A stretch of DNA of 64,000 nucleotides from Phanerochaete sordida (Eukaryota > Basidiomycota > Agaricomycetes > Polyporales > Phanerochaetaceae). The notes under the pieces are model-generated. The model was not told the DNA's origin. It made no database searches and worked only from the letters and a program-made list of their open reading frames with translations. The translations under genes and the position numbers were made by a program. Shown piece by piece: positions 1 through 64,000 of this stretch; the first letter of the stretch is position 1; every line of letters begins with the position of its first letter. The DNA lies in assembly GCA_019973155.2 (NCBI GenBank), contig BPQB01000022.1:405896-469895 (forward strand), read 5' to 3'.

Positions 1-789
1 TTCCCCGAAGTCCTCCAGCACTGCCACTTAGAGGATATCTTCGCGCTTGGATCGACGTGCAAGGAGCTGTACGCGTGTGTGCTCGATCGCGCCACGCTGG
101 CCCACGCCGTTCGCAAGGCGATACGCAACCGCGCGAGCCCACTGCAGTGGCTCCTGCCCGTGCCCGCGCTCCGCAAAGAGTGGCTCGCAGCGTGTGTGGC
201 GATGCAAACGTGGCTCAAGCCAAGCTCTGGGTGGCGACAATATGGCGTCGCTGAGAAACCTATGGACGAGGATCACAACGACGACGCGTACTCGATTGCG
301 ACGACCGAGAAGCTCCCCAGCGATTTCCAGCCCTCCCCTGTAACGCCGCGCCCCGATAATAATGACGAGGGTGGCGAGGGCGAGGGCGGGACCCAAGGGT
401 ACGACGAGGACGATGAACTCTTTGACTTCGACTTTTCCATACCAGACGGCGAGGACGATGACTGGGTACAGAGAGGGCCCCAGGGACACGACGAAGGCGG
501 AAATGAGCCAAACAGAGACGATGCGGAGGGTGATGAACCACCGCTCCCGCCACTTCCTCTCTTCGACCCCGCGTTCCCCATCGTGGATTTCCTGCGCGCG
601 TACCGCACCTCCGCGTCGATGCACTCCCGGCGGCGGCGCTGGACGCTGATCAAGCAGTGGGACGCGCTGTTCGCAAATTACCGCCGCGACGGGTGGGAGC
701 GCGACGAATTCACGCCCCCTGGAACGAACTGGGCGATATGCGACGATGGGAGAATGAGGTGTCAGTGTGCGTTAGAAGAGGAAGAGTGA
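1..789 (+). CDS. F-box family protein, 3' part (cut by left edge)
   Basis: Reading frame 1 is open from the first base to a TGA at 787-789, so this is the 3' end of a gene that starts outside the window. It begins inside an F-box-like segment (LEDIFALGSTCKELYA). An acidic Asp/Glu/Gly-rich insert follows, then the family's C-terminal block: FLRAYRTSASM, an Arg run, IKQWDALF, YRRDGW, and a Cys-x-Cys pair near the end. The same order is found in the gene at 1079-2606 and in the minus-strand gene at 29718-31292. F-box proteins normally recruit substrates to SCF ubiquitin ligases through Skp1. The role here is inferred from the short F-box pattern only; the C-terminal block belongs to no domain I know. 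Its acidic insert is longer than in the two relatives. Confidence 0.72.
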   Translation, partial: FPEVLQHCHLEDIFALGSTCKELYACVLDRATLAHAVRKAIRNRASPLQWLLPVPALRKEWLAACVAMQTWLKPSSGWRQYGVAEKPMDEDHNDDAYSIATTEKLPSDFQPSPVTPRPDNNDEGGEGEGGTQGYDEDDELFDFDFSIPDGEDDDWVQRGPQGHDEGGNEPNRDDAEGDEPPLPPLPLFDPAFPIVDFLRAYRTSASMHSRRRRWTLIKQWDALFANYRRDGWERDEFTPPGTNWAICDDGRMRCQCALEEEE

Positions 790-1078
790 TCTTGATTGTG
801 CTCGGTTTTGTGAGCTGCGCTGCGACGGACCGTCCGTGGCTCTCATAACGCTGCTCATAGCATTTCACGCGTATCCGGTCTGTCTATATACCCTCATATA
901 GCTGTCTACTCATATCGCCTTCATTTATAAACTTGGTTTTCACTAGCACTGGTCGCATCCGCAGCATCGGCGCGTGGGCGGCACAATGTCGCCGAATGTC
1001 ATCAGTTAACAAAGCGCGATGGGCACATGAAGTATTCTCACGCGAACCACCATCTTCTTCATCTTTTGCGATATCAGC

Positions 1079-2606
1079 ATGGGCTGGGACGAGGTCTGTG
1101 TCCTATGTGGCATCAGGAACGGCGAGGCTCCGTACTACTGGGGTGGTGGAATCAAGGATGCCGACGACATCGCGAAACAAGTGCATGACGCCGGCTTCGC
1201 CGACCTCTCATCCGCCGAGGTCAGCGCCATGCTCCTCAAGATCTTCGCTACGACCGTCGCCGATGCCGATCCCTGGTACAAATGGACCACAGACCCCGCC
1301 GAGGCCGGCGACTGCATCGCCATCGGCCACTTCGACGCGGACTACGGGTCGTACACGCCCTGCACGCACCACGGGTAAGCCCGGCACCCCACCGGCGACG
1401 GCGTAGAGGTCCGCAGGGTCGGCAGCGCCTCCTGGGGCGCGATCTTCGACACCGTCGTCGAGATGCGCGACGGCGTGCGCGCAGTCGTGCGCCGGAACAC
1501 AGACTGCAGCACTCTCTGGCCCCTCGCGGCGTGCAACGTGTGGGTGCACGCGGCGTGCTGGGCGTATCTGCGCGCATGGCTCGACTGCGCGCTCGCGCCG
1601 CGCGTCGGCAGGCACGGCGCTGCGCTCTCGCTCGCGGGCGAGCTATACGAGGTCGTGGCGTCGCGCCGCGAGCGACAGTGCTACGAGCGGGGTGCGCTTC
1701 CGTGCGTGGACTATGGCGGCACGCTCGAGGCGTACTTTGGCGAGCCGCATCAGGACTACGTCCTCCCGTTGCGCAGGGATGCGAGACACACTGCCAAGGC
1801 GCTGAAGGACGGCCTCCGCGGCATGGAACCCGTCCCGGCGTTGTTGAAGGATTCGCGCGCGTGGCTATGGGTCCGTCCTGCCATGTAAGCTCACCGCATA
1901 TACTCGCCGAACGGTATGCTGACATCGCCATAGTTGGCCTCGTGCACCTTGCCCGTCCGCAGCTGGCGAGTCGCTGCACGTTGTGTCACCTGCGGCACCA
2001 CAGTCTCTGGCGGCGATCTGCGGGCTACCTAGCGAGCTGCTGCCCGCCATCCTGCTGCACTGTCGTATCGAAGACATCTTCGCGCTCGCGTCGACTTGCA
2101 GGGAGCTGTACGCCCGCGTACTAGACTCGAATACGCTGCGTCCCGTCGTACAGCTTTCGATGACGATTGTCACGAGCCCCCTGCGCTGGATCATGCCGCT
2201 GCCGAGCCTGCGCGAGGAGTGGGAGGCGGCGTGTGGCGCGATGTGGAGCTGGATGCCTGTCGGGAGGAGAGGCGGCGGACGCACCGATCCTGGCGGCGAA
2301 GAGACCACGATAGGGCCCAAGCTCCCGGACGGTCCCACGCAACCTATCGACAAGTCAAGCTTGCCACCGCTCCCCGACTTCGAGGTCGGGTTCCCCATCG
2401 CGGCGTTCCTCCGAGCGTACCGCGACTCGGACTCGATGCGCTCGCGCCGGCGCCGCTGGGAGCTCATCAAGCAGTGGGACGTGCTGTTCACGGACTATCG
2501 CCGTGACGGGTGGCAGCGCGACGAGTTCGTGCTGCCTGGCACGGCATGGGCGCTGGATGGGGATGGGCACCTGAGGTGTCAATGTCGGCCAGAGGGAACC
2601 TTTTGA
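1079..2606 (+). CDS. Composite WDEVCVLCG + F-box family protein with an in-frame stop
   Basis: Two exons, 1079-1884 and 1934-2606, join in phase across a 49 bp intron (GTAAGC...ATAG) to give about 492 codons. The N-terminal half starts MGWDEVCVLCGI and has a conserved Cys/His pattern. The C-terminal half carries the F-box segment LPSELLPAILLHC and ends with the YRRDGW / Cys-x-Cys block. Exon 1 is 806 nt, exactly as in the paralogue at 29718-31292, but it contains TAA at 1376-1378. Either this copy is a pseudogene, or a 42 bp intron (1375-1416, GTAAGC...CCGCAG) removes the stop. Such an intron would delete a block (PTGDGVEVR) that the paralogue keeps as coding. The two halves can look like two genes, but the shared phase-2 intron and continuous frame in both copies support one gene. 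Substrate and role are unknown. Confidence 0.7.
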
Positions 2607-2724
2607 GATCATGTCCGAGACTTACCACGACGCAGTTCACCCAAAATATTTCTGCGGATATACACTCAGCTCCTACATCAGACGCTTTTCGCGCGGCATC
2701 CTGGTAGTGCCGCAGAAACACAAG

Positions 2725-4237
2725 TCAATACGGTAGGAGCACTGATACACTGCTGCCCGTCTTTTCGTCTGTGGGCCTCTCTTGGATAGCACGTACGTAC
2801 GCCTCGACCTCTGTCCTCCACTGCCGGTCCCTCCACGCATTCTCGTGCAGCGCACTGTTCAAGACGACGACCCTGCGCGTCCCCTCCTTCTCCGCGTCCT
2901 CCTCGCCCGCCCGCGCAGCGTCGAAGATGGCCATGCCCTGGCAGTTCGGCACGATCTCGTCCTTCTTGCTCAGCACGAGCAGCATCCCGCGCGCGAGGCG
3001 GTGGAGGAGGCACCCGGGGTCCTTGCGCGCACGCACCATCGCGCCGACGGCGTCCCAGCGGTCGATCGCGAAGGCGCCGAGGTGGTGGTACGGCAGCCAG
3101 CGCTGCGGGTACAGCGCCTTGACCATCGCGGGGACCGAGCCGAGCGGGTTCTCGAGCACGAGCCCCGCGACGTTGCGCAGCGCACAGCCGTCGCGCAGCC
3201 GCGCTGCGAGGCACACCGCCGCGGCGCCCCCGAGCGAGTGCCCGTAGAGCACGACCTGCGAGTTGGGGAAGCGCGCGCACGCCCAGGACAGCGCGTGCTC
3301 GTAGTCGCAGAGCAGCCCGCGCTCTGTGCAGCGCCGCGGCGTCGACTTCCAGTACGAGCGCGGCGCGACGGCGAGCACGGCCGTGTCGCTCAGGGCGTCG
3401 GAGGGCGGAGTGGAGTGGGGCGTGAGACGAATGCCGAGCAGGAGGCGTTGGAAGACGGGCATGCGCGCCAGCGGGGTCCCTGCGTTTCCTGTGCGGGGTT
3501 CAGCATGGTGAACAGTCATAATGCGCGGCTACGAGTAAATCGCCTGCCTTGCATGTAGAATATCACGGTCTTCGGGTCTGGAGACGACGACTCTCTGCGG
3601 ACAACCACGCCGTGCAAGGTGATTCCTTTCTCGCCTGGTATAGCCACTTCTTCGCAGCTAATACCTTTGGCCACCTTTGTATTCGCTAGCTGTTCTTCCC
3701 GAGCCCCGGGAGGAACATAGTCTGCGCAACGCCTGTCAGCGCGACTACGTGGCACAGCTGGCAGAGCGCAGAACGTACTCATGTATATGATCTTGCGCTG
3801 GAGTAGAACCATCATCATGCACTGTGGGGCAGGGGCAGCAGGAACCGCAGTGTGAGCGTTTCGCCGGGGTTGGGCATGGGGGAGCACGGGGCGGGCCCAC
3901 CGACTTTATAGGTCCAGAGGGCGACGGGGAGGCCCAGCACGACTGCGATCGCCAGACGGACAGACGGGGCCTCCGCCGTTGGGGCGAATGTGAGCGCGCC
4001 AAGCAGCAGGCGCAACGGCTGACTTGACGGTGACAAACAGCGTGGTACGCTGGTCCCCCAAGCGTAACGCCCGCGCGACGTGGCGCGCTCTGGGGGCCCC
4101 ATGCAAGCAGTTTTCTGGGCGGTATCCCTGCCCCTGGCGACAAAAGGCAAGCGCGAGGGTCCTGGAGTGTTCCATCCCGTGAGCCGAGTCGCGGGCCCCA
4201 GCTGGGAGCTCCGCAGATGCCGAAATAAACTCGACAT
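2725..4237 (-). CDS. BEM46/ABHD13-like membrane-anchored alpha/beta hydrolase
   Basis: Exons read on the minus strand: about 4237 (start uncertain; Met at 4102 is an alternative) to 3905, 3821-3779, 3721-3548 and 3488-2725. Together they give a hydrophobic N-terminal anchor (LAIAVVLGLPVALW), then LLQRKIIYM, NYVPPGAREE, a short QGNAG motif, the VAPRSYW segment, the nucleophile elbow GHSLGG, and later Asp (KKDEIVP) and His (LHENAW) positions suited to a catalytic triad. Order and length fit the BEM46/ABHD13 family of membrane serine hydrolases, whose substrates are poorly known; in Schizosaccharomyces Bem46 is linked to polarity. The third intron (3489-3547) has a GC donor instead of GT; only this choice rebuilds the conserved QGNAG motif. 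The first 60 residues are poorly conserved in character and may start further in. Confidence 0.85.
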
Positions 4238-5804
4238 TCGTTTCCAAATGAGCTATATACGTTTGCGTCAATGTCTTATGATCCACGTTCATAACCTGGC
4301 CACGAACAGGGTCAGCTCGAGGTACCCCTCGGAGTATCTGGACTGTGCACGTACCTCGAGGCCTCCGGCAGCTCGCAAGGTGCAACGCGGGCGCTAGTCG
4401 AAACCCTCCCCGCGGCCTGCCTAGCGCGCATTACGTCATCCCCGGCAGCGACCCAGAATGGAAGGTGTAGTTATTGTCCAGCAGACCTCGAGTGTCTTTA
4501 CGCAGACCCTGTCTCAGCGTTCCGGGCCCTGGGATATTATATTCAGAAAAAATAGACTATGGCATTTTGTAGTCTTGGCACGCAGCTTCCCGAACTCTCG
4601 CACCCGCCCTCGCCGACGCCTAGCACGGCTTTGTATAGCAGCCTCTCACATCTCATAATTTTCTACATATGTCTGCAACTGCTGGCCAGGATGCCCATCG
4701 CTCATCTGAACTTGGTTACTCTTGAGACTTTTCTTTTCTTTTCCCCTGCCGTAGGCGCTTCCCGGCTTCCAGCCGTGGGAGCCCGCGGCTGCGTTCTGTA
4801 TCAGCGGATCAGTGTTCGATGGGGACTAGCGTCATGTATGTCGCAAGAGCCCAGACCCAAAGCGGCCTGGCTATACAACACGTAAGGGTGCGGCGCACCA
4901 GCCTGCTGCTGACCCGCTTGCGCGACCTGCTCATCCCCTCTTGCCGATCTACGTGCACAGCGAAGTCGCCGTCTGCGCGCGCACTCGGAGCCGGCAAGGC
5001 ATTCCCTGCGAACCCCTCGGCGAACATATAACCGCGGGTCATGAACGCCACTCGCTCCGACGCTGTCTAATAGCTCCGTTAAGCCGTCTACATTCACAAG
5101 CCGAGGGGGGTGGAAAGAATGTGAGCTCTGATGTGGGGAACCACTTGCGGCTTTCTGCGCGTGAAGGCTTTCTACGGAGAGAGAAAACACTGGTAACGTC
5201 CGGCGTTCACATTTTCTCCTCGATGCTTTCATTCCAAGTCAAAGGACCGACGGACGGAGTACCTCCCGCTTCACCTCTGATTTGCCCAGGGCTTGCTTGC
5301 ATCACTCTCTGCAATGCAAGCGATGCCACTGTTCCATTTGGATGAGGACGTCCCCGAGACAATTGGCGAAAGGATATTCGGTGCGTCGCCTCAGCCTTAT
5401 CTCAAGGACAGACGACTACGTAACTTCTAGGTGGAGAACACGTAGAGAACGCTCGCACAGGTTGGCTACCCCTAGTAGCTATACATGCCGACCCCCGTTT
5501 TCAGGTACGTGTCCGCTGATCTTGAAGATAAATTGAGTCAAGTACCCTCAGTTGCCAAATGCATGCCTCCTGCCAGTGTCAAGCACACATACCCCACTTC
5601 GGAATCGGGAAGAGGACTCGCACTGGCAGTGGGTCGGGGAAGTCGAAGGTACAGCTGTACCTCTCCCAGGGTCCTCATGCTGGGGTGTGTAAAAATGCAG
5701 CTTGTCGAGGGCCCAACTCCAGAGTTCTCTAGAGCGTCGACCATCTGCGTATCCCGCCGGTGAGTACCTAGAGCTACCCAAGACCTCACCCTCGCACGAG
5801 CACC
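4238..5804. other. Intergenic, no supported gene
   Basis: About 1.5 kb with only short, overlapping open frames on both strands and no splice-linked coding pattern that I can recognise. It presumably holds the promoters of the hydrolase to the left and the small gene to the right. Confidence 0.6.
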
Positions 5805-6316
5805 ATGGAGCACTCCGCGTCGTACCAAGCCATATTCTTCCCCGCCGACGACCGCCTCCCGCACCTCGTCACGCTCACCGCGACACGCCTGCGCACGGAG
5901 CCGAACAGCGGCGCACCCTATCGCTGCGGGCACATGCCGCACCCCGAGGTCTTCATGGAGCACCTCGCAGACGCGCGCGGCGCGCCGGCATGGTCCTACA
6001 CGGTACGCCCTCCGTGCGCGCATCGCCGCCGCGCTCACGCCGCCCGCAGGCCATCGACCGCCTCGAGGGCATGTCGCAGCCGCTCGCGCGGCCGTACGTG
6101 CTGTTCGCGCCGGCGGCTGCACGCGACGGGCAGCCGTTCCCGCGAAATACGTACGTGCGCGACGTCCAGGGCGCGTTCTACGAGGACGACCGGGCGTGGC
6201 GCGGCAACATCGTCGTCGCGAAGTATGCGGACCTGCAGTTCAGCGCGATGGTCGACGCCTCGATGGCTGACTTCCCGATCGTCAAGAATTGGCTCACGAC
6301 GCATCGTGCTGAGTGA
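5805..6316 (+). CDS. Small conserved hypothetical protein, two exons
   Basis: Exon 1 (5805-6002) and exon 2 (6050-6316) are joined by a 47 bp intron (GTACGC...CCGCAG) in phase 0, giving about 154 residues starting MEHSASYQAIFFPADD. There is no signal peptide or membrane segment. Exon 2 contains IDRLEGMSQPLARPYVLFAP and ends with VKNWLTTHRAE. The start is the first ATG of the open frame and the intron removes all frame conflict. Codon choice is strongly C/G-ending, like neighbouring real genes. I recognise this as the type of small protein commonly annotated as hypothetical in wood-decay basidiomycetes, but know no domain or function. It lies between two hydrolase genes that are transcribed in the opposite direction. 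Confidence 0.75.
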
Positions 6317-6572
6317 CGTGCATTGGCATGTGGATTTGGTGACTGGTGACTATGTACTCAGATAGTAGTGCTTCAGTGGTACTCATGCGACCTTGGTCTC
6401 GCAGCCGTTCCATGTTTTTGCCGCCCGCCACAATGCAATATTATTTGACCTTCATATTGTAATAGGATACGGCCCACACAAGGATACACATGCCACAGTA
6501 CGCGCACAGCTCTCCCCGTCGAGGAGTCCCCTTGCCATTGTCGACGAGCGCCGCCGATAAGCTCTGATCCCC

Positions 6573-7793
6573 CTAGACGTTCGCACGCAATATCCGCACG
6601 AGGCGTTCCGGCTCGTCCCACTGGAACTGGCGGCGCAGCAGCGTCAGGCAGGCGGCACGCACGGAAGGCGACACAGCGCTTACACAGTGGTTCGCGCCCT
6701 CGATCTGCACGAGCGCCGCCTCGCGCAGGCGGCCGCCGGGCACGGGGCCGTCCTTCACTCGCTCGGCGAACTCCTTCGCGGCCCAGAGCGCCAGCCAGAT
6801 GCTGCGCTCGCACCAGAGCGCGACGACGCGCACGCGCGGAAGCGCGGCGTCCGCGTCGCCCAGCCCGCGCGCGAAGTTCGCGGCGTACACCGACGGCGCG
6901 ACGCCGAGGAACGCGACGGAGGCCTCCAGGTTGTCCGGCTCGACGATGCGCGCGGCGGCGTCACCGGCGAGCGTGTGCAGCGTCGGCGGGCGGCCCTCCT
7001 CGTCCGTGCGCGCGCGCAGACCCTCGGGCGTGATGTCGCCGACGGCGCGCACCGCGGTGTAGTAGCCCGAGACCCAGGCCCCGAACGCGGCGGCCTTGTC
7101 CGCGGGCGGCACGGCAGGGTCGTCGAGGGGGCTCCCGAGCCCGATGTCGGGCCACACGCCGTACATGCACGCCGGCGGGTCTGCGGCGGGCTGTCAGCGC
7201 CGCGCGCGTCAGTGCAGGGAGGGGGCGCACCGAAGGCGAAGGCGGTGTGGAGGTACGGCGCGAGCGCGGTGTGCTGCGCGGGCGTGAGCGTCGCGGGGTC
7301 GCCGAGCATGGCGAAGAGGCCCGCAGTGCTCAGCGACCACGTCAGCACCGCGAGCCCACCGCGCGTCTCCCCGGCGTGGACCGCCGTCGGCGGGATGCCG
7401 AGCACCGTGCACACGTACACGAGGAAGCCGGCGAACTCGCGGCCGAAGCCGCGGAGGGCGTTCGTCTGGACGGCGAGGTCTTCGTCGGTGAAAGCCGCGA
7501 GCTCTTCTGCCGTGTAGGGCGTCGAGCCGTTGTAGCCGCGCATGTTGAGCGCGAGCAACCTCAGGCCGTGCTTTGCTGCGTGCGGTAGCATGCCCTCAAA
7601 GATGCCTGGAAATCATCGTTTCATGTTTTAGCTCATATTGAAGGAATGAAGCAAAGGCGCAGCGACGCTCACCACCGTTGATAGTGGCGCCATGGATGAG
7701 GACGATGGTTGTGTAGTCGGGGACGTTGGGCGGGATTCCACTATCGGTGTAGTAGAAGACGGTGTCCTTGTCGTCTATACGTGCGAAAGGCAT
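6573..7793 (-). CDS. Alpha/beta hydrolase fold protein
   Basis: Three exons on the minus strand (7793-7673, 7605-7231, 7180-6573; introns of 67 and 50 bp) give about 367 residues. The first exon ends with the oxyanion-hole strand TIVLIHGATING. It is followed by LRLLALNMRGYNGS, a typical lid/strand segment. At the expected nucleophile elbow the sequence is T-W-S-L-S rather than G-x-S-x-G, so the serine is present but both glycines are replaced. A late His sits in EGANHCVS, as in the usual triad. The fold assignment is firm; the reaction is not. Members of this fungal group are usually annotated as epoxide-hydrolase-like or esterase-like. It is convergent with the small gene at 5805-6316. Confidence 0.82.
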
Positions 7794-9315
7794 GATGGGC
7801 GAGCGATGTGCCGCTCGAGGAGAGGCGACGGTACCTTATATACGCTACGCCACAAAATCAGCACTCGTATCTGCCCGGGCACAGGTACATTTCTGTGGCG
7901 CGGACCGAATGGCGCGGCCAGATGTCAGGGACGCGAGACCGCAGCCCACAGCATTGCTCATCGCGTAGGCACGCGAAGGCCTTGTTTGTCGTGGGCGGTC
8001 CTGTTCGGGGGAAGCACATGCGGGCGGGCCCGCACGCCCACCTGCGGCGGCGCTCGCGCGGCGCGCTTTGCGCAAGGCACGCGGATAGCGAGCCTAAGAA
8101 CGATAGTCCGACTGCTTCTCTGGTGTGCCCCTGCATCATGACAGGGCCTCTCCGGCGACTGTGCCTGCTCCGGGGCCAGGAATGTCCCTGGCCACATCCG
8201 GGCTTGGGCGGAGCCGCTTGTGCGGCAGTCCGGGCGCCCCTGGGGAACCCTCTTGTCGTAAGGCGGGTACCGCATCCCGTCAGAAAATCTTCGCGCCCCT
8301 ACCCGCGAAGCACTCTGTGCCTGCTCGAGCACACGGGTCGGCGTGAGGGGGAACCTTCGGCTCCCTGGATCGTGTCAGGGCATTGATGTCGTCTTGTAGA
8401 GCCTGGAAGGTAGAGATTGTGCATAAAAACTCCAGAAAATGATTACGGCAGATGAGCCAGAGGTCTCACTTACAACCAGACAGTCGACAAACAAACAGAA
8501 GGCAGCCGGAGCCTTGCACAGCGTGCCGCTAGCCCACGAGGAGAAGGCGGAAGCTTCTCGGACTGACCTGACGGGCTGGAAAAGCAGCCGCTTCCATCAA
8601 GCAAATAGGCGTTGAACGTTTGTTTCACATGGAACAGGCCAAGACAAGGATATGTCGACGGAGTACCCGGCCGTGACCCGACCACCAAGTCGCCGTGTAC
8701 GAGACAACATCGGCAGGACGCTGTGGAGATCATGGATCAAGGAGGTATTCTCCTGCCTCTACCCACGAAGCATCTCGTGCCTTCTCGAGCACGCGGGTCA
8801 GCGTGGCGGGGAAAGCTTCAGTACCCTGAATTGCGTCAAGGCGTCATTTTCGTCTTGACGAGCCTGGAAAGCAAGAGTCATGTACAGAGGCATCAAAACA
8901 TGATCACAGCACGCAAGGATATGTCAGAGGTCTCACCTCTAACCAGATCTTTGACCGAAAAGCAGAAGCCAGACAGAAGCTTGCAGAGCGAGCCGCTGGT
9001 GCTCGAAGACAAGCGAAAGCCTCGCACGCTGACCGGACATGCCAGCGGGCGCATCTCCAGCAACCGGATAGCTGTCGAATGTAGGTTTCATCCGCAACAA
9101 ACCAAAAGGAGGGTATGTCGCCGGAATGCCACCAGGTCGCCGTGTGCGACGGAACATCGGCAGGACGTCGTCGGCGTCGCAGGTAAAGCTGGGCCCGGCG
9201 GGAGGCGCCACGGCGCCAATTCCCTGATGCGCCATCAGAGGACCGGAGGCAACGCCCCGCGCCCCGTCCCGGACTCTCACCACCGACCACCACCCGCCCG
9301 CCTCCGTCCGCGCGC
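7794..9315. other. Intergenic with diverged tandem repeat, no gene supported
   Basis: Apart from the two repeat copies described separately (about 8291-9166), I see no supported gene. Open frames on both strands are short, mutually overlapping and lack recognisable motifs. Confidence 0.6.
8291..9166. repeat. Diverged direct repeat, two copies of about 420-440 bp
   Basis: Copy 1 (about 8291-8724) and copy 2 (about 8751-9166) share a colinear series of blocks: CTACCC(G/A)CGAAGCA, CTCGAGCAC(A/G)CGGGTC, AGCCTGGAA, CAGAGGTCTCAC, GAAGC near the middle, then AAGTCGCCGTGT or AGGTCGCCGTGT, and ACATCGGCAGGACG at the end. Identity is patchy with many small gaps, so the duplication is old. No terminal inverted repeat, target-site duplication or intact open frame common to both copies is visible. 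Its nature is unknown: it could be a decayed non-coding element or a relic of a duplicated gene read on the minus strand. Confidence 0.6.
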
Positions 9316-10394
9316 ATGCATCCACTCAGCGACAAGGCCAAGGGCAAGCAGCGCGCACACGCGCTCGACGACGACGGCGGCGCGGGCCCGTCCGCGCGCA
9401 CGAAACCGCTCGTGATACGCTTCACAGAGGGCCTCGAGGACCTGCGGCTCGCCGTCGCGCCGGACGACGCCGTGCGCGACGTGAAGCGCAAGGTGCGTGG
9501 CGCGCTCGCTCGTCGTGGCAAGTGCTGATGGCGGGGCAGGTGCGCGACGCACGGCCCGCGCTGCAGGACCACCGGCTGCGCCTCATCCACGCCGGACGGC
9601 TGCTCACCGACGGGACGAACCTGTATGCGTGGCTCGAGGCGCTCGAGGAGAAGCAGCGGAGGGCTGTTGCGGGCGCGGAGGGTGCGGAGTCTGCAGCGGG
9701 CGCGGGCCTGCCTACGACGTGGCTGCACTGCTCGGTGGGGCCGAAGCTCGAGCCGGGGGAGGAGGAGGAGACCAAAGTGCAGGTGCGTTGCTGCCATATC
9801 GCAGCTATATGCGCTAGCTGATGGAAAACGTCTTGCAGAAAGCGCAGCTGAAACCCTTGCGAGGGTTCGATAGGCTTGCAGCTGCAGGGTTCTCACAGGA
9901 AGACATCGCAAATATCCGCTCCCAGTTCCATGCCAACTCGGCAGGGGACTACTTGGACAATGAGTTTAACACGGAAGAGGAATGCGAGTCCGTCTCTGAA
10001 AATGTCTAGTTCCTGGTCTCTGACTTGGCTGGTACAGTCGACGAGCATGTGCGGGCGCTCGAAGAGCAATGGATAGATTCGATGGACAACAGTGGCGCAG
10101 AATCCCTGTCACAGTCGTCTATCCGCGCCACAATGCTGAATGGCGTCGTCCTCGGATTCTTCTTTCCTATATTGCCGTATTTCTTCTTCTATGAGCGGAA
10201 GCCGGCCGTGTTCTGGGACGACGGCTCTGAACACGAGGTCGTGGAGAGACCAATATTCTCGTGAGTGGCTGATGCACGCCTGCCCCTGCTGAACTCATGA
10301 TTGTCACAGGAAACGGATGCAAATGGGGATAACGATTGGGATGCTCATGAACGTCGTGTTTGGCATGTGGACGTACGTGCTGACCTCTGCGTGA
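9316..10394 (+). CDS. Dsc3-like membrane protein (DUF2407, ubiquitin-like N-terminus)
   Basis: Five exons (9316-9492, 9540-9782, 9839-9983, 10038-10260, 10310-10394) give about 290 residues. The N-terminal part (IRFTEGLEDLRLAV, RLRLIHAGRLLTDG) is ubiquitin-like, as in DUF2407. The middle part has FDRLAAAGFSQEDIANIR, then an acidic stretch and EHVRALEEQWIDSMD. Two hydrophobic segments follow: LNGVVLGFFFPILPYFFF and GMLMNVVFGMWTYVL. This layout fits fungal Dsc3, a subunit of the Golgi/endosomal DSC ubiquitin ligase that supports SREBP cleavage and membrane-protein quality control; membership is inferred from architecture. Intron 3 (9984-10037) needs a GC donor (GCGAGT) to restore the frame between the two conserved blocks. 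The other introns are GT-AG. Confidence 0.87.
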
Positions 10395-10735
10395 CGTGCA
10401 GGCCCTGTCGCGGACTTACTGTACATATACTACTACCTTGGATACCTCTCATACATGGATAAACATCTCGCAAAGGCTCGCTTTGTGTGCGCAGGGCTGG
10501 GGATACGATAGTCAGCGGGCTTATGTCAGCCATCAGCGCAGGTCAATAATTTCCGCGCGTGGTCTGTGGCCTGTTGAACTCGCGTCTACAATTTTCTGCT
10601 CTTTCCTCCTGCCATTGTCCATCTCGCACAGATACCCCTTTCTCTTTGTCTCTCTTATCCTTATATTCAAAAGCTCTGTGTGTCCTCGCCTCTCTCATCC
10701 CCACCACGACGTACCCTGACCCCCTGTAGAGAAAG
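10395..10735 (+). other. Promoter/leader region of the importin gene
   Basis: No coding sequence is supported. The last 150 bp before the importin ATG are rich in pyrimidine runs (CTCTTTCCTCCT, CTTTGTCTCTCTTATC), the usual look of a housekeeping promoter and 5' leader in filamentous basidiomycetes. No clear TATA box is visible. Confidence 0.45.
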
Positions 10736-13700
10736 ATGGACCTGCAGACGCTCTCCAACCTCTTCGCCACGACCTACAGCTCCGACCCCAATGTACAGAA
10801 GAGCGGCGAGCTGCAAATCCGCAAGGTTGGTTCATCCGGCGCCCAACATCCAGGCTTCGTGGGGCTGATACCCGTGTTCGCAGCTCGGCTCGCAGGAAGG
10901 CATAATTGCCGCCGTTTTGCAGATCATCGCCAACGATAACGTCGACAGGTGCGTGTGCGACGCGGATCCGCGCGTGTTTCACTGCTGACTTGCGTACAGG
11001 GCCACCCGGCAGGCCGCCGCCGTGTATCTCAAGAATCGCGTCTACACCTCGTACTTCGTCGACCCCACCAGCCCGCGCCCTGATCAGGTCCCCATCGCGC
11101 AGTCAGACCGGGATGCGCTCAAGAGCTCGATCCTCCACGTCCTCGCCGTCTCGCCCTCGCGCGCCATCACCGTCCAGCTCGCGAGCACCCTCAAAAACAT
11201 CGTCGCACGCGACTTCCCCGAGCAGTGGCCGGGCCTGCTGGATGACGTAAAGCGGCTGCTCGCGAGCAGCAACATCCGCGAGGTCGTCGCGGGCTGCGTC
11301 GCCGCCCTCGAGATGGTCCGGGCCTTCCGGTGAGTGGCCCGCCCCTGCACGCACGCGCCCCGCGGTGCTCACCGCGCGCAGCTTCCGCCAGACGCAGGAC
11401 ATCCTGCCCGAGCTCGCCGCGCAGCTCTTCCCCACCCTCGTGAACATCGCCTCGCAGCTCCTCGCGACGCCACCCGCGAACGCGGACCAGGAGATCCCGC
11501 TCATGCTGCACCTCATCCTCAAGACGTACAAGACGAGCATCGTGCTCCACCTTAGCCAGCACCAGCAGCGCCCCGAGAGCCTCGTGCCGTGGGGCCGCCT
11601 CCTCTTCCAGGTCGTGAACCTGCAGATCCCGAAGGAGGCCGTGCCCGAGGACGAGGACGACCGCGAGCGCAGCGAGTGGTGGAAGGCGAAGAAGTGGGCG
11701 TACGGCATCCTCGGCCGCCTCTTCAACCGCTTCGGCAACCCGTCCCAGCTGCCCAGCGCGATGAAGCAGGACTACGCGGACTTTGCCCAGCACTTTGTCA
11801 CGACCTTTGCGCCCGAGATCTTCAAGATCTACCTCCAACAGGTCGAGCTCTTCGTGTCTGGCCACGCGTGGCTCTCGAAGAAGTGCCAGTACCAGATTTT
11901 CTCGTTCTTCACCGAGTGGTAAGCATTTTAACTCTTGGTATAACACTAAGGAGGCTCACATAGGCTTTTTGTAGTGTGAAGCCGAAGGCCACCTGGTCTA
12001 TGCTCAAGCCTCACTTCGAGACCTTGGTTTCTACTTACGTCTTCCCCCAGCTTTGCTTCAACGCTGCAAAGCAGGAACAGTGGGAGACAGATCCCATCGA
12101 GTACCTCCGTATATCTGTCGGTGCGTCGGATGCTTTGCATTGAACCCGCATACATTGCGTACTGACCATGTTCCAGACGAATTTGAGGCGTACGACACTC
12201 CCACTTCCGCTGCGACTTCATTCCTGCTGTCGCTCGCGAGCAACCGCACAAAAGTCGCGTTTATGCCTATCCTTGGCTTCATCAACCGAGTTCTGGGCTC
12301 GTACGTAAATCTTCCTACCTCTCTTGATGCAGCAGCTCATCCGCCACAGGAAACCTCCCGCGCCGCAGCGTTTCGGTGCCCTCAACATGACTGCGGCTCT
12401 CGGCCACTTCATTATGAGGCACCCAGACGTAAAGAACAACATGGAGCAGTTCTTGATGGAGCACGTCGTGGGCGAGTTCACTGCACCGGAGCCGTACATG
12501 CGTGCAATCGTGAGTCAATTCCACGAATTCAGCCGCGTCCGAACTGACCGACCCGCGTCAGGCCTGCGAAGTGCTCGGAACCGTCGAGAAGTCTGGCCTC
12601 CGGTGGACAAACGAACAGGTGCGGCCTCGTGTGCACCACACGCCCATGGCAACGCCCCGCTCATCAGACACGTGCAGAACCTCCGGTCGCATTTCACTGC
12701 GCTCGCCGCGTGCCTGGACGATCCTGAGCTGCCCGTGCGCGTGCACGCCGCCCTTGCTCTCACCGAGATGGTCACGAACCACGAGTCCGGTACGTCCCGC
12801 GCAGCCACCCCACACGCCGCCCGCGCTGACAGCGCGCGCAGTCAAGGACGCCGTCGCGCCCCAGGTCGGCAAGGTCATCCAAAGTGAGTCGCGTCGCACA
12901 CGCGCACCGGGCCCGCGCTGACGCCGCGTCTGCAGCGCTGCTCAAGCTCTCCGAGGAGACGGACCTCGACATCCTGAACAACTGCATGGAGACAATGGTC
13001 GACCAGTACCAGACGGAGCTGCTGCCCGTCGCAGCGGAGCTCACCGCGCGCCTGGTGCGTCTTCCTTCTACGCGTTTCTAGTACGGGCGCTCACACGGCG
13101 CAGTGCGAGACGTACACGCGCCTCGTGCGCGAGAGCATCGCCGCGGAGGAGGCCGCGGACAGCAAGGCCGTCGACCTCGAGCGCATCATGGACGAGACCG
13201 GCGAGGACAAGGTCTTCGCGGCGATGGGTGTCGCGAAGACGATCACCACCGTCGTCGCGTCCGTCGACTCGTCGCCCGAGATCCTCGCGCAGGTGCAGGA
13301 GGTGATCGTCCCGATCATCGTGCTCACCCTCGAGAACAAGGTTCTTGGTGCGTGCTCTTCGGTATCTGTGCGCGTGGTGCGGGCGCTCACTGCGGCTGGC
13401 AGACCTCCTGGACAACATGTACGAGCTTGTGGACAGCCTGACCTTCAAGCTGCGCGCCATCGCGCCCACCATGTGGCCCGTCTTCGAGCTCACGTACAAG
13501 CTCTTCAAGTCCGACGCCGTCGACTTCCTTGACGAGATGCTGCCCTCGCTCGACAACTTTGTCTCGTTCGGCAGCGACGTCTTCAAGACCCGTGCGGACT
13601 ACAGGCAGATGACCCTGGACATCTACACGACCTCCGTCACCAGCGAGCATCTCGGCGAGAACGACGCCGTCAACGGCTGCAAGCTTGCGGAGTCTCTCCT

Positions 13701-14659
13701 GCTCAACCTGCGTGGTCACTTCGATGAGGTGCGTCTCTTGCATGTACACTTCCACGAGCCAGACTGACGTCTTCTCCTTAGGGCCTGCAACCCGTGATCA
13801 CGACAGCGCTCAACCTGATGGACAGCATCCAGACGAGCTCGCTGCGCCTCGCAAACCTGGAAGTGCTCGTGAACGCGGTGCTCTACAACCCCGCCGCGGC
13901 GCTGCACATCCTCGAGGGCGTGCGGCCGGGCGCGTCGCGCGTCTTCTTCGACAAGTGGTTCGAGGCGATCAACACCGAGGGCCGCCTCCCGCGCGTGCAC
14001 GACAAGAAGCTCACGCTTACCGCCCTCTGCGCGCTCCTCGAGATGGACCCCGCCGCGGTGCCGCAGCCCGTGCGCGACGGCTGGCCGCAGATCGTGAGCG
14101 GCGCGCTCCGCGTGTTCAAGGACCTCCCGCGCGCCATCGAGGGTACGTGGTCATTGGCCGTTGTGCTGGGGCGGAGGCTGATTGTGATGCAGCGCGCAAG
14201 GAGCTCGAGCAGGCGTTCCAGGCTGACACCGACTCTGATGGCGACTACGACGAGGGTCTCCTGAACCTCGGCGACGAAGAGGGTATGTCGCGTTCTCACG
14301 TGTGTTCCTACTCACGCCTAACATGACACACAGAGGACGTGTGGGACTCAGACTCTGCCTACATCGAGATGCTCGCGAACGAGGGCATGCGCCTGCGCGA
14401 GAAGTCGATGAAGGAGGAGGCGGGCGACGACGTCTCGGACTACTCCGACGACGAGTCCGACATCGCCGAGGAGCTCGGGTACATCAGCCCCCTGGACACC
14501 GTCGACCCGTACGCGTCCTTCAAGCAGGCGCTCACGGCGTTCCAGATGAAGGACGGCAACAACTACCAGCGCGCGACGACGTCGCTGAGCCAGGAGGACC
14601 AGATGTTCCTCATGGAGGTCATGCGCATCGCGGAGGAACACTCGCAGACGAGTGCCTAG
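10736..14659 (+). CDS. NMD5: Importin-beta family protein, Nmd5/importin-7/8 type
   Basis: About 16 exons can be joined in frame (first 10736-10825, then 10884-10948, 11000-11329, 11382-11918 and so on, last about 14334-14659), giving roughly 1,040 residues. The N-terminus (MDLQTLSNLFATTYSSD, then QAAAVYLKNRV) is the importin-beta N-terminal HEAT repeat. The middle contains DFPEQWPGLL, WWKAKKWAYGILGRLFNRFG and PQRFGALNM; the C-terminus is acidic. These landmarks match the Nmd5/Sxm1 branch (importin-7 and -8), which carries nuclear cargoes such as ribosomal proteins and transcription factors through the pore using Ran-GTP. All introns used are about 47-60 bp with standard GT-AG ends. Stop is TAG at 14657-14659. 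Exon edges after 11918 were read by eye and could be off by a few bases. Confidence 0.92.
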
Positions 14660-15553
14660 ACGATCTATCTCCACTGTACTTCTTCCCGCTATCCATCGAT
14701 TCTTCCCTTCTCTTCTGCCTGTGTCCGCATGTCTTTCTGCTCACCTGTGCCACCATACATTGTGTTTGTGTCTCGCTTCTCCCACCTTGTCGTTATGAAT
14801 ATTCCCTGCACAGTCTACCCTTGTCGTAATCAGGCCGGAGCTTCTGGGATCGCATATAGTTCTCTATTCACAGAATCAAACGACGCCTGAAAGCGCGCGG
14901 CATATGTTGCCTTTCGAAGTACTCGTAACTGCCATCTTGTCAATGTTTGTGCTGTAATCCTTCGTTAAAGTTCAACTTGCTGTGCACATCCTCGATACCT
15001 ACGGCATTCCGGCGGTAGGAGGTACGTACCTTTCATTTTGTAGCCCTGAATCCACGAGCCTCCACGGGCCACAGGACTCGTGTACGGTACCTTCTCCACC
15101 GACTCGCGACAGAAGATCACAGAGATACCGCAAGCTCCGGTGCTTCTGCCTGGATGTCTGTCTGAAGCAGAAGCTCAGCGGAGTGCGCGATGAGCGTTTG
15201 TCCTAGGTCTGTGGCGGAAGAATCCCAGTGCTTCACCTCCGAGCCGCCTCTTCCCGAAAACCCAATGTCATTACGACCGCGGAATCCCAAGTCAAACTGG
15301 AAGCACGGGACAACTACACAGCGGTGACGTCTGTGTTACGTACACTTTGCACATGCCCTGACCCTGTGCTCCATGTCGGTGCCGGAGTCAACCTTAACTA
15401 CAACTCAAAAGACCTGCGGTGGTGGGACACAGGCTGAGTGAATATCCCCCATAGTGTCCCTCGCCTCGCGCAGCAAGCCTGGTCTGTCGACACAATAAAC
15501 CGCCCTGCTGCCTCTCGCTCTCCAGTCTTGCTCCTGCTTGTACTATTGGAGCC
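14660..15553. other. Intergenic, no supported gene
   Basis: Holds the 3' flank of the importin gene (T-rich just after the stop) and the upstream region of the BTB gene. No open frame with conserved motifs and no RNA gene is apparent. Confidence 0.6.
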
Positions 15554-16649
15554 ATGTCAGGTGCAAGAAGTGATACAGATTACACAGAAGAGTCCAGACG
15601 CGGTGGCGCACCCGTATGCAGCATTTTGTCAAGTGTAAGTACCTGGTCGCTGCTGAAATACATATCTATCCCTAGAGCTCGCGAGTACCTAGCAGGCAGT
15701 CCGGCTCTGGGCACGACGACCGACTCGGAAACGTCGCAGTGTCGTCCGTGTTCCATCCACACAACAGTATCCTGCCCGGGGCGGCGGACACCGTCTTGGT
15801 GTCGACGGGCGACGTCTACTTCTACGTCCACTCCGGCCGGCTGGCGCAGCAGTCTTCGAACCATTTTGATCATCTCCTCCCTACGGAGACACCCGCCGAG
15901 GCACCTAGACGTGGAGAGAGAGTTCACGCGGTGCCCGTGCGCGACAGCGCGCAGGTACTGAACGTGATCCTGCACACCATCTACGGCCTGCCCTGCGGGC
16001 AGTTCGACCCGACCAACGACGAGCTCTCCGCGGCGGTCATGTCCCTGCGGCGGTACGGCGTGGAGCTCGCGGTGCACGTCGCGCCGGGGCGCCCGCTCTT
16101 CGCGCTCCTCGCCGCGCGCACGCCCGCCGCGCCGCTCTTCATCTACACGCTCGCGGCCGAGTACGACCTGTACGCGCTCGCGGCGCACGCGTCGGGCTTC
16201 CTCCTCGGCACGAGCCCCGCGGAGATCCCGCAGGAGTGCGCGGACCGCATGGGCGCGGCGTACCTCCACCGCCTGCTCGCGCTCCAGGTGCATCGCCGCG
16301 AGGCAATGCGGGAGGTCCTGCGCGCCCTGCCCCGCGCGCACCCCGTGACGAGACGCTGCGGCGCTGAAGCGCAACAGAGGCTCGCCAATGCCTGGCTGCT
16401 CACCTCCGGGTATCTCATATGGGAGGGAAGGCCCGGTAAGTCGAGGGCAAGGCTGGTGATTGGCATGCGGCACTAACTGTGGCGGCAGACCTCACGACAA
16501 CGTCCATGTCGGTGACGTTTGAGGGCGTAGGGGCAAGCATACAATGCGAGATGTGTAGGGCGTGTTTCTTTGAACGCATTGAACAGGCTTTGACTGCCTG
16601 GGCGGGGCTGGCGGTAAGTGTCACTTTGATAGACAAGTCCAGCTGCTAA
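15554..16649 (+). CDS. BTB/POZ domain protein
   Basis: Three exons (15554-15634, 15676-16435, 16489-16649; introns of 41 and 53 bp) give about 333 residues. After a Ser/Arg-rich N-terminus comes the BTB core: DTVLVSTGDVYFYVHSGRL, SNHFDHLL, VHAVPVRDSAQVLNVILHTIYG. A helical tail (YTLAAEYDLYALAAHAS) and a short Cys-x2-Cys-x2-Cys segment near the C-terminus follow. This is the stand-alone BTB family that is greatly expanded in mushroom-forming fungi. BTB domains dimerise and often act as Cul3 adaptors; which role applies here cannot be told. The start is the first ATG in the frame, and the 41 bp first intron is among the shortest in the window. Confidence 0.82.
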
Positions 16650-16895
16650 AGCTGCACTATGCAGAGAACCATATGATTGATAGAGACAGCGGCAATGTGT
16701 CTATGCTTCGCATTTCTGTCTTGAGTATCATATTGTGAGCATACAACTTGCTCGTCATGGATTTCGCTCACAGGTGCATCATCACGTACAGGTGACTCTC
16801 GTGTACGATGGTGATGATCGATGCCCGACGCCTCTCTTGTGCACACCGCTCACCGCATAAGTACCAGCTCCATGGAAGGATCTACGTAAAAGGCT

Positions 16896-18087
16896 TCAGA
16901 GAATCGGCTCCGGTACGGCATGCGTCTTCCACATGAGGTACAGCCAGTCGCCCTGCCTCTCCCGGTTGATATCCTCCGTGCGCCCACTGAAGCCCCACCC
17001 CTCGACGCCGCCGACCGCGCCCGCGCCGCTCCGCAGGAACGCGAGCTCCCTGATCTTCACGTGCGCACGCGGGTCATGCACGGCGCGCAGGAAGCGGAAC
17101 TGCCCGCCCGCACCCTTCGCGAGGTCCGGCCAGCCGCCGTACCCGTCCTCCTGCACGATGAGGTCGAAGCGCGACGCCGCCTCCGCGGGGTCGAACGTGT
17201 ACAGCGGCACCAGCCAGACGTATCTGCGCGCGGGTCAGCTCTGTGTATGTGTGTGTGCGTGCTGCGCGCGGTGGGAGCACGCACTTCCCGCCGAAGCCTG
17301 CGTTGATGTCCGCGTTCCCGCCGTGCACCTCCACCACGCGCAGCGGGGGCGCCTCCGCCGCGCAGTCGCCGTACACGACCTGCGGCGTGCGCGTGTCAGC
17401 GGCGCGCAATGAGGGACAGGAGGCCGGGGCGCACCTGGATGTCCTTGACGAACGCGACGGGGCGCGCGCGGACGACGACGTCGACGGCCTCGCTCTCGCG
17501 CAGCACGCGCGGCGAGACCCGGACGGCGTCGCACTCGTGGTCGAGGCCGGCGAAGTGGAAGACCTTCTGGTACAGGTTCAGCCGGCTGCGCGGGCCGACC
17601 GTGTCTGGGCGCGGGGCATGAGCAGAGCTGTGTGCGGGGATGGCATGCGCGGCGCACATGTCTGCTCGGTCGACTGCACCGTGGTCTGCACGACGCCCGC
17701 GGCGTGCTCGCGCACGAGGCGCAGCGCGCTGTCGAACTCGGTCGTGGTCGTGTTCTCCTGCGACGCCGCGGCGCCGAGGACCTCGAACGCGGCGCTGCCG
17801 AGCCCGAGGGTGAGGTCGAGCGATGCGGTGCTCGACTGCTGCGCCGTAGCGTAGCGGTAGATGGCTTCGTTGACCTCGCTTGCGAAGACGCGCGCGGTGA
17901 ACGTCGTGCTGAAGGAGAGCGTCTTGCGGAAGGTGATCGTGCCGTCGTTCTCGCTGTTGTCGTACTCGAAGACGGGCTTCCAGAAGACGGTGCCCTGCAT
18001 TGGGACGGGGAAGGAAGGGATCTGCGCGGGGTAAGAGAGCCAGTATGTCAAGTTGAATCCGCCCAGGATATCGAATGCCGCTTGCAT
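16896..18087 (-). CDS. Uncharacterised protein with MABP-like C-terminal motif
   Basis: Four exons on the minus strand (18087-17658, 17604-17435, 17379-17285, 17223-16896) splice in frame to about 340 residues. The N-terminal half starts MQAAFDILGGFNLTYWLSYP and is rich in Thr/Ser beta-type sequence; the middle has SRLNLYQKVFHFAG. The C-terminal half ends with EDINRERQGDWLYLMWKTH, which resembles the signature loop of MABP-type beta-prism domains (D-I-N-x-G-x-G-x-x-x-Y-L). That resemblance is a short-motif match only. No signal peptide or membrane helix is seen. Beta-rich proteins of this kind can bind lipids or sugars, but nothing in the sequence settles the function. It is convergent with the BTB gene. 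Confidence 0.68.
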
Positions 18088-18356
18088 GGCGGGCTAGGAC
18101 AGACAGTATGAAGGGCAGGTGAGCGCGGTTCGCGCATTACTTCGCGGTGTATTTGAGGTGTATCAGCCTGCTCAACGTCTTCCGCAATGCATGCATCTTC
18201 CCGAACAGAGGCTGGTATTAGGTTCAGAGCATCGCGGACCTCCCACGGATGTCGCCCCTTTATCCAATCGATGCCGCGCGGTTCATTTCCTCGTAGGTTG
18301 AGCAGACCACAGGCATCGCAGACAGCAACACTGAGCTGGCAGGCCAATCTCAACCC

Positions 18357-18962
18357 TCAGCCCCTCCCACTGCCCCACGCCTGCTGCCGGAGCGCGACGT
18401 TCTCGGAGTAAAGCTGCTCGTTCGTCTGGCGGAGGCGCGCGACCTCCGCGCGCAGCTGCGCTGCCTCCGCGCCGCTCGCGTCGTACTCCGCCTGGAGCGC
18501 GGCGACCTGCGCGCCGAGCGACTGAAGCAGCGCGTGCATCGCCGCGTGCGCGCCCTGCGCCTCCTCGCACACGCGCGCGAGCGCGAGCAGGCCCGGGAAG
18601 AGTGTAGGTGGGCCGTTCGCTGTGCGGCGCTCAGCACAACTGTGCAGCACGCATGAACGGGAAGACGCACCTTGCGGAGGCCCGCCAAACCCGCCAGGCC
18701 AAGCCGGCGGTCCTTGCGCGCCCGCACCCGCCGCCCCGTCTGCGGCGCCGTTCGCCTCTGCCTTCGCCTTCGGTGCGGCACGCTTGCGCTTCTTGGGCAC
18801 GGCGGCGGCGGGGTCGCCCGCGAGCGTCGGTGCGACAACTTTGCGGGACGTCGAGGAGAGGGCCTTGCGCGGCGCCTTGGAGCCCGTCGACTTGCGCGCG
18901 GTCTGCTTCGTGCGCGCGCCGGTGGGCGTGGGCGCGGAGGCGTCGTCTTCCCAGTCGTCCAT
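18357..18962 (-). CDS. Histone H3-tail mimic with NLS and leucine zipper
   Basis: The minus-strand frame starts MDDWEDDASAPTPTG and continues directly into [18 protein letters not shown], which differs from the H3 tail (residues 1-18) only at Gly13 to Ser. R2, K4, R8, K9, S10, T11, K14, R17 and K18 equivalents are present at residues 17-33. A basic PKKRKR cluster (residues 56-61) looks like a nuclear localisation signal, followed by an Ala/Gly/Pro-rich linker. The C-terminus is a leucine zipper with Leu every seventh residue four times, in LRAEVARLRQTNEQL and onward, with no basic bZIP region before it. A 51 bp in-frame intron (18620-18670) is likely; splicing gives 184 residues, read-through 201. 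Its neighbour is the real H3 gene, but codons differ at about half of the shared residues, so this is not a fresh copy. I know no characterised protein of this design. Confidence 0.8.
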   Translation of the reverse strand: MDDWEDDASAPTPTGARTKQTARKSTGSKAPRKALSSTSRKVVAPTLAGDPAAAVPKKRKRAAPKAKAEANGAADGAAGAGAQGPPAWPGGFGGPPQGASSRSCVLHSCAERRTANGPPTLFPGLLALARVCEEAQGAHAAMHALLQSLGAQVAALQAEYDASGAEAAQLRAEVARLRQTNEQLYSENVALRQQAWGSGRG

Positions 18963-19762
18963 TCGGTCTGATCAGGGGGATGAGCGCGGCGCGGGTAAGG
19001 TTGCGGGGCACGTACGATCGGAGTGGGAGGGTGTTCTGTCAGGAGTGCGAGGCTACGGCGCGGCGCGGCGTGTTGGAGCGGTAGGTAGGCCTCGCGTAGT
19101 GCGCGTGTTTTGCCACGTGGAATGGGCGAGCTGTGTGCGACGAGATGCCCATCGTCATCCTCGTCAAGCAGATGCGCCGTCCTGCGTAGCGAGATGAGAG
19201 GAAGAGTCAAGAGGCCGACGCCCGCGAACGCCCAGGACTGAGCGCCCTGCGATGCGCCCTATTACCAAATGGGGAAATGTGGCGGGAGCCTCGACGCCGA
19301 AGCGCACGACGGCGACGGGCGTCTAGCGTATGGCGGGGCTTCGTGGCAACGTGTATACTGAACGCCGGGGCGGGCGGCGGAATCGGTGGGGGTCTGTTGT
19401 TCGATGACAAATGGTGGGAACAGCGTTGCAACGGTGACTCTGTTCCGCATGTGCCTGATTTCCGGAACCAAACTCTACTCTTCTGGCCACCGTACATAGC
19501 CGCCGCGCCAGGGCGGGACACTGATGCGCACTCCATCCTGCGATGTGTTTCATGCATAGTGCATATTGTATTCCGCGGGGATGAGCAACAACATGTGTCT
19601 ACAGACGTTGCGCTACCGTCGACATAGGAGAGTCGTAGGAGAAATGCGGCCAAGATGACAAAACTAGGGCGAACATAAACGATACAGGAGTCCAGGGATG
19701 TTGGGACCGGTGACTATGGTACAACACGACGAAGACAATGCGGAACCGACGTCGAGAGACGT
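18963..19762. other. Intergenic between H3 mimic and histone H3
   Basis: Upstream region of the mimic gene and 3' flank of the H3 gene (both on the minus strand). Short frames only; no third gene supported and no clear TATA box for the mimic. Confidence 0.55.
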
Positions 19763-20418
<656 letters not shown>

Positions 20419-20504
20419 TTACGAGGAGGAGGAGTGCGAGAGGCTCGAGAGGGCTGAGATGGTGGTGGTTGAGGAAGAAGTTGCACTTGGACTCCGAGCT
20501 GGAC

Positions 20505-20511
20505 TTATATA
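20505..20511 (-). promoter_or_regulatory. TATA box of histone H3
   Basis: On the minus strand the sequence reads GTATATAAG about 105 bp upstream of the H3 ATG, a usual TATA-to-start spacing for a strongly expressed fungal gene. Confidence 0.6.
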
Positions 20512-21411
20512 CGCCGACGCGTGACGCGCGGCACGTGACGTTCAACGAAGGCGCGTTTGTCCGCGTTTGTCCCGGCGGGCGCCCCGCCCCGACGCCCGCG
20601 TGGCTGCTAAGCGCTTGCTCTCTGCGCTTTGCGACCGACCATTTCGATCGTCCTCGAGCTCGTCGGCCGTTGTTGCGCGATGTTGCTCGTTTCCAAACAT
20701 TCTCAAAAGCTGCGAGCTTGACGCTGTGCGGGCTGTTCAGATCTGCATGTGAGTTTCCATCGCACGGTGTGGCCGGGGCCTAGGCGAGCGGGTTGAACGT
20801 TGAGGGTCGTGCACTTCATCGTGATCAACACAAGATACTTGTTACATGTCTACCAGGCAAGGATGCTTTCTCGTAGAAACTCGAAGCAGCTCACAGACTA
20901 AATTTTAGCCACGAACACTGCCAAGGCGTTCAGCATGACAACGGGGTATCAGTGCCACTCTGTCGTAACTCTGTCAGTGCTGGGCAGTCGGAAACGCCAC
21001 AAAAGGGCTCGTCAGCCATCTCATAGCGGGATTGGTATGCGTTTGGCCCTATTACGGCCCTCATGCTCGACCTGAGCACGTCCATCCCGTTTTGAACGTC
21101 CTCAACCTAGAGCACTCAGACCTCAGGGTCTGTAATGTGCGAATGGGCGACTGACAGCGTGCGTTCCATGCAAGATATCGCTTTCCGACAGCTTCAAGTC
21201 ATGCTGCTGATCTGGGATAGGTAGCCAGAGGGAAAGTTTGCAAGACATGAAGACCACACTGACACCACGCCATACAAGGTTCTCTACTCATACAGCTCAT
21301 CTCCACGCTCACAACTCAAAACCTAATCCTCTAGAGAAGGTTCTCGCAGGTGGTATAAATTGCTGGGCCTCCCGAACTCTCGCTTGGCGCATCGCGGTGC
21401 TTACCTACAGT
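20512..21411. other. Intergenic, no supported gene
   Basis: Distal H3 upstream region followed by the upstream region of the first DUF4436 copy, which has a candidate TATA (GGTATAAAT, 21352-21360) about 55 bp before its ATG. No gene motif is visible in the rest. Confidence 0.55.
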
Positions 21412-23003
21412 ATGTCTACTCGTGCCGAGATATCCTCCACCAGGATGAGCGTCGGGTGAGGGTTTTTTTTTTCGTCTTGCAGCTATTCACTCATGTTCAC
21501 GCTGAATCAGAGAGAAATCCTCGTCTCACCTCTCTCTACACTCTGCTGGCAAGACCAAATACGAGCGCATGAAACGATGGGCGCATGGCCCTTCACGCCG
21601 TGCACGCTGGACGCGCGGGTTCGTGTACTTCTGCCTCCCCATGCTCATCGTCATCGCATTCGGCATGTCGATCGGGTGGTCCTTCCGCACGCCGAGCCTC
21701 AACACGCCTCCGCCTGTGCAATTCCCCGGTCGCCAGATCTGATCACCCTTGTGCTCCAGGCTGTGGACCCCCTCACGGCCGGTGGGATCGTCACCCTCAC
21801 ATGGTGGATCGACAGCGACAGCTGTGTGGCCGAGGGCGGAAACGCGGCGACGTGTCCTCCGGTCAATTTTTACATGGACCCGTCTGTCTTTGTCTCTTTG
21901 TGCTGCCAGTGCGCATCGAAGCTGACAGGAGCGTCTTCAAGGAATATATTCGCGGGCCAATATGCGACTCCGCAGCAGCCCGCCAGCAATGGCATCCCGT
22001 CGGTCCCGACCTTCCAGCTCTTTGCTCCGACGGACTGGCGAAATCCTTTGGCACGATATACCACACAGCTGGCGGTCGCGACGCGCACCTACCGCCCCAG
22101 TGACACGTTGCTCAACTACCCCTTTGATCGGTGCGTCGCGTCCATCTTCATTAGTGTCTGATTCCTGAGCTTCAACTTCCCTGTAGCTACGTGACAGAGG
22201 TCGTCGCATATGCTCAGGTGAACGGTACGAACGAATACGTCGGTCTCAACGTGGTCCAAGCTACCGGAGTCGCCTTGTTCGTCCTGCGCTATCCTCACGG
22301 CTACGTGTACAGCCTGACACTCGCTACAGCGGCTTCGACACCGTTGTGCCCTCGGCTGCGCGGATCCTGAAGGACTTCGGGATCCCTGCCGGCCCCGAAG
22401 GTGTGCAGGGCGGCCCGAACGGCTCCCTGCAGCTGCCGCTGGAGATCAGACGGACGATCCTCGTCCAGGCGTGCGTCGTCTCGCTGATCCTGGCCATGTG
22501 TGCGTTCCGCTTCGAGCACGAGCCGCGGCCTGGAGCTGATCGCTGTGCAGGGCTCATCACGCTGTGTCTCCTCGGTATCGTGATCAAGGCGACGTTCCTC
22601 CGGTACGAGGTGGACGTCGCGATCCTCGTCGCGCCGGTGGCTACCCTGTTTGCGTGCACGACGCTCTGCCAGGCTATGCCAGGGTCTCCGTCGGGATTCG
22701 GTGCGTCGCCGTATACGCTTCGATGTTCACCTATCGCTGACGTTACGCGTGACAGGTGCTATCATCGGTGAGGCGTCATTTTTCCTGATCTTGCCCCCCC
22801 TGCGCGCTGATGCCCTTCCCTGACCAGACTTTGTCGGAACTCTGCCATCCCTCGCGGTTCTCATTGCGATTGTAAGCGACTGTTTCATCTCGGAGTCTCT
22901 CAAGTTAATGATCTTGCTTTACTAGACCGTAGTCTGCCTCTTCCACGCGCACAGAAACAAAGACACCAGACTCGAAGAGTGCAAGTGTCGCTCTGACAAG
23001 TAG
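21412..23003 (+). pseudogene. DUF4436-type membrane protein, copy 1, frameshifted
   Basis: This is the first of four tandem relatives. The N-terminal membrane segment (VYFCLPMLIVIAFGMSIGW) is read in one frame, which hits TGA at 21740-21742. The next conserved block (TLVLQAVDPLTAGG) is in the neighbouring frame, so one base is missing around 21737-21744 compared with copies 2-4. Downstream exons look sound: CPPVNFYMDP, DTLLNYPFDR, an extracellular-type segment, then hydrophobic exons (AMW-LITLCLLGIVIKATF, VAPVATLFACTTLCQAMP, DFVGTLPSLAVL) and a short charged tail ending at 23003. Introns match those of the other copies in position and phase. An assembly error would look the same as a true deletion. 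DUF4436 proteins are multi-pass membrane proteins of unknown function. Confidence 0.72.
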
Positions 23004-23765
23004 ACTGCCGAGCAGGCAGAGACGGCATTCGTTCAAGTTAGCCAGAAGTAACTCCGTCACAGGCTGCGGACTACATAAGTCATCGTCTGGAGCATGGATG
23101 TCGATGAGTGCATTGCGGTCAGCACGTGGAGAGCGAGGCTGTACAGCGTGTCCAGAAACATGGCTGCCGAACTCATTCATTGACAGCTTTCCATGCCATG
23201 ACGCGAATATGAAGGCATGGAAGATGTCAACGTCAGACGAAGGAACTATGTGAGGCCTCCGTGTGTCTGCGCGTTATGCCTGACATATCTGGTTGATCTC
23301 TGCAGGCTGCACGCGACCGAATGTCGGTGGATAAGACATTAAGGGCAGAACGCAGGGTTTTGTCGCCAAACACATGGCTCTCGGAATGCGCGCTGTGCGT
23401 GGCTTGCACACCGTACAAGGGTTCAAGCTCCCTGACCTGATGCGTATGTTCATCTCGCTTGGTCCAACAGTTCATCGCTCCCCTTGGGGATTATGTACCA
23501 TCCTATCGTCTCACTGGGCCGTCGATGCCTGAATTTATATATACTCCTCGAAACCGGTCAGCATTGCTCACCACCTCTCTTACCCGCAGTCGACCTGTCC
23601 CAGTAACCAAGTACCCCAAAGGCTATCCATCCCTCCCATTTTAACACAGAATGTAGGCACAATCTACGATCATGCTGCGCCAACGTCTTTAGAGGAAGCT
23701 CATCTTTCGCGTCTAGGGAGAAGCAGGCCTCTGACGACTCACTTCCCCTCCGTGGCACATGCGAG
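23004..23765. other. Intergenic between DUF4436 copies 1 and 2
   Basis: Upstream region of copy 2. Only short frames; nothing recognisable. Confidence 0.55.
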
Positions 23766-25203
23766 ATGCCACGCGAGACGAGGCGTCAGCAGCTGATGTC
23801 GTGGATCACGGGGCACTCCCGTAGTGCCCACCTCACGCGCGCTGCTGTCTGCTACGTGCTGCCCATGATGGCCGTCATTGCACTCGGTATCTCGGTCGGC
23901 TGGGCGTTCCGCACCCGCACCCTTGCCTCGCCGGCGGATCCGCCACAGTTCGACCAGCGTGTCCTCTTTCTTGGCACCCAGCTCGAAACGCTCGATCCGC
24001 TGTTGAATGGAGGCACGATTGTTGTCCAGTGGAGCGTCGACAGAGACAGCTGCATCGACGACGTGCCAGACCAGAACGACCTCTCGGGTTGCCCGCCGGT
24101 CAACCTGTACATGGATCCGTGGGTAGCTTGTTGTGCCTTGCGACTTTCAGCTGACGCTGCCCTTGAAGGACGATGTTCGCTGGCCCTGGCAATACTCCTT
24201 CGTCAGGCGGGAACAACAGCGTTCCGGATCAAGCTATCTTCCAATTTATTCCCGAGGAGATGAACGACGCGCACGCAAATCTGCAGATTTTCGAGACGGA
24301 TCTCACGATTGGAACACGCAGCGACAGGCTAGCAGATACCTTGCTGAATTACCCTTTTGATCGGTATGTGCGCTCTCGCCATGGCCGGGCTCAGCTGACC
24401 AGACATGTCTCACGGCCCTCAGGTATACTGCAGAGCTTTGGATATTCGCCCTGGTAAACGGAACACAAGACCCAGTCTCACTTGCCATTGACTGGGCTGG
24501 CGGAGTCGCATTGTACGTGGCCCTCCGAGCCCGCATCGGGGCTCGTGCAGCTGCTGATAGAGGCTGCAGTGGCTTCGACACCGAAATCGTCGGCATCAAC
24601 TCGGATGCCGACGCTGGCTCGCTCGACGTGCTGATCGACATCAAGCGGACGGTGCTCGTCAGGGCTTACGTCGTGACGATCGTCATCGCTATGTGTACGT
24701 GCCCCGTTTTCGTCGTGGTATACGCTGACGCTGTGTAGGGTTGATCACGCTGCTGCTGCTCGTCATCTCGATCAAGGCGGTGTTCTTCCGCTGCGAGGTC
24801 GATACGACGATCCTCGCTGCGCCTGTGGCCACATTGTTCGCATTTACAACCTTGCGCACTGCAATGCCGGGCTCGCCATCCGGGTTTGGTATGTATCTGC
24901 GTTCATTCCACGATGGACAGAATACTCAAACGGCCTGCTCTAGGGGCAATTATTGGTGCGTAGTCTCTCGTGTTTTGGCCCGTACTTAAAGTCTGACTGC
25001 TCGCGTTCCAGATTTTGTTGGCACTTTGCCCGCGCTCGCAACGCTCATCGCCATTGTGAGTCGATTTCGTACCTGGCTATACCCAGCTTGTTCTGACAGA
25101 GAACGCACTGCAGACGGTCCTGTGTCTTCTTCATGTGCTGTTGCGCTCCAAGCGTCTGGAAAGTGCACACTGTGCACAGACCACCGCAGCCACGCCAGCG
25201 TAG
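23766..25203 (+). CDS. DUF4436-type membrane protein, copy 2
   Basis: Starts MPRETRRQQLMSW; the first membrane helix is AAVCYVLPMMAVIALGISVGW. A long non-cytosolic part follows with VNLYMDP, DTLLNYPFDR and a two-Cys segment (DSCIDD...GCPPV). Then come three hydrophobic segments: LVRAYVVTIVIAMW-LITLLLLVISIKAVFF, ILAAPVATLFAFTTLRTAMPG, and FVGTLPALATLIAI-TVLCLLHVLL. About nine exons splice in frame with introns at the same positions as in the other three copies; the stop is TAG at 25201-25203. The layout (one N-terminal helix, a large lumenal domain, a C-terminal helical bundle) fits DUF4436. No enzyme motif is visible; transport or sensing roles would be guesses. Confidence 0.82.
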
Positions 25204-26239
25204 GGATAGAATGCAGGGGTCGCTGGCGGAAGATGGTCCTTGAGGGTTTGTATGAGCGCCGGAGTACGCCTTTCTCGCTGATTATATACCACTGCAGTAC
25301 TTACACGATATGCTATGTGGCTAAACCCTTGCTGTAGTAGCAGCTGACGATCTTCGTGTGTCCGTTCAACGCCTGACATTGAGTCAGCTCAAGTATATGA
25401 GCACCACAGCGTCGAGCCAAATGGCTCAGTTAGATTAAAAGGATTGAATAAGCGTAAGACGTGAACTATCGCCACACAATCGCGTTTTACGTTGCGAGGC
25501 CGCCACCGCACTTCAAACCAACCTTCCCTTCCTTTTTGGGATGTGCGTGCTACGGCGCCTATAATATTCCGGCCAATCCGAGGGCATTTGCTCTTACTTT
25601 GCTCGCGCCCGCCAGCTCGACGGCCGCTTTTTCCGCCTGCCTGCACCTCAATTTCGGTAGCTACAAGCGAAGGCGGACAGCGTGGGTAGAAACCTGCTCA
25701 CGTCTGTAAGCCTCTCACTTTATCCGCGTCGACCTTGCTGACGCTACAGCAGGATACGCCCGTCTCCTTGTGAACGGAAGTCGGGAGCTCGTGGCAGAGG
25801 CACGGGGCATCACGCGCCATATAGTTATGTGCATGTACGTGCTGACCGTTCCGGTCTCTTTCTTCTCTGGCATGTGGCTGCGCGCTGCAACTTGCCGATC
25901 GTCCACATGCCGGCCACCCCATGCCCGCATGACGTATCAAGGGCGGTTGTATTCCTGTCACGGAACTGTTAGGCTCACCTTTTGCAGACGGATTATGAAG
26001 ACCTGCGGCATGGTGCGTCTTCATCTCCTGGCTACGACACGTAAACCCGTGCACTACACATTGGCCCTTTGTATGGTAGATTGCCCTGTTTACTCCATGG
26101 CTCTCGTAATTATACGGAGAAATTGTGTTTTGTAGGACATACCAGGCCTTACTAAAGCTGACTATGCCTGTTTTCCCGCAGCGCTCCACGGACACGATGT
26201 CGCCGTTTGTCGAACTCCTTTAGTCATAATTCTCTGATA
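25204..26239. other. Intergenic, no supported gene
   Basis: About 1 kb after DUF4436 copy 2. Open frames on both strands are short and lack domain motifs or plausible splice links. Confidence 0.55.
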
Positions 26240-26935
26240 GCAACTCTTTCCAACGAAGCTGAACGCTCAGCAATACTACTCGAACGCATTCGAAGGCCAT
26301 GCCAGCCTCGCACGCGACCTGCAGCGAAGTGGAGATATTGTAAGATTTGGCCCGGCAACACTTCCTGGAACCGTGATCGTGCCGCGATGACCACGGAGGA
26401 AGACGAGAAGATCGCAGTTGGCACGCAGCTCTTGGCACTTGTGCGCGAGCAGGAATTGCTGCCCTGGGCCCACGATCTCGCGCAGCAGATGCGAATTGTT
26501 GGCCGCAATTCAGCCGCTGCAGTACATGGACCAAGAGTCATATGCGCCATCTCGTTCTTGTATGTGGACCCTTTCCAGTCTTCTTGATTTCCCTGTATCA
26601 GGATTGAACCTTGAGCTTAGTGTCAGGTCCAACGGGTTTGCTATAGCTACCGTGGCAGCCGGAAGCACGGTGTGCAAACTCCGACATCAGGACACAGGTT
26701 CTATGGATTATTCGACAAGTTCGAGCTGCAGACGGCGCGTCTTACTGCCAGTAACCTGTATGTTAGACTGGAGCAAGTTTCGCCCTCTACTATGCACCGT
26801 TGACTCGATGCTGCGCTCCTCCTCACGAACATTTGACAACCGGAGGCGACGCTCACATCAAGCTTGAACGTGAGCCCGCGGGCGAAATCGCTGTTCGACA
26901 TGCTTTGGCGAGCGCCGTGGGTATATTTGAGGTGC
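26240..26935 (+). pseudogene. Relic of an unidentified protein-coding gene
   Basis: Coding-like blocks follow one another on the plus strand but in different frames. The first is QQYYSNAFEGHASLARDLQR with FGPATLPGTVIVPR; then TTEEDEKIAVGTQLLALVRE with LLPWAHDLAQQM; then ELLAAIQPLQYMDQESYAPS; then FDKFELQTARLTASNLYV. Between them are single-base shifts and in-frame stops. Taken together they look like one small decayed gene. I cannot name the family. It sits between DUF4436 copies 2 and 3, where no intact gene is found. Confidence 0.5.
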
Positions 26936-27980
26936 GTGTTTCAGCCCTACGCTGGAGACGTTTTCTCACTGGAGTTAACGCAGGAATGATCGGGTGCCTG
27001 AATTAGAAAGGGTCACTCACTGTCTGTCATCGTTTCTGTCTTCGCGATGCTCTCGTAATCAGGAAGCACAGCTCTGCACGCGCGATGGCGCGGGAGACTT
27101 GTCTCCTATAGGCGGTTCAGTCGATGGGCCATGCGCGCTGAGCTTCGCGCTGATATGTTCGGGAGGCCGTCTCCCATGCCGTGGTCATTCGGCGGGAAAG
27201 CCGGTCAATCTTGACGCCTGCTGTGCTAGTGAGCTCGACCGGTTTATACAGCTCTCGATCTCTCGATTATCCTGTCCATACTCAAATTATCCAATCGTGT
27301 TTGTAGCCGTATTCGTGGAGGATGCTCAAGCTCCGAAGAATTCATGAACAGATCCTCGGAACGAAGAAGCGAACACGGACGCAAACTCACGCGAATCGAC
27401 ATTGTCTCAGCATACAGCCCTCACGTCGGCTTGTAGTTCTCGACTGGTGGCTACATGTCATAGTATTGTGGTATGTGTGTGTGAAATACTCCCATAAACT
27501 GACATAGGCTCTCACAGCGAATCAGCCCTTCCGAACACAGCGGAGCCCTGCCGTAGCTTCGACAGGCGCTGGAATGCTACGGCAGGGAACTGGAACCGTA
27601 TCATACGCTGACCTTCCTCCTTTGACTCTCGTTCCGTAGATTGAGATGAGGTCTTTCACTTCGGGGACCGTCTATGGGCTCTGGTGCCGAGCCAGTTTCT
27701 TGAGAATTCCACAGAACATGGCAAAGGTTTGCACCCGGTAGAATTGCAACGTTGCAACCTCGCTGACTAGATGCGGGAGCCTTACAAATCCTAGGGCCTC
27801 GACAGCAGGGCGTAGTGGCTCATTTTACGACCGTTCGCCGTACCCCACACCGCGTCCATCTTTCTGCCCCACGGTAAATGTGAGTGTAGTCGACCACCGA
27901 GAGGGGCTGTCTCCGTAGCCGATGCACGCTGATATGCTGGCTCCAGGGAGAAGTCGGAGTCTGGAGAGTCTCTGCCATTG
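26936..27980. other. Intergenic, contains a perfect hairpin
   Basis: No supported gene. Contains the inverted repeat at 27546-27587 and the upstream region of DUF4436 copy 3, whose first short exon I could not place. Confidence 0.5.
27546..27587. repeat. 12-bp perfect inverted repeat (hairpin)
   Basis: CCCTGCCGTAGC at 27546-27557 is the exact reverse complement of GCTACGGCAGGG at 27576-27587, with an 18-base loop. No T-run follows, so it is not a typical terminator; it could be a binding site, a structured RNA element or chance. Confidence 0.6.
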
Positions 27981-29387
27981 CAGCTCGGAGGCGGCGAGAC
28001 GAGGTGGCAGTGGCTGAAGTCGTGGTTCGCCGTGCCTCACAAGCGTGCACGCTTGCTCCGCGGCTCTTTCTACTACGTTTTGCCCATCGTCCTCGTCATC
28101 ATCTTAGGAATCTCCATCGGATGGGTATTCCGGACGCATACACTCGCCCCTCCCCCGCCTCCGCCGACACTCAGCGGTCGCAGCATGACGATGAGCCTCG
28201 AGCTCGACAGCATCGATCCGCTCGCGAACCAAGGCGTAATAGCTGTCCAGTGGACCCTCCTCCAAGACAGTTGCATGGTTGAAAACAACAACAACACCTC
28301 GGATTGCCCGCCAGTGAACATCTACATGGACCCGTGAGTACTTCATTCTCACCGACATTCTCAGTGTAATCTAAGCACTCGTGCTCCAGGACGATGTTTT
28401 CTGGGTCTGGCGGTGGTCCTCCGTCGGGAAACAACAGCGATCCGCAGTCGCCTGTCTTCACGATTTTTGCCGAAGGATGGAACGACCTATTCGCCAACTA
28501 CCCCAACTTCGAGACGAGCCTCAACATTGGTACCCGGACAGACAAGCTCGTTGATAGTTTGTTGAATTATCCCTTCGATCGGTACGTCCTCTGAGAGCAC
28601 CAATGCCCCCGCCATACCGTTCTGACAGTCATCAGGTACATAGCAGAGCTGTGGATGTATGCTACCGTCGACGGAACGAACAACCCAGTCAATTTGATCA
28701 TCGTCGACGCCAGCGGAGTAGCATTGTACGTTTCCCGCTCGCCGCGCTATGCGTGCACTCACCCAGGTTTCAGTGGCTTCGACGCCATGGTGGCAAGCAT
28801 CGACAACAGCGACAACCAACTTGACGTATTCCTCAACATCCAGCGCACCGTGCTTGTCCGAGCATACGTCGTCACCATCATCCTCGCGATGTGTGAGTAC
28901 TACGTGGACCTCGCTGTGGGTTGATCTGACCTCGTTCCACAGGGCTCGTGACGCTGCTTCTCCTCGTCATTGCCATCAAGGCTATCTTTTTCCGCGGCAA
29001 GGTGGACACCACGATCCTCGCCGCCCCGGTCGCTACACTGTTTGCGTTCACGAGCCTACGCACGGCAATGCCGGGAGCGCCATCCGGGTTCGGTGCGTGT
29101 CCTCCCAAATTTGCAAGCTCACACATTATTGATACTGCTACTTATAGGCGCTATCATCGGTATGTTTTCTTTGCTACGCGATGCTATGCTCAAAAGCTGA
29201 TCATGGACCAGATTTCGTCGGAACTCTGCCTACCCTTGCGACTCTGATCACGATCGTGAGTCGCTTCTATCTAATGCAGGGCTTGCTGTTGCTAAGCTCG
29301 TGGGCGTAGACGGTCGTATGTCTTCTCCATGTGCTGCTACGATCTATCGGGGACGAGGCGAAGAAACCGAGTGCTTTGGAAGCCTGA
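27981..29387 (+). CDS. DUF4436-type membrane protein, copy 3
   Basis: The confident frame begins GGGETRWQWLKSWF, aligned with residue 1 of copy 2. No in-frame ATG is present there, so a short upstream first exon probably exists, as in copy 4; I could not fix it. The first helix is SFYYVLPIVLVIILGISIGW, followed by VNIYMDP, DSLLNYPFDR and YIAELWMYATVDGTN. The C-terminal helices are LVRAYVVTIILAMW-LVTLLLLVIAIKAIFF, ILAAPVATLFAFTSLRTAMPG and FVGTLPTLATLITI. The tail ends with KKPSALEA and TGA at 29385-29387. Every internal intron matches those of copies 2 and 4. Closest in sequence to copy 2. Confidence 0.78.
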
Positions 29388-29717
29388 AGCTGAAAGCCGC
29401 CAATGGCCCTTTCTCTTAACGATCTGCTCATGATTGACGATATGACGGGTACAGGACTCCATTGCCCTTAACGCTAGTTCTATGAATACACGAGATATGC
29501 TGTCGCCTTATTCTCCTATCGCGGATCCGCGAATCGCTGAGATGGCCATTCCCCAAGTCAGCGGGGTGAATGTTCACTTGTAAGTCTAGAATTATTCTTT
29601 CCATTCTCTGTTCATAGCTTGGCCCACGAGGCCTGTGAAGCGCGATGGTTGAAAGGTGGGTGCCAGTCAACTATGGGCCAGGCCAAGTGCATCGCGGGAC
29701 TCATTGACACGCTCAAG
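29388..29717. other. Intergenic, convergent gap
   Basis: Shared 3' region between DUF4436 copy 3 (plus) and the F-box family gene (minus). Nothing else is visible. Confidence 0.55.
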
Positions 29718-31292
29718 TCAAGAGGTCTTCTCTGGCTGACATTGACACTTCAGACGCCCATCTCCATCCAAAAACCACGTCGTCCCAGGCGGCGCGAACT
29801 CGTCGCGCTCCCACCCGTCCCGGCGATAGCTCGCAAAGAGCGCGTCCCACTGTTTGATGAGCTCCCAGCGCCGCCGCCGCGCTTGCATCGAGGCCGAGGT
29901 GCGGTACGCGCGCAGAAAGGTCGCGATGGGGAACGCGGGATCGAAGAGAGGGAGCGATGGCAGTGATTCGTCGTCCGCTACGGTAGGGTCGTCCCCGTGC
30001 GCGTCGCCTCCCGCGGGCGGTTCATCGTCTAGGGGGCCGCCCTCATGCTTCCCGTCGCCGCCATCATTATCCCCGGCCGCGGTGCGATCGTTATCGATGC
30101 TATCTGTCGGCCCGAGCCACGTCTGCATCGCCTCGCACGCCGCTAGCCACTCCTCACGGAGCGCGGGCACGGGCACGAGCCACTGCAGCGGGCTCGCGCG
30201 GTTGCGCATCGCCTTGCGCACGGCGTGCGCGAGCGTGCTGCGGTTGAGCACGCGCGCGTACAGCTCTTTGCACGTCGAGCCGACGGCGAAGACATCCTCG
30301 ATGCGACAGTGATGGAGGACCTCGGGGAAGAGCTCGTTCGGCAGCGTGCAGATCAGCACGGAGGGCTGCGGTACCGCGCCCGAGGCGGCGGAGAGCGGGT
30401 CCGGATCGTACGGACCAGCGCCAGGCGCACGAGGCCACCTGCGAACGCGTCAGAACGCTCGGTGGAAGAGCGAGAGACGTACTTACCGGTCGGGCCTGGC
30501 CCACATCCAGAGGCGTGCATCGCGGAGGAGTGCTGGGATGAGCTGCACCTCGCGCAAGCCGCTCTTCAGAGCCTGCAGAATGTGTTTCGAGCCTCTGCGC
30601 GGGCCAACGATATATTCCTGATAGTTCGTACCCATGTACGCGTCCAGTGTCCCGCCGTAGTCGATGCACGGGAGCCAGCCGCGGCACTCTTCTTGCGGCT
30701 CTCGGCGCGACGCGGTGATCTCGTACATCTCACCCGCTAGCGTGAGTGGGTCCCCGTTCCTGCCGATGCGCGGATTCGAGGTGCAGCCAAGCCACTCTTG
30801 GAGGTATTCCCAGCACGGCGCGTGCATCGCGACGTTGCACGAAAAGGAATTGTACGTGCTGCAGTTCGTCCGCGCCTCGCTGAGGACGCGCGTGCCGCGT
30901 TGCAGATCGAGGACGCGAATGAACTCCACGGGCATTACTTGGTCTGTCACCCGTCGGATTTCGACGCCGTCGCCCGTTGGGTTGCGTGGACGATCATAGT
31001 GCAGACACGGCTTGTATATACCTATACCGTCAAAGTGGCCGATGGCGATGAAATCCGACTGATGGTCGAAGTCAATAGCCCCGCCATAAAGCGGGACGTA
31101 GTTGTCGATACCCCCTCGAGTGAGCACCCGGTGTAACATTGCCTTGACATCTTCTAGAGGAAGATCGATGAAGCCTGCGTCCCTGACCTCGTTCGCGATC
31201 GCTGCCGCAGCTTCTTCTGGATCCTTAGATATACGATTTGGGACTGCGTAATGCTGGATCCCGCACAGAACGCAGACTTCGTCCCAGACCAT
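29718..31292 (-). CDS. Composite WDEVCVLCG + F-box family protein, intact
   Basis: Exon 1 (31292-30487, 806 nt) and exon 2 (30438-29718) join across a 48 bp intron (GTAAGT...GCAG) in phase 2 to about 508 residues. The N-terminal domain (MVWDEVCVLCGI, then FIAIGHFDGIGIYKPC) is of unknown family. The F-box lies at the start of exon 2 (LPNELFPEVLHHC, IEDVFAVGSTCKELYA). An acidic insert and the YRRDGW / Cys-x-Cys terminal block complete it. This is the intact reference for the damaged or variably spliced copy at 1079-2606 and for the partial copy at 1-789. It lies on the opposite strand inside the DUF4436 array, so one family has been inserted into or copied next to the other. Confidence 0.78.
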
Positions 31293-32282
31293 GCTTTGTG
31301 CCCGGGGTTTAGTCTAGCTAGAAGATAGAACGACACCAGAGTCTCAGTGACTCGGATGAGATTGAAGATGGCCAGAATCTTCCCTTACTGCAGACAAATC
31401 GAATCACATATGCTTGCAAGAAGACTTCAAAGTACTGCCAGACGGGATGCCTGAAATATGTGGAAAGACGGGGATAAGGCGATGTGGAACCCAACACGGA
31501 GCGCGGACTAGGGTAAGATTCACCGCAGAAGTGCTTACGTAACCTAACCATATTTCTGGACCTCGTCCGACTAGACGCGCTGGGTCACGCGGCCATCTTC
31601 GACTTTGCGCGCATCGCTGTACCGAACACTCTTTCACGAAGTGCGACACGCTGGGCTGCACCTGCAAGTAATCGGTGCGGAGAGAAAAGCGGATTTTAAG
31701 CAAGCTCGTGTCCTTTGTGCCCTGACTTTCAACCACTCATTCCTGCTTGCGGACACCTCGGGGCGTTCTAGTAAGTCCGTGCATTTGGCCGCATCAAGCA
31801 GAATATACTTACACTGATGCGCGGGATACAGACTCAGACGGAGCACGGCAGTCCGTACCTGCCGATTGTCATAGCCGTCGTCGCTCGAGCGTGTCTGGCA
31901 GATCGGACCTAGACGAACTTTATCTGCGCCCGCTTTGGCCGTTCTAGCAGAGGGTCCTCAGTTCTCGGGCTGACACACGCGATGTCGGCCTCAGCTTGAG
32001 AGCTTTCATGTGCCTTGTCGGTAGGCTGAACTCGCCGGTGGAAGGGCAGGATGTGCGTGCGTACCTGGGCGCCTTCATATGATTCTGTCGTTCGTGAGAT
32101 ACAGCCGGCGCAACACCAAGCCATGCATGGTACGCGCACCTCGTTCACGATCCCGCCAGGCCTACAAATATCAATACCTGCCAGAGTGAACGTCGTGCCC
32201 AGGATCTTCCTCTGTCTTTATCTTCCCCCAGCTACTAGTATCCTGCACTCCGCCCAAGGTCGCCTCTTAGCCATTTGAACCG
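31293..32282. other. Intergenic, divergent promoter region
   Basis: Lies between the F-box gene (minus) and DUF4436 copy 4 (plus), so it should contain both promoters. No gene is supported. Confidence 0.55.
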
Positions 32283-33836
32283 ATGTCAGATACATCGTAA
32301 GTCCTCGTACCGTATACAGTAAGTATTGTTCTCTGACACTCACTGTCTTTCAGAGAAAAGGCCTCGCTGGCCCCGTCGCTACCCTCCCTCGTCGTGGCAA
32401 GGCGAACGAGGATTTTCCGATGGGCCATGGGTCCCTCGCGGACGGCGCGCTGGTCAAGGGTGTTCTTCCGGATCGTGTTCCCAATGTTCCTCGTGGTCGG
32501 GCTCGGGATTGGCATAGGGTGGTCCTTTCGGACGCGGACATTCAGCGCACCTGAAGACCTGGGCGACTTCGACGGCCGCTCTTTGTACGTCAGCCTGGAC
32601 CTGGAGAGCGTCGACCCTCTCTTGAACGGCGGGACCATCATCATCAACTGGTACATCGGGGACGATGACTGCTGGAACTCGACCGACCCTAATGCGACGC
32701 CGGATCCAGAGGTCTGCCCACCTGTCAACATTTTCATGGGCCCGTGAGCGTCCTCCTCCATCTCCTCACGACGTCGCTGACGCGCATTTTAGCAATGGCT
32801 TTGCAAGTTCGGCGAATGGCCCGCCAAGCACTCCTGCGAACAATAACGTCCCGTCAACAGCAATATTTGAGTGGACGCCCACGACGGATGGAAATGCAGA
32901 CCAGGCGACATTCACCACCGCACTTAGCATTGGGACTCGGAGTAACAAGGCATCCGACACTATATTGAACTACCCATTTGATCGGTGAGCACCATCGTGT
33001 AGTACCTACTGTTTCGCACTTCACTAATCCTTGCTGCAGCTATCTGGCTGAAGTATGGGCCTACGCCCAAGTAAACGGCACAAACGATACAGTTGGGCTG
33101 ATCATAGCCGATACCAGAGGGGCCGCTTTGTATGTGTTTGCCGCATGGTTCAGAGGCGTTGCGAGATTCTGATGTCGTACAGTGGCTTCGACACGCGGAT
33201 ACCTTCGTCAGCAGAGCTCAAGCGTGATTATGGTCTCAATATTCCCGAAGACAACCTGCTCGGCGAAGGAGGAAATATCGACGTCTTGCTGGACATCCGG
33301 CGAACCGTGCTCGTCAGAGCGTACGTCGTGACCATCATCGTCGCAATGTGTACGTCGCCTCTACTACGCTTCAATTACACGCGTGCTGACAGTTCCTTAG
33401 GGTTGATAACGCTCTTGCTGCTCGCGATATCGATCAAGGCTGCGTTGTTCATGTACAACGTGGACATGGCGATCCTTGTCGCCCCAGTCGCAACGCTTTT
33501 CGCTTTCACGACGCTGCGCACAGCGCTGCCCGGTGCTCCTTCTGGGTTTGGTGAGTGCTCCTCAGCGTCCCTGCCCACGTTCTCGTAGCTAACGTGTCGC
33601 TTGCTAGGTGCCATCATCGGTATGTCATGCCTGCGACTGTCTACACGCCTACTGACCTTCTCCGCCAGACTTCGTGGGCACTTTGCCTTCACTTGCCGCA
33701 TTGATCGCTATCGTATGTACCCTGATGTCCTATTATTTACCCTTCATCGTGACTGACCCATCGCTAGACGGTCGTGTGTCTAATCCATGTCCTCGTGCGC
33801 TCGACGAGCAAGATCGTGCACGATCTTGAGGTCTAA
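32283..33836 (+). CDS. DUF4436-type membrane protein, copy 4
   Basis: The first exon is only 14 nt (32283-32296, ATG TCA GAT ACA TC), followed by a 57 bp intron. Exon 2 reads EKASLAPSLPSLVVARRTR and leads into the helix IVFPMFLVVGLGIGIGW. Then come LESVDPLLNGG, CPPVNIFMGP, DTILNYPFDR, a segment with inserted residues (ELKRDYGLNIPEDNLLG), and the C-terminal helices LVRAYVVTIIVAMW-LITLLLLAISIKAALF, VAPVATLFAFTTLRTALPG and FVGTLPSLAALIAI. The stop is TAA at 33834-33836. This copy is complete from ATG to stop and is the best template for the family here. The final codons contain a 16-bp perfect palindrome (33811-33826). Confidence 0.83.
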
Positions 33837-34002
33837 GCCCACATAACCACCACGAGGGCTTGTGCTCTCGCCAAAACCTCGGACTGTATGCTCATACACA
33901 TTGTATACTTTACTACTAGCGAGTCAGGAATTGGTGTCTTCTTCATTCTACTGGGCAATCTATATGGTACAAATCCTTCCACACCATCCACTTATGCGCT
34001 CA

Positions 34003-35019
34003 TCACTCGTCCTCAAGCAAACCTTCGGACCACGCTGCGTACGCCTCGACGTCCTCGCTGAGGCTCTTGATCTTGATGCGCGCGTCCTCGACGGCGGTGT
34101 GCCCGAGGAAGAGGCGCACGGGCGGCTTCGCGAGCCTCGTGAGCGCGAAGATGCGCGGCATCGCCTTCTTCGGGTTCCCGATGCGCACGCCGCCGTGCGG
34201 GTCGAACGACACCGCGATGTGGCGGCGTGCTTCAGCAGTTGTGGCGACGTACGCCGGGTGCGGCGGGATCACGGGGCCCTTGACCGCGATCGGCGTGCGG
34301 AAGAAGTCGGGCAGGATGCCGACGACCTGCGCGCGCGATGAGTAGGCGGAGAAGCAGACGCAGCGGCATGCGCACCTTGATGTTCCACGCGGGGTCAACT
34401 TCAGCAGCTAAAGCCTGCGTAAACGCGTCGAATGCTAGCGGGCGGTGCGTCAGCGTCCACGAACATACCCACAGCACCCCGCACGCACCAGCCTTGGAGC
34501 TGCTGTAGTACCCGACCGCAGTGAGCGGCTGCACGCCCGTGATCGAGCTCACGTTGAGGAGCCAGCCGCCGGCGCCGGCGGGGTTCTCCTCGCGGAAGAA
34601 GCGCACGGCCTCGCGCGCGACGTCCGCGGCGCCCCAGAAGTTGACCGCGAACATCTCGCGCGCGACGGCGTCCGGCGTGCCCTCGATCTCCGCGACGTGC
34701 ACGACGCCCGCGTTGTTGAACACGACGTCGACGCGCCCGAAGGCGGCCTTCGCTGCGGCGAATGCGGCGGAGATGGCGGCGCGGTCCGTGATGTCGAGCG
34801 GGACGATGTGCAGCTGTGTGGGCGGGAACTGCGCGCGGAGGTCGTCGAGCGCGGACGGCGTGCGCAGTGTCGCAACGACCTTCTCGCCCTGCGAGAGCGC
34901 GTACTCGACCATGTTGCGGCCGAAGCCGGTCGAGGAGCCGGTGACTGCAAGGCGTAAGTTAAAGGCGACATCGAAGGCGGCATGGTACACTCACTGAGCC
35001 AGACGCGAGGAGACGACAT
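34003..35019 (-). CDS. Short-chain dehydrogenase/reductase (SDR)
   Basis: Four exons on the minus strand (35019-34995, 34944-34489, 34434-34376, 34326-34003) give about 287 residues. The classical SDR features are present: the nucleotide-binding TGSSTGFG glycine motif right after the first beta strand, NNAG, and the catalytic YSSSK (Tyr-x3-Lys). The protein starts MSSPRVWLITG and ends with a helical tail (EAYAAWSEGLLEDE). It uses NAD(P)H to oxidise or reduce an unknown alcohol or carbonyl substrate. The intron positions are identical to those of the SDR pair at 39073-40091 and 46456-47476, so the three are paralogues; this one is the more distant member. Confidence 0.88.
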
Positions 35020-36249
35020 TTCTGTGATGGTGAGTTATTTGTTAGTTGTACGGAAGAGTCTGTGTAGCGTTCTCAGTGAGGGAATGCTTTGTTGCTGGAT
35101 GTCGAGTCCGCCATAGGTTTATATATGCAGGGCTTGCGACCTTTGGTGAAGCTTTCATTGCGCCTATCGCCACTGCAGATTGTGCGTCCGCACATCGCAG
35201 CCTCCAACAACTGACGCGAGCACTGCTCAGCCGTGCTACTGTCATCCCTGTCAGCTTCGGTGTGTAGAGTGTACATTGACCGAGCCTTCGAAGACCTGTC
35301 GTCCGTCAGCCCGTACACCGGCGTGAGAGCGTGAACTTTTGAAGGCTAATTTAAGCTGATTTCGAGTATTCTAGGTCTTTGCTCAGCGATGCCGATTAGG
35401 GCTGTTGAAAGTGAGGGCTGATTTGGATACCTGCGAAGCTGCAGAACCACGTCATCAGCTGCCCCGTAAAATATTGCAGAAAGCATACCTGCCTAAAGTA
35501 AATTCTCAATCATTGCTCAGACAGCATCCTTTACATGTCGATGATATCGTATCGGGCTGCGTGCACATACCGAGAGGCATTCGCTTCGACGAGGGGGAGG
35601 AGTGGCAGAGTGACAGAGACGCCAAGGCAGTGGTGGCGCCGACCCTAACCCTGGAGGCCCGCTTTGTCAGCAAGCCCGGGCACCTGCGCTCGGCTTCCTC
35701 TGCTTCTTCCCACTCATGCTCAGCAAGTCGCCGGCCGCACACGGCCAGGGCTATCCCTGCAAGCTGCAAAGACACCGGCAGCCGCCTCTCCGGCCTGCCC
35801 TGCGCCGGTCTCAGGCGGCGGGCGCGCAGGCTTCGATGTCAGCCGCGGGTCGCGTTCCGGGAGTCTGTGCAGCGATGGGTTGGGCTGCGTTGGCCCGCTG
35901 CGAGAGCGCACCTCGGTGATAGGTGCTTTTCAAAGCTCGAGGCTCCACTGCGTCCGGAGTGCGTGTGCGCAGTCGGAAAAAGGTAGATCGATGGATTCGC
36001 TCATGCCTCAAACGGAAGGCGAGGCCCTGGCAGAGCGCAGGACTCGACCTATACATCCTTGGGGCTTGTTGTGTCCTCCAACTCAGAAGCGTCCTCCTCC
36101 AGAGCTACCTCTCCAGTCGACGCTCGACCGTGACGCTCGACAGCACGACACCTGCGGGGACACCCTCAGCGAAGCAACCCAAGTATAAGGGAGAATGACA
36201 TACATGAGGAACCACGCCACCAGGTGCACTGCACGACAGACGCAGTCAG
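35020..36249. other. Intergenic, no supported gene
   Basis: Upstream region of the SDR gene, then sequence with frames on both strands but no motif or splice pattern I can support. Contains CCCTAACCCT at about 35643. Confidence 0.5.
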
Positions 36250-36900
36250 CGGTTGAACTGGAGAGCGGTATGCGGACGTACGTTCGGCCGCGGACAGGTA
36301 CCCGCCGATACCGACGGTGTAGGAGACCCAGCCTTGGCGGGGCTTGCGAGAAACGCGTCAGGCAAGAGGTGCAGATAGGCTGCGGAGCGCCTCACGAGTA
36401 TGTGCAGCACGTTCCCGATCGCCTTGAGGTTTCTGCCGTGCTGATTAGTCGACCTGGACTACCAATGCGTGCGCGCAGGACGTACAGAAGCAGGAAAGAT
36501 ATGGCGAGCGTGTAGCTCACGATGACAGAAAGGTTCGCGGCCAGTCTGTGTGACGAAGTTCAGGCTAGACACGCACATGAGGAAATGCCTGCGTACACTT
36601 GCTTAGCCCCCGAAATCTGCCCCCGCAGGCGATGAAGCACTACTGTCAGCAGCAGGTCGTGCAGGACCATCGCGATCTGCGCAAGCATCAGCCACTATAC
36701 CAGCGTTGAATTAGCTGTTGGCGGGGCGCAGGGAGGGCAGGATGTGTCACCTCGACCTCGTCGATGGCCAGGCGGTCGGGCCAGAAGCCGGCCGAGAACC
36801 TAGGTCTGCTCAGCGAATATTTGTGACGGCTGTGCTGAGGGCACCTACGCGAAGAGCGAGCCTGGCGAGATCCGCGGTCATATGGGAGAAGTTCGATGGA
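36250..36900 (-). pseudogene. Relic of a multi-pass membrane protein gene
   Basis: On the minus strand two strongly hydrophobic stretches, IAMVLHDLLLTVVLHRLRGQ (about 36630-36690) and LSVIVSYTLAISFLLLYVL (about 36490-36545), lie in order but are separated by stops and frame changes. This looks like a membrane protein gene of the kind common in mushroom genomes, now broken. The family cannot be named safely, and the limits are approximate. Confidence 0.4.
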
Positions 36901-38179
36901 GGTTAGGCGGAGGACGCACCGAATCCCCAAACTGCGGAGGTTCAGGATGAGGAGTAGATCATTTCCTTTATGATACTAGCTTACCAATGGGGAGTAGCAT
37001 TAAAACGACCTATCCAGGCGTCAAGGATGAATAAGACCAGCAATTTCATGACCTACCAAGGCGGTCTCTATCCTCTTGTTCTGAACATTCATTGCTGCGA
37101 TATAGATAGAGATATATTCTTTCGCCGCTGCGATAGCGCTGATAGCTCACCTTGAAAGCTCGTGATGCGCATGCACCATTGCGAGTGCATCGTCGCGACA
37201 GCCTGATTATGGAATTCAGCTCAATATCGCGAAGTACGGGTGATTTTGCGTACCGCGTAGATAATCGCCGACTACAATAAGCCGTCAGTCTAGTATTTTT
37301 GGCGATAGAACGCTGTGCTTACACAAATGAACCTATGAGCACGGAATCCTCAGTTCACAGGATAGTGCACGAAAGCCAGAGGAGCTTACAGTGCTCCGGA
37401 GTTCTCTGCGGCCGAGGCAAGCAGGTTTTGCGTTAGCGGCGGTCCGTTGCGGTGGAAATATGTGAAGATAGCAAGTCCAACATGGACGACCTGCGGAAAC
37501 AGACTGCCAGAGCACAAGGGTCAATCTATGAGACACGTCAAGGCAGGAGTCAGCGTACAACAACCACGACCCAACCTTCCCTCCTGCCCCCGAGCCGCGC
37601 GGCTTCTCGATAGCGCACAGCAGTGCAAATATTCTGCAGAATACTATCCATCAGCATTTGCAGACGGACGGACGAAATGAACACCTGTACATGACAGCCG
37701 GGAGAGCGAGCCACGGCGGGTGGCCCTCGAATACGGGCACATCGATTTCCGACTCGGGAGTGCTGGGCATTGTGGGGGGGCAGTTACGCTTGGCACCGCC
37801 ACAACGCCGGCGCGCAGTGACACCATGTCGTCACGGCGCACGTGCTCTGTCACAACACTGACGGGAGCTTCGAGCCGCGGATGCGCCTTGGTTGCTTCCT
37901 GCCACAATCCGGTCTGGCATTCGCTTATCGCAGTTTTATGTAATTAAATACCCATGGTACCTCCCTGCCCGGCAACTGCTAGGCTTTAGGCTCTCTTTTT
38001 CCAGTACAATACTGTACAGGCGGCAACACCACAGCTCCTTGGTTTTGAACACCAAATACGCAGCCTCGTTGCAAACCAAGCCAATGCCATCCTGCCTGCC
38101 TGCACGCATCATTGCTCTCGGTTGATGCAGTCCTTCGACACCACTGATAGGCGCCACGCGCTGGCGGTGGCGAAGCGTG
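36901..38179. other. Intergenic, no supported gene
   Basis: AT-richer than its surroundings in places, with scattered short frames and no recognisable motif. May hold further debris of the membrane-protein relic to its left. Confidence 0.45.
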
Positions 38180-39072
38180 GTCGAGCACCTCGGCGAACGG
38201 CGCAGGCTTAGTCAGGTCGACAGGGCCGCCTGGGACCGCCTGAAGGCTACCGTGCGAGCGTCTTCCGGCGACCTTGTGGCTCGACGATGCTGTCCGTGTG
38301 CGGCCGGCGAATTAGAGTGGATGACGAAGGTAGCCGACACTAGTGCAAAGTGCCCGGGCCAGCTGACAAAGCGACGATCTCCCGCCGGATGCAAAGGCTA
38401 GGGTTAGGGCAACGCCACCATGCTCTTGCCATACACGGTTAGTCGATCTTCGAGGCTTGCTCCCGTCCTCCTCCGAGTCCGTCTTCCTTCCGACTTCTGC
38501 GGCAGTCCATTATCGATTGTTCACGGGCAACATGCGCTGGACTGTTCGTCGTGAACTGGCATACAGCGTCATATTATTCGCCCAGCGTACGCCTTTCCAA
38601 TGCCATAGCTCAAACATTCTCCGAAGCTGCAAGTTAGACGGAAATGTTGATGCCGGGGAGCTAGGGAAGGTTCGTGCTTCTACACACCTCGCATTCCTCA
38701 GATGACACCATTTGGGACAAGATGTGGACAGAGCTGCCGTCGGTTCTCGAACCTTCCGCTCTCACGAAGGCACCAGGGGCGAGGCCTCGAGGAACGGAAG
38801 TGCCTTATCGGTCCTCGGTCAATGACGGTCCTCCTCGCCGAAGCTGACAAAAATGGCAATCGTGCAGATGAAGGCACTTCCGCGCCAAGGCTTCTTCAAC
38901 GCAAGTCCACGTATGCTGCGATGCCCAGGGACACCAGTCCGAGCCTGACAAATCGCCGCGACCAAGGTGTATTTAACTCTGCGAAGGGCTCGACATCCAG
39001 CAGCATCCATTCCTGCAACAACCGCCTCAGCCACTCGAGTTCTCAATCTCCTACCTACCCAACACCCTGACA

Positions 39073-40091
39073 ATGTCGTCTCCTCGTGTCTGGTTTGGTA
39101 TGTGACACTCTGCCGTTCCCCAGTTATCCCGCACTGACCCACCGCAGTCACCGGCTCCTCCACCGGCTTCGGCCGCAACGTCGTCGAGCTCGCGCTCGCC
39201 AAAGGCGACAAGGTCGTCGCGACGCTCCGCACGCCGTCCGACCTCGACGACCTCCGCGCGCAGTTCCCGCCCTCGCAGCTGCACATCCTCGCCCTCGACG
39301 TCACGCAGCCCGCTGCCATCACCGCCGCATTCGCCTCAGCCAAGGCGGCCTTCGGGCGCATCGACGTCGTGTTCAACAACGCGGGCATCTCGCCGTTCGC
39401 CGAGGTCGAGGGTACGCCCGACGCCGTCGCGCGCGCGACGTTCGAGGTCAACTTCTGGGGCGCGGCGAACGTCAGCCGCGAGGCCGTGCGCTTCTTCCGC
39501 GAGGAGAACACGCCCGCGGGCGGCGTGCTGCTGAACCTGAGCTCGATCGTCGGCGTGCAGGCGCTGCCCGTCATGGGCTACTACAGCGCGTCGAAGCATG
39601 GTCAGTACTTACGCCTGTCGTGGTAGGCATGTATGCTCAACTCTGTGCTCCTTCAGCATTCGACGGCTTGACGCAGTCGTTGGCCGCCGAGCTCGACCCG
39701 AAGTGGAACATCAAGGTATGCACACCGCGCACACACCCACCTTAGCCACCCTCCTCACTCTCCTCAGGTCATCCTCATCCTCCCCAGCTTCTTCCGCACG
39801 CCCATCAAGGCCAAGAGCGGCGCGGAGCCGCAGCACCCAGCATACGCGGCGACGACAACCGGCGTGCGCAGCTTCGTCGACGCGGTCTTCGCGCCGGACA
39901 GCAAGGCGCGCATCGGCGACCCGCGCAAGGCCGCGCAGAAGATCTACGAGGCATCGACGCTCGCGGAGCCGCCGTTCCGGCTGTTCCTCGGCGACGCGGC
40001 CGTCGCGGAGGGGCGCAGGAAGATTGCGAGCTTGAGCAAGGATCTGGAGGCGTATGCGGCGTGGTCCGAGGAGGTGATGGAGGACCAGTGA
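39073..40091 (+). CDS. Short-chain dehydrogenase/reductase (SDR), arm 1 copy
   Basis: Four exons (39073-39097, 39148-39600, 39657-39715, 39768-40091) give 286 residues. MSSPRVWFVTGSSTGFG starts the Rossmann fold; FNNAG and the catalytic YSASK follow; the tail is EAYAAWSEEVMEDQ. The arm 2 copy (46456-47476) has the same exon lengths to the base (25, 453, 59 and 324 nt) and differs by only a few residues in the parts compared (for example NVSREA versus NVTREA). Such similarity against more diverged flanks suggests recent duplication or gene conversion. The substrate is unknown; classical SDRs reduce or oxidise with NAD(P)H. Confidence 0.88.
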
Positions 40092-40797
40092 GATGTTGGG
40101 ATGCGAAGCTCTAATCTTTCAGGTGGCAGTCCTTGTGTAGTTCGTAGAACATAGACCTCTTTGGATGACGCGTCAAGTAAATAATCCGAAAATCGACCGG
40201 ATATATTCAGCCTTATATTGTACGGAACTGAGCCCCGAAATTGAGAGTCTTCACTTTCAGCTCAAAGGTGGAACGTCGAGTTCTCCTTGCGGGGCTGGCG
40301 TTCCTGCGGGTGTTGCCACGTGACCGCGCCTCTCGAGGCGCGGCGACGTCGGGAATGCCTTGTCTTCTGCCTCCTGCCTCCCAAAGCGAATATTGCGCAA
40401 GCTGCATGCCCTCACATCATCTCATCTCAATAAGAGTCATGATATCAGTAGACTATCTCCCATAAACGCTGCGCCCGTCCTGCGTCGTACGCTGCTGGCA
40501 GGCATCGGCGGACGTCGCTCTGCGGTGGCCGCGGCGACCTCGCAGAACCGCCCTGTCTCAGGACGTCTCAGCCTCAGCGCCGTCTGACGCCGTATGGTTT
40601 TGTCATGGAAGTGCATGGCGCGCTCCGCCCGTCCCTCGACGCACGTCAGGAGAGCTGAGTGCAGTGGCAACTGCCCCACAGGCAGCAGACAAAGGTGCGA
40701 CGGTCGGGTTCGGGACTGATTCGTCGTCGCAGACTGACGTGCTTACCCTGCTCTTATTCTCGAGTTTCACTTTTGCGCGGACGCTGTGCTAGGAAGA
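40092..40797. other. Intergenic, upstream region of the second SDR
   Basis: No gene supported. Ends at the TATA box of the next gene. The counterpart in arm 2 (46185-46455) is much shorter, so part of this stretch belongs to the arm-1-specific segment. Confidence 0.5.
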
Positions 40798-40805
40798 TAT
40801 AAAAA
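40798..40805 (+). promoter_or_regulatory. TATA box of the arm-1-specific SDR
   Basis: TATAAAAA at 40798-40805, about 70 bp upstream of the ATG at 40871. Confidence 0.6.
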
Positions 40806-40870
40806 GGCCTCTTGCGGATCAGCTGCAGCTCCCGCATACACCTGCCTCGAACTCTAGGCGACTTGAAGCC

Positions 40871-41882
40871 ATGTCCGCAGATACGAAGGTCGCTATCGTC
40901 ACAGGAGCTTCCTCAGGTCGGTCACCCTTATAGTGCTTGGTTGACAATGCTGACGCTGTGTAGGTATTGGGAAGGCTTCAGCCGTTGCGCTGGCGAAGGC
41001 AGGATGGGCGGTTGTGCTGTTCGCGCGCCGCGCAGACGCGCTCAAGGCGACACGAGCGCAGTGCCCCAAGCCTGAACAGATCCTGCTTGTTATTGGAGAC
41101 ATAACAAGGGAAGAGGATATCAAAAGGTTATTCGAGAGCACGCTGCAGCGTTTTGGTACGTCGTCTAACTCTGCGCCCATCAAGAATCTGGCTCATCCTT
41201 CATAGGCCGTCTGGATGTCTTGTTCAACGTATGTTCCAGTATCCTATATACCTGACCATGAGATGTTGATGGTCTCGCACAGAACGCTGGGTCGTTCAAC
41301 AAAGCCGCACCTCTGGACGAGATCCCACTCGTATCATTCCAGAGTGTGATTGACACGAACCTCACGGGCACATTCCTGTGCACGAAAGAGGCTATGCGGA
41401 TCTTCAAGTCGCAAAAGCCCCAAGGCGGCACGTACCGCTCTCCGCAGCTCCTCTCCGCCTCTGACACGTCCGGCCAGGCCGCATCATCAATAACGGCTCG
41501 ATCGCAGCGTACATGCCGCGGCTGCACACCGCCGCGTACGCCGCGGCGAAGGGCGGCGTGCTCGGGCTCACGCGCGCGACCGCGCTCGACGGGCGCGCCT
41601 TCAACATCACATGCACGCAGGTCGACATTGGGAACGCGCTCACCGAGATGGCGGCGGCGAACCAGGGCGGCGGCGGCGCGCTGCAGGCGGACGGGAGCGT
41701 CAAGCCGGAGGGCACGTTCGATGTGAAGCATGTTGCGGATACGATCGTGCACATCGCAGGCCTTCCGCTGGACGTCACGGTGCTCACCTTTACTATTCTG
41801 TGAGTGTCTACGAGGGGTTCTCGTGTCTGTGCTGATATAATTATTCAGGGCTACGCAGATGCCTTTCGTTGGAAGAGGTTGA
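40871..41882 (+). CDS. Classical SDR of a different subfamily
   Basis: Six exons (40871-40916, 40964-41155, 41206-41228, 41283-41427, 41478-41799, 41849-41882) give about 253 residues. The glycine motif TGASSGIG, the FNNAGSF segment, RIINNGSIAAYMPR and the catalytic YAAAK are all in place, and the protein ends MPFVGRG. It is not a close paralogue of the neighbouring SDR pair: exon structure, glycine motif and C-terminus all differ. Intron 4 (41428-41477) needs a GC donor (GCACGT) to rebuild the conserved QGGRIINNG block; a GT donor three codons on breaks the frame. The 23 nt third exon is unusually short. Present only in arm 1 of the inverted duplication. Confidence 0.87.
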
Positions 41883-42459
41883 GTGCGCAAATGCGCGAAT
41901 GGAGCAGCGAACTGGATGGGGGATATTTGGTGGATCGCGTATTTATGTACCTTTATGGGTGCTTGTGTCCAGGTCTCAGCCCGACATCAGGGCGCAGAAA
42001 CATCTGCTGCTAGTCCCGGGCTCACGGCGCAGCACAGATGCATTGGGCGAGCTCGAGCATGGCCGGTAAGTAGATGAATGACTGACTCTGCGTCCGGGGA
42101 TTGCCCCATGCCCGTGACCCTCGGCTGATCTGCTGTGGCAATGCGTAGAAACCCGAGATGAACGCCCGGAGCCTGTGACAAAGCAGGGGACAGTCAGGTA
42201 AGGAGCGTGTGTATGGTCTTCTGGTAGCGCTCCTGGGGCTTGCGGAGCCGAGACGCGCCCTTGTAAGCTATCGTCGCAGGATACTCTTGGTCCCGCCGCT
42301 GGCCCTTCACAAACTCCACTCGATCATAACCATGATAGAAATGGTGCATTCATAGGATGAGAAACTGCATACACATACTAGCGGCGCTCATGGGGGCATC
42401 ATTCGAGGCACAGCGAACGACTGCGGATCGCACAAACCAAGCAGGCACAAAGCAAGAGC
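41883..42459. other. Intergenic, no supported gene
   Basis: Convergent gap between the arm-1-specific SDR (plus) and the small unknown protein (minus). Nothing recognisable. Confidence 0.55.
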
Positions 42460-43118
42460 TCAGAAGGTGTGGAGGTAGTCGCCGACAAAGCAGCTGGCAA
42501 CGTTCTTCGCAATGTCGGCCTTGCCGCCGTAGCCGAAGGCTCCGGCGATCTTGGTGATAACTCCGGCTCCAAGGGAGCCGAGGCTCGTCTCGACGAAGCG
42601 GTGCTGCAGGACTGTGAGCGGCGACATGCCTATCAGATTTGGAGACAAGCGCACCTGGTAGGGCTTGCGGCCCTTGTCGTGGTAGACAACGAAGCGCATG
42701 TCGCCCTCCTTGTTCTTTTGGCCGTACTGGCACTTGTCATCGACGGTCAGCTGGTAGAAGCCTGCGTGAGCAGAGCAGTATCAGCGGTGCGCGCCTGCGA
42801 GGCTTCGGAGGCGGCATGGTACCTTCGACGTCCTTGGGAGCAACGTGAATGAGGTGCTGCGAGGTACCGCCGGCGCCCTCGTACCATTCGGCGGCGACGA
42901 AGACAACGACATCGGCGTTGCCTGTGAAGCCGCTGTCAGCGCGCAGTCCGGGAATTTTAGCGTGATCATGGAGGCGTACCCTGGCTCTTGTTCTTGGCGA
43001 CGACGGTGTAGTAGTCGGCGGACTTGTCGCTGAACATCTGCTGCCACTTGACGGTGACGCGGCTGCTGTTGTCGACGTTCGACGGGATGAGCAGGACGTT
43101 GCCATTCTGGACCGGCAT
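42460..43118 (-). CDS. Small protein of unknown family, arm 1 copy
   Basis: Three exons on the minus strand (43118-42980, 42921-42823, 42761-42460; introns of 58 and 61 bp) give about 179 residues. It starts MPVQNGNVLLIPSNVDNSS, has VVVFVAAEWYEGAGG in exon 2, and exon 3 has CQYGQKNKEGDMRFVVYHDK followed by a Gly-rich tail ending VGDYLHTF. No signal peptide or membrane helix. I do not recognise the fold. The paralogue at 45533-46184 keeps intron phases and nearly all lengths, with moderate divergence, so both appear to be under selection. A TATA box sits about 100 bp upstream of each copy, which suggests regulated, possibly strong, expression. Confidence 0.78.
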
Positions 43119-43216
43119 GATTGTCGAGGTAAGAGAAAGAGAGGTGAGAGAGTAGAGCTGCTGGTGCTGGAGAAGAGCGGTGCGATTCTGGCCTTCAACG
43201 GTGTGAGCTGGCACGG

Positions 43217-43224
43217 TTTTATAG
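43217..43224 (-). promoter_or_regulatory. TATA box of the arm 1 small protein gene
   Basis: CTATAAAA on the minus strand, about 100 bp upstream of the ATG at 43118, at the same distance as in the arm 2 copy. Confidence 0.55.
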
Positions 43225-45428
43225 CTCGCCGCGCGCCCCATTCCTTGAGGTCAGGCCAGTGCCACGGTAGTCCCGCGCGTCTTCAAAGGCGCGCGGAACG
43301 CGCCCCTTGGAGACAGCGTCAGGTTGCCTGCGACCTACTCAATCGGAGAAGGTGAGGTCCTTGGAGCAGAAACATGTCGAGGTCGCTGCTGGCGCGTGTT
43401 GGCAGATCGAGGGTGCTGTTCACCATCCTCGTGTCACGGGGCGCAGATGTCGACGTCGAAAGCATCATGGAGGACAAATATCGCCGGCGGTGCGCAGACA
43501 CCGGACGTCTGCTTTCGTAACGGGAGCTACTGTTAGGTACATGAAGCCTACTTGCCGCTAATACATGTCTTCTAGGACTCGTTGAGATCAACTGCAGGCT
43601 ACAAGCATTCAGTAAAGAATCCCTATGAGCCAAACGGAATTCGTTGCGATAATTACATCGCCGGTCAGAGGATTTTCTGGAGGCTGCAAGAATCTAGCTG
43701 GGCTGAGTGGTGACGGCGCGTACCCTATTTTGCAGTGTCCACGTTTGCAGACGTTGACCGCCTTTTTCAAATTATAGCGACACGCATCCACGGAGCTGCT
43801 AAGGTACTCGAACCGGAGAGTACGTTTCGCCGGTCCCCTTTAGAGACTTGCGGCTTGTTGACCTCCTGACGGTATCTGAGAGTCGTAGTTAGCGTGGATG
43901 AGAGGGCACACAAGGACGGTCTTGACTTGCGGCGGCTCAAAGGAGCGCCGCGGGGACGTCAGCGAAGCACTAGCAGAAAAACGTAAAGTCGCCAGCTTGA
44001 GACCGGTCGCAGAAGAGTACAATGAGATAGTAGGCACTCACCTCGGAGATAATAAATGGCCGCTTGGTGCGCCCTGGTACCTTCTCGTGAGCCAGGAACG
44101 TACACACCAGCGACGGGGTCTGTCCGTCGCGTACTGGCGCTGGAATGGTGGCGAGCGGCGTGCTGATGCGGACGTAACTACATGGGGCAATGAGTTCGGA
44201 GAGCAATCGAGGTCCTAGAATGCGGGATAATACGTCGTCGACGGATGCTCTAACGCGCGGAAATGCGTGTCTGAAGTGGGTCGGCATATCTTACGTGGCA
44301 ACAGTCGGAAGAAGCTGACGACGCTGGCCTTCCGTGATCAGGGCGCCATCTGCACACCACACGGGGTGAAGCAAAGTAAAGCGATGAAGTCGACCTGCTT
44401 GTAGAATTCCTCTAGCAGTTCATAAGAGCCTCTGACAGCAGAGGTCCCGGACGTACTAGCGATGGAGACGTACCAAAAAACCTACTCGAAACCCCGAGTC
44501 ACACCGAACAACGCTCTTTGGATTGATCTGCCTCTCAATCCTTGGGTACACGGATATTTTCGAGTTCATGCGACTCCGCTTGCTCGTGGGACGGGCGCAA
44601 GGTTTGGAAAATACTGGCGCGGGCAACGGTCCTCGCTGGTGTTGAAATGGTATTACGTAACAATTTCCCAATAGCGCCCGTGGTCTGCCTGCAGTTGAAC
44701 TTCGACGAGGCACGCCAATGGAAACAGGTAATCTGTACGTGTCTTCTATCTCGACATATCTAAAGAAGCATGGGAAGTAGTAGATGCTGTGCATGACTCT
44801 CTAGAACGCACAATAACTCGCTTTTCGCGGTGCCGATCGTGTTCAAGTTGAAGGCCCTCGCATAGCGAACCGTCTGGAATCCGAACCGGCACTCACTCAT
44901 GCAATTATGTAGCATGATTATGGCAGCTGTCAAAGCACTTGAGCTACTCAGCGGTCCATCTGTGAAGACCTTGTATTTGAAAATGTTTCAGTCACATTAC
45001 AGGACTTTAGGGCCGCACACATCTATTCGCTCCGCACCGCTGACAAGCAGGCTGCACCTCCGCGGGAAGAGGTGCCTCGCGCGTGCGCTCACTCGCGTAG
45101 TAGAACGCTCGCCAACGAGATTGCGCGCCCGGCGATTCCTCATCGCCGACGGTATTCGCCTACAACGACACCGCAGACGGCGACACCTGAGCGCATAGGG
45201 AGGGAGTATGGTGAGCAGGAACCCCCGATCTGTCAAAGTGCGCTAACCGAGCTGCAGGCTCTCCGTTGCGCAGAACACCTGGTCCAACTGAGTGCACGAG
45301 GGGCGAGGCCGTCCCAGGTCTGCGCGCTTCGCCTATGCTATGCCAGCAGCGTGTCCAATGGTGCTAGCGAAGACTCGCAAAGCTGCGACGCACTCGCCAA
45401 AAGCGACAAGTAAGACGCGCGATGAGCG
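43225..45428. other. Centre of the inverted duplication, no confident gene
   Basis: About 2.2 kb of non-duplicated spacer between the arms. A minus-strand frame at 43970-44287 (starts MPTHFRHAFPRVRASVDD) looks coding-like and is preceded upstream by in-frame residues across a stop, but I cannot link exons or name a family. The rest shows only scattered short frames. Confidence 0.45.
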
Positions 45429-45434
45429 TATAAG
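45429..45434 (+). promoter_or_regulatory. TATA box of the arm 2 small protein gene
   Basis: GTATAAGAG about 100 bp upstream of the ATG at 45533. Confidence 0.5.
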
Positions 45435-45532
45435 AGCGAGCGTGCTTAAGCTGCTGAAGCTCAGAACCGCCTCTCTCGTTCACAGTACCCGCAGCTCTAC
45501 CTCAGCTTCACTCTACTCTCATCCCGCCAACC

Positions 45533-46184
45533 ATGCCGGTCCAGAAGAGCAACGTCCTTCTCATCCCGTCGAATGTCGACGTCAGCCACCGCGTCACCGT
45601 CAAGTGGCAGCAGATGTTCAGTGACAAGACTGCCAACTACTACACCATCGTCGCCAAGAACAAGAGCCAGGGTGCGTTCATGTCTCTGCGACTGTGTATC
45701 GAAGTTGTGCGCTGAGCACACCTGTACAGGCAACGCCGAAGTTGTTGTCTTCGTCGCTGCCGAGTGGTACGAGGGCAGCGGCCCCGCCGAGCACCTCGGC
45801 CGCGTCGCGCCCAAGGACGCCGAAGGTCAGGCTCCATGCCCCTTCCCCGCGCAGTCCCCTAGCTGACCTGCGCTCGCTTTCGCAGGCTACTACGAGTTGA
45901 TCGTCGACGACAAGTGCCAGTACGGCCAGAAGAACAAGGAGGGCGACATGCGCTTCGTCGTCTACCACGACAAGGGCCGCAAGCCGTACCAGGTGCGTCC
46001 GCTCAGCAGACTGTCGGTGCGGCTGCTGACGCCCGCCCAGCACCGCTTCATCGAGACGAGCCTCGGCTCTCTCGGGGCGAACATCGCCCAGAAGGTCGCG
46101 GGTGTCTTCGGCTATGGCGGGACCGCCGACATTGCGAAGACCATCGCCAGTGCCTATGTCGGCGACTACCTCCACACGTTCTAA
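45533..46184 (+). CDS. Small protein of unknown family, arm 2 copy
   Basis: Three exons (45533-45671, 45730-45825, 45886-46184; introns of 58 and 60 bp) give about 177 residues: MPVQKSNVLLIPSNVD, then VTVKWQQMFSDKTANYYT, VVVFVAAEWYEGSGPAEH, CQYGQKNKEGDMRFVVYHDK, and a tail ending YVGDYLHTF. Exon 1 has exactly the same length (139 nt) as in the arm 1 copy. Most changes between the two are conservative or lie between conserved blocks. No known domain; cytosolic by default because no targeting signal is seen. Confidence 0.8.
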
Positions 46185-46455
46185 GTAGCTTTCCTTGAGC
46201 AAATTGGTTCTGCGCGCCGGACTCGTCTGTGCATCGATATTAGTGCTGTCTGTATACAGCTGTAGCTTGCCATGCTATAGATTGCCCCAGTTTCCCCAAG
46301 ACGCAAGTCTGCTACAGAAGGCCAAAGACTGAGATTATCGATCCAAGCATGAGAATGAGGATGGCAACGTATCAAGGCCCGTCAGTGTATCGTACGAGAA
46401 AAGTGTATTCTAGGAATGGTATACAGAAAATATTGAAACACCGCGCGATTCTATC

Positions 46456-47476
46456 TCACTGGTCCTCCATAACCTCATCCGACCACGCCGCATACGCCTC
46501 CAAATCCTTGCTCAGGCTCGCAATCTTCTTGCGCCCCTCCGCAACCGCCGCGTCGCCGAGGAACAGCCGGAACGGCGGCTCCGCGAGCGTCGACGCCTCG
46601 TAGATCTTCAGCGCGGCCTTGCGCGGGTCGCCGATGCGCGCCGTGCTGCCCGGCGCGAAGACCGCGTCGACGAAGCCGCGCACGCCCGTCGTCGTCGCTG
46701 CGTATGCTGGGTGCTGGGGCTCCGCGCCGCTCTTGGCCTTGATTGGCGTGCGGAAGAAGCTGGGGAGGATGAGAATGACCTGGGGAGAGTATGAGCAGGA
46801 TGTACGGGGCTGTTATATGCGGGGCATTCATACCTTGATGTTCCACTTCGGGTCGAGCTCGGCGGCCAACGATTGTGTCAAGCCGTCAAATGCTGCAGAA
46901 GGTCGATGCTAAGCACATGTGTAGGGCGGACTCGGTATAAGGACCTACCATGCTTGGAGGCGCTGTAGTATCCCATGACGGGAAGCGCCTGCACGCCGAC
47001 AATCGAGCTCAAGTTAAGCAGCACAGCACCCGCGGGCGTGTTCTCCTCGCGGAAGAACCGCACCGCCTCGCGGGTGACGTTCGCCGCGCCCCAGAAGTTG
47101 ACCTCGAAGGTAGCGCGCGCGACGGCGTCGGGCGTGCCCTCGACCTCGGCGAACGGCGAGATGCCCGCGTTGTTGAACACGACGTCGATGCGCCCGAAGG
47201 CGGCCTTCGCCGCGCGGAACGCGTCCGTGATTGCGGCGGGCTGGGTGACGTCCAGCGCGAGGATGTGCAGCTGGGAGGGCGGGAACTGCGCGCGGAGGTC
47301 GTCGAGGTCGGACGGCGTGCGGAGCGTCGCGACGACCTTGTCGCCCTTGGAGAGCGCGAGCTCGACGACGTTGCGGCCGAAGCCGGTGGAGGAGCCGGTG
47401 ACTGCGGTGCGTCAGTACGGGATAACTGGGGAACGGCAGAGTGTCACATACCAAACCAGACACGGGGAGACGACAT
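46456..47476 (-). CDS. Short-chain dehydrogenase/reductase (SDR), arm 2 copy
   Basis: Exons 47476-47452, 47401-46949, 46892-46834 and 46779-46456 on the minus strand give 286 residues, with exon lengths identical to the arm 1 copy. TGSSTGFG, FNNAG and the catalytic YSASK are intact. Intron sequences are also similar to arm 1 (the first intron is nearly the same), while the flanking non-coding sequence is more diverged. Convergent with the small protein gene at 45533-46184. Both copies read as functional. Confidence 0.88.
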
Positions 47477-48935
47477 TGTCAGGGTATTGGGTGGGTTGGA
47501 GATTGAGAAGTCGAGTGGCTGAGGCGGTTGTTGCAGGAGTGAATGCTGCTAGAGGTCCCGCCCTTCGCAGTGTTAAATACACCTTGGTCGCGGCGATTTG
47601 TCAGGCTCGGACTGGTATTCCTGGGCATCGCAGCGTACGTGGCCTCACGTCGAAGGATCCCTGGCGCGGAAGTGCCCCTCATCCGCACGATTGCCATTTT
47701 TGTCAGCTTCGGCGAGGAGGAACGTCATTGACCGAGACCTCGATAGGAACCGGGTCGACCCGCGATCCTCGCCCCGACGTGGGAGCGAAAAGCTACAGGG
47801 GCGCGTATAGGAGGCTGGATCCACATCCTGCGCCGACGATCAACGGGAGCAGGTGTGTAACAGGCTACGGGATTCATACCTTCTTTCAAGTCGGCCGTGT
47901 TCTCGCTGCTGTTGGATGTCACTCCTTTTATGTAGCGCCTCGAGCTTTCCAGCGCGCTTTCTGGTTGGATGGACCCCAGTAGCATACTTTCATAGGAGTG
48001 CTTGAGAGGAGCTAGAGGCTAGACGAGGCTGCTGCGGATGCAATGGGAGCCGATACCAGGGTTCGTGGGAATGCTTAGCCATGTATGGCAGCGGCATGGT
48101 GGCGTTTGCCCCTAACCCTACGCTGTACATCCGCAGGATCGTCGCTTTGTCACTGTCAGCTGGCCCGGGCATTTTGCACTCGGCTACCTTCGTCATCCAC
48201 TCTAATTCGCCGGCCGCACACGGACAGCATCGTCTTCGGACCGCGAGGTTGCCGGAAGACGCTTGCACGGTCGATTGCAGGCGGCCTACGTTGACCTGAC
48301 TAAGCCTTCACCGAAGGCATGTCATAAGGTAGGGCGCAGAACTTTATGAACTCGCCGAAAGCTCGGTACGTACCGAGAATGCTGCTGGAGGAGCAGCGAG
48401 AGGCTTTGGCAGCTATTCGTGTATGGTAGCACACATGGTAGCACAAAGCCCACTCATTTTGGCCGGTGACTTCGGCGAGCCTGATCTCTCGTGCCGAACG
48501 AAGTCGCCACCGGGGCGGTCAGGACTGCAAGCGTAACTATGTGTGCACTCACATCCTCCTCAAGCAGCACAGACTATATAGCGGTACCTGCAAATCGCAG
48601 TGCTCGCACAGAGCTGGCAGAATTGCCAGCATTGCCATGAGCCTGTACGTCGTGGCAGTCGAGAGTTTCGAGCAGCAAGTCACGGGTCGCAGTACTTGAG
48701 AAAGGCGCCTATCATGACAACAACCGAGAGTTCCTGAGAGCGAGAGATCCCCAGCGTCGAGAGAGATACGACCGGTCGTGGTCAACTCAAGTGACGTGGG
48801 CAACATCAGACGGAACGATCGCCCGCGAGAGCGCAACATACGCGCGATCACATGATCGTTCCTCATGAGGATAAACCTCGGCTGAACCGCGTCCGAGAAC
48901 AATGGGGGCGCTTGCCCGTGCACAGACCACCCGCG
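47477..48935. other. Intergenic, includes the outer part of arm 2
   Basis: Upstream region of the arm 2 SDR, the inverted non-coding block (48050-48320, with CCCCTAACCCT at about 48111), and the promoter of Rae1. No gene supported. Confidence 0.5.
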
Positions 48936-50509
48936 ATGTCTTTCCTCAACACCCTCGCGACCTCCACCTCCTCGTCTGCCCAGCCGACCTCTGCAGCCTC
49001 CTCGACGGCGACGATGTCCTCTGCGCCCGTCTCGCTCAAGGGCGACATCCAGGTCGCCGATGCGCCGACCGACTCCGTCTCGGGCCTCGCCTGGTCGCCC
49101 ACCTCGGACCTGCTCGCCGCCGGCAGCTGGGACTCCAGCGTGAGTGGCACAGTGCGTGTGCGCGGCGCTTTGGGCTGAACGCGTGGCGGACGTGTAGGTG
49201 CGCGTGTACCAGGTCGCTCCGAACGGCCAGACGCGCGGCGTCGCGGCGTATGCGCACGCCGCGCCGGTGTTGAGCGTAGCGTGGAGCAAAGTACGTGCAA
49301 AGCGTGGACCACTTTTCTCGCGCTGACTGAGTGCATGCGCTTCAGGACGGCTCGAAGTTGTTCTCTGGAGGGTGTGACGGTGCAGGGCGTATGCTGGACA
49401 CGACGACAGGGCAGGCGATGCAAGTGGCTCAGCACGATGCGCCTATCAAGTGTGTACGGTGGGTGGAGACGCCGAGAGGAGGCCTGTTGGCTACAGGAGG
49501 ATGGGACAAAACGTTAAGGGTGCGTGTTCACGTCTTCTCAACACCACACGTGGCTAACTGGTCGCCGTGACCAGTACTGGGACCTACGCTCCCCAGCTCC
49601 TGCTGCCGTCATTCAACTACCCGAGCGACTATACACAATGGATGTGAAATACCCATGGCTGGTGCTCGGAACAGCAGACAGACACATCCAAATCTACGAC
49701 CTCTCAAACCCCACTGTCGTCTTCAACGTTGGTCGTCCCCTGAACCCCACGCTATGACCCTTCCTGACATCTCAAGCCCACTGCTAGCAATCACAATCCG
49801 GGCTGGCCATGCAAACACGTGTCGTGAGTATGGGCGACGGCGTGTACGCATACGGCAATGTCGAAGGGCGGGTGCAATTGACGTGGGTCGCCCTCCTCTC
49901 CGTCTCGCGTGTGCCGCAGATCTCAATTCCGCACGCAGCTGGACCTCTCCCTCCGACCCCTCAGCAAAGTGAGCGACCTCCTTGCCCGTACGCGTCGTGC
50001 AGCCGCGAGAGAGCTGACGCCTCCGCCCGCAGACACCAGCCGTTCAACTTCAAGGCGCACCGCACACGCCTCCCGAACGAGCCCGCGACGTCGTACGGCT
50101 CCGTCGTGTGGGCCGTGAACGACATCTCGTTCCACCCGCTCTACACCGGCACCTTCACGACCTGCGGTGCGCCTCACACCCGCATATATCCCACCCTGCT
50201 GACGCGCCGCGCCAGGCTCCGACGGGCGCATCCTGACGTGGGACGCCGAGAACCGCACACGGCTTGCAAGTGCGCTAGCCCTCCCCCTGACTCGTTGATG
50301 GCTGAGCAGCTGACCGCGCACCAGCGTTCGAGCCCGCGGGCGCGCCCGTCACCGCGACCGCGTTCAGCCGCACGGGCGCGCTGCTCGCGTACGCCGTGTC
50401 GTACGACTGGCACCGCGGGCACGCGGGCAACACGCCCGACGTGCCGAGCCGCGTCATGGTGCACTCGTGCCGCGACGACGAGGTGAAGCCCCGGCACGCT
50501 GCGAAGTAG
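48936..50509 (+). CDS. RAE1: Rae1/Gle2 mRNA export WD40 protein
   Basis: The start MSFLNTLATSTSSSAQP leads to WD repeats: VSGLAWSPTSDLLAAGSWD, VLSVAWSKDGSKLFSGGCDG, IKCVRWVETPRGGLLATGGWD, YTMDVKYPWLVLGTADRHIQ, YDLSNPTVVFN. The diagnostic TRVVS, YGNVEGR, WAVNDISFHP and AYAVSYDW segments follow. These are the landmarks of Rae1 (Gle2), which binds the nucleoporin Nup98 and acts in mRNA export. Exons 1-5 are clear (48936-49139, 49198-49290, 49346-49519, 49575-49727, 49788-49871). One or two introns between 49872 and 50040 could not be placed, but frame resumes at PFNFKAHRT. The stop at 50507-50509 lies in a 42 bp direct repeat (50477-50558). The 3' end of this gene is duplicated as a fragment at 53548. 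Confidence 0.9.
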
Positions 50510-50858
50510 GGCAAGCGCGACGAGGTGAAGTCTTGGCACGCTGCGAAGTAGGGCGGCGCGGCGCGGGCAGGGCGTGGCAAAAGGCTAGACTCGCCAGCCA
50601 GTCCGGTCGCTGCGCTCTGTGGGGACCACAGCGTCTATGCATCACTTTCGGACAAGTGACCGGCTGTGGGACGAGCCTAGCGAAAGGCTTGGAGCACGGA
50701 TCCTGGAGGTATTTATTTGGAATATTTGTAGATTATATTGGAGTCAGTCTCGTTTCGTTCTACTACCCTTCTGCATGAATATGGACTTCTCGAGATTTAC
50801 AGTCCTTGGCCTTGTCCGAAGCTAGAGCTCACCCGCGCCCTCTGAAGCTGTCGCGGGC
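50510..50858. other. 3' region between Rae1 and pseudokinase 1
   Basis: Contains the second half of the 42 bp repeat and sequence (TATTTATTT..., about 50710) that recurs at about 53740 downstream of the second pseudokinase copy, as part of the segmental duplication. Confidence 0.55.
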
Positions 50859-53124
50859 CTATCTGCGCCGCTGCTCCTCCCGTCTCAACGCGTCCCTGAT
50901 CGCGGCCATAGTGGTACGGTCTTCCGGTTTGATGCGCCAGCACTGCTTCATGACCGCCCACAGCTCGTCGGAGATCCGCTCGCATGAAGGGCGACGCGGG
51001 CCCGAGAATCCAGGGCGGTTCACGACAAATTCCCATATGAGATAGCTGTTCCGAATCTCGGGGTACGGCTCCATCCCAGTCAGGACCTCGAGGACGGTGA
51101 TTGCAAATTCCCACACGTCGCTTGCGACCGTCGGCGGACTGACATCACTGCTCAAAAGTTCGGGTGCTTTCCACCGGTTATGCCTGGCCCATTCGCCGAT
51201 GTTGAGCTCCTCCTCTGCCTCAGGGACAATCCTAGACAGCCCAAAGTCTGTGACAAGCGCATGGCCCTATGGCGATGGTTATGGACCGTTGTAAAGGAAA
51301 GATACATAGACTTACGTCGTCAGAGATTAGGATGTTGGACTGGCGACCGCTTCAGTATGCCTCCGCTTGTAACATCGTGATAACAGACTTACGCCTTTCA
51401 CTGAAGCGCAAGTCAGCAAATAGTCAAATGCGTTCACTGCACTACTTACTGGTACCATGGACGACATCGTTCTTGTGTAGATGGATTATGCCCTCAGCGG
51501 CTTCAGCGAGCTGGTCTGCGTGAGCAATAACCCGGTAGCAGTAAACTTATCGGCTGCCTACCAGCTTGTACACATCCACATGCAGCACCTCTGGGTATTT
51601 CTTGGTATACCTGCACAAATAGCAATGATTGTGAGCTTAGGCGGAGGATCTGAAGCTGCCCTGCACGCACGTCATGATATCCCGGTTGTTCACCCATTCC
51701 GTGACCTTGCTCGCAGCATCAGTATATCGTACGATGTTGATCTCATGTCTAGATCTGCTCACCATTACAAAACGCCCATGAGCCTTGTCGCTTACGCCAA
51801 TCATGGTGTGGACGTTCGGGTGATCGTATAGCTTACAAGCAGACCAGGACTTGAGGATGGTCACGGAGCGCTAGGTTCGAGCATGCAAATGTTCAGTTCA
51901 ACCATATGATACACACTATAGGACACTCACGTCCAGCGCTCGCTTGGCGTGAGCGGACATGAGTCGTCGATGCTCCTTGATGGCGACCTACGGCGCACGA
52001 TGTCAAGTAGGCACAACATACGCTGCCATCCAAAGACTTTCCTTTGTAGCACAGAACGACCCCTGAAATACATCTGTGTATTCGTATTCCGCGATCGGCC
52101 ACCCGACCACTTGCAGCGCCGAGCCCAGGTCTTGGACATCAGGCAGCTTGAGGCCGGTCTGGACGGCGAAGTCCTTGACGACCTGGTTGACCTCTGCAAA
52201 GAGCACGTTGAGCTGCGCGCGTGTCAGCGCCACGCCTGCAACCCATAGCGTGTTTCCCGGCCGACGCGCAGCATCCGCAATTTCTACTATGAGCTACGCA
52301 CCGATGAGCGTTGTGAGCAGAGTGATCGTCACCGACGAGAGACATACTTCGAAACCGCGTTCAAGGATTTGGTCTCGCTCGCGGCTCGAGAGCACGAGGC
52401 CAGCTGTCGGCTTGTGATGTCCTTCCAGCAGAGGAGCGATGATCTTGCCCAGATCCGACTGCCGCCATCCTGTCCTCTGTCGTAGTTGCTTCAGAGGAGT
52501 ACACTCCCCATCGAACTGACGCGTCGTGAGACGCAGAACTATGATCTGGTCAACGTGCGTACATTGAGTGCCTTCTGATGCTCTTTGAGACTCTTCCCGA
52601 AACCCGCCAAATGGCCTTTGATCTCGCTGTCTTTCCCTGCTTGGGATCAGCCTCTGATGTCGAGAGGAGAATAAGGGTAGCTTACAGAGAGTTTTCCACG
52701 AAGAATAATCAGCAAGTATGTCAACTTCGTGCACAATTTCTTGCAGCAGGCTATAGATGTTCAATAGAGGGAAATGGTAATGGAGGACAAAACGTACACC
52801 ACGAATTCGTCGGATGGAACGGGGAGATCCAATAGTCTCTTCGAGAGCTGAGTACGATGCTCTTCCCAGGCCTTCAGGCAATCGCCACATTGCTCCGCAA
52901 GTTGACGGCATTCTTTCTAGAAGAACGCGTGTGCGCAATAAGTATATCGCAGCTGACTGAGTGCGTTTCCGCCATACCTGGAAATGTTTGGCGTTCTTGA
53001 GCTTGCGTTGTGCCGACTTGACCACAGTAGACATAGAGGGTGCGCCAGGCATCTCGAGCATGTTTCCAGCGCCTGCGCTGGCATCGAGAAGACACTCTAA
53101 ACTATGTGAGGGTGCTTCAATCAT
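50859..53124 (-). CDS. Pseudokinase with N-terminal helical (MLKL-like) domain, copy 1
   Basis: The N-terminal exons read SAQRKLKNAKHFQ, KECRQLAEQCGDCLKAWEEH, EIVHEVDILADYSSWKTL and EIKGHLAGFGKSLKEHQKA: Leu/Cys-spaced helices like the four-helix NTD of MLKL-type and related basidiomycete TKL proteins. A linker (VALTRAQLNVLFAEVNQVV) leads to the kinase-like domain with the beta-3 lysine in VAIKEHRRL, then KLYDHPNVHTMIGV. The catalytic loop is VVHGTMKGSNILI, with Thr where the catalytic Asp should be. DFG and APE motifs are intact (VTDFGLSRI; APELL), followed by SDVWEFAITVLEVLTG. Loss of the catalytic Asp suggests no phosphotransfer. An 8 nt microexon (51393-51400) encodes part of that loop. 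The exon junction just before VAIK could not be resolved. In vertebrates and plants this architecture drives membrane-damaging cell death; that role here is inference. Confidence 0.75.
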
Positions 53125-53839
53125 TGTGGTGTATGAGAGATAGCAGGTGAGTTTGCAGGTGAGTATGTACTTTCCGCGGCGGCCTCTTCACAGCATTTAT
53201 GGAGGCATGGCCGCACGACCTTGTCTTTCATCGTACAGGTAGCACCGTTGCTGTGGTGAATCCAGACAGACCTAAAACAACATGTACCCGTGCTGTTACA
53301 ATACGTCGCCCGGGAGTCTCCCTCCATTTTCCACAACTCGGAGAGCTTGGCCTATGGAGCAACCGTAACTTCAGCCCAAGCACAACACAACTAGAGCTCA
53401 AGGGGAATGGTACCCTCAGCGACAGGAAATTTTTCCCTCTCTTCTTAGTACAAAAGATTTGTTGGCTTCACGAAGAAAACAAGTCGTGCATCGCCGCCGG
53501 CGGGCGCCCTCGAGGACCGAGAGCTGACGTAATCAACCCTAACCCGCGTATGCGCCGCACCGACTCCGCGGCGCTGCTCACGTCCGCCGTTTCGTACGAC
53601 TGACACAACGACCATGTGGGAAGCATGCCCAACCTACAGAGTACACTCATAGTTCATTCGTGGCAAGGAAGACGAGGAGAAGCCTGGGTCGAAATAAGCA
53701 GGTGGGCAACCTCGACAAGACGTGACAAGGACTCGAATCCTGCAGATATTTATTTCGAACACTTGTATTTCAGAGTCAAATATTCACATTCTACTACTCT
53801 ACTACAGAGATACAGCTTCTGGGGACTCGCTATCTTCGT
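53125..53839. other. Upstream region of pseudokinase 1 and duplication joint
   Basis: The first 420 bp (53125-53545) match the upstream region of pseudokinase 2 (56115-56560), including CAAAAGAT, AAGAAGAAAA-type runs and a CCCTAACCC motif. Then the duplicated Rae1 fragment begins and runs into the 3' side of pseudokinase 2. Confidence 0.6.
53548..53695 (+). pseudogene. Truncated fragment of the Rae1 3' end
   Basis: Reads ALLTSAVSYD, then a stop (TGA where Rae1 has TGG), then HNDHVGSMPNLQSTLIVHS. This is parallel to ALLAYAVSYDWHRGHAGN and VPSRVMVHS at the end of Rae1. It carries no start and no upstream exons. It marks the left joint of the second copy of the Rae1-tail/pseudokinase duplication. 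Confidence 0.72.
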
Positions 53840-56114
53840 TCAAATTTCCATGGGAATCTTGTCCGCGGGCCTCTCCCTTCGCTGCTGCTCCTCCCGTCTC
53901 AACGCGTCCCTGATCGCGGCCATGGTGGTGCGGTCCTCGGGCTTGTTGTGCCAGCACCTCTGCATCGCTGCCCAAAGTTCATCGGAGATCTGGTCGCATA
54001 CGGGACGCTTCGGTCCAGAGTATCCAGGCCAGCCAACGGTTACGCAGACACCATTGTCGCTCCGAATCTCGGGGTACGGGTTCGTGCCAGTCAGCACCTC
54101 AAGGATGGTCATACCAAATTCCCATACGTCGCTTGCGATCGTCGGCGCATGATAGTCGCTTGCCTCGGGCGCCCTCCATCGGCAGTAGTAGGAATCGCGC
54201 TCTATGGCCCAGGCAGGAATCTTGAGCTCCCGCTCTGCGGCGAGGATAATCCTAGATAGCCCATAGTCCGTGACAAGCGCATGACCCTGTGGCAATGGTT
54301 ATAGACCGCTGTAAGGGAGGGGCAGAAACTTACGTCTTCAGAGATTAGGATGTTAGACTGGCGACTGCTTCAGTATGCTTTCGCAGTTGTAACTTCAAGT
54401 CGGTAACAGACTTACGCCTTTCACTGAACCACGCGTCAGCAGATAGAAAATGCGTCTCTTGTCGTACTTACTGTTACCGTGGATGACGTCGTTCTCATGC
54501 AGATGAATGATGCCCTCAGCGGCCTCGGCGAGCTGGCCCAAATCAGCCACAATTGGGTGGCCGTATAGCCGTAGACTGCTTACCAGCTTGTATACATCCG
54601 CGTCTAGCACCTCTGGATGGTCCACAGTATATCTGTAGAAATAGGAAGGAATATCAGCTCAGATCAAGAATCTCCCGATGCGTTGTGCGTACATCCTTAT
54701 ACACCGATTCTCCGCCCATTCCGTGGCCTTCATCACATCATCAGTATACCATACTATGTCAACTTCCTATCAGCTCACCTCTGCGAAGCCCATGAGAGCC
54801 TTGTTGTTCACACCGACTATGACGTTGATGTTTGGGTGATCATATAGCTTACAGCCAGACCAGGATTTGAGGACAGGGATAATGCGCTAAGTTCATGCGT
54901 GGTTTCAGTTCGATTATGAGCTACAAGCTTCCGGTCACTTACGTCCATCGCTTTCTTCGCATCCCTAGACGGGAGTCGCCTATACTCCTTGATTGCGACC
55001 TACAGCGAAGACGTCAGGGAGGCTTGGCGAACACAGCCATACAGCCACTTTCCTTTGTAGCACAGAAGGACCCCTGGTGTACGTCGGTCCAATGGGTGCC
55101 CGCGATCTGCCACCCGCACACTTGAAGAGCTGTGCCCAGGTCTTGGACGTCGAGCACCCTGAGGCCGTTCCGAACGGCGAAGCCCTTGATGGCCCGGTTG
55201 ACCTCTGCGAAGAGCACGTTGAACTGCGCGCGCGTCAGCGCCACGCCGGCAACCTGCAGCGTGACGTCGTGTTGGCGCGCAGCATCCACCATTTCTAACA
55301 CGAGCTTCGCGTGCCATTGAGCACCGTGGATATAAGTAGCAGTTGCTGATGCGAGACGTACGTTGAAGCTGCGCTCGAGGATGGCGTCGCGCTCACTCTT
55401 CGAGAGCGAGATGCCACCCGCCGCCTCGCGAGGATCGTTCAGTAGAGGAGCGAGTATCGCGCCCATTTCTGACTGTTGCCATCCTTTCGTCTGTGGTAGT
55501 CTCTTCAGGGGAGTACTTTCACCTTCAAACTGATACGCTATGAGATGAAGAGCCGATAGTTAGTAAATGCACTTACCCTCAATTCTTCTTTCCGCTCTCT
55601 GAGTTTCTTCTCTAAATCCGACAAACGGCGTTTGATCTTGTGTCCTTTCCCTGCCTGGTATGAGTTGCCGGTGTTCCGTGCAGAAGGGGCAAAACGTACA
55701 GATCATCTCCCATAAGGAAGAGCCAGCGAGCACATCGAGTCCGCGCGAGATGTCCTGTGCCAAGCTACAACCACTCAGCCGATGAAAGATGATAAGAGAG
55801 GACAGCTCTTACACGATGACTTCATGGACAGGAACGGGGAGATCTAACAGTCTCTGCCCGAGCTGGCTGCGATGCTGTTCCCAGGCCTCCAGGCAGTCGT
55901 CGCATTGCTTCGAAATTCGACGGCACTCTTTCTAGAAGAACGCATGCACATGCTCAATATTCCGCATTTCGCCACTCACGCGCCACCCTACCTGGAGATG
56001 TCTGGCGCAGCTAAGCCTGAATTGTACCGACCTGACTAGAATGGGCAGTAATTCAGTATCGGTTGGGCGGGCTCTGAGAGGAAAGGATGGGCTCTGCGAG
56101 GGCGTTGCACACAT
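53840..56114 (-). CDS. Pseudokinase with N-terminal helical (MLKL-like) domain, copy 2
   Basis: Tandem paralogue of 50859-53124 with the same exon plan. N-terminal helices: KECRRISKQCDDCLEAWEQH, DISRGLDVLAGSSLWEMI; linker: VALTRAQFNVLFAEVNRAI. The kinase-like part has VAIKEYRRL, KLYDHPNINVIVGV, a catalytic loop VIHGNMKGSNILI (Asn in place of the catalytic Asp), VTDYGLSRI (DYG instead of DFG), RWRAPEAS and SDVWEFGMTILEVLTG. It ends with a longer C-terminal tail than copy 1 (ERPADKIPMEI). The microexon is 54416-54423. Both copies have lost the catalytic Asp but to different residues, so the loss was tolerated or selected, not a single accident. The N-terminal start (MCATPSQSPSF at 56114) differs from copy 1 and is uncertain. 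Confidence 0.75.
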
Positions 56115-56692
56115 TGTGGTGTATGGAGGACAGAGTCGGATGAGAAGGCACTTTCCGTGGCTGGCATCTTCGCGGCATTTATGAGGGGACAGCTACCTGC
56201 CCTTGTCTTCCATCGTGAAGGCAGTCCTGTTGCTGTAGAGAAACCAGAAAAAAAAGATAATACAAGCTATTCCCGAGCGATTACAATACGTCGTCCTAGG
56301 TGCTCGAGTCTCCGAGTCCATATTCCGGGACACGGCGGGTGAACAGGAACTTGAGTCTTGGCCTACAAAACAACGACAAGATCAGCCCAGGCAGAGCACA
56401 ATTGAATGACAAGGTGAGCAGTACCTTCAACGACGGAAGCGTTGCCCCCTTTTTTATGTACAAAAGATGTTCGTTGCTTCAAGAAGAAAAGTAAACAAGT
56501 CGTCCGCGCTGACGCGCTGTCAAGATCTGATGTCATCACCCCTAACCCAAGTACGCGAGGCCTAACCCTAGAACGCTCGCGTCTCGTCGCGTGCCTGGCC
56601 TCCGGCTCCAAGCCATCCCTGACAGCGTCCACGTCGACTCTTTCGCACCCACCCATGACTTCGTGAGCACCCCTGCCAGCTCATACCTTGCT
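56115..56692. other. Divergent promoter region, pseudokinase 2 and NCA2
   Basis: Left part is the duplicated upstream region also present before pseudokinase 1. Contains CCCCTAACCC at about 56539 and CCTAACCCT at about 56562, 130-160 bp before the NCA2 ATG. No gene supported. Confidence 0.55.
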
Positions 56693-58912
56693 ATGTCTAC
56701 GTTCGTGACACTCCTACATCGAGAGCTCTCGTCGAGGGTCCTCCTACCACCCCCTTCTTCACCTGCCGCCGAATCCGCAACCGCGTCTGCGTACACAAAC
56801 GCGTCCCGAGATGCGTTGAGGACCTATCTCGCAGAGCTGAACCCGCCAATATCTCTCCCCGATGCCCGCGCGTGCCTCGACGCGCTCCATCGCTTTGAAC
56901 AGGGCGATGTCCGCACCTCCGTGGACGGCGAGGACGAAGCGCTTCAGACGGCCGTACTCGTCAAGCTCCTCATCGGACTTTACGTGCAGACGCTCGAGGT
57001 CTACCTTGACGAGGCGAGCGACGCGGAGACGCAGCTAGAGTGGTGGGCGGACATCGAGAGGTCGCGCATACGGTCGGCGTACTACCTTGTACAGAGTGAG
57101 TTCCGCGTCTTCCTACCCGAAGAACTTCACTGACCGCAGGCTTCTTCCAAAGCTCTGCCTCTGCGCATATACAACGTCGTTGATACCGTCATCCGCTCTC
57201 TGCGCCGCCAAAACCTGCCCCTCCAACTGTCGTCCTTCACGCCGACTGCGCTGCAGCAATTCTTCCCTTCACGGAGTGCTCTCCGCCCGCATGGAGTCAC
57301 GCTTGCTCTCTTCCCACACCTGCGCCGCGAACCATACCCTGCCTCACTCTTTGTGCATACGCGCGCGAAGCCGAACCTCTCGTTCTCGTCCGAGCGCGCC
57401 CCTGTGGAGCCTATGTTCCACTGGCTGCACACCGTCTGGGCGCGCGCATCGCGCTCCGTGTACACGACCTTGACGCTGCCAATCGAGCTGTCAAGGCACG
57501 AGTGCCGATACAAGCTGAAGATGCTCGAGGAAATACGCGACGACCGGGCGTCCGTGCTCGGGCATCTGCTCGAGCTCCGGGACGACCTAAGTAGGGCTGC
57601 CGAGACGACGGACACGGCGGACCGCGTCGAGCTGCTGCAATCTTTCGTGGTCAAATTCCGTGGGATTTTGGCCGTGGAAGGTTTGGACACAGCGAAAGGT
57701 CTTTCTGAATTCGCCACCCTCCTCACCAACTCCACCATCCCCAGACATGTTTCCGCGCACAACAACCAGATCACAACTCACGAACTGCGCAAGCCCTCTA
57801 GACTGACACGGTATTGGCCCCGGCTCGTCTTCTTGCCACCCGTTGCCCTGGTCGGTGTGCGCTGGCTCTACAACTCACGCGAGTCGCTTGAACACACCGC
57901 AGTGGACGCTGTCGAGACACTCAAGGCCTTCTGGGACGACTGGCTGCTCGGCCCGCTCAAGGAGATCGTCAAGACCGTGCGCACAGGTTCTGACGAGGGC
58001 GTTATTGTAACGAAAGAAAGCGTGAAGTCTGACCTCGAGGTGAGTACGCGTGTGGAGTTACGCATATATGCGGCTGACTGATTCGGTGTAGTCACTCGAA
58101 CGCATGACCCTCGCGCTCGCCAAGGAGAAGCTGAACTACACCGCAGAGCAGATGGCAGCGTTGTCAGAGCAGGTCCGGCATGGTGACCTGACGGCGGTCA
58201 TGCAGATCTACGAGGATGATATTCGGAATCCGCTCAAGTCTGCCATCGGAGGCACGCTCCTGAGGACATTGCTCGTTCAGGTCCAAAAAGCGAAGGTGGG
58301 TTCGCGCTAGTCCGTCGGATCTGAGGTTGCGACTCAATGAGCACCCTTCTAGGTTGACATTGACCAGGCCTTGTCTGGGATTGACAAGCTCCTGAAGTCG
58401 CAAGAATTGACGTTCGCATTCGTCGGCGTAGCGCCCGCGATGACCCTCGTTTACTTCGTCGGTTCGTACCTCAACACGCTCTGGTCTGGCAGCAAAGGCA
58501 GGGGCCGCTACGGCGGCAGCAGGCGTAGAGCACGCGTCTGGAGCATCATGCGGTACGTGCCACCCTCCTGCGCGTCTCTCTCCGCCTCAACTGTGGACTC
58601 ACGCATACATGCTGCCCGCGCAGACGCATCGAGCGACTCCTCGTCTCTTCGTCCTCTCCCTCGACCGCCAGCACCGGCTACCACGCCATCGACTCGCGCA
58701 CGTCTGGTCTCATGCTCCTCCTGACGACGCGCCTGCGCTCGTACGCCGAGATGTGCCTACCGTCGAACTCGCGGCTGCGCGGCGGCTTCTTGGAGGACGT
58801 CGCGGCGCTCGAGGACCCCGTGCTTGGCCGGAACGAGAAGCTGCGGATCGTGGATCGCATGTGGAACTCGTGGGGCACGCGGCTCGGGTGGTATGATATG
58901 GGTAAGGAGTAG
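56693..58912 (+). CDS. NCA2: NCA2 family mitochondrial protein
   Basis: Five exons (56693-57095, 57153-58039, 58092-58295, 58353-58552, 58624-58912) give about 660 residues. Family landmarks: LPLRIYNVVDTVIRSLRRQN, RHECRYKLKMLEEIRDDRAS, LGHLLELRDDL, WPRLVFLPPVALVGVRWLY, KAFWDDWLLGPLKEIVKT, GGTLLRTLLVQVQKAK, LTFAFVGVAPAMTLVYFVGS. Two central hydrophobic segments are predicted membrane spans. In yeast NCA2 is a mitochondrial protein involved in control of the mitochondrially encoded ATP synthase subunits 6 and 8. The acceptor of intron 1 was set at 57152 because this rebuilds VQTLPLRIYN; the AG 12 bases earlier gives a wrong frame. The ATG at 56693 is the first in frame. Confidence 0.9.
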
Positions 58913-59413
58913 AGATGCTTACGTTGCGAAATCTAAGGACTAGTTCTGCGCGAAACGGATGGTCTGCTGGGTGTATCACTGCGGTAAGCCTCTGTCTCAT
59001 GGTCTGACAAATCTTGCCTTGTGCAGACCAATAGATACGACAACTTCAATCCAACGATCATCTCTACCCCTACTCTTCGTCCTTATGTTCGAACCTTTTG
59101 AAGGTTGTTCCTTGTTCCAGTCTCGCGGGGTCGTACTCCACTACCGCCACGCTGAAACAAGGCGTCATACAATTCCAGTGGTGCAAGTTTGTCAGTCTGC
59201 TTTACTGGCTACGCATAACCTGCAGGACTATTCAGTATGCTCGCCGCTTCAAGAGGGCTGCCGTGGTGACTTCATTCGAAAGGGCGAAGCTGTGAGTGCA
59301 CTTCTCGTACAGCGACAACACCCGTTAAATAGCGCATTCTACAAGGCTGGACATGAACGAACTCAGGCCAGCAATCTCTGCTCTTCCGACCACCGTATAT
59401 GACCGACAATCCC
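58913..59413. other. Convergent gap, no supported gene
   Basis: 3' flanks of NCA2 (plus) and of the first secreted modular gene (minus). Nothing else recognised. Confidence 0.55.
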
Positions 59414-60620
59414 TCAGTCCAGCTCCTCCAGACTCCGCACGAGCAGCTCAGCGACAAGATCCCGCGCCTTCGGCTTCTTGCTGTACATCATATGCTCCTT
59501 CAGCAACGACACAGCAGCTCGTGGCGGTGACGACTCACTGCTTATGGTGCTTGTGGTGCTTAATCGCGCTCGCGATGCCACTCCCGACCTTGACCGCGTC
59601 GCCGATGAGGCCGAGCGGGCCCGGCAGCCCAAGCGCGCCACTCTCGCCTACCTCGTCCGCCCGCGCGAGCAGCTCAAGGACGTCTCGCTCTCGCAGCTCG
59701 CGCTTGGGCTTTCCGTGCCGGCCGCCGGACTTGATCTTCGGTGCAGCACTTTTCCCGGCGGCAACCGCGCTCTCAGCGATATGCACCCCCGGGACCAGTG
59801 CTCCTATGGCCTGCGCGATCGGCCTGGGTGGCGGCGGGTCCCGCGAGCTACGACGCTGCGGTGCTGGTGCTGGTGCTGGTGCTGGTGGCTGGTCGCTACA
59901 AGCCCCCGTCAGCTGGCTCAAGGGGTGCGCAGGGAGGCGAGGCTTACTGGTGCGAGAAGTGGTCCACGATGGCGCCGATGATGGGTGCTCCTGCGCCCGC
60001 GATGGTGGCGGCGTGTCCGAGGTTTTTGAGAGAGAAAGCCCCGCTCTCGTCGTCGTCGTCGCGTGCAGCCAACTCGGAGAGGTCGCGCCTCCCGATAGGG
60101 GGCAGCCACCTTCCGATGCCGGTTTTCGGCCTTCCGAAGTGTGGCGCAGATCCCTTCACGCGGCGACGCTGGGGTGCTGGCGGCTGCTGCTGCTGATCGC
60201 TAGACGGCTCTGTTAGCGTCGCGAGCGCTGTGGACGATGCAGCAGAGCTCACTGGTGCGAGAAATGGTCGATGATACCCCCGATGATGGGCGCACCCGCA
60301 CCTGCGATAGTGGCGACGTGTCCGAGCTTCGAGAGAGAGAAGGCGTCGCTCTCTTCATCTTCCTCGTGTGCAGCCAGGTCGGGGAGGTCGCGTTTCTCCG
60401 GAGCGGACAGTTCTGGTCCAAGGCCGATGAAGGGCGGGAAGTGTGCAATGTGCTCGATATGTCCACGCGTCCTGAGGGAAAGTGCGCCGCTCCCGTCTTC
60501 GTCGGACGGGCCGGACGCGGGAGCGTTGTTGCGTGCGAACGCCGCGGTGTGCAGCGGCGCGGCGAGCGCAGGGGACGCGATGGCCACGATGGCGAGTGCG
60601 GTGAGGGCTGTAGTGTGCAT
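59414..60620 (-). CDS. Secreted modular precursor with Kex2-type sites, gene A
   Basis: Four exons on the minus strand (60620-60253, 59948-60199, 59539-59895, 59414-59480) give about 347 residues; all introns are phase 2, so the inner exons can be added or lost without frame change. The N-terminus MHTTALTALAIVAIASPALA is a signal peptide. Exons 1 and 2 each carry a module: dibasic KR or RR, then DL(P/S)(D/E)LAA, an acidic run, A-F-S-L, and a Gly/Ala/Ile-rich helix (GHVATIAGAGAPIIGGII) ending DHFSH. Exon 3 is a diverged module (KRELRERDVLELLARADE, then GLIGDAVKVGSGI). The last exon encodes KARDLVAELL and the SLEELD tail. Dibasic sites before each module suggest Kex2 cleavage into several small peptides, some amphipathic. 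I know no described family with this design. No cysteines are seen, unlike typical effectors. Confidence 0.75.
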
Positions 60621-60833
60621 GGCGAGAAAGGGACGTGGCGGGATATCTAGTTGGGAGTGGGTGGTCGTGACTATCGTGAAAGAATGCAAACGGGTTGGGC
60701 TGGGAGCGAGACGGTCAGTACAGCGCTGACGATGGTTCGAGGCTTGCTACGCACCAGCCAGTGCCTGTGCTGTGTAGAAGGGGTAGGGAAGAGGAGCTAC
60801 CAGAGCTGGGGATCCAGGTCGACGCCTCGCAGA

Positions 60834-60840
60834 TTTTATA
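60834..60840 (-). promoter_or_regulatory. TATA box and conserved upstream block of gene A
   Basis: GTATAAAA on the minus strand, about 215 bp upstream of the ATG at 60620. The sequence next to it (GTCGAC, then CCCCAGCTCTGGTAGC) recurs before gene B with the same spacing, so the promoter was duplicated with the gene. Confidence 0.55.
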
Positions 60841-61455
60841 CGTGAGTGTGCGACGGCGAGCCGCCGTAGCGCACTCCGATGTGGCGTTCACGCATGCAGC
60901 TTGAGAGGCCGGGAGATCAAGAAACGATGTCCTCATGATCACCTCTCGGGTTTCAAAATTTCATGGACGAGCAGAGTAGTCAAGCCCTCCAACGAATTGG
61001 GCACGCGTACAAGAATGTATACAACCGGACCGTTTTGAGTAAGACAATGTGCGAAATCGGACAAGGCAGTGCAGCCACTCACGAGATATCCGGTGGCAAC
61101 GGCTGCAGTCGTGACAGAAAAAGATGTTATCATCCAGACGATACAGAGTATCTGTTTCGGACTCAGCGTGGAAGAGAACAGATATTCGTTCAGGAAAACG
61201 ACAGTATTTTGGGAGTTTGTTCGAGCACATGAAAACCCAGAGCAGGTTTCATCGTTAGAGATCCAAGACCTGCACGGTAAATGGTAGACATATTCTAGAG
61301 CGACCATTCTTAGTAACGGCCTCGTCAAGGCAAACCCATGGTAGCTTGGATTCGATGATGGGACGGCGTCGGTCGGTTCAACAACCTACAATACTATACA
61401 TCAGCGACCCCAACTTGTAGACAGCCATCTAGATCTCTACCACTACGCGCACCCC
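60841..61455. other. Spacer between genes A and B
   Basis: Distal promoter of gene A and 3' flank of gene B. A minus-strand frame (60939-61328) contains a hydrophobic stretch (KQILCIVWMITSFSV) but starts and ends without support; it may be a fragment of a membrane-protein gene. The last 60 bp resemble the 3' flank of gene C (CGACCCCAACTTGT...). Confidence 0.5.
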
Positions 61456-62522
61456 TCAGTCGAGCTCCTCCAAGCTGCGCGCGAGCACCTCGACGAGGTC
61501 GCGCTGCCACAAATCGCGGATGTTGTGCTTGCTGTTCTCGCGGCCGCCCTTGCTCATCTTCGCGGCAGCGTGGGTCGCGTCGGCCTGCTTCTTCGCCGCC
61601 TCCGCGGCCTTGGCAGCGGCGATCGCCTTCGCCACGGCGGCAGATGCGCTCTCGGAGCCGCTGCGCGCCAGCACCTCGACAAGCTCGCGCTTCCACAAGT
61701 CGTCGCGGATATTCTTCTGGCTGTGTTCGCGGCCCTTCTGTTCCATCTTCTGGGCGGCGTGGGCGGCGTCGACCTTCTGCTTCGCGGCTTCCGCGGCCTT
61801 GGCGGCAGCGATGGCCTTCGCCGCCTTCGCCTGCGCGCTCTCGGAGCCGCTGCGCGCGAGCACCTCGGCGAGGTCGCGCAGCCACACGTCCCTGCGGATG
61901 TTGTGCTTGCTGTTCTCGCGGCCGCTCTTGCTCATCTTCGCGGCAGTGTGGGTCGCGTCGGCCTGCTTCTTCGCCGCCTCCGCGGCCTTGGCAGCGGCGA
62001 TCGCCTTCGCCACGGCCGCGGACGCGCTCCCGGAGCTGCTGCGGGCGAGCACGTCGACGAGCTCGCGCTGCCACAGGTCCTCGCGGATGTTCTTCTGGCT
62101 GCTTTCCCGGCCCTTCTGGTCGATCTTCTTGGCAGCATGCGCGGCGTCGACCTTCTTCTTCGCGGCTTCCGAGGCTTTGACAGCAGCGATCGCCTTCGCT
62201 GCCGCGGCGGACGCGCTCTTAGAGTCGCCGCGCGCCCAGAGCTCGCGCTTGGCCTCGTCGGAGCTGGGGTGTGTCGACGTCAGCGCCGCATCACTTTGCT
62301 AGGGAAATGTTGTGCACACCTTTGCGAGAAGTGGTCAACGATGGCACCAACGATGGGCGCACCAGCGCCCACGACGCTGGCGAGTGTCTTCAAAGAGAGT
62401 GCGCCGCTCGCGTCCGACGCGTAGGCGGGGGCGTCGCGTGCGAACGGCGCGGTGTGCACTGGCACGGAAAGCGCGGGAGACGCAGCGGCGATGGCAAGGG
62501 TGGCGAGGACGGCGGTGCGCAT
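61456..62522 (-). CDS. Secreted Ala/Lys-rich repeat protein, gene B
   Basis: Two exons (62522-62320 and 62263-61456, phase 2 intron of 56 bp) give about 336 residues. A signal peptide (MRTAVLATLAIAAASPALS) and the same GAGAPIVGAIVDHFS helix as in gene A make up exon 1. Exon 2 has four rep units of about 63-66 residues. Each starts with a basic R(E/D)L(V/A)(E/D)VLARS-type motif, goes through an AKAIAAAKAAEAAKK helix, and ends K-N-I-R or H-N-I-R with DLW or DVW. Units 1 and 3 share the KVDAAHAA...QKNIR version, units 2 and 4 the QADATH...SKHNIR version, so the array grew as a dimer. The final unit is cut to RDLVEVLARSLEELD. Highly charged alternating helices with periodic basic sites suggest a processed or structural secreted protein; function unknown. 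Confidence 0.75.
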
Positions 62523-62737
62523 GTTGAGAAGAGGTGGTTAGGCTGGTTAGAGTGGTCGTGTGAGGACTGTCGTGGATGTCGTGAGTGAAAGTGAATGGGG
62601 TCGGGCTACGAGCGACAGTCAGTACATCGAACGCGAGACCGACTGGAGCTTGCGACATACCAACCAGTGCCGATGAAATGAAGAGCGGAAGAGAAAGGCT
62701 ACCAGAGCTGGGGTTTGGCTGTCGACGCAGCGAGCAT

Positions 62738-62743
62738 TTATAC
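62738..62743 (-). promoter_or_regulatory. TATA box and conserved upstream block of gene B
   Basis: GTATAAA on the minus strand about 215 bp upstream of the ATG at 62522, followed by GTCGAC and CCCCAGCTCTGGTAG as in gene A. Confidence 0.55.
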
Positions 62744-63825
62744 GCTAGCGCACGGCCGTTGGCCGCCGTGGCTGCGTACGAGGTGGCGTTCACGCAGACT
62801 TGTCGACAGGCTGTACAATCAACGAGTGATGTCGCCTTGATGGCTTGGGGCGTTTCATGCATGGAGAATGAGCGAGGCGGTCACACAGAGGGCAAAGTGA
62901 ACCTGGAGTCCATTTCGCAAAAAACGACTCCAGGTCGACAGAAGTGGAAACACGAACGTGCATGAATTGAAACAAATCCCTTAGAAGGACGCTTCATCTA
63001 GTTCAAATTAAGGGAAGTGTCAGTCCAAAGGTGCCTCCAGACGACGTGGAGTCCTTTTTACCAAGAACATCCTCAGGTGCGCTTTGCCGCCTGTGTCCGT
63101 GTTCCTGATGCATTCCAGCGTGAGCATAGAGCTGCAAGACTCACGATCACGTTCAGATGGACGATTTTCGCCAAGCTGGACGAGGCAGTGCCGCGTCCGC
63201 ATGCTTACTCAGAAGCTGATGGCACGAGCTGGCGCGGCGTTCGGAGGCGTGACCAACACTTGCCGCGTAGGCTCGCCTCTCAAGCACTAGAAGGAGTCGC
63301 AAGCTGCGCCTTCATTCACGCAAAAGTCGATATGAGCGAGAGTCTCCTGCGCGAGCTGTGCGAGAAGTAAGAACTCGGATGATATTTAGCCGAAATTCGA
63401 GCAGAAAAGGACGTAACCTGCGTTCATGCATGCTAGACAGCACACCCCGACACAATCGTATGCAGCCCTCCCCACAGTCGGGGCACCGGGTGAGGGTAGA
63501 TCTGGGGTCGCATTGAAGTCGCGGTCAAGGACTCCGACTCAGCCAGCGATACTGCGCGCTAAAGTGCAAAACACTTCGGTCCCGAACAGGAAGCTCCTGT
63601 TGAATTGACTTCCACCTCGAACGCGAGCCTGGGGGTCGAGCGGCGGTATATACGCCCCAAGACGACCATTCATAGTGAATCACTTTCCAAGGCATACTTA
63701 TGTTAGCAGTCCATAGCCGATGACAGGATGGTAATTATCCATCCAATTCCATATCCTACAGAACCGTACATCGACGACCCCAACTTGTCGACAGCTATCT
63801 AAAACTCGACCACCGCGCGCGCCCC
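62744..63825. other. Spacer between genes B and C, no supported gene
   Basis: Distal promoter of gene B, then about 900 bp with short frames only. The last 60 bp (CATCGACGACCCCAACTTGTC...) are the 3' flank of gene C and resemble that of gene B. Confidence 0.5.
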
Positions 63826-64000
63826 TCAATCAAGCTCCTCCAAGCTGCGCGCGAGCACTTCAACGAGGTCGCGCTCCCAGACGTCCCTGCGGTTCTTCCC
63901 GCCCTTGTTCTGCCTGCGCGCGAGCGCCTCGTCAAGGTCGCGCTCAGCCTCCCAGACGTCCCTGCGGTTCTTACCGCCCTTGCTCTGCCTGCGCGCGAGC
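63826..64000 (-). CDS. Secreted repeat protein, gene C, 3' end only (cut by right edge)
   Basis: Minus-strand open frame from the window edge to TGA at 63826-63828. It reads two units of about 24 residues (ALARRQNKGGKNRRDVWER; the other with QSKGG) and ends RDLVEVLARSLEELD, identical in its last 15 residues to gene B. The repeat is shorter and more basic than in gene B, with many dibasic sites (RR, KNRR). It is too short here for signal peptide or full repeat number to be judged; the gene continues outside the window. It establishes a tandem family of at least three members. Confidence 0.7.
   Translation of the reverse strand, partial: LARRQSKGGKNRRDVWEAERDLDEALARRQNKGGKNRRDVWERDLVEVLARSLEELD

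What the first reader, a model, noticed from the sequence alone, without database searches (positions are those of the whole stretch)
18357..18962. A zipper protein carrying a near-perfect histone H3 tail, next to the H3 gene
Seen: 17 of 18 residues of the H3 N-terminal tail ([18 protein letters not shown]) sit at residues 16-33 of a protein that lacks the histone fold and instead has a PKKRKR cluster and a four-heptad leucine zipper. About half of the shared codons differ at synonymous positions from the H3 gene 0.9 kb away, so the match is held by selection on protein, not by recent copying. Known: H3 K4, K9 and K14 are read and written by chromatin enzymes, and short H3-like mimics can compete for them. 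Inference: a dimeric nuclear decoy or scaffold for H3-tail enzymes. The tail is internal, so N-terminal readers would need processing of the first 15 residues.
Basis: partly seen in the sequence, partly recalled or inferred. Interest (0 to 1): 0.92.

Follow-up and report, generated by a model that had tools for sequence, protein, structure and literature searches.

The report
Fungal zipper proteins bearing H3 tails
A wood-rotting fungus makes a small coiled-coil protein that carries an almost perfect copy of the regulatory tail of histone H3, and relatives with the same tail occur in other fungi, which suggests a family of natural histone-tail mimics that may act on the gene-silencing machinery.

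Summary
The window (white-rot fungus Phanerochaete sordida) encodes a 184-residue protein (PsYK624_078730; one 51-nt intron) with 17 of 18 H3 tail residues at 16-33, a PKKRKR cluster and a C-terminal leucine zipper, but no detectable histone fold. An intact H3 gene lies 800 bp upstream on the same strand.

It is not a lone chimera. Two tandem paralogues lie elsewhere in the genome; a zipper-only query finds both. Relatives occur in Phlebiopsis gigantea and unnamed public contigs. Across nine proteins H3 2-12 is 96% identical (all pairs), against 26% for the linker and 52% for the zipper. A second class (Daedalea, Peniophora, unnamed contigs) carries four tails and no recognised domain.

Over 30 tails A7, R8, K9 and G12 never change, and K14 is kept in 4. 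R8-G12 is the published footprint of the H3K9 methyltransferase DIM-5. I favour a multivalent H3K9-site mimic, a decoy or scaffold for H3K9 writers or readers. Conservation and architecture are shown; dimerisation, binding, methylation, expression and the sign of the effect are not.

The parts
18357..18962 (-). H3-tail zipper gene (PsYK624_078730), two exons, 184 aa
   Evidence: ORF, spliced reading, identical to deposited protein P0001
18620..18670 (-). 51-nt phase-1 intron, GT..AG
   Evidence: the deposited protein equals the spliced reading; gene B has a phase-1 intron at what reads as the matching place
18864..18917 (-). H3 tail copy, residues 16-33 ([18 protein letters not shown])
   Evidence: in a PDB sequence search the 60 shown of 130 matches are H3-family chains, reaching at most residues 16-50
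18780..18797 (-). basic cluster PKKRKR, residues 56-61 (candidate nuclear localisation signal)
   Evidence: similar clusters in 6 of 9 zipper proteins by reading
18372..18596 (-). single long helix, residues 106-180
   Evidence: AlphaFold2 model, one helix 106-180, pLDDT mostly above 90; no secondary structure and low confidence before it
18390..18455 (-). leucine zipper, Leu 153/160/167/174, Asn 164 and 171 at core 'a' positions
   Evidence: N164 invariant in alignments A2, A5, A7
19763..20403 (-). intact histone H3 gene, 4 exons; exon 1 encodes [31 protein letters not shown]

Best explanation
The protein is a coiled-coil, probably dimeric, nuclear protein that displays a copy of the H3 tail on a flexible arm. 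It belongs to a small conserved family of non-histone H3-tail mimics. The part kept in every counted tail is the site read and written around H3K9 (A7-R8-K9-S/T10-T/S11-G12), so the likely partner is the Clr4/DIM-5-type H3K9 methyltransferase and, once the equivalent lysine (K24 here) is methylated, chromodomain readers. By offering paired tails off chromatin it would compete with nucleosomes for these factors (decoy) or gather them at a site (scaffold). Shown here: the anatomy, the family, and the conservation of the tail core and the zipper. Inferred: dimerisation, nuclear location, K24 methylation, reader binding, and which way it tips silencing.
For: Over 30 tails in 15 proteins, A7, R8, K9 and G12 are 30 of 30; T11 29 (S once); S10 is S 23 or T 7; K14 is 4 of 30, K18 9 of 30, Q19 2 of 30 (the search pattern itself fixed A7-R8, K or M at 9, S or T at 10, and S, T or I at 11). 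An unanchored scan found the same tails and no further window above the shuffle maximum. In Neurospora only R8-G12 are needed for DIM-5 in vitro and K14R does not impair it (PMC3248561, abstract and passages). SUV39H1 demands R8, prefers T/S/A/Y at T6, K then R at K4, R/K/S/T at S10 and small residues at T11 (PMC8303541, passages); of 14 departures seen at positions 4, 6, 8, 10, 11 and 12, 12 are of these kinds (T6Y 2, K4R 2, S10T 7, T11S 1) and two K4G are not. Zipper-only search of the genome found three loci with E < 1e-3, all bearing a tail. Tail core 0.96, linker 0.26, zipper 0.52 all-pairs identity. A long helix with Asn at the core 'a' position (that this marks parallel dimers is recalled) fits a dimer. 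Two Pre-SET loci and 29 chromodomain matches are in the genome. Four-tail proteins reach multivalency another way.
Against: No expression, modification or binding data. In the zipper class R2, T3 and K4 are also 10 of 10, although K4L did not impair DIM-5 in vitro, so a K4-side partner may matter as well or instead. The window protein itself keeps K14 and K18. Six tails of P0104 and P0158 left out of the count include one with M at K9 and I at T11 and one with W at G12. No chromo-shadow domain (HP1) was found, though the control genomes were silent too. The 30 tails are not independent; several proteins are close relatives. The family tree has no well-supported inner branch. The Neurospora effects concern H3 that can enter nucleosomes, which this protein should not.
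Confidence: 0.5

Rival explanations
1. The tail serves the K4 side: it binds factors that read or write H3 R2-T3-K4 (COMPASS, LSD1-type demethylase, PHD fingers), like the SNAG domain that recruits LSD1.
For: R2, T3 and K4 are 10 of 10 in the zipper class. In Phlebiopsis the tail starts at residue 3.
Against: Many such readers need the free H3 N-terminus (recalled); here 15 residues precede the tail and A1 is kept in only 4 of 10 zipper tails. In the four-tail class T3 is 9 of 20 and K4 16 of 20.
Confidence: 0.13
2. It is a mitotic factor whose tail is a substrate of Aurora or haspin kinase, shugoshin-like, tethered by its coiled coil.
For: R8 and S/T10 are 30 of 30, though both were asked for by the search pattern. 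Weak sub-threshold match to the shugoshin N-terminal coiled coil, 17.6 bits against a cut-off of 30.
Against: An Aurora site would not need A7, T11 and G12 to be fixed (inference). The shugoshin match covers only 27 residues of zipper and is one of 19 listed families, all below their cut-offs.
Confidence: 0.1
3. The tail acts as a general basic patch, a nuclear localisation signal or nucleic-acid arm, and its H3 likeness is only a matter of descent.
For: The H3 tail is basic and can act as an import signal (recalled). A separate basic cluster is also present.
Against: G12 (30 of 30), T11 (29) and P16 (28) are not explained by charge, while lysines 14 and 18 are often lost.
Confidence: 0.12
4. 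It is a decaying or recent chimera made by copying exon 1 of the neighbouring H3 gene.
For: The H3 gene lies 800 bp away and its exon 1 ends at residue 31; likeness to H3 reaches residue 49-50.
Against: The tail is retained in paralogues on another contig and in Phlebiopsis gigantea and unnamed contigs. Synonymous divergence from H3 is high while the protein is kept (9 of 14.7 synonymous against 2 of 39.3 replacement sites; Fisher p about 4e-5 after rounding).
Confidence: 0.05

Closest known systems
H3K9 mimics of G9a/GLP (automethylated histone-like motifs)
   Same: A non-histone protein carries an H3K9-like site whose methylation makes an HP1 binding site (PMC9768651, passages).
   Different: There a motif inside the enzyme; here 11-18 residues of tail in a separate small coiled-coil protein, conserved across a family.
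LIG1 K126 and PAF15 (ligands of UHRF1)
   Same: H3-like sequences in non-histone proteins read by H3 readers: VRTK of PAF15 by the PHD domain, methylated LIG1 by the tandem Tudor domain (PMC8034647, passages).
   Different: PAF15 shares a four-residue stretch with the H3 end (VRTK for ARTK); no leucine zipper is mentioned in the passages seen; other proteins and setting.
SNAG domain of SNAIL/GFI1 (LSD1 recruitment)
   Same: An N-terminal H3-tail mimic on a nuclear protein (recalled; search listing only).
   Different: Depends on a free N-terminus and is only loosely H3-like in sequence (both recalled).
bZIP leucine zippers
   Same: Leucine heptads with core Asn.
   Different: No basic DNA-binding region joined to the zipper; Pfam bZIP not among the families listed for P0001, and below cut-off in relatives P0067 (14.5 of 27.6 bits) and P0105 (22.6 of 27.6).
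Histone H3
   Same: Tail, 17 of 18 residues.
   Different: No histone Pfam match.

Membership tests
Histone H3 | Histone fold | tested here: not met
   No histone Pfam family at E <= 1 for P0001, P0003, gene A or gene B; the model has one long helix only
Histone H3 | Conserved N-terminal tail | tested here: met
   17 of 18, but internal, from residue 16
H3K9-site mimic (G9a/LIG1 kind) | ARK[S/T]-type motif in a non-histone protein | tested here: met
   Present in P0001 and in the 30 tails counted, which were found with that motif; unanchored check
H3K9-site mimic (G9a/LIG1 kind) | Lysine methylated in cells | not testable with these tools
   needs mass spectrometry
H3K9-site mimic (G9a/LIG1 kind) | Bound by HP1 or another H3K9me reader | not testable with these tools
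   needs binding assay
bZIP transcription factor | Leucine zipper | tested here: met
   L153/160/167/174 with N164
bZIP transcription factor | Basic region directly before the zipper | tested here: not met
   By reading, residues 106-150 are mostly neutral or acidic; PKKRKR lies about 90 residues upstream; bZIP not listed for P0001
SNAG-type LSD1 ligand | Mimic at the free N-terminus | tested here: not met
   15 residues precede the tail; processing cannot be excluded
PAF15 | N-terminal VRTK and PCNA-binding box | tested here: not met
   By reading the 184 aa: no N-terminal VRTK and no adjacent aromatic pair as a PCNA box needs (box recalled)
Shugoshin | Shugoshin N-terminal coiled coil | tested here: not met
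   17.6 bits, cut-off 30

The most novel reading that the evidence does not exclude
Mushroom-forming fungi keep a dedicated set of soluble pseudo-nucleosome tails: proteins that present H3 tails in pairs (zipper class) or in fours (tandem class), with K9 and the writer's footprint intact but usually without K14. They would soak up or gather the H3K9 methyltransferase, its readers, or the chromodomain integrases of retroelements, and so set the threshold of heterochromatin. Tails without K14 could enter the Clr4 pocket but could not take the K14 ubiquitin that licenses it.
Probability: 0.3. Interest if true: 0.92.

Novelty: new variant of a known kind. Interest (0 to 1): 0.8.

Why it matters
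Histone mimicry is known from H3-like motifs in chromatin enzymes and other nuclear proteins and in viral proteins (recalled). A conserved fungal family built round a nearly full H3 tail, in paired and four-fold forms without a recognisable histone fold, would be a natural experiment on which tail residues matter when packing into nucleosomes is no longer required. Its substitution pattern already separates the K9 site (kept) from K14 and K18 (mostly lost). If the proteins are methylated they would be endogenous competitors for heterochromatin enzymes and could serve as ready-made probes. None of the papers listed by my searches describes them (searches list 20 of 26 and 20 of 40 papers; open-licence PubMed Central only; judged from titles and abstract starts).

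Tried and rejected
Chance match: rejected. Isolated or recent chimera: rejected by paralogues, relatives and codon divergence. Viral source: a DNA pattern for RTKQTARK[S/T]TG found nothing in viral contigs (exact pattern only, so weak). Hits L008 and L012, weak matches of the paralogue queries, were read and dropped as chance; other weak own-genome hits (C84, E 0.006 and above) were not read. Fold search of the model against the PDB gave 0 matches, uninformative for a single helix. The family tree is unresolved (0 of 6 inner branches starred). A quick neutral simulation used a loose stopping rule (5 synonymous codons; 894 of 3000 runs reached it, 2.8% of these with at most 1 replacement), so the simple site counts are preferred. 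The chromo-shadow search found nothing, but its controls were silent. Of the chromodomain loci I read the frames of three: L039 looks like CHD1, L040 is an integrase end, L041 showed nothing clear.

Rows left out: the 30-tail count leaves out 6 tails of P0104 and P0158 (printed there; one has M at K9 and I at T11, one W at G12, so including them would break the invariance of K9 and G12), the vWA protein, the nematode protein P0123, and all histone-fold proteins. The pattern itself asked for A7-R8, K or M at 9, S or T at 10, and S, T or I at 11; one search is the unanchored check. Database listings show 120 of 718 and 120 of 457 hits, from about 8000 scored candidates each; I read every listed hit without a precomputed Pfam domain (one of them, P0120, is a histone H3 piece by reading), plus P0005, P0019, P0102, P0106 and P0123. 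Relatives missing from those lists cannot be excluded. Own-genome searches work exon by exon, so a tail split by an intron would be missed.

Full report
What is there. The reverse strand at 18962-18357 encodes MDDWEDDASAPTPTG followed by [18 protein letters not shown], then PKKRKR at 56-61 and a C-terminal zipper. A 51-nt GT-AG intron at 18620-18670 is in frame; removing it gives 184 aa, identical to the deposited P. sordida protein PsYK624_078730. The tail matches H3 1-18 of the neighbouring gene at 17 of 18 residues; 9 of those 17 codons differ synonymously. The score of 84 (self 90) compares with at most 29 in 50 shuffles. The neighbouring H3 gene is intact on the same strand, with four exons and its stop 800 bp from the zipper start codon.

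Structure. AlphaFold2 on eight relatives gives one helix, 106-180, mostly above pLDDT 90, and no structure with confidence before it, tail included. Leucines 153, 160, 167 and 174 make four heptads with Asn at 164 and 171 in the core position. Asn 164 is invariant in 6 of 6, 8 of 8 and 8 of 8 sequences of three overlapping alignments. A core Asn is recalled as the mark of parallel dimeric zippers. The Pfam families listed at E <= 1 are none of them above cut-off and mostly coiled coils. A PDB sequence search matched 130 sequences at E <= 1; the 60 shown are H3-family chains (one Cse4, some H3/CENP-A chimeras), through residues 16-50 at most.

A family, not a chimera. A 30-residue H3 tail query on the own genome found three places: the H3 gene, this gene, and C146. 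C146 holds two tandem genes: A (PsYK624_166210; my spliced model has one residue more than the deposited one) and B, each with a tail, a phase-1 intron before the helix and a C-terminal coiled coil. A query made only of the zipper helix of relative P0003 found this gene (3e-25), A (6e-5) and B (5e-4), and one weak hit at 0.2 read as chance; so all three significant zipper hits carry the tail, although the tail was not in the query. Protein searches added P0002-P0004, P0044 and P0046 from unnamed public contigs and P0067 of Phlebiopsis gigantea; P0105, also unnamed, joins a tail to a longer zipper. P0003 and P0004 come from contigs of the same length (2131), perhaps one contig and another tandem pair.

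Selection. Over nine zipper proteins all-pairs identity is 0.96 for H3 2-12, 0.54 for H3 13-18, 0.26 for the linker, 0.35 for helix 106-150 and 0.52 for 151-180. Against H3 the 18 tail codons show 9 synonymous differences over 14.7 sites and 2 replacement differences over 39.3 (dS about 1.28, dN about 0.05; Fisher p about 4e-5 after rounding). H3 itself is constrained, so the fairer pair is this gene against B over 12 codons: 5.5 of 10.3 and 2.5 of 25.7 (p about 0.02 after rounding). This gene and A share more bases of those codons with each other (32 of 36) than with H3 (28 and 29 of 36), in line with one origin of the class and no recent copying from the neighbour. Tail likeness to H3 extends past exon 1's end at H3 residue 31 only weakly; an origin from H3 exon 1 is an inference.

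A second class. The profile searches also found proteins with four tails each: P0054 (Daedalea quercina), P0148 (Peniophora sp. CONT), and P0058, P0121 and P0122 from unnamed contigs. Four of these five were scanned with Pfam and match no family at E <= 0.1; P0121 was not scanned. P0104 has two tails and an acidic stretch; P0158 has four tails and another body.

Which residues matter. In 30 tails of 15 proteins (10 zipper, 5 four-tail), A7, R8, K9 and G12 are 30 of 30, T11 29, R2 28, T6 28, P16 28, K4 26, Q5 25, S10 23 (T in the other 7), G13 20, T3 19, K18 9, K14 4 and Q19 2. The pattern used there fixed A7 and R8 and limited positions 9-11; an unanchored scan found the same tails and nothing else above the shuffle maximum. 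Six tails of P0104 and P0158 left out of the count include one with K9M and T11I and one with G12W.

How it may work. In Neurospora only R8-G12 are required for the H3K9 methyltransferase DIM-5 in vitro; [quoted passage not shown] SUV39H1 demands R8, takes T, S, A or Y at T6, K or more weakly R at K4, and small residues at T11; SUV39H2 reads R8, S10, T11 and G12, with T6, A7, G13 and K14 also important (PMC8303541, passages). Of 14 departures at positions 4, 6, 8, 10, 11 and 12 in the 30 tails, 12 are of kinds accepted by SUV39H1, eight of them at positions 10 and 11 where the pattern limited what could be found; the two K4G are not. In fission yeast the Clr4 pocket serves as receptor for K14 ubiquitination of H3, and H3K14ub stimulates Clr4 more than 250-fold (PMC12407891, a preprint, and PMC8443253, abstracts). 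A tail lacking K14 could thus enter the pocket without that step (inference). This applies to 26 of 30 mimic tails, but the window protein keeps K14. The genome has two Pre-SET loci and 29 chromodomain matches; of three scanned, two carry integrase core and zinc domains and the third a Tf2-1-like SH3 domain as in retroelement integrases, and one other, read by eye, looks like CHD1. HP1 was not identified. I therefore favour a multivalent H3K9-site mimic; decoy or scaffold is open.

What argues otherwise. R2-T3-K4 are fixed in the zipper class (10 of 10) beyond what DIM-5 needs in vitro, so a K4-side partner is a live rival, although the tail is internal here. Expression is unknown. Named species are few: P. 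sordida and Phlebiopsis gigantea for the zipper class, Daedalea and Peniophora for the four-tail class; the listings show the best 120 of 718 and of 457 hits, so the true spread is unknown.

Known context. G9a and GLP carry automethylated histone-like motifs that bind HP1 (PMC9768651, passages); many human proteins carry H3K9-like short motifs (PMC10611923, passages); UHRF1 reads VRTK of PAF15 and methylated LIG1 (PMC8034647, passages). None of the papers listed by my searches describes, by title or abstract start, an H3-tail zipper or four-tail family in fungi; the library is limited to open-licence papers.

Noticed in passing
L014 / L026:3800-5173 (-), own genome C30: A frame of 457 aa carries a permuted H3 tail, AARKQLATTAARKTAAAPTG (like H3 17-34) followed by [12 protein letters not shown]. 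The frame upstream is a von Willebrand A domain (38.5 bits, cut-off 27); the tail frame itself stays below cut-off (18.5); that they are one gene is inferred. A second, separate architecture in the same genome.
   Followed up: partly
P0054, P0058, P0121, P0122, P0148: Proteins with four H3 tails and no recognised domain in Daedalea, Peniophora and unnamed contigs (Pfam on four of the five).
   Followed up: partly
P0158: Unnamed protein of 406 aa with four H3 tails, several followed by KQLATR-like sequence and acidic stretches; different body, lineage unknown.
   Followed up: no
P0104: Unnamed protein with two H3 tails, the first at the very N-terminus, and a long acidic region.
   Followed up: no
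L046 (own genome C146:30000-39669): The tandem tail genes A and B lie among several open frames that look by eye like related hypothetical proteins, and beside a 450-aa coiled-coil-like frame (6488-7840, -).
   Followed up: no
own genome, C16, C31, C111, C22, C1: Four H3-like loci besides one more diverged at C1, which may be CENP-A; only the C22 tail was found by the 30-residue search. The others may be split by introns, which was not checked.
   Followed up: no
own genome, 29 chromodomain matches: Chromodomains are abundant; of three frames scanned, two hold integrase domains and one a Tf2-1-like SH3 domain: possible clients of an H3K9 mimic.
   Followed up: partly
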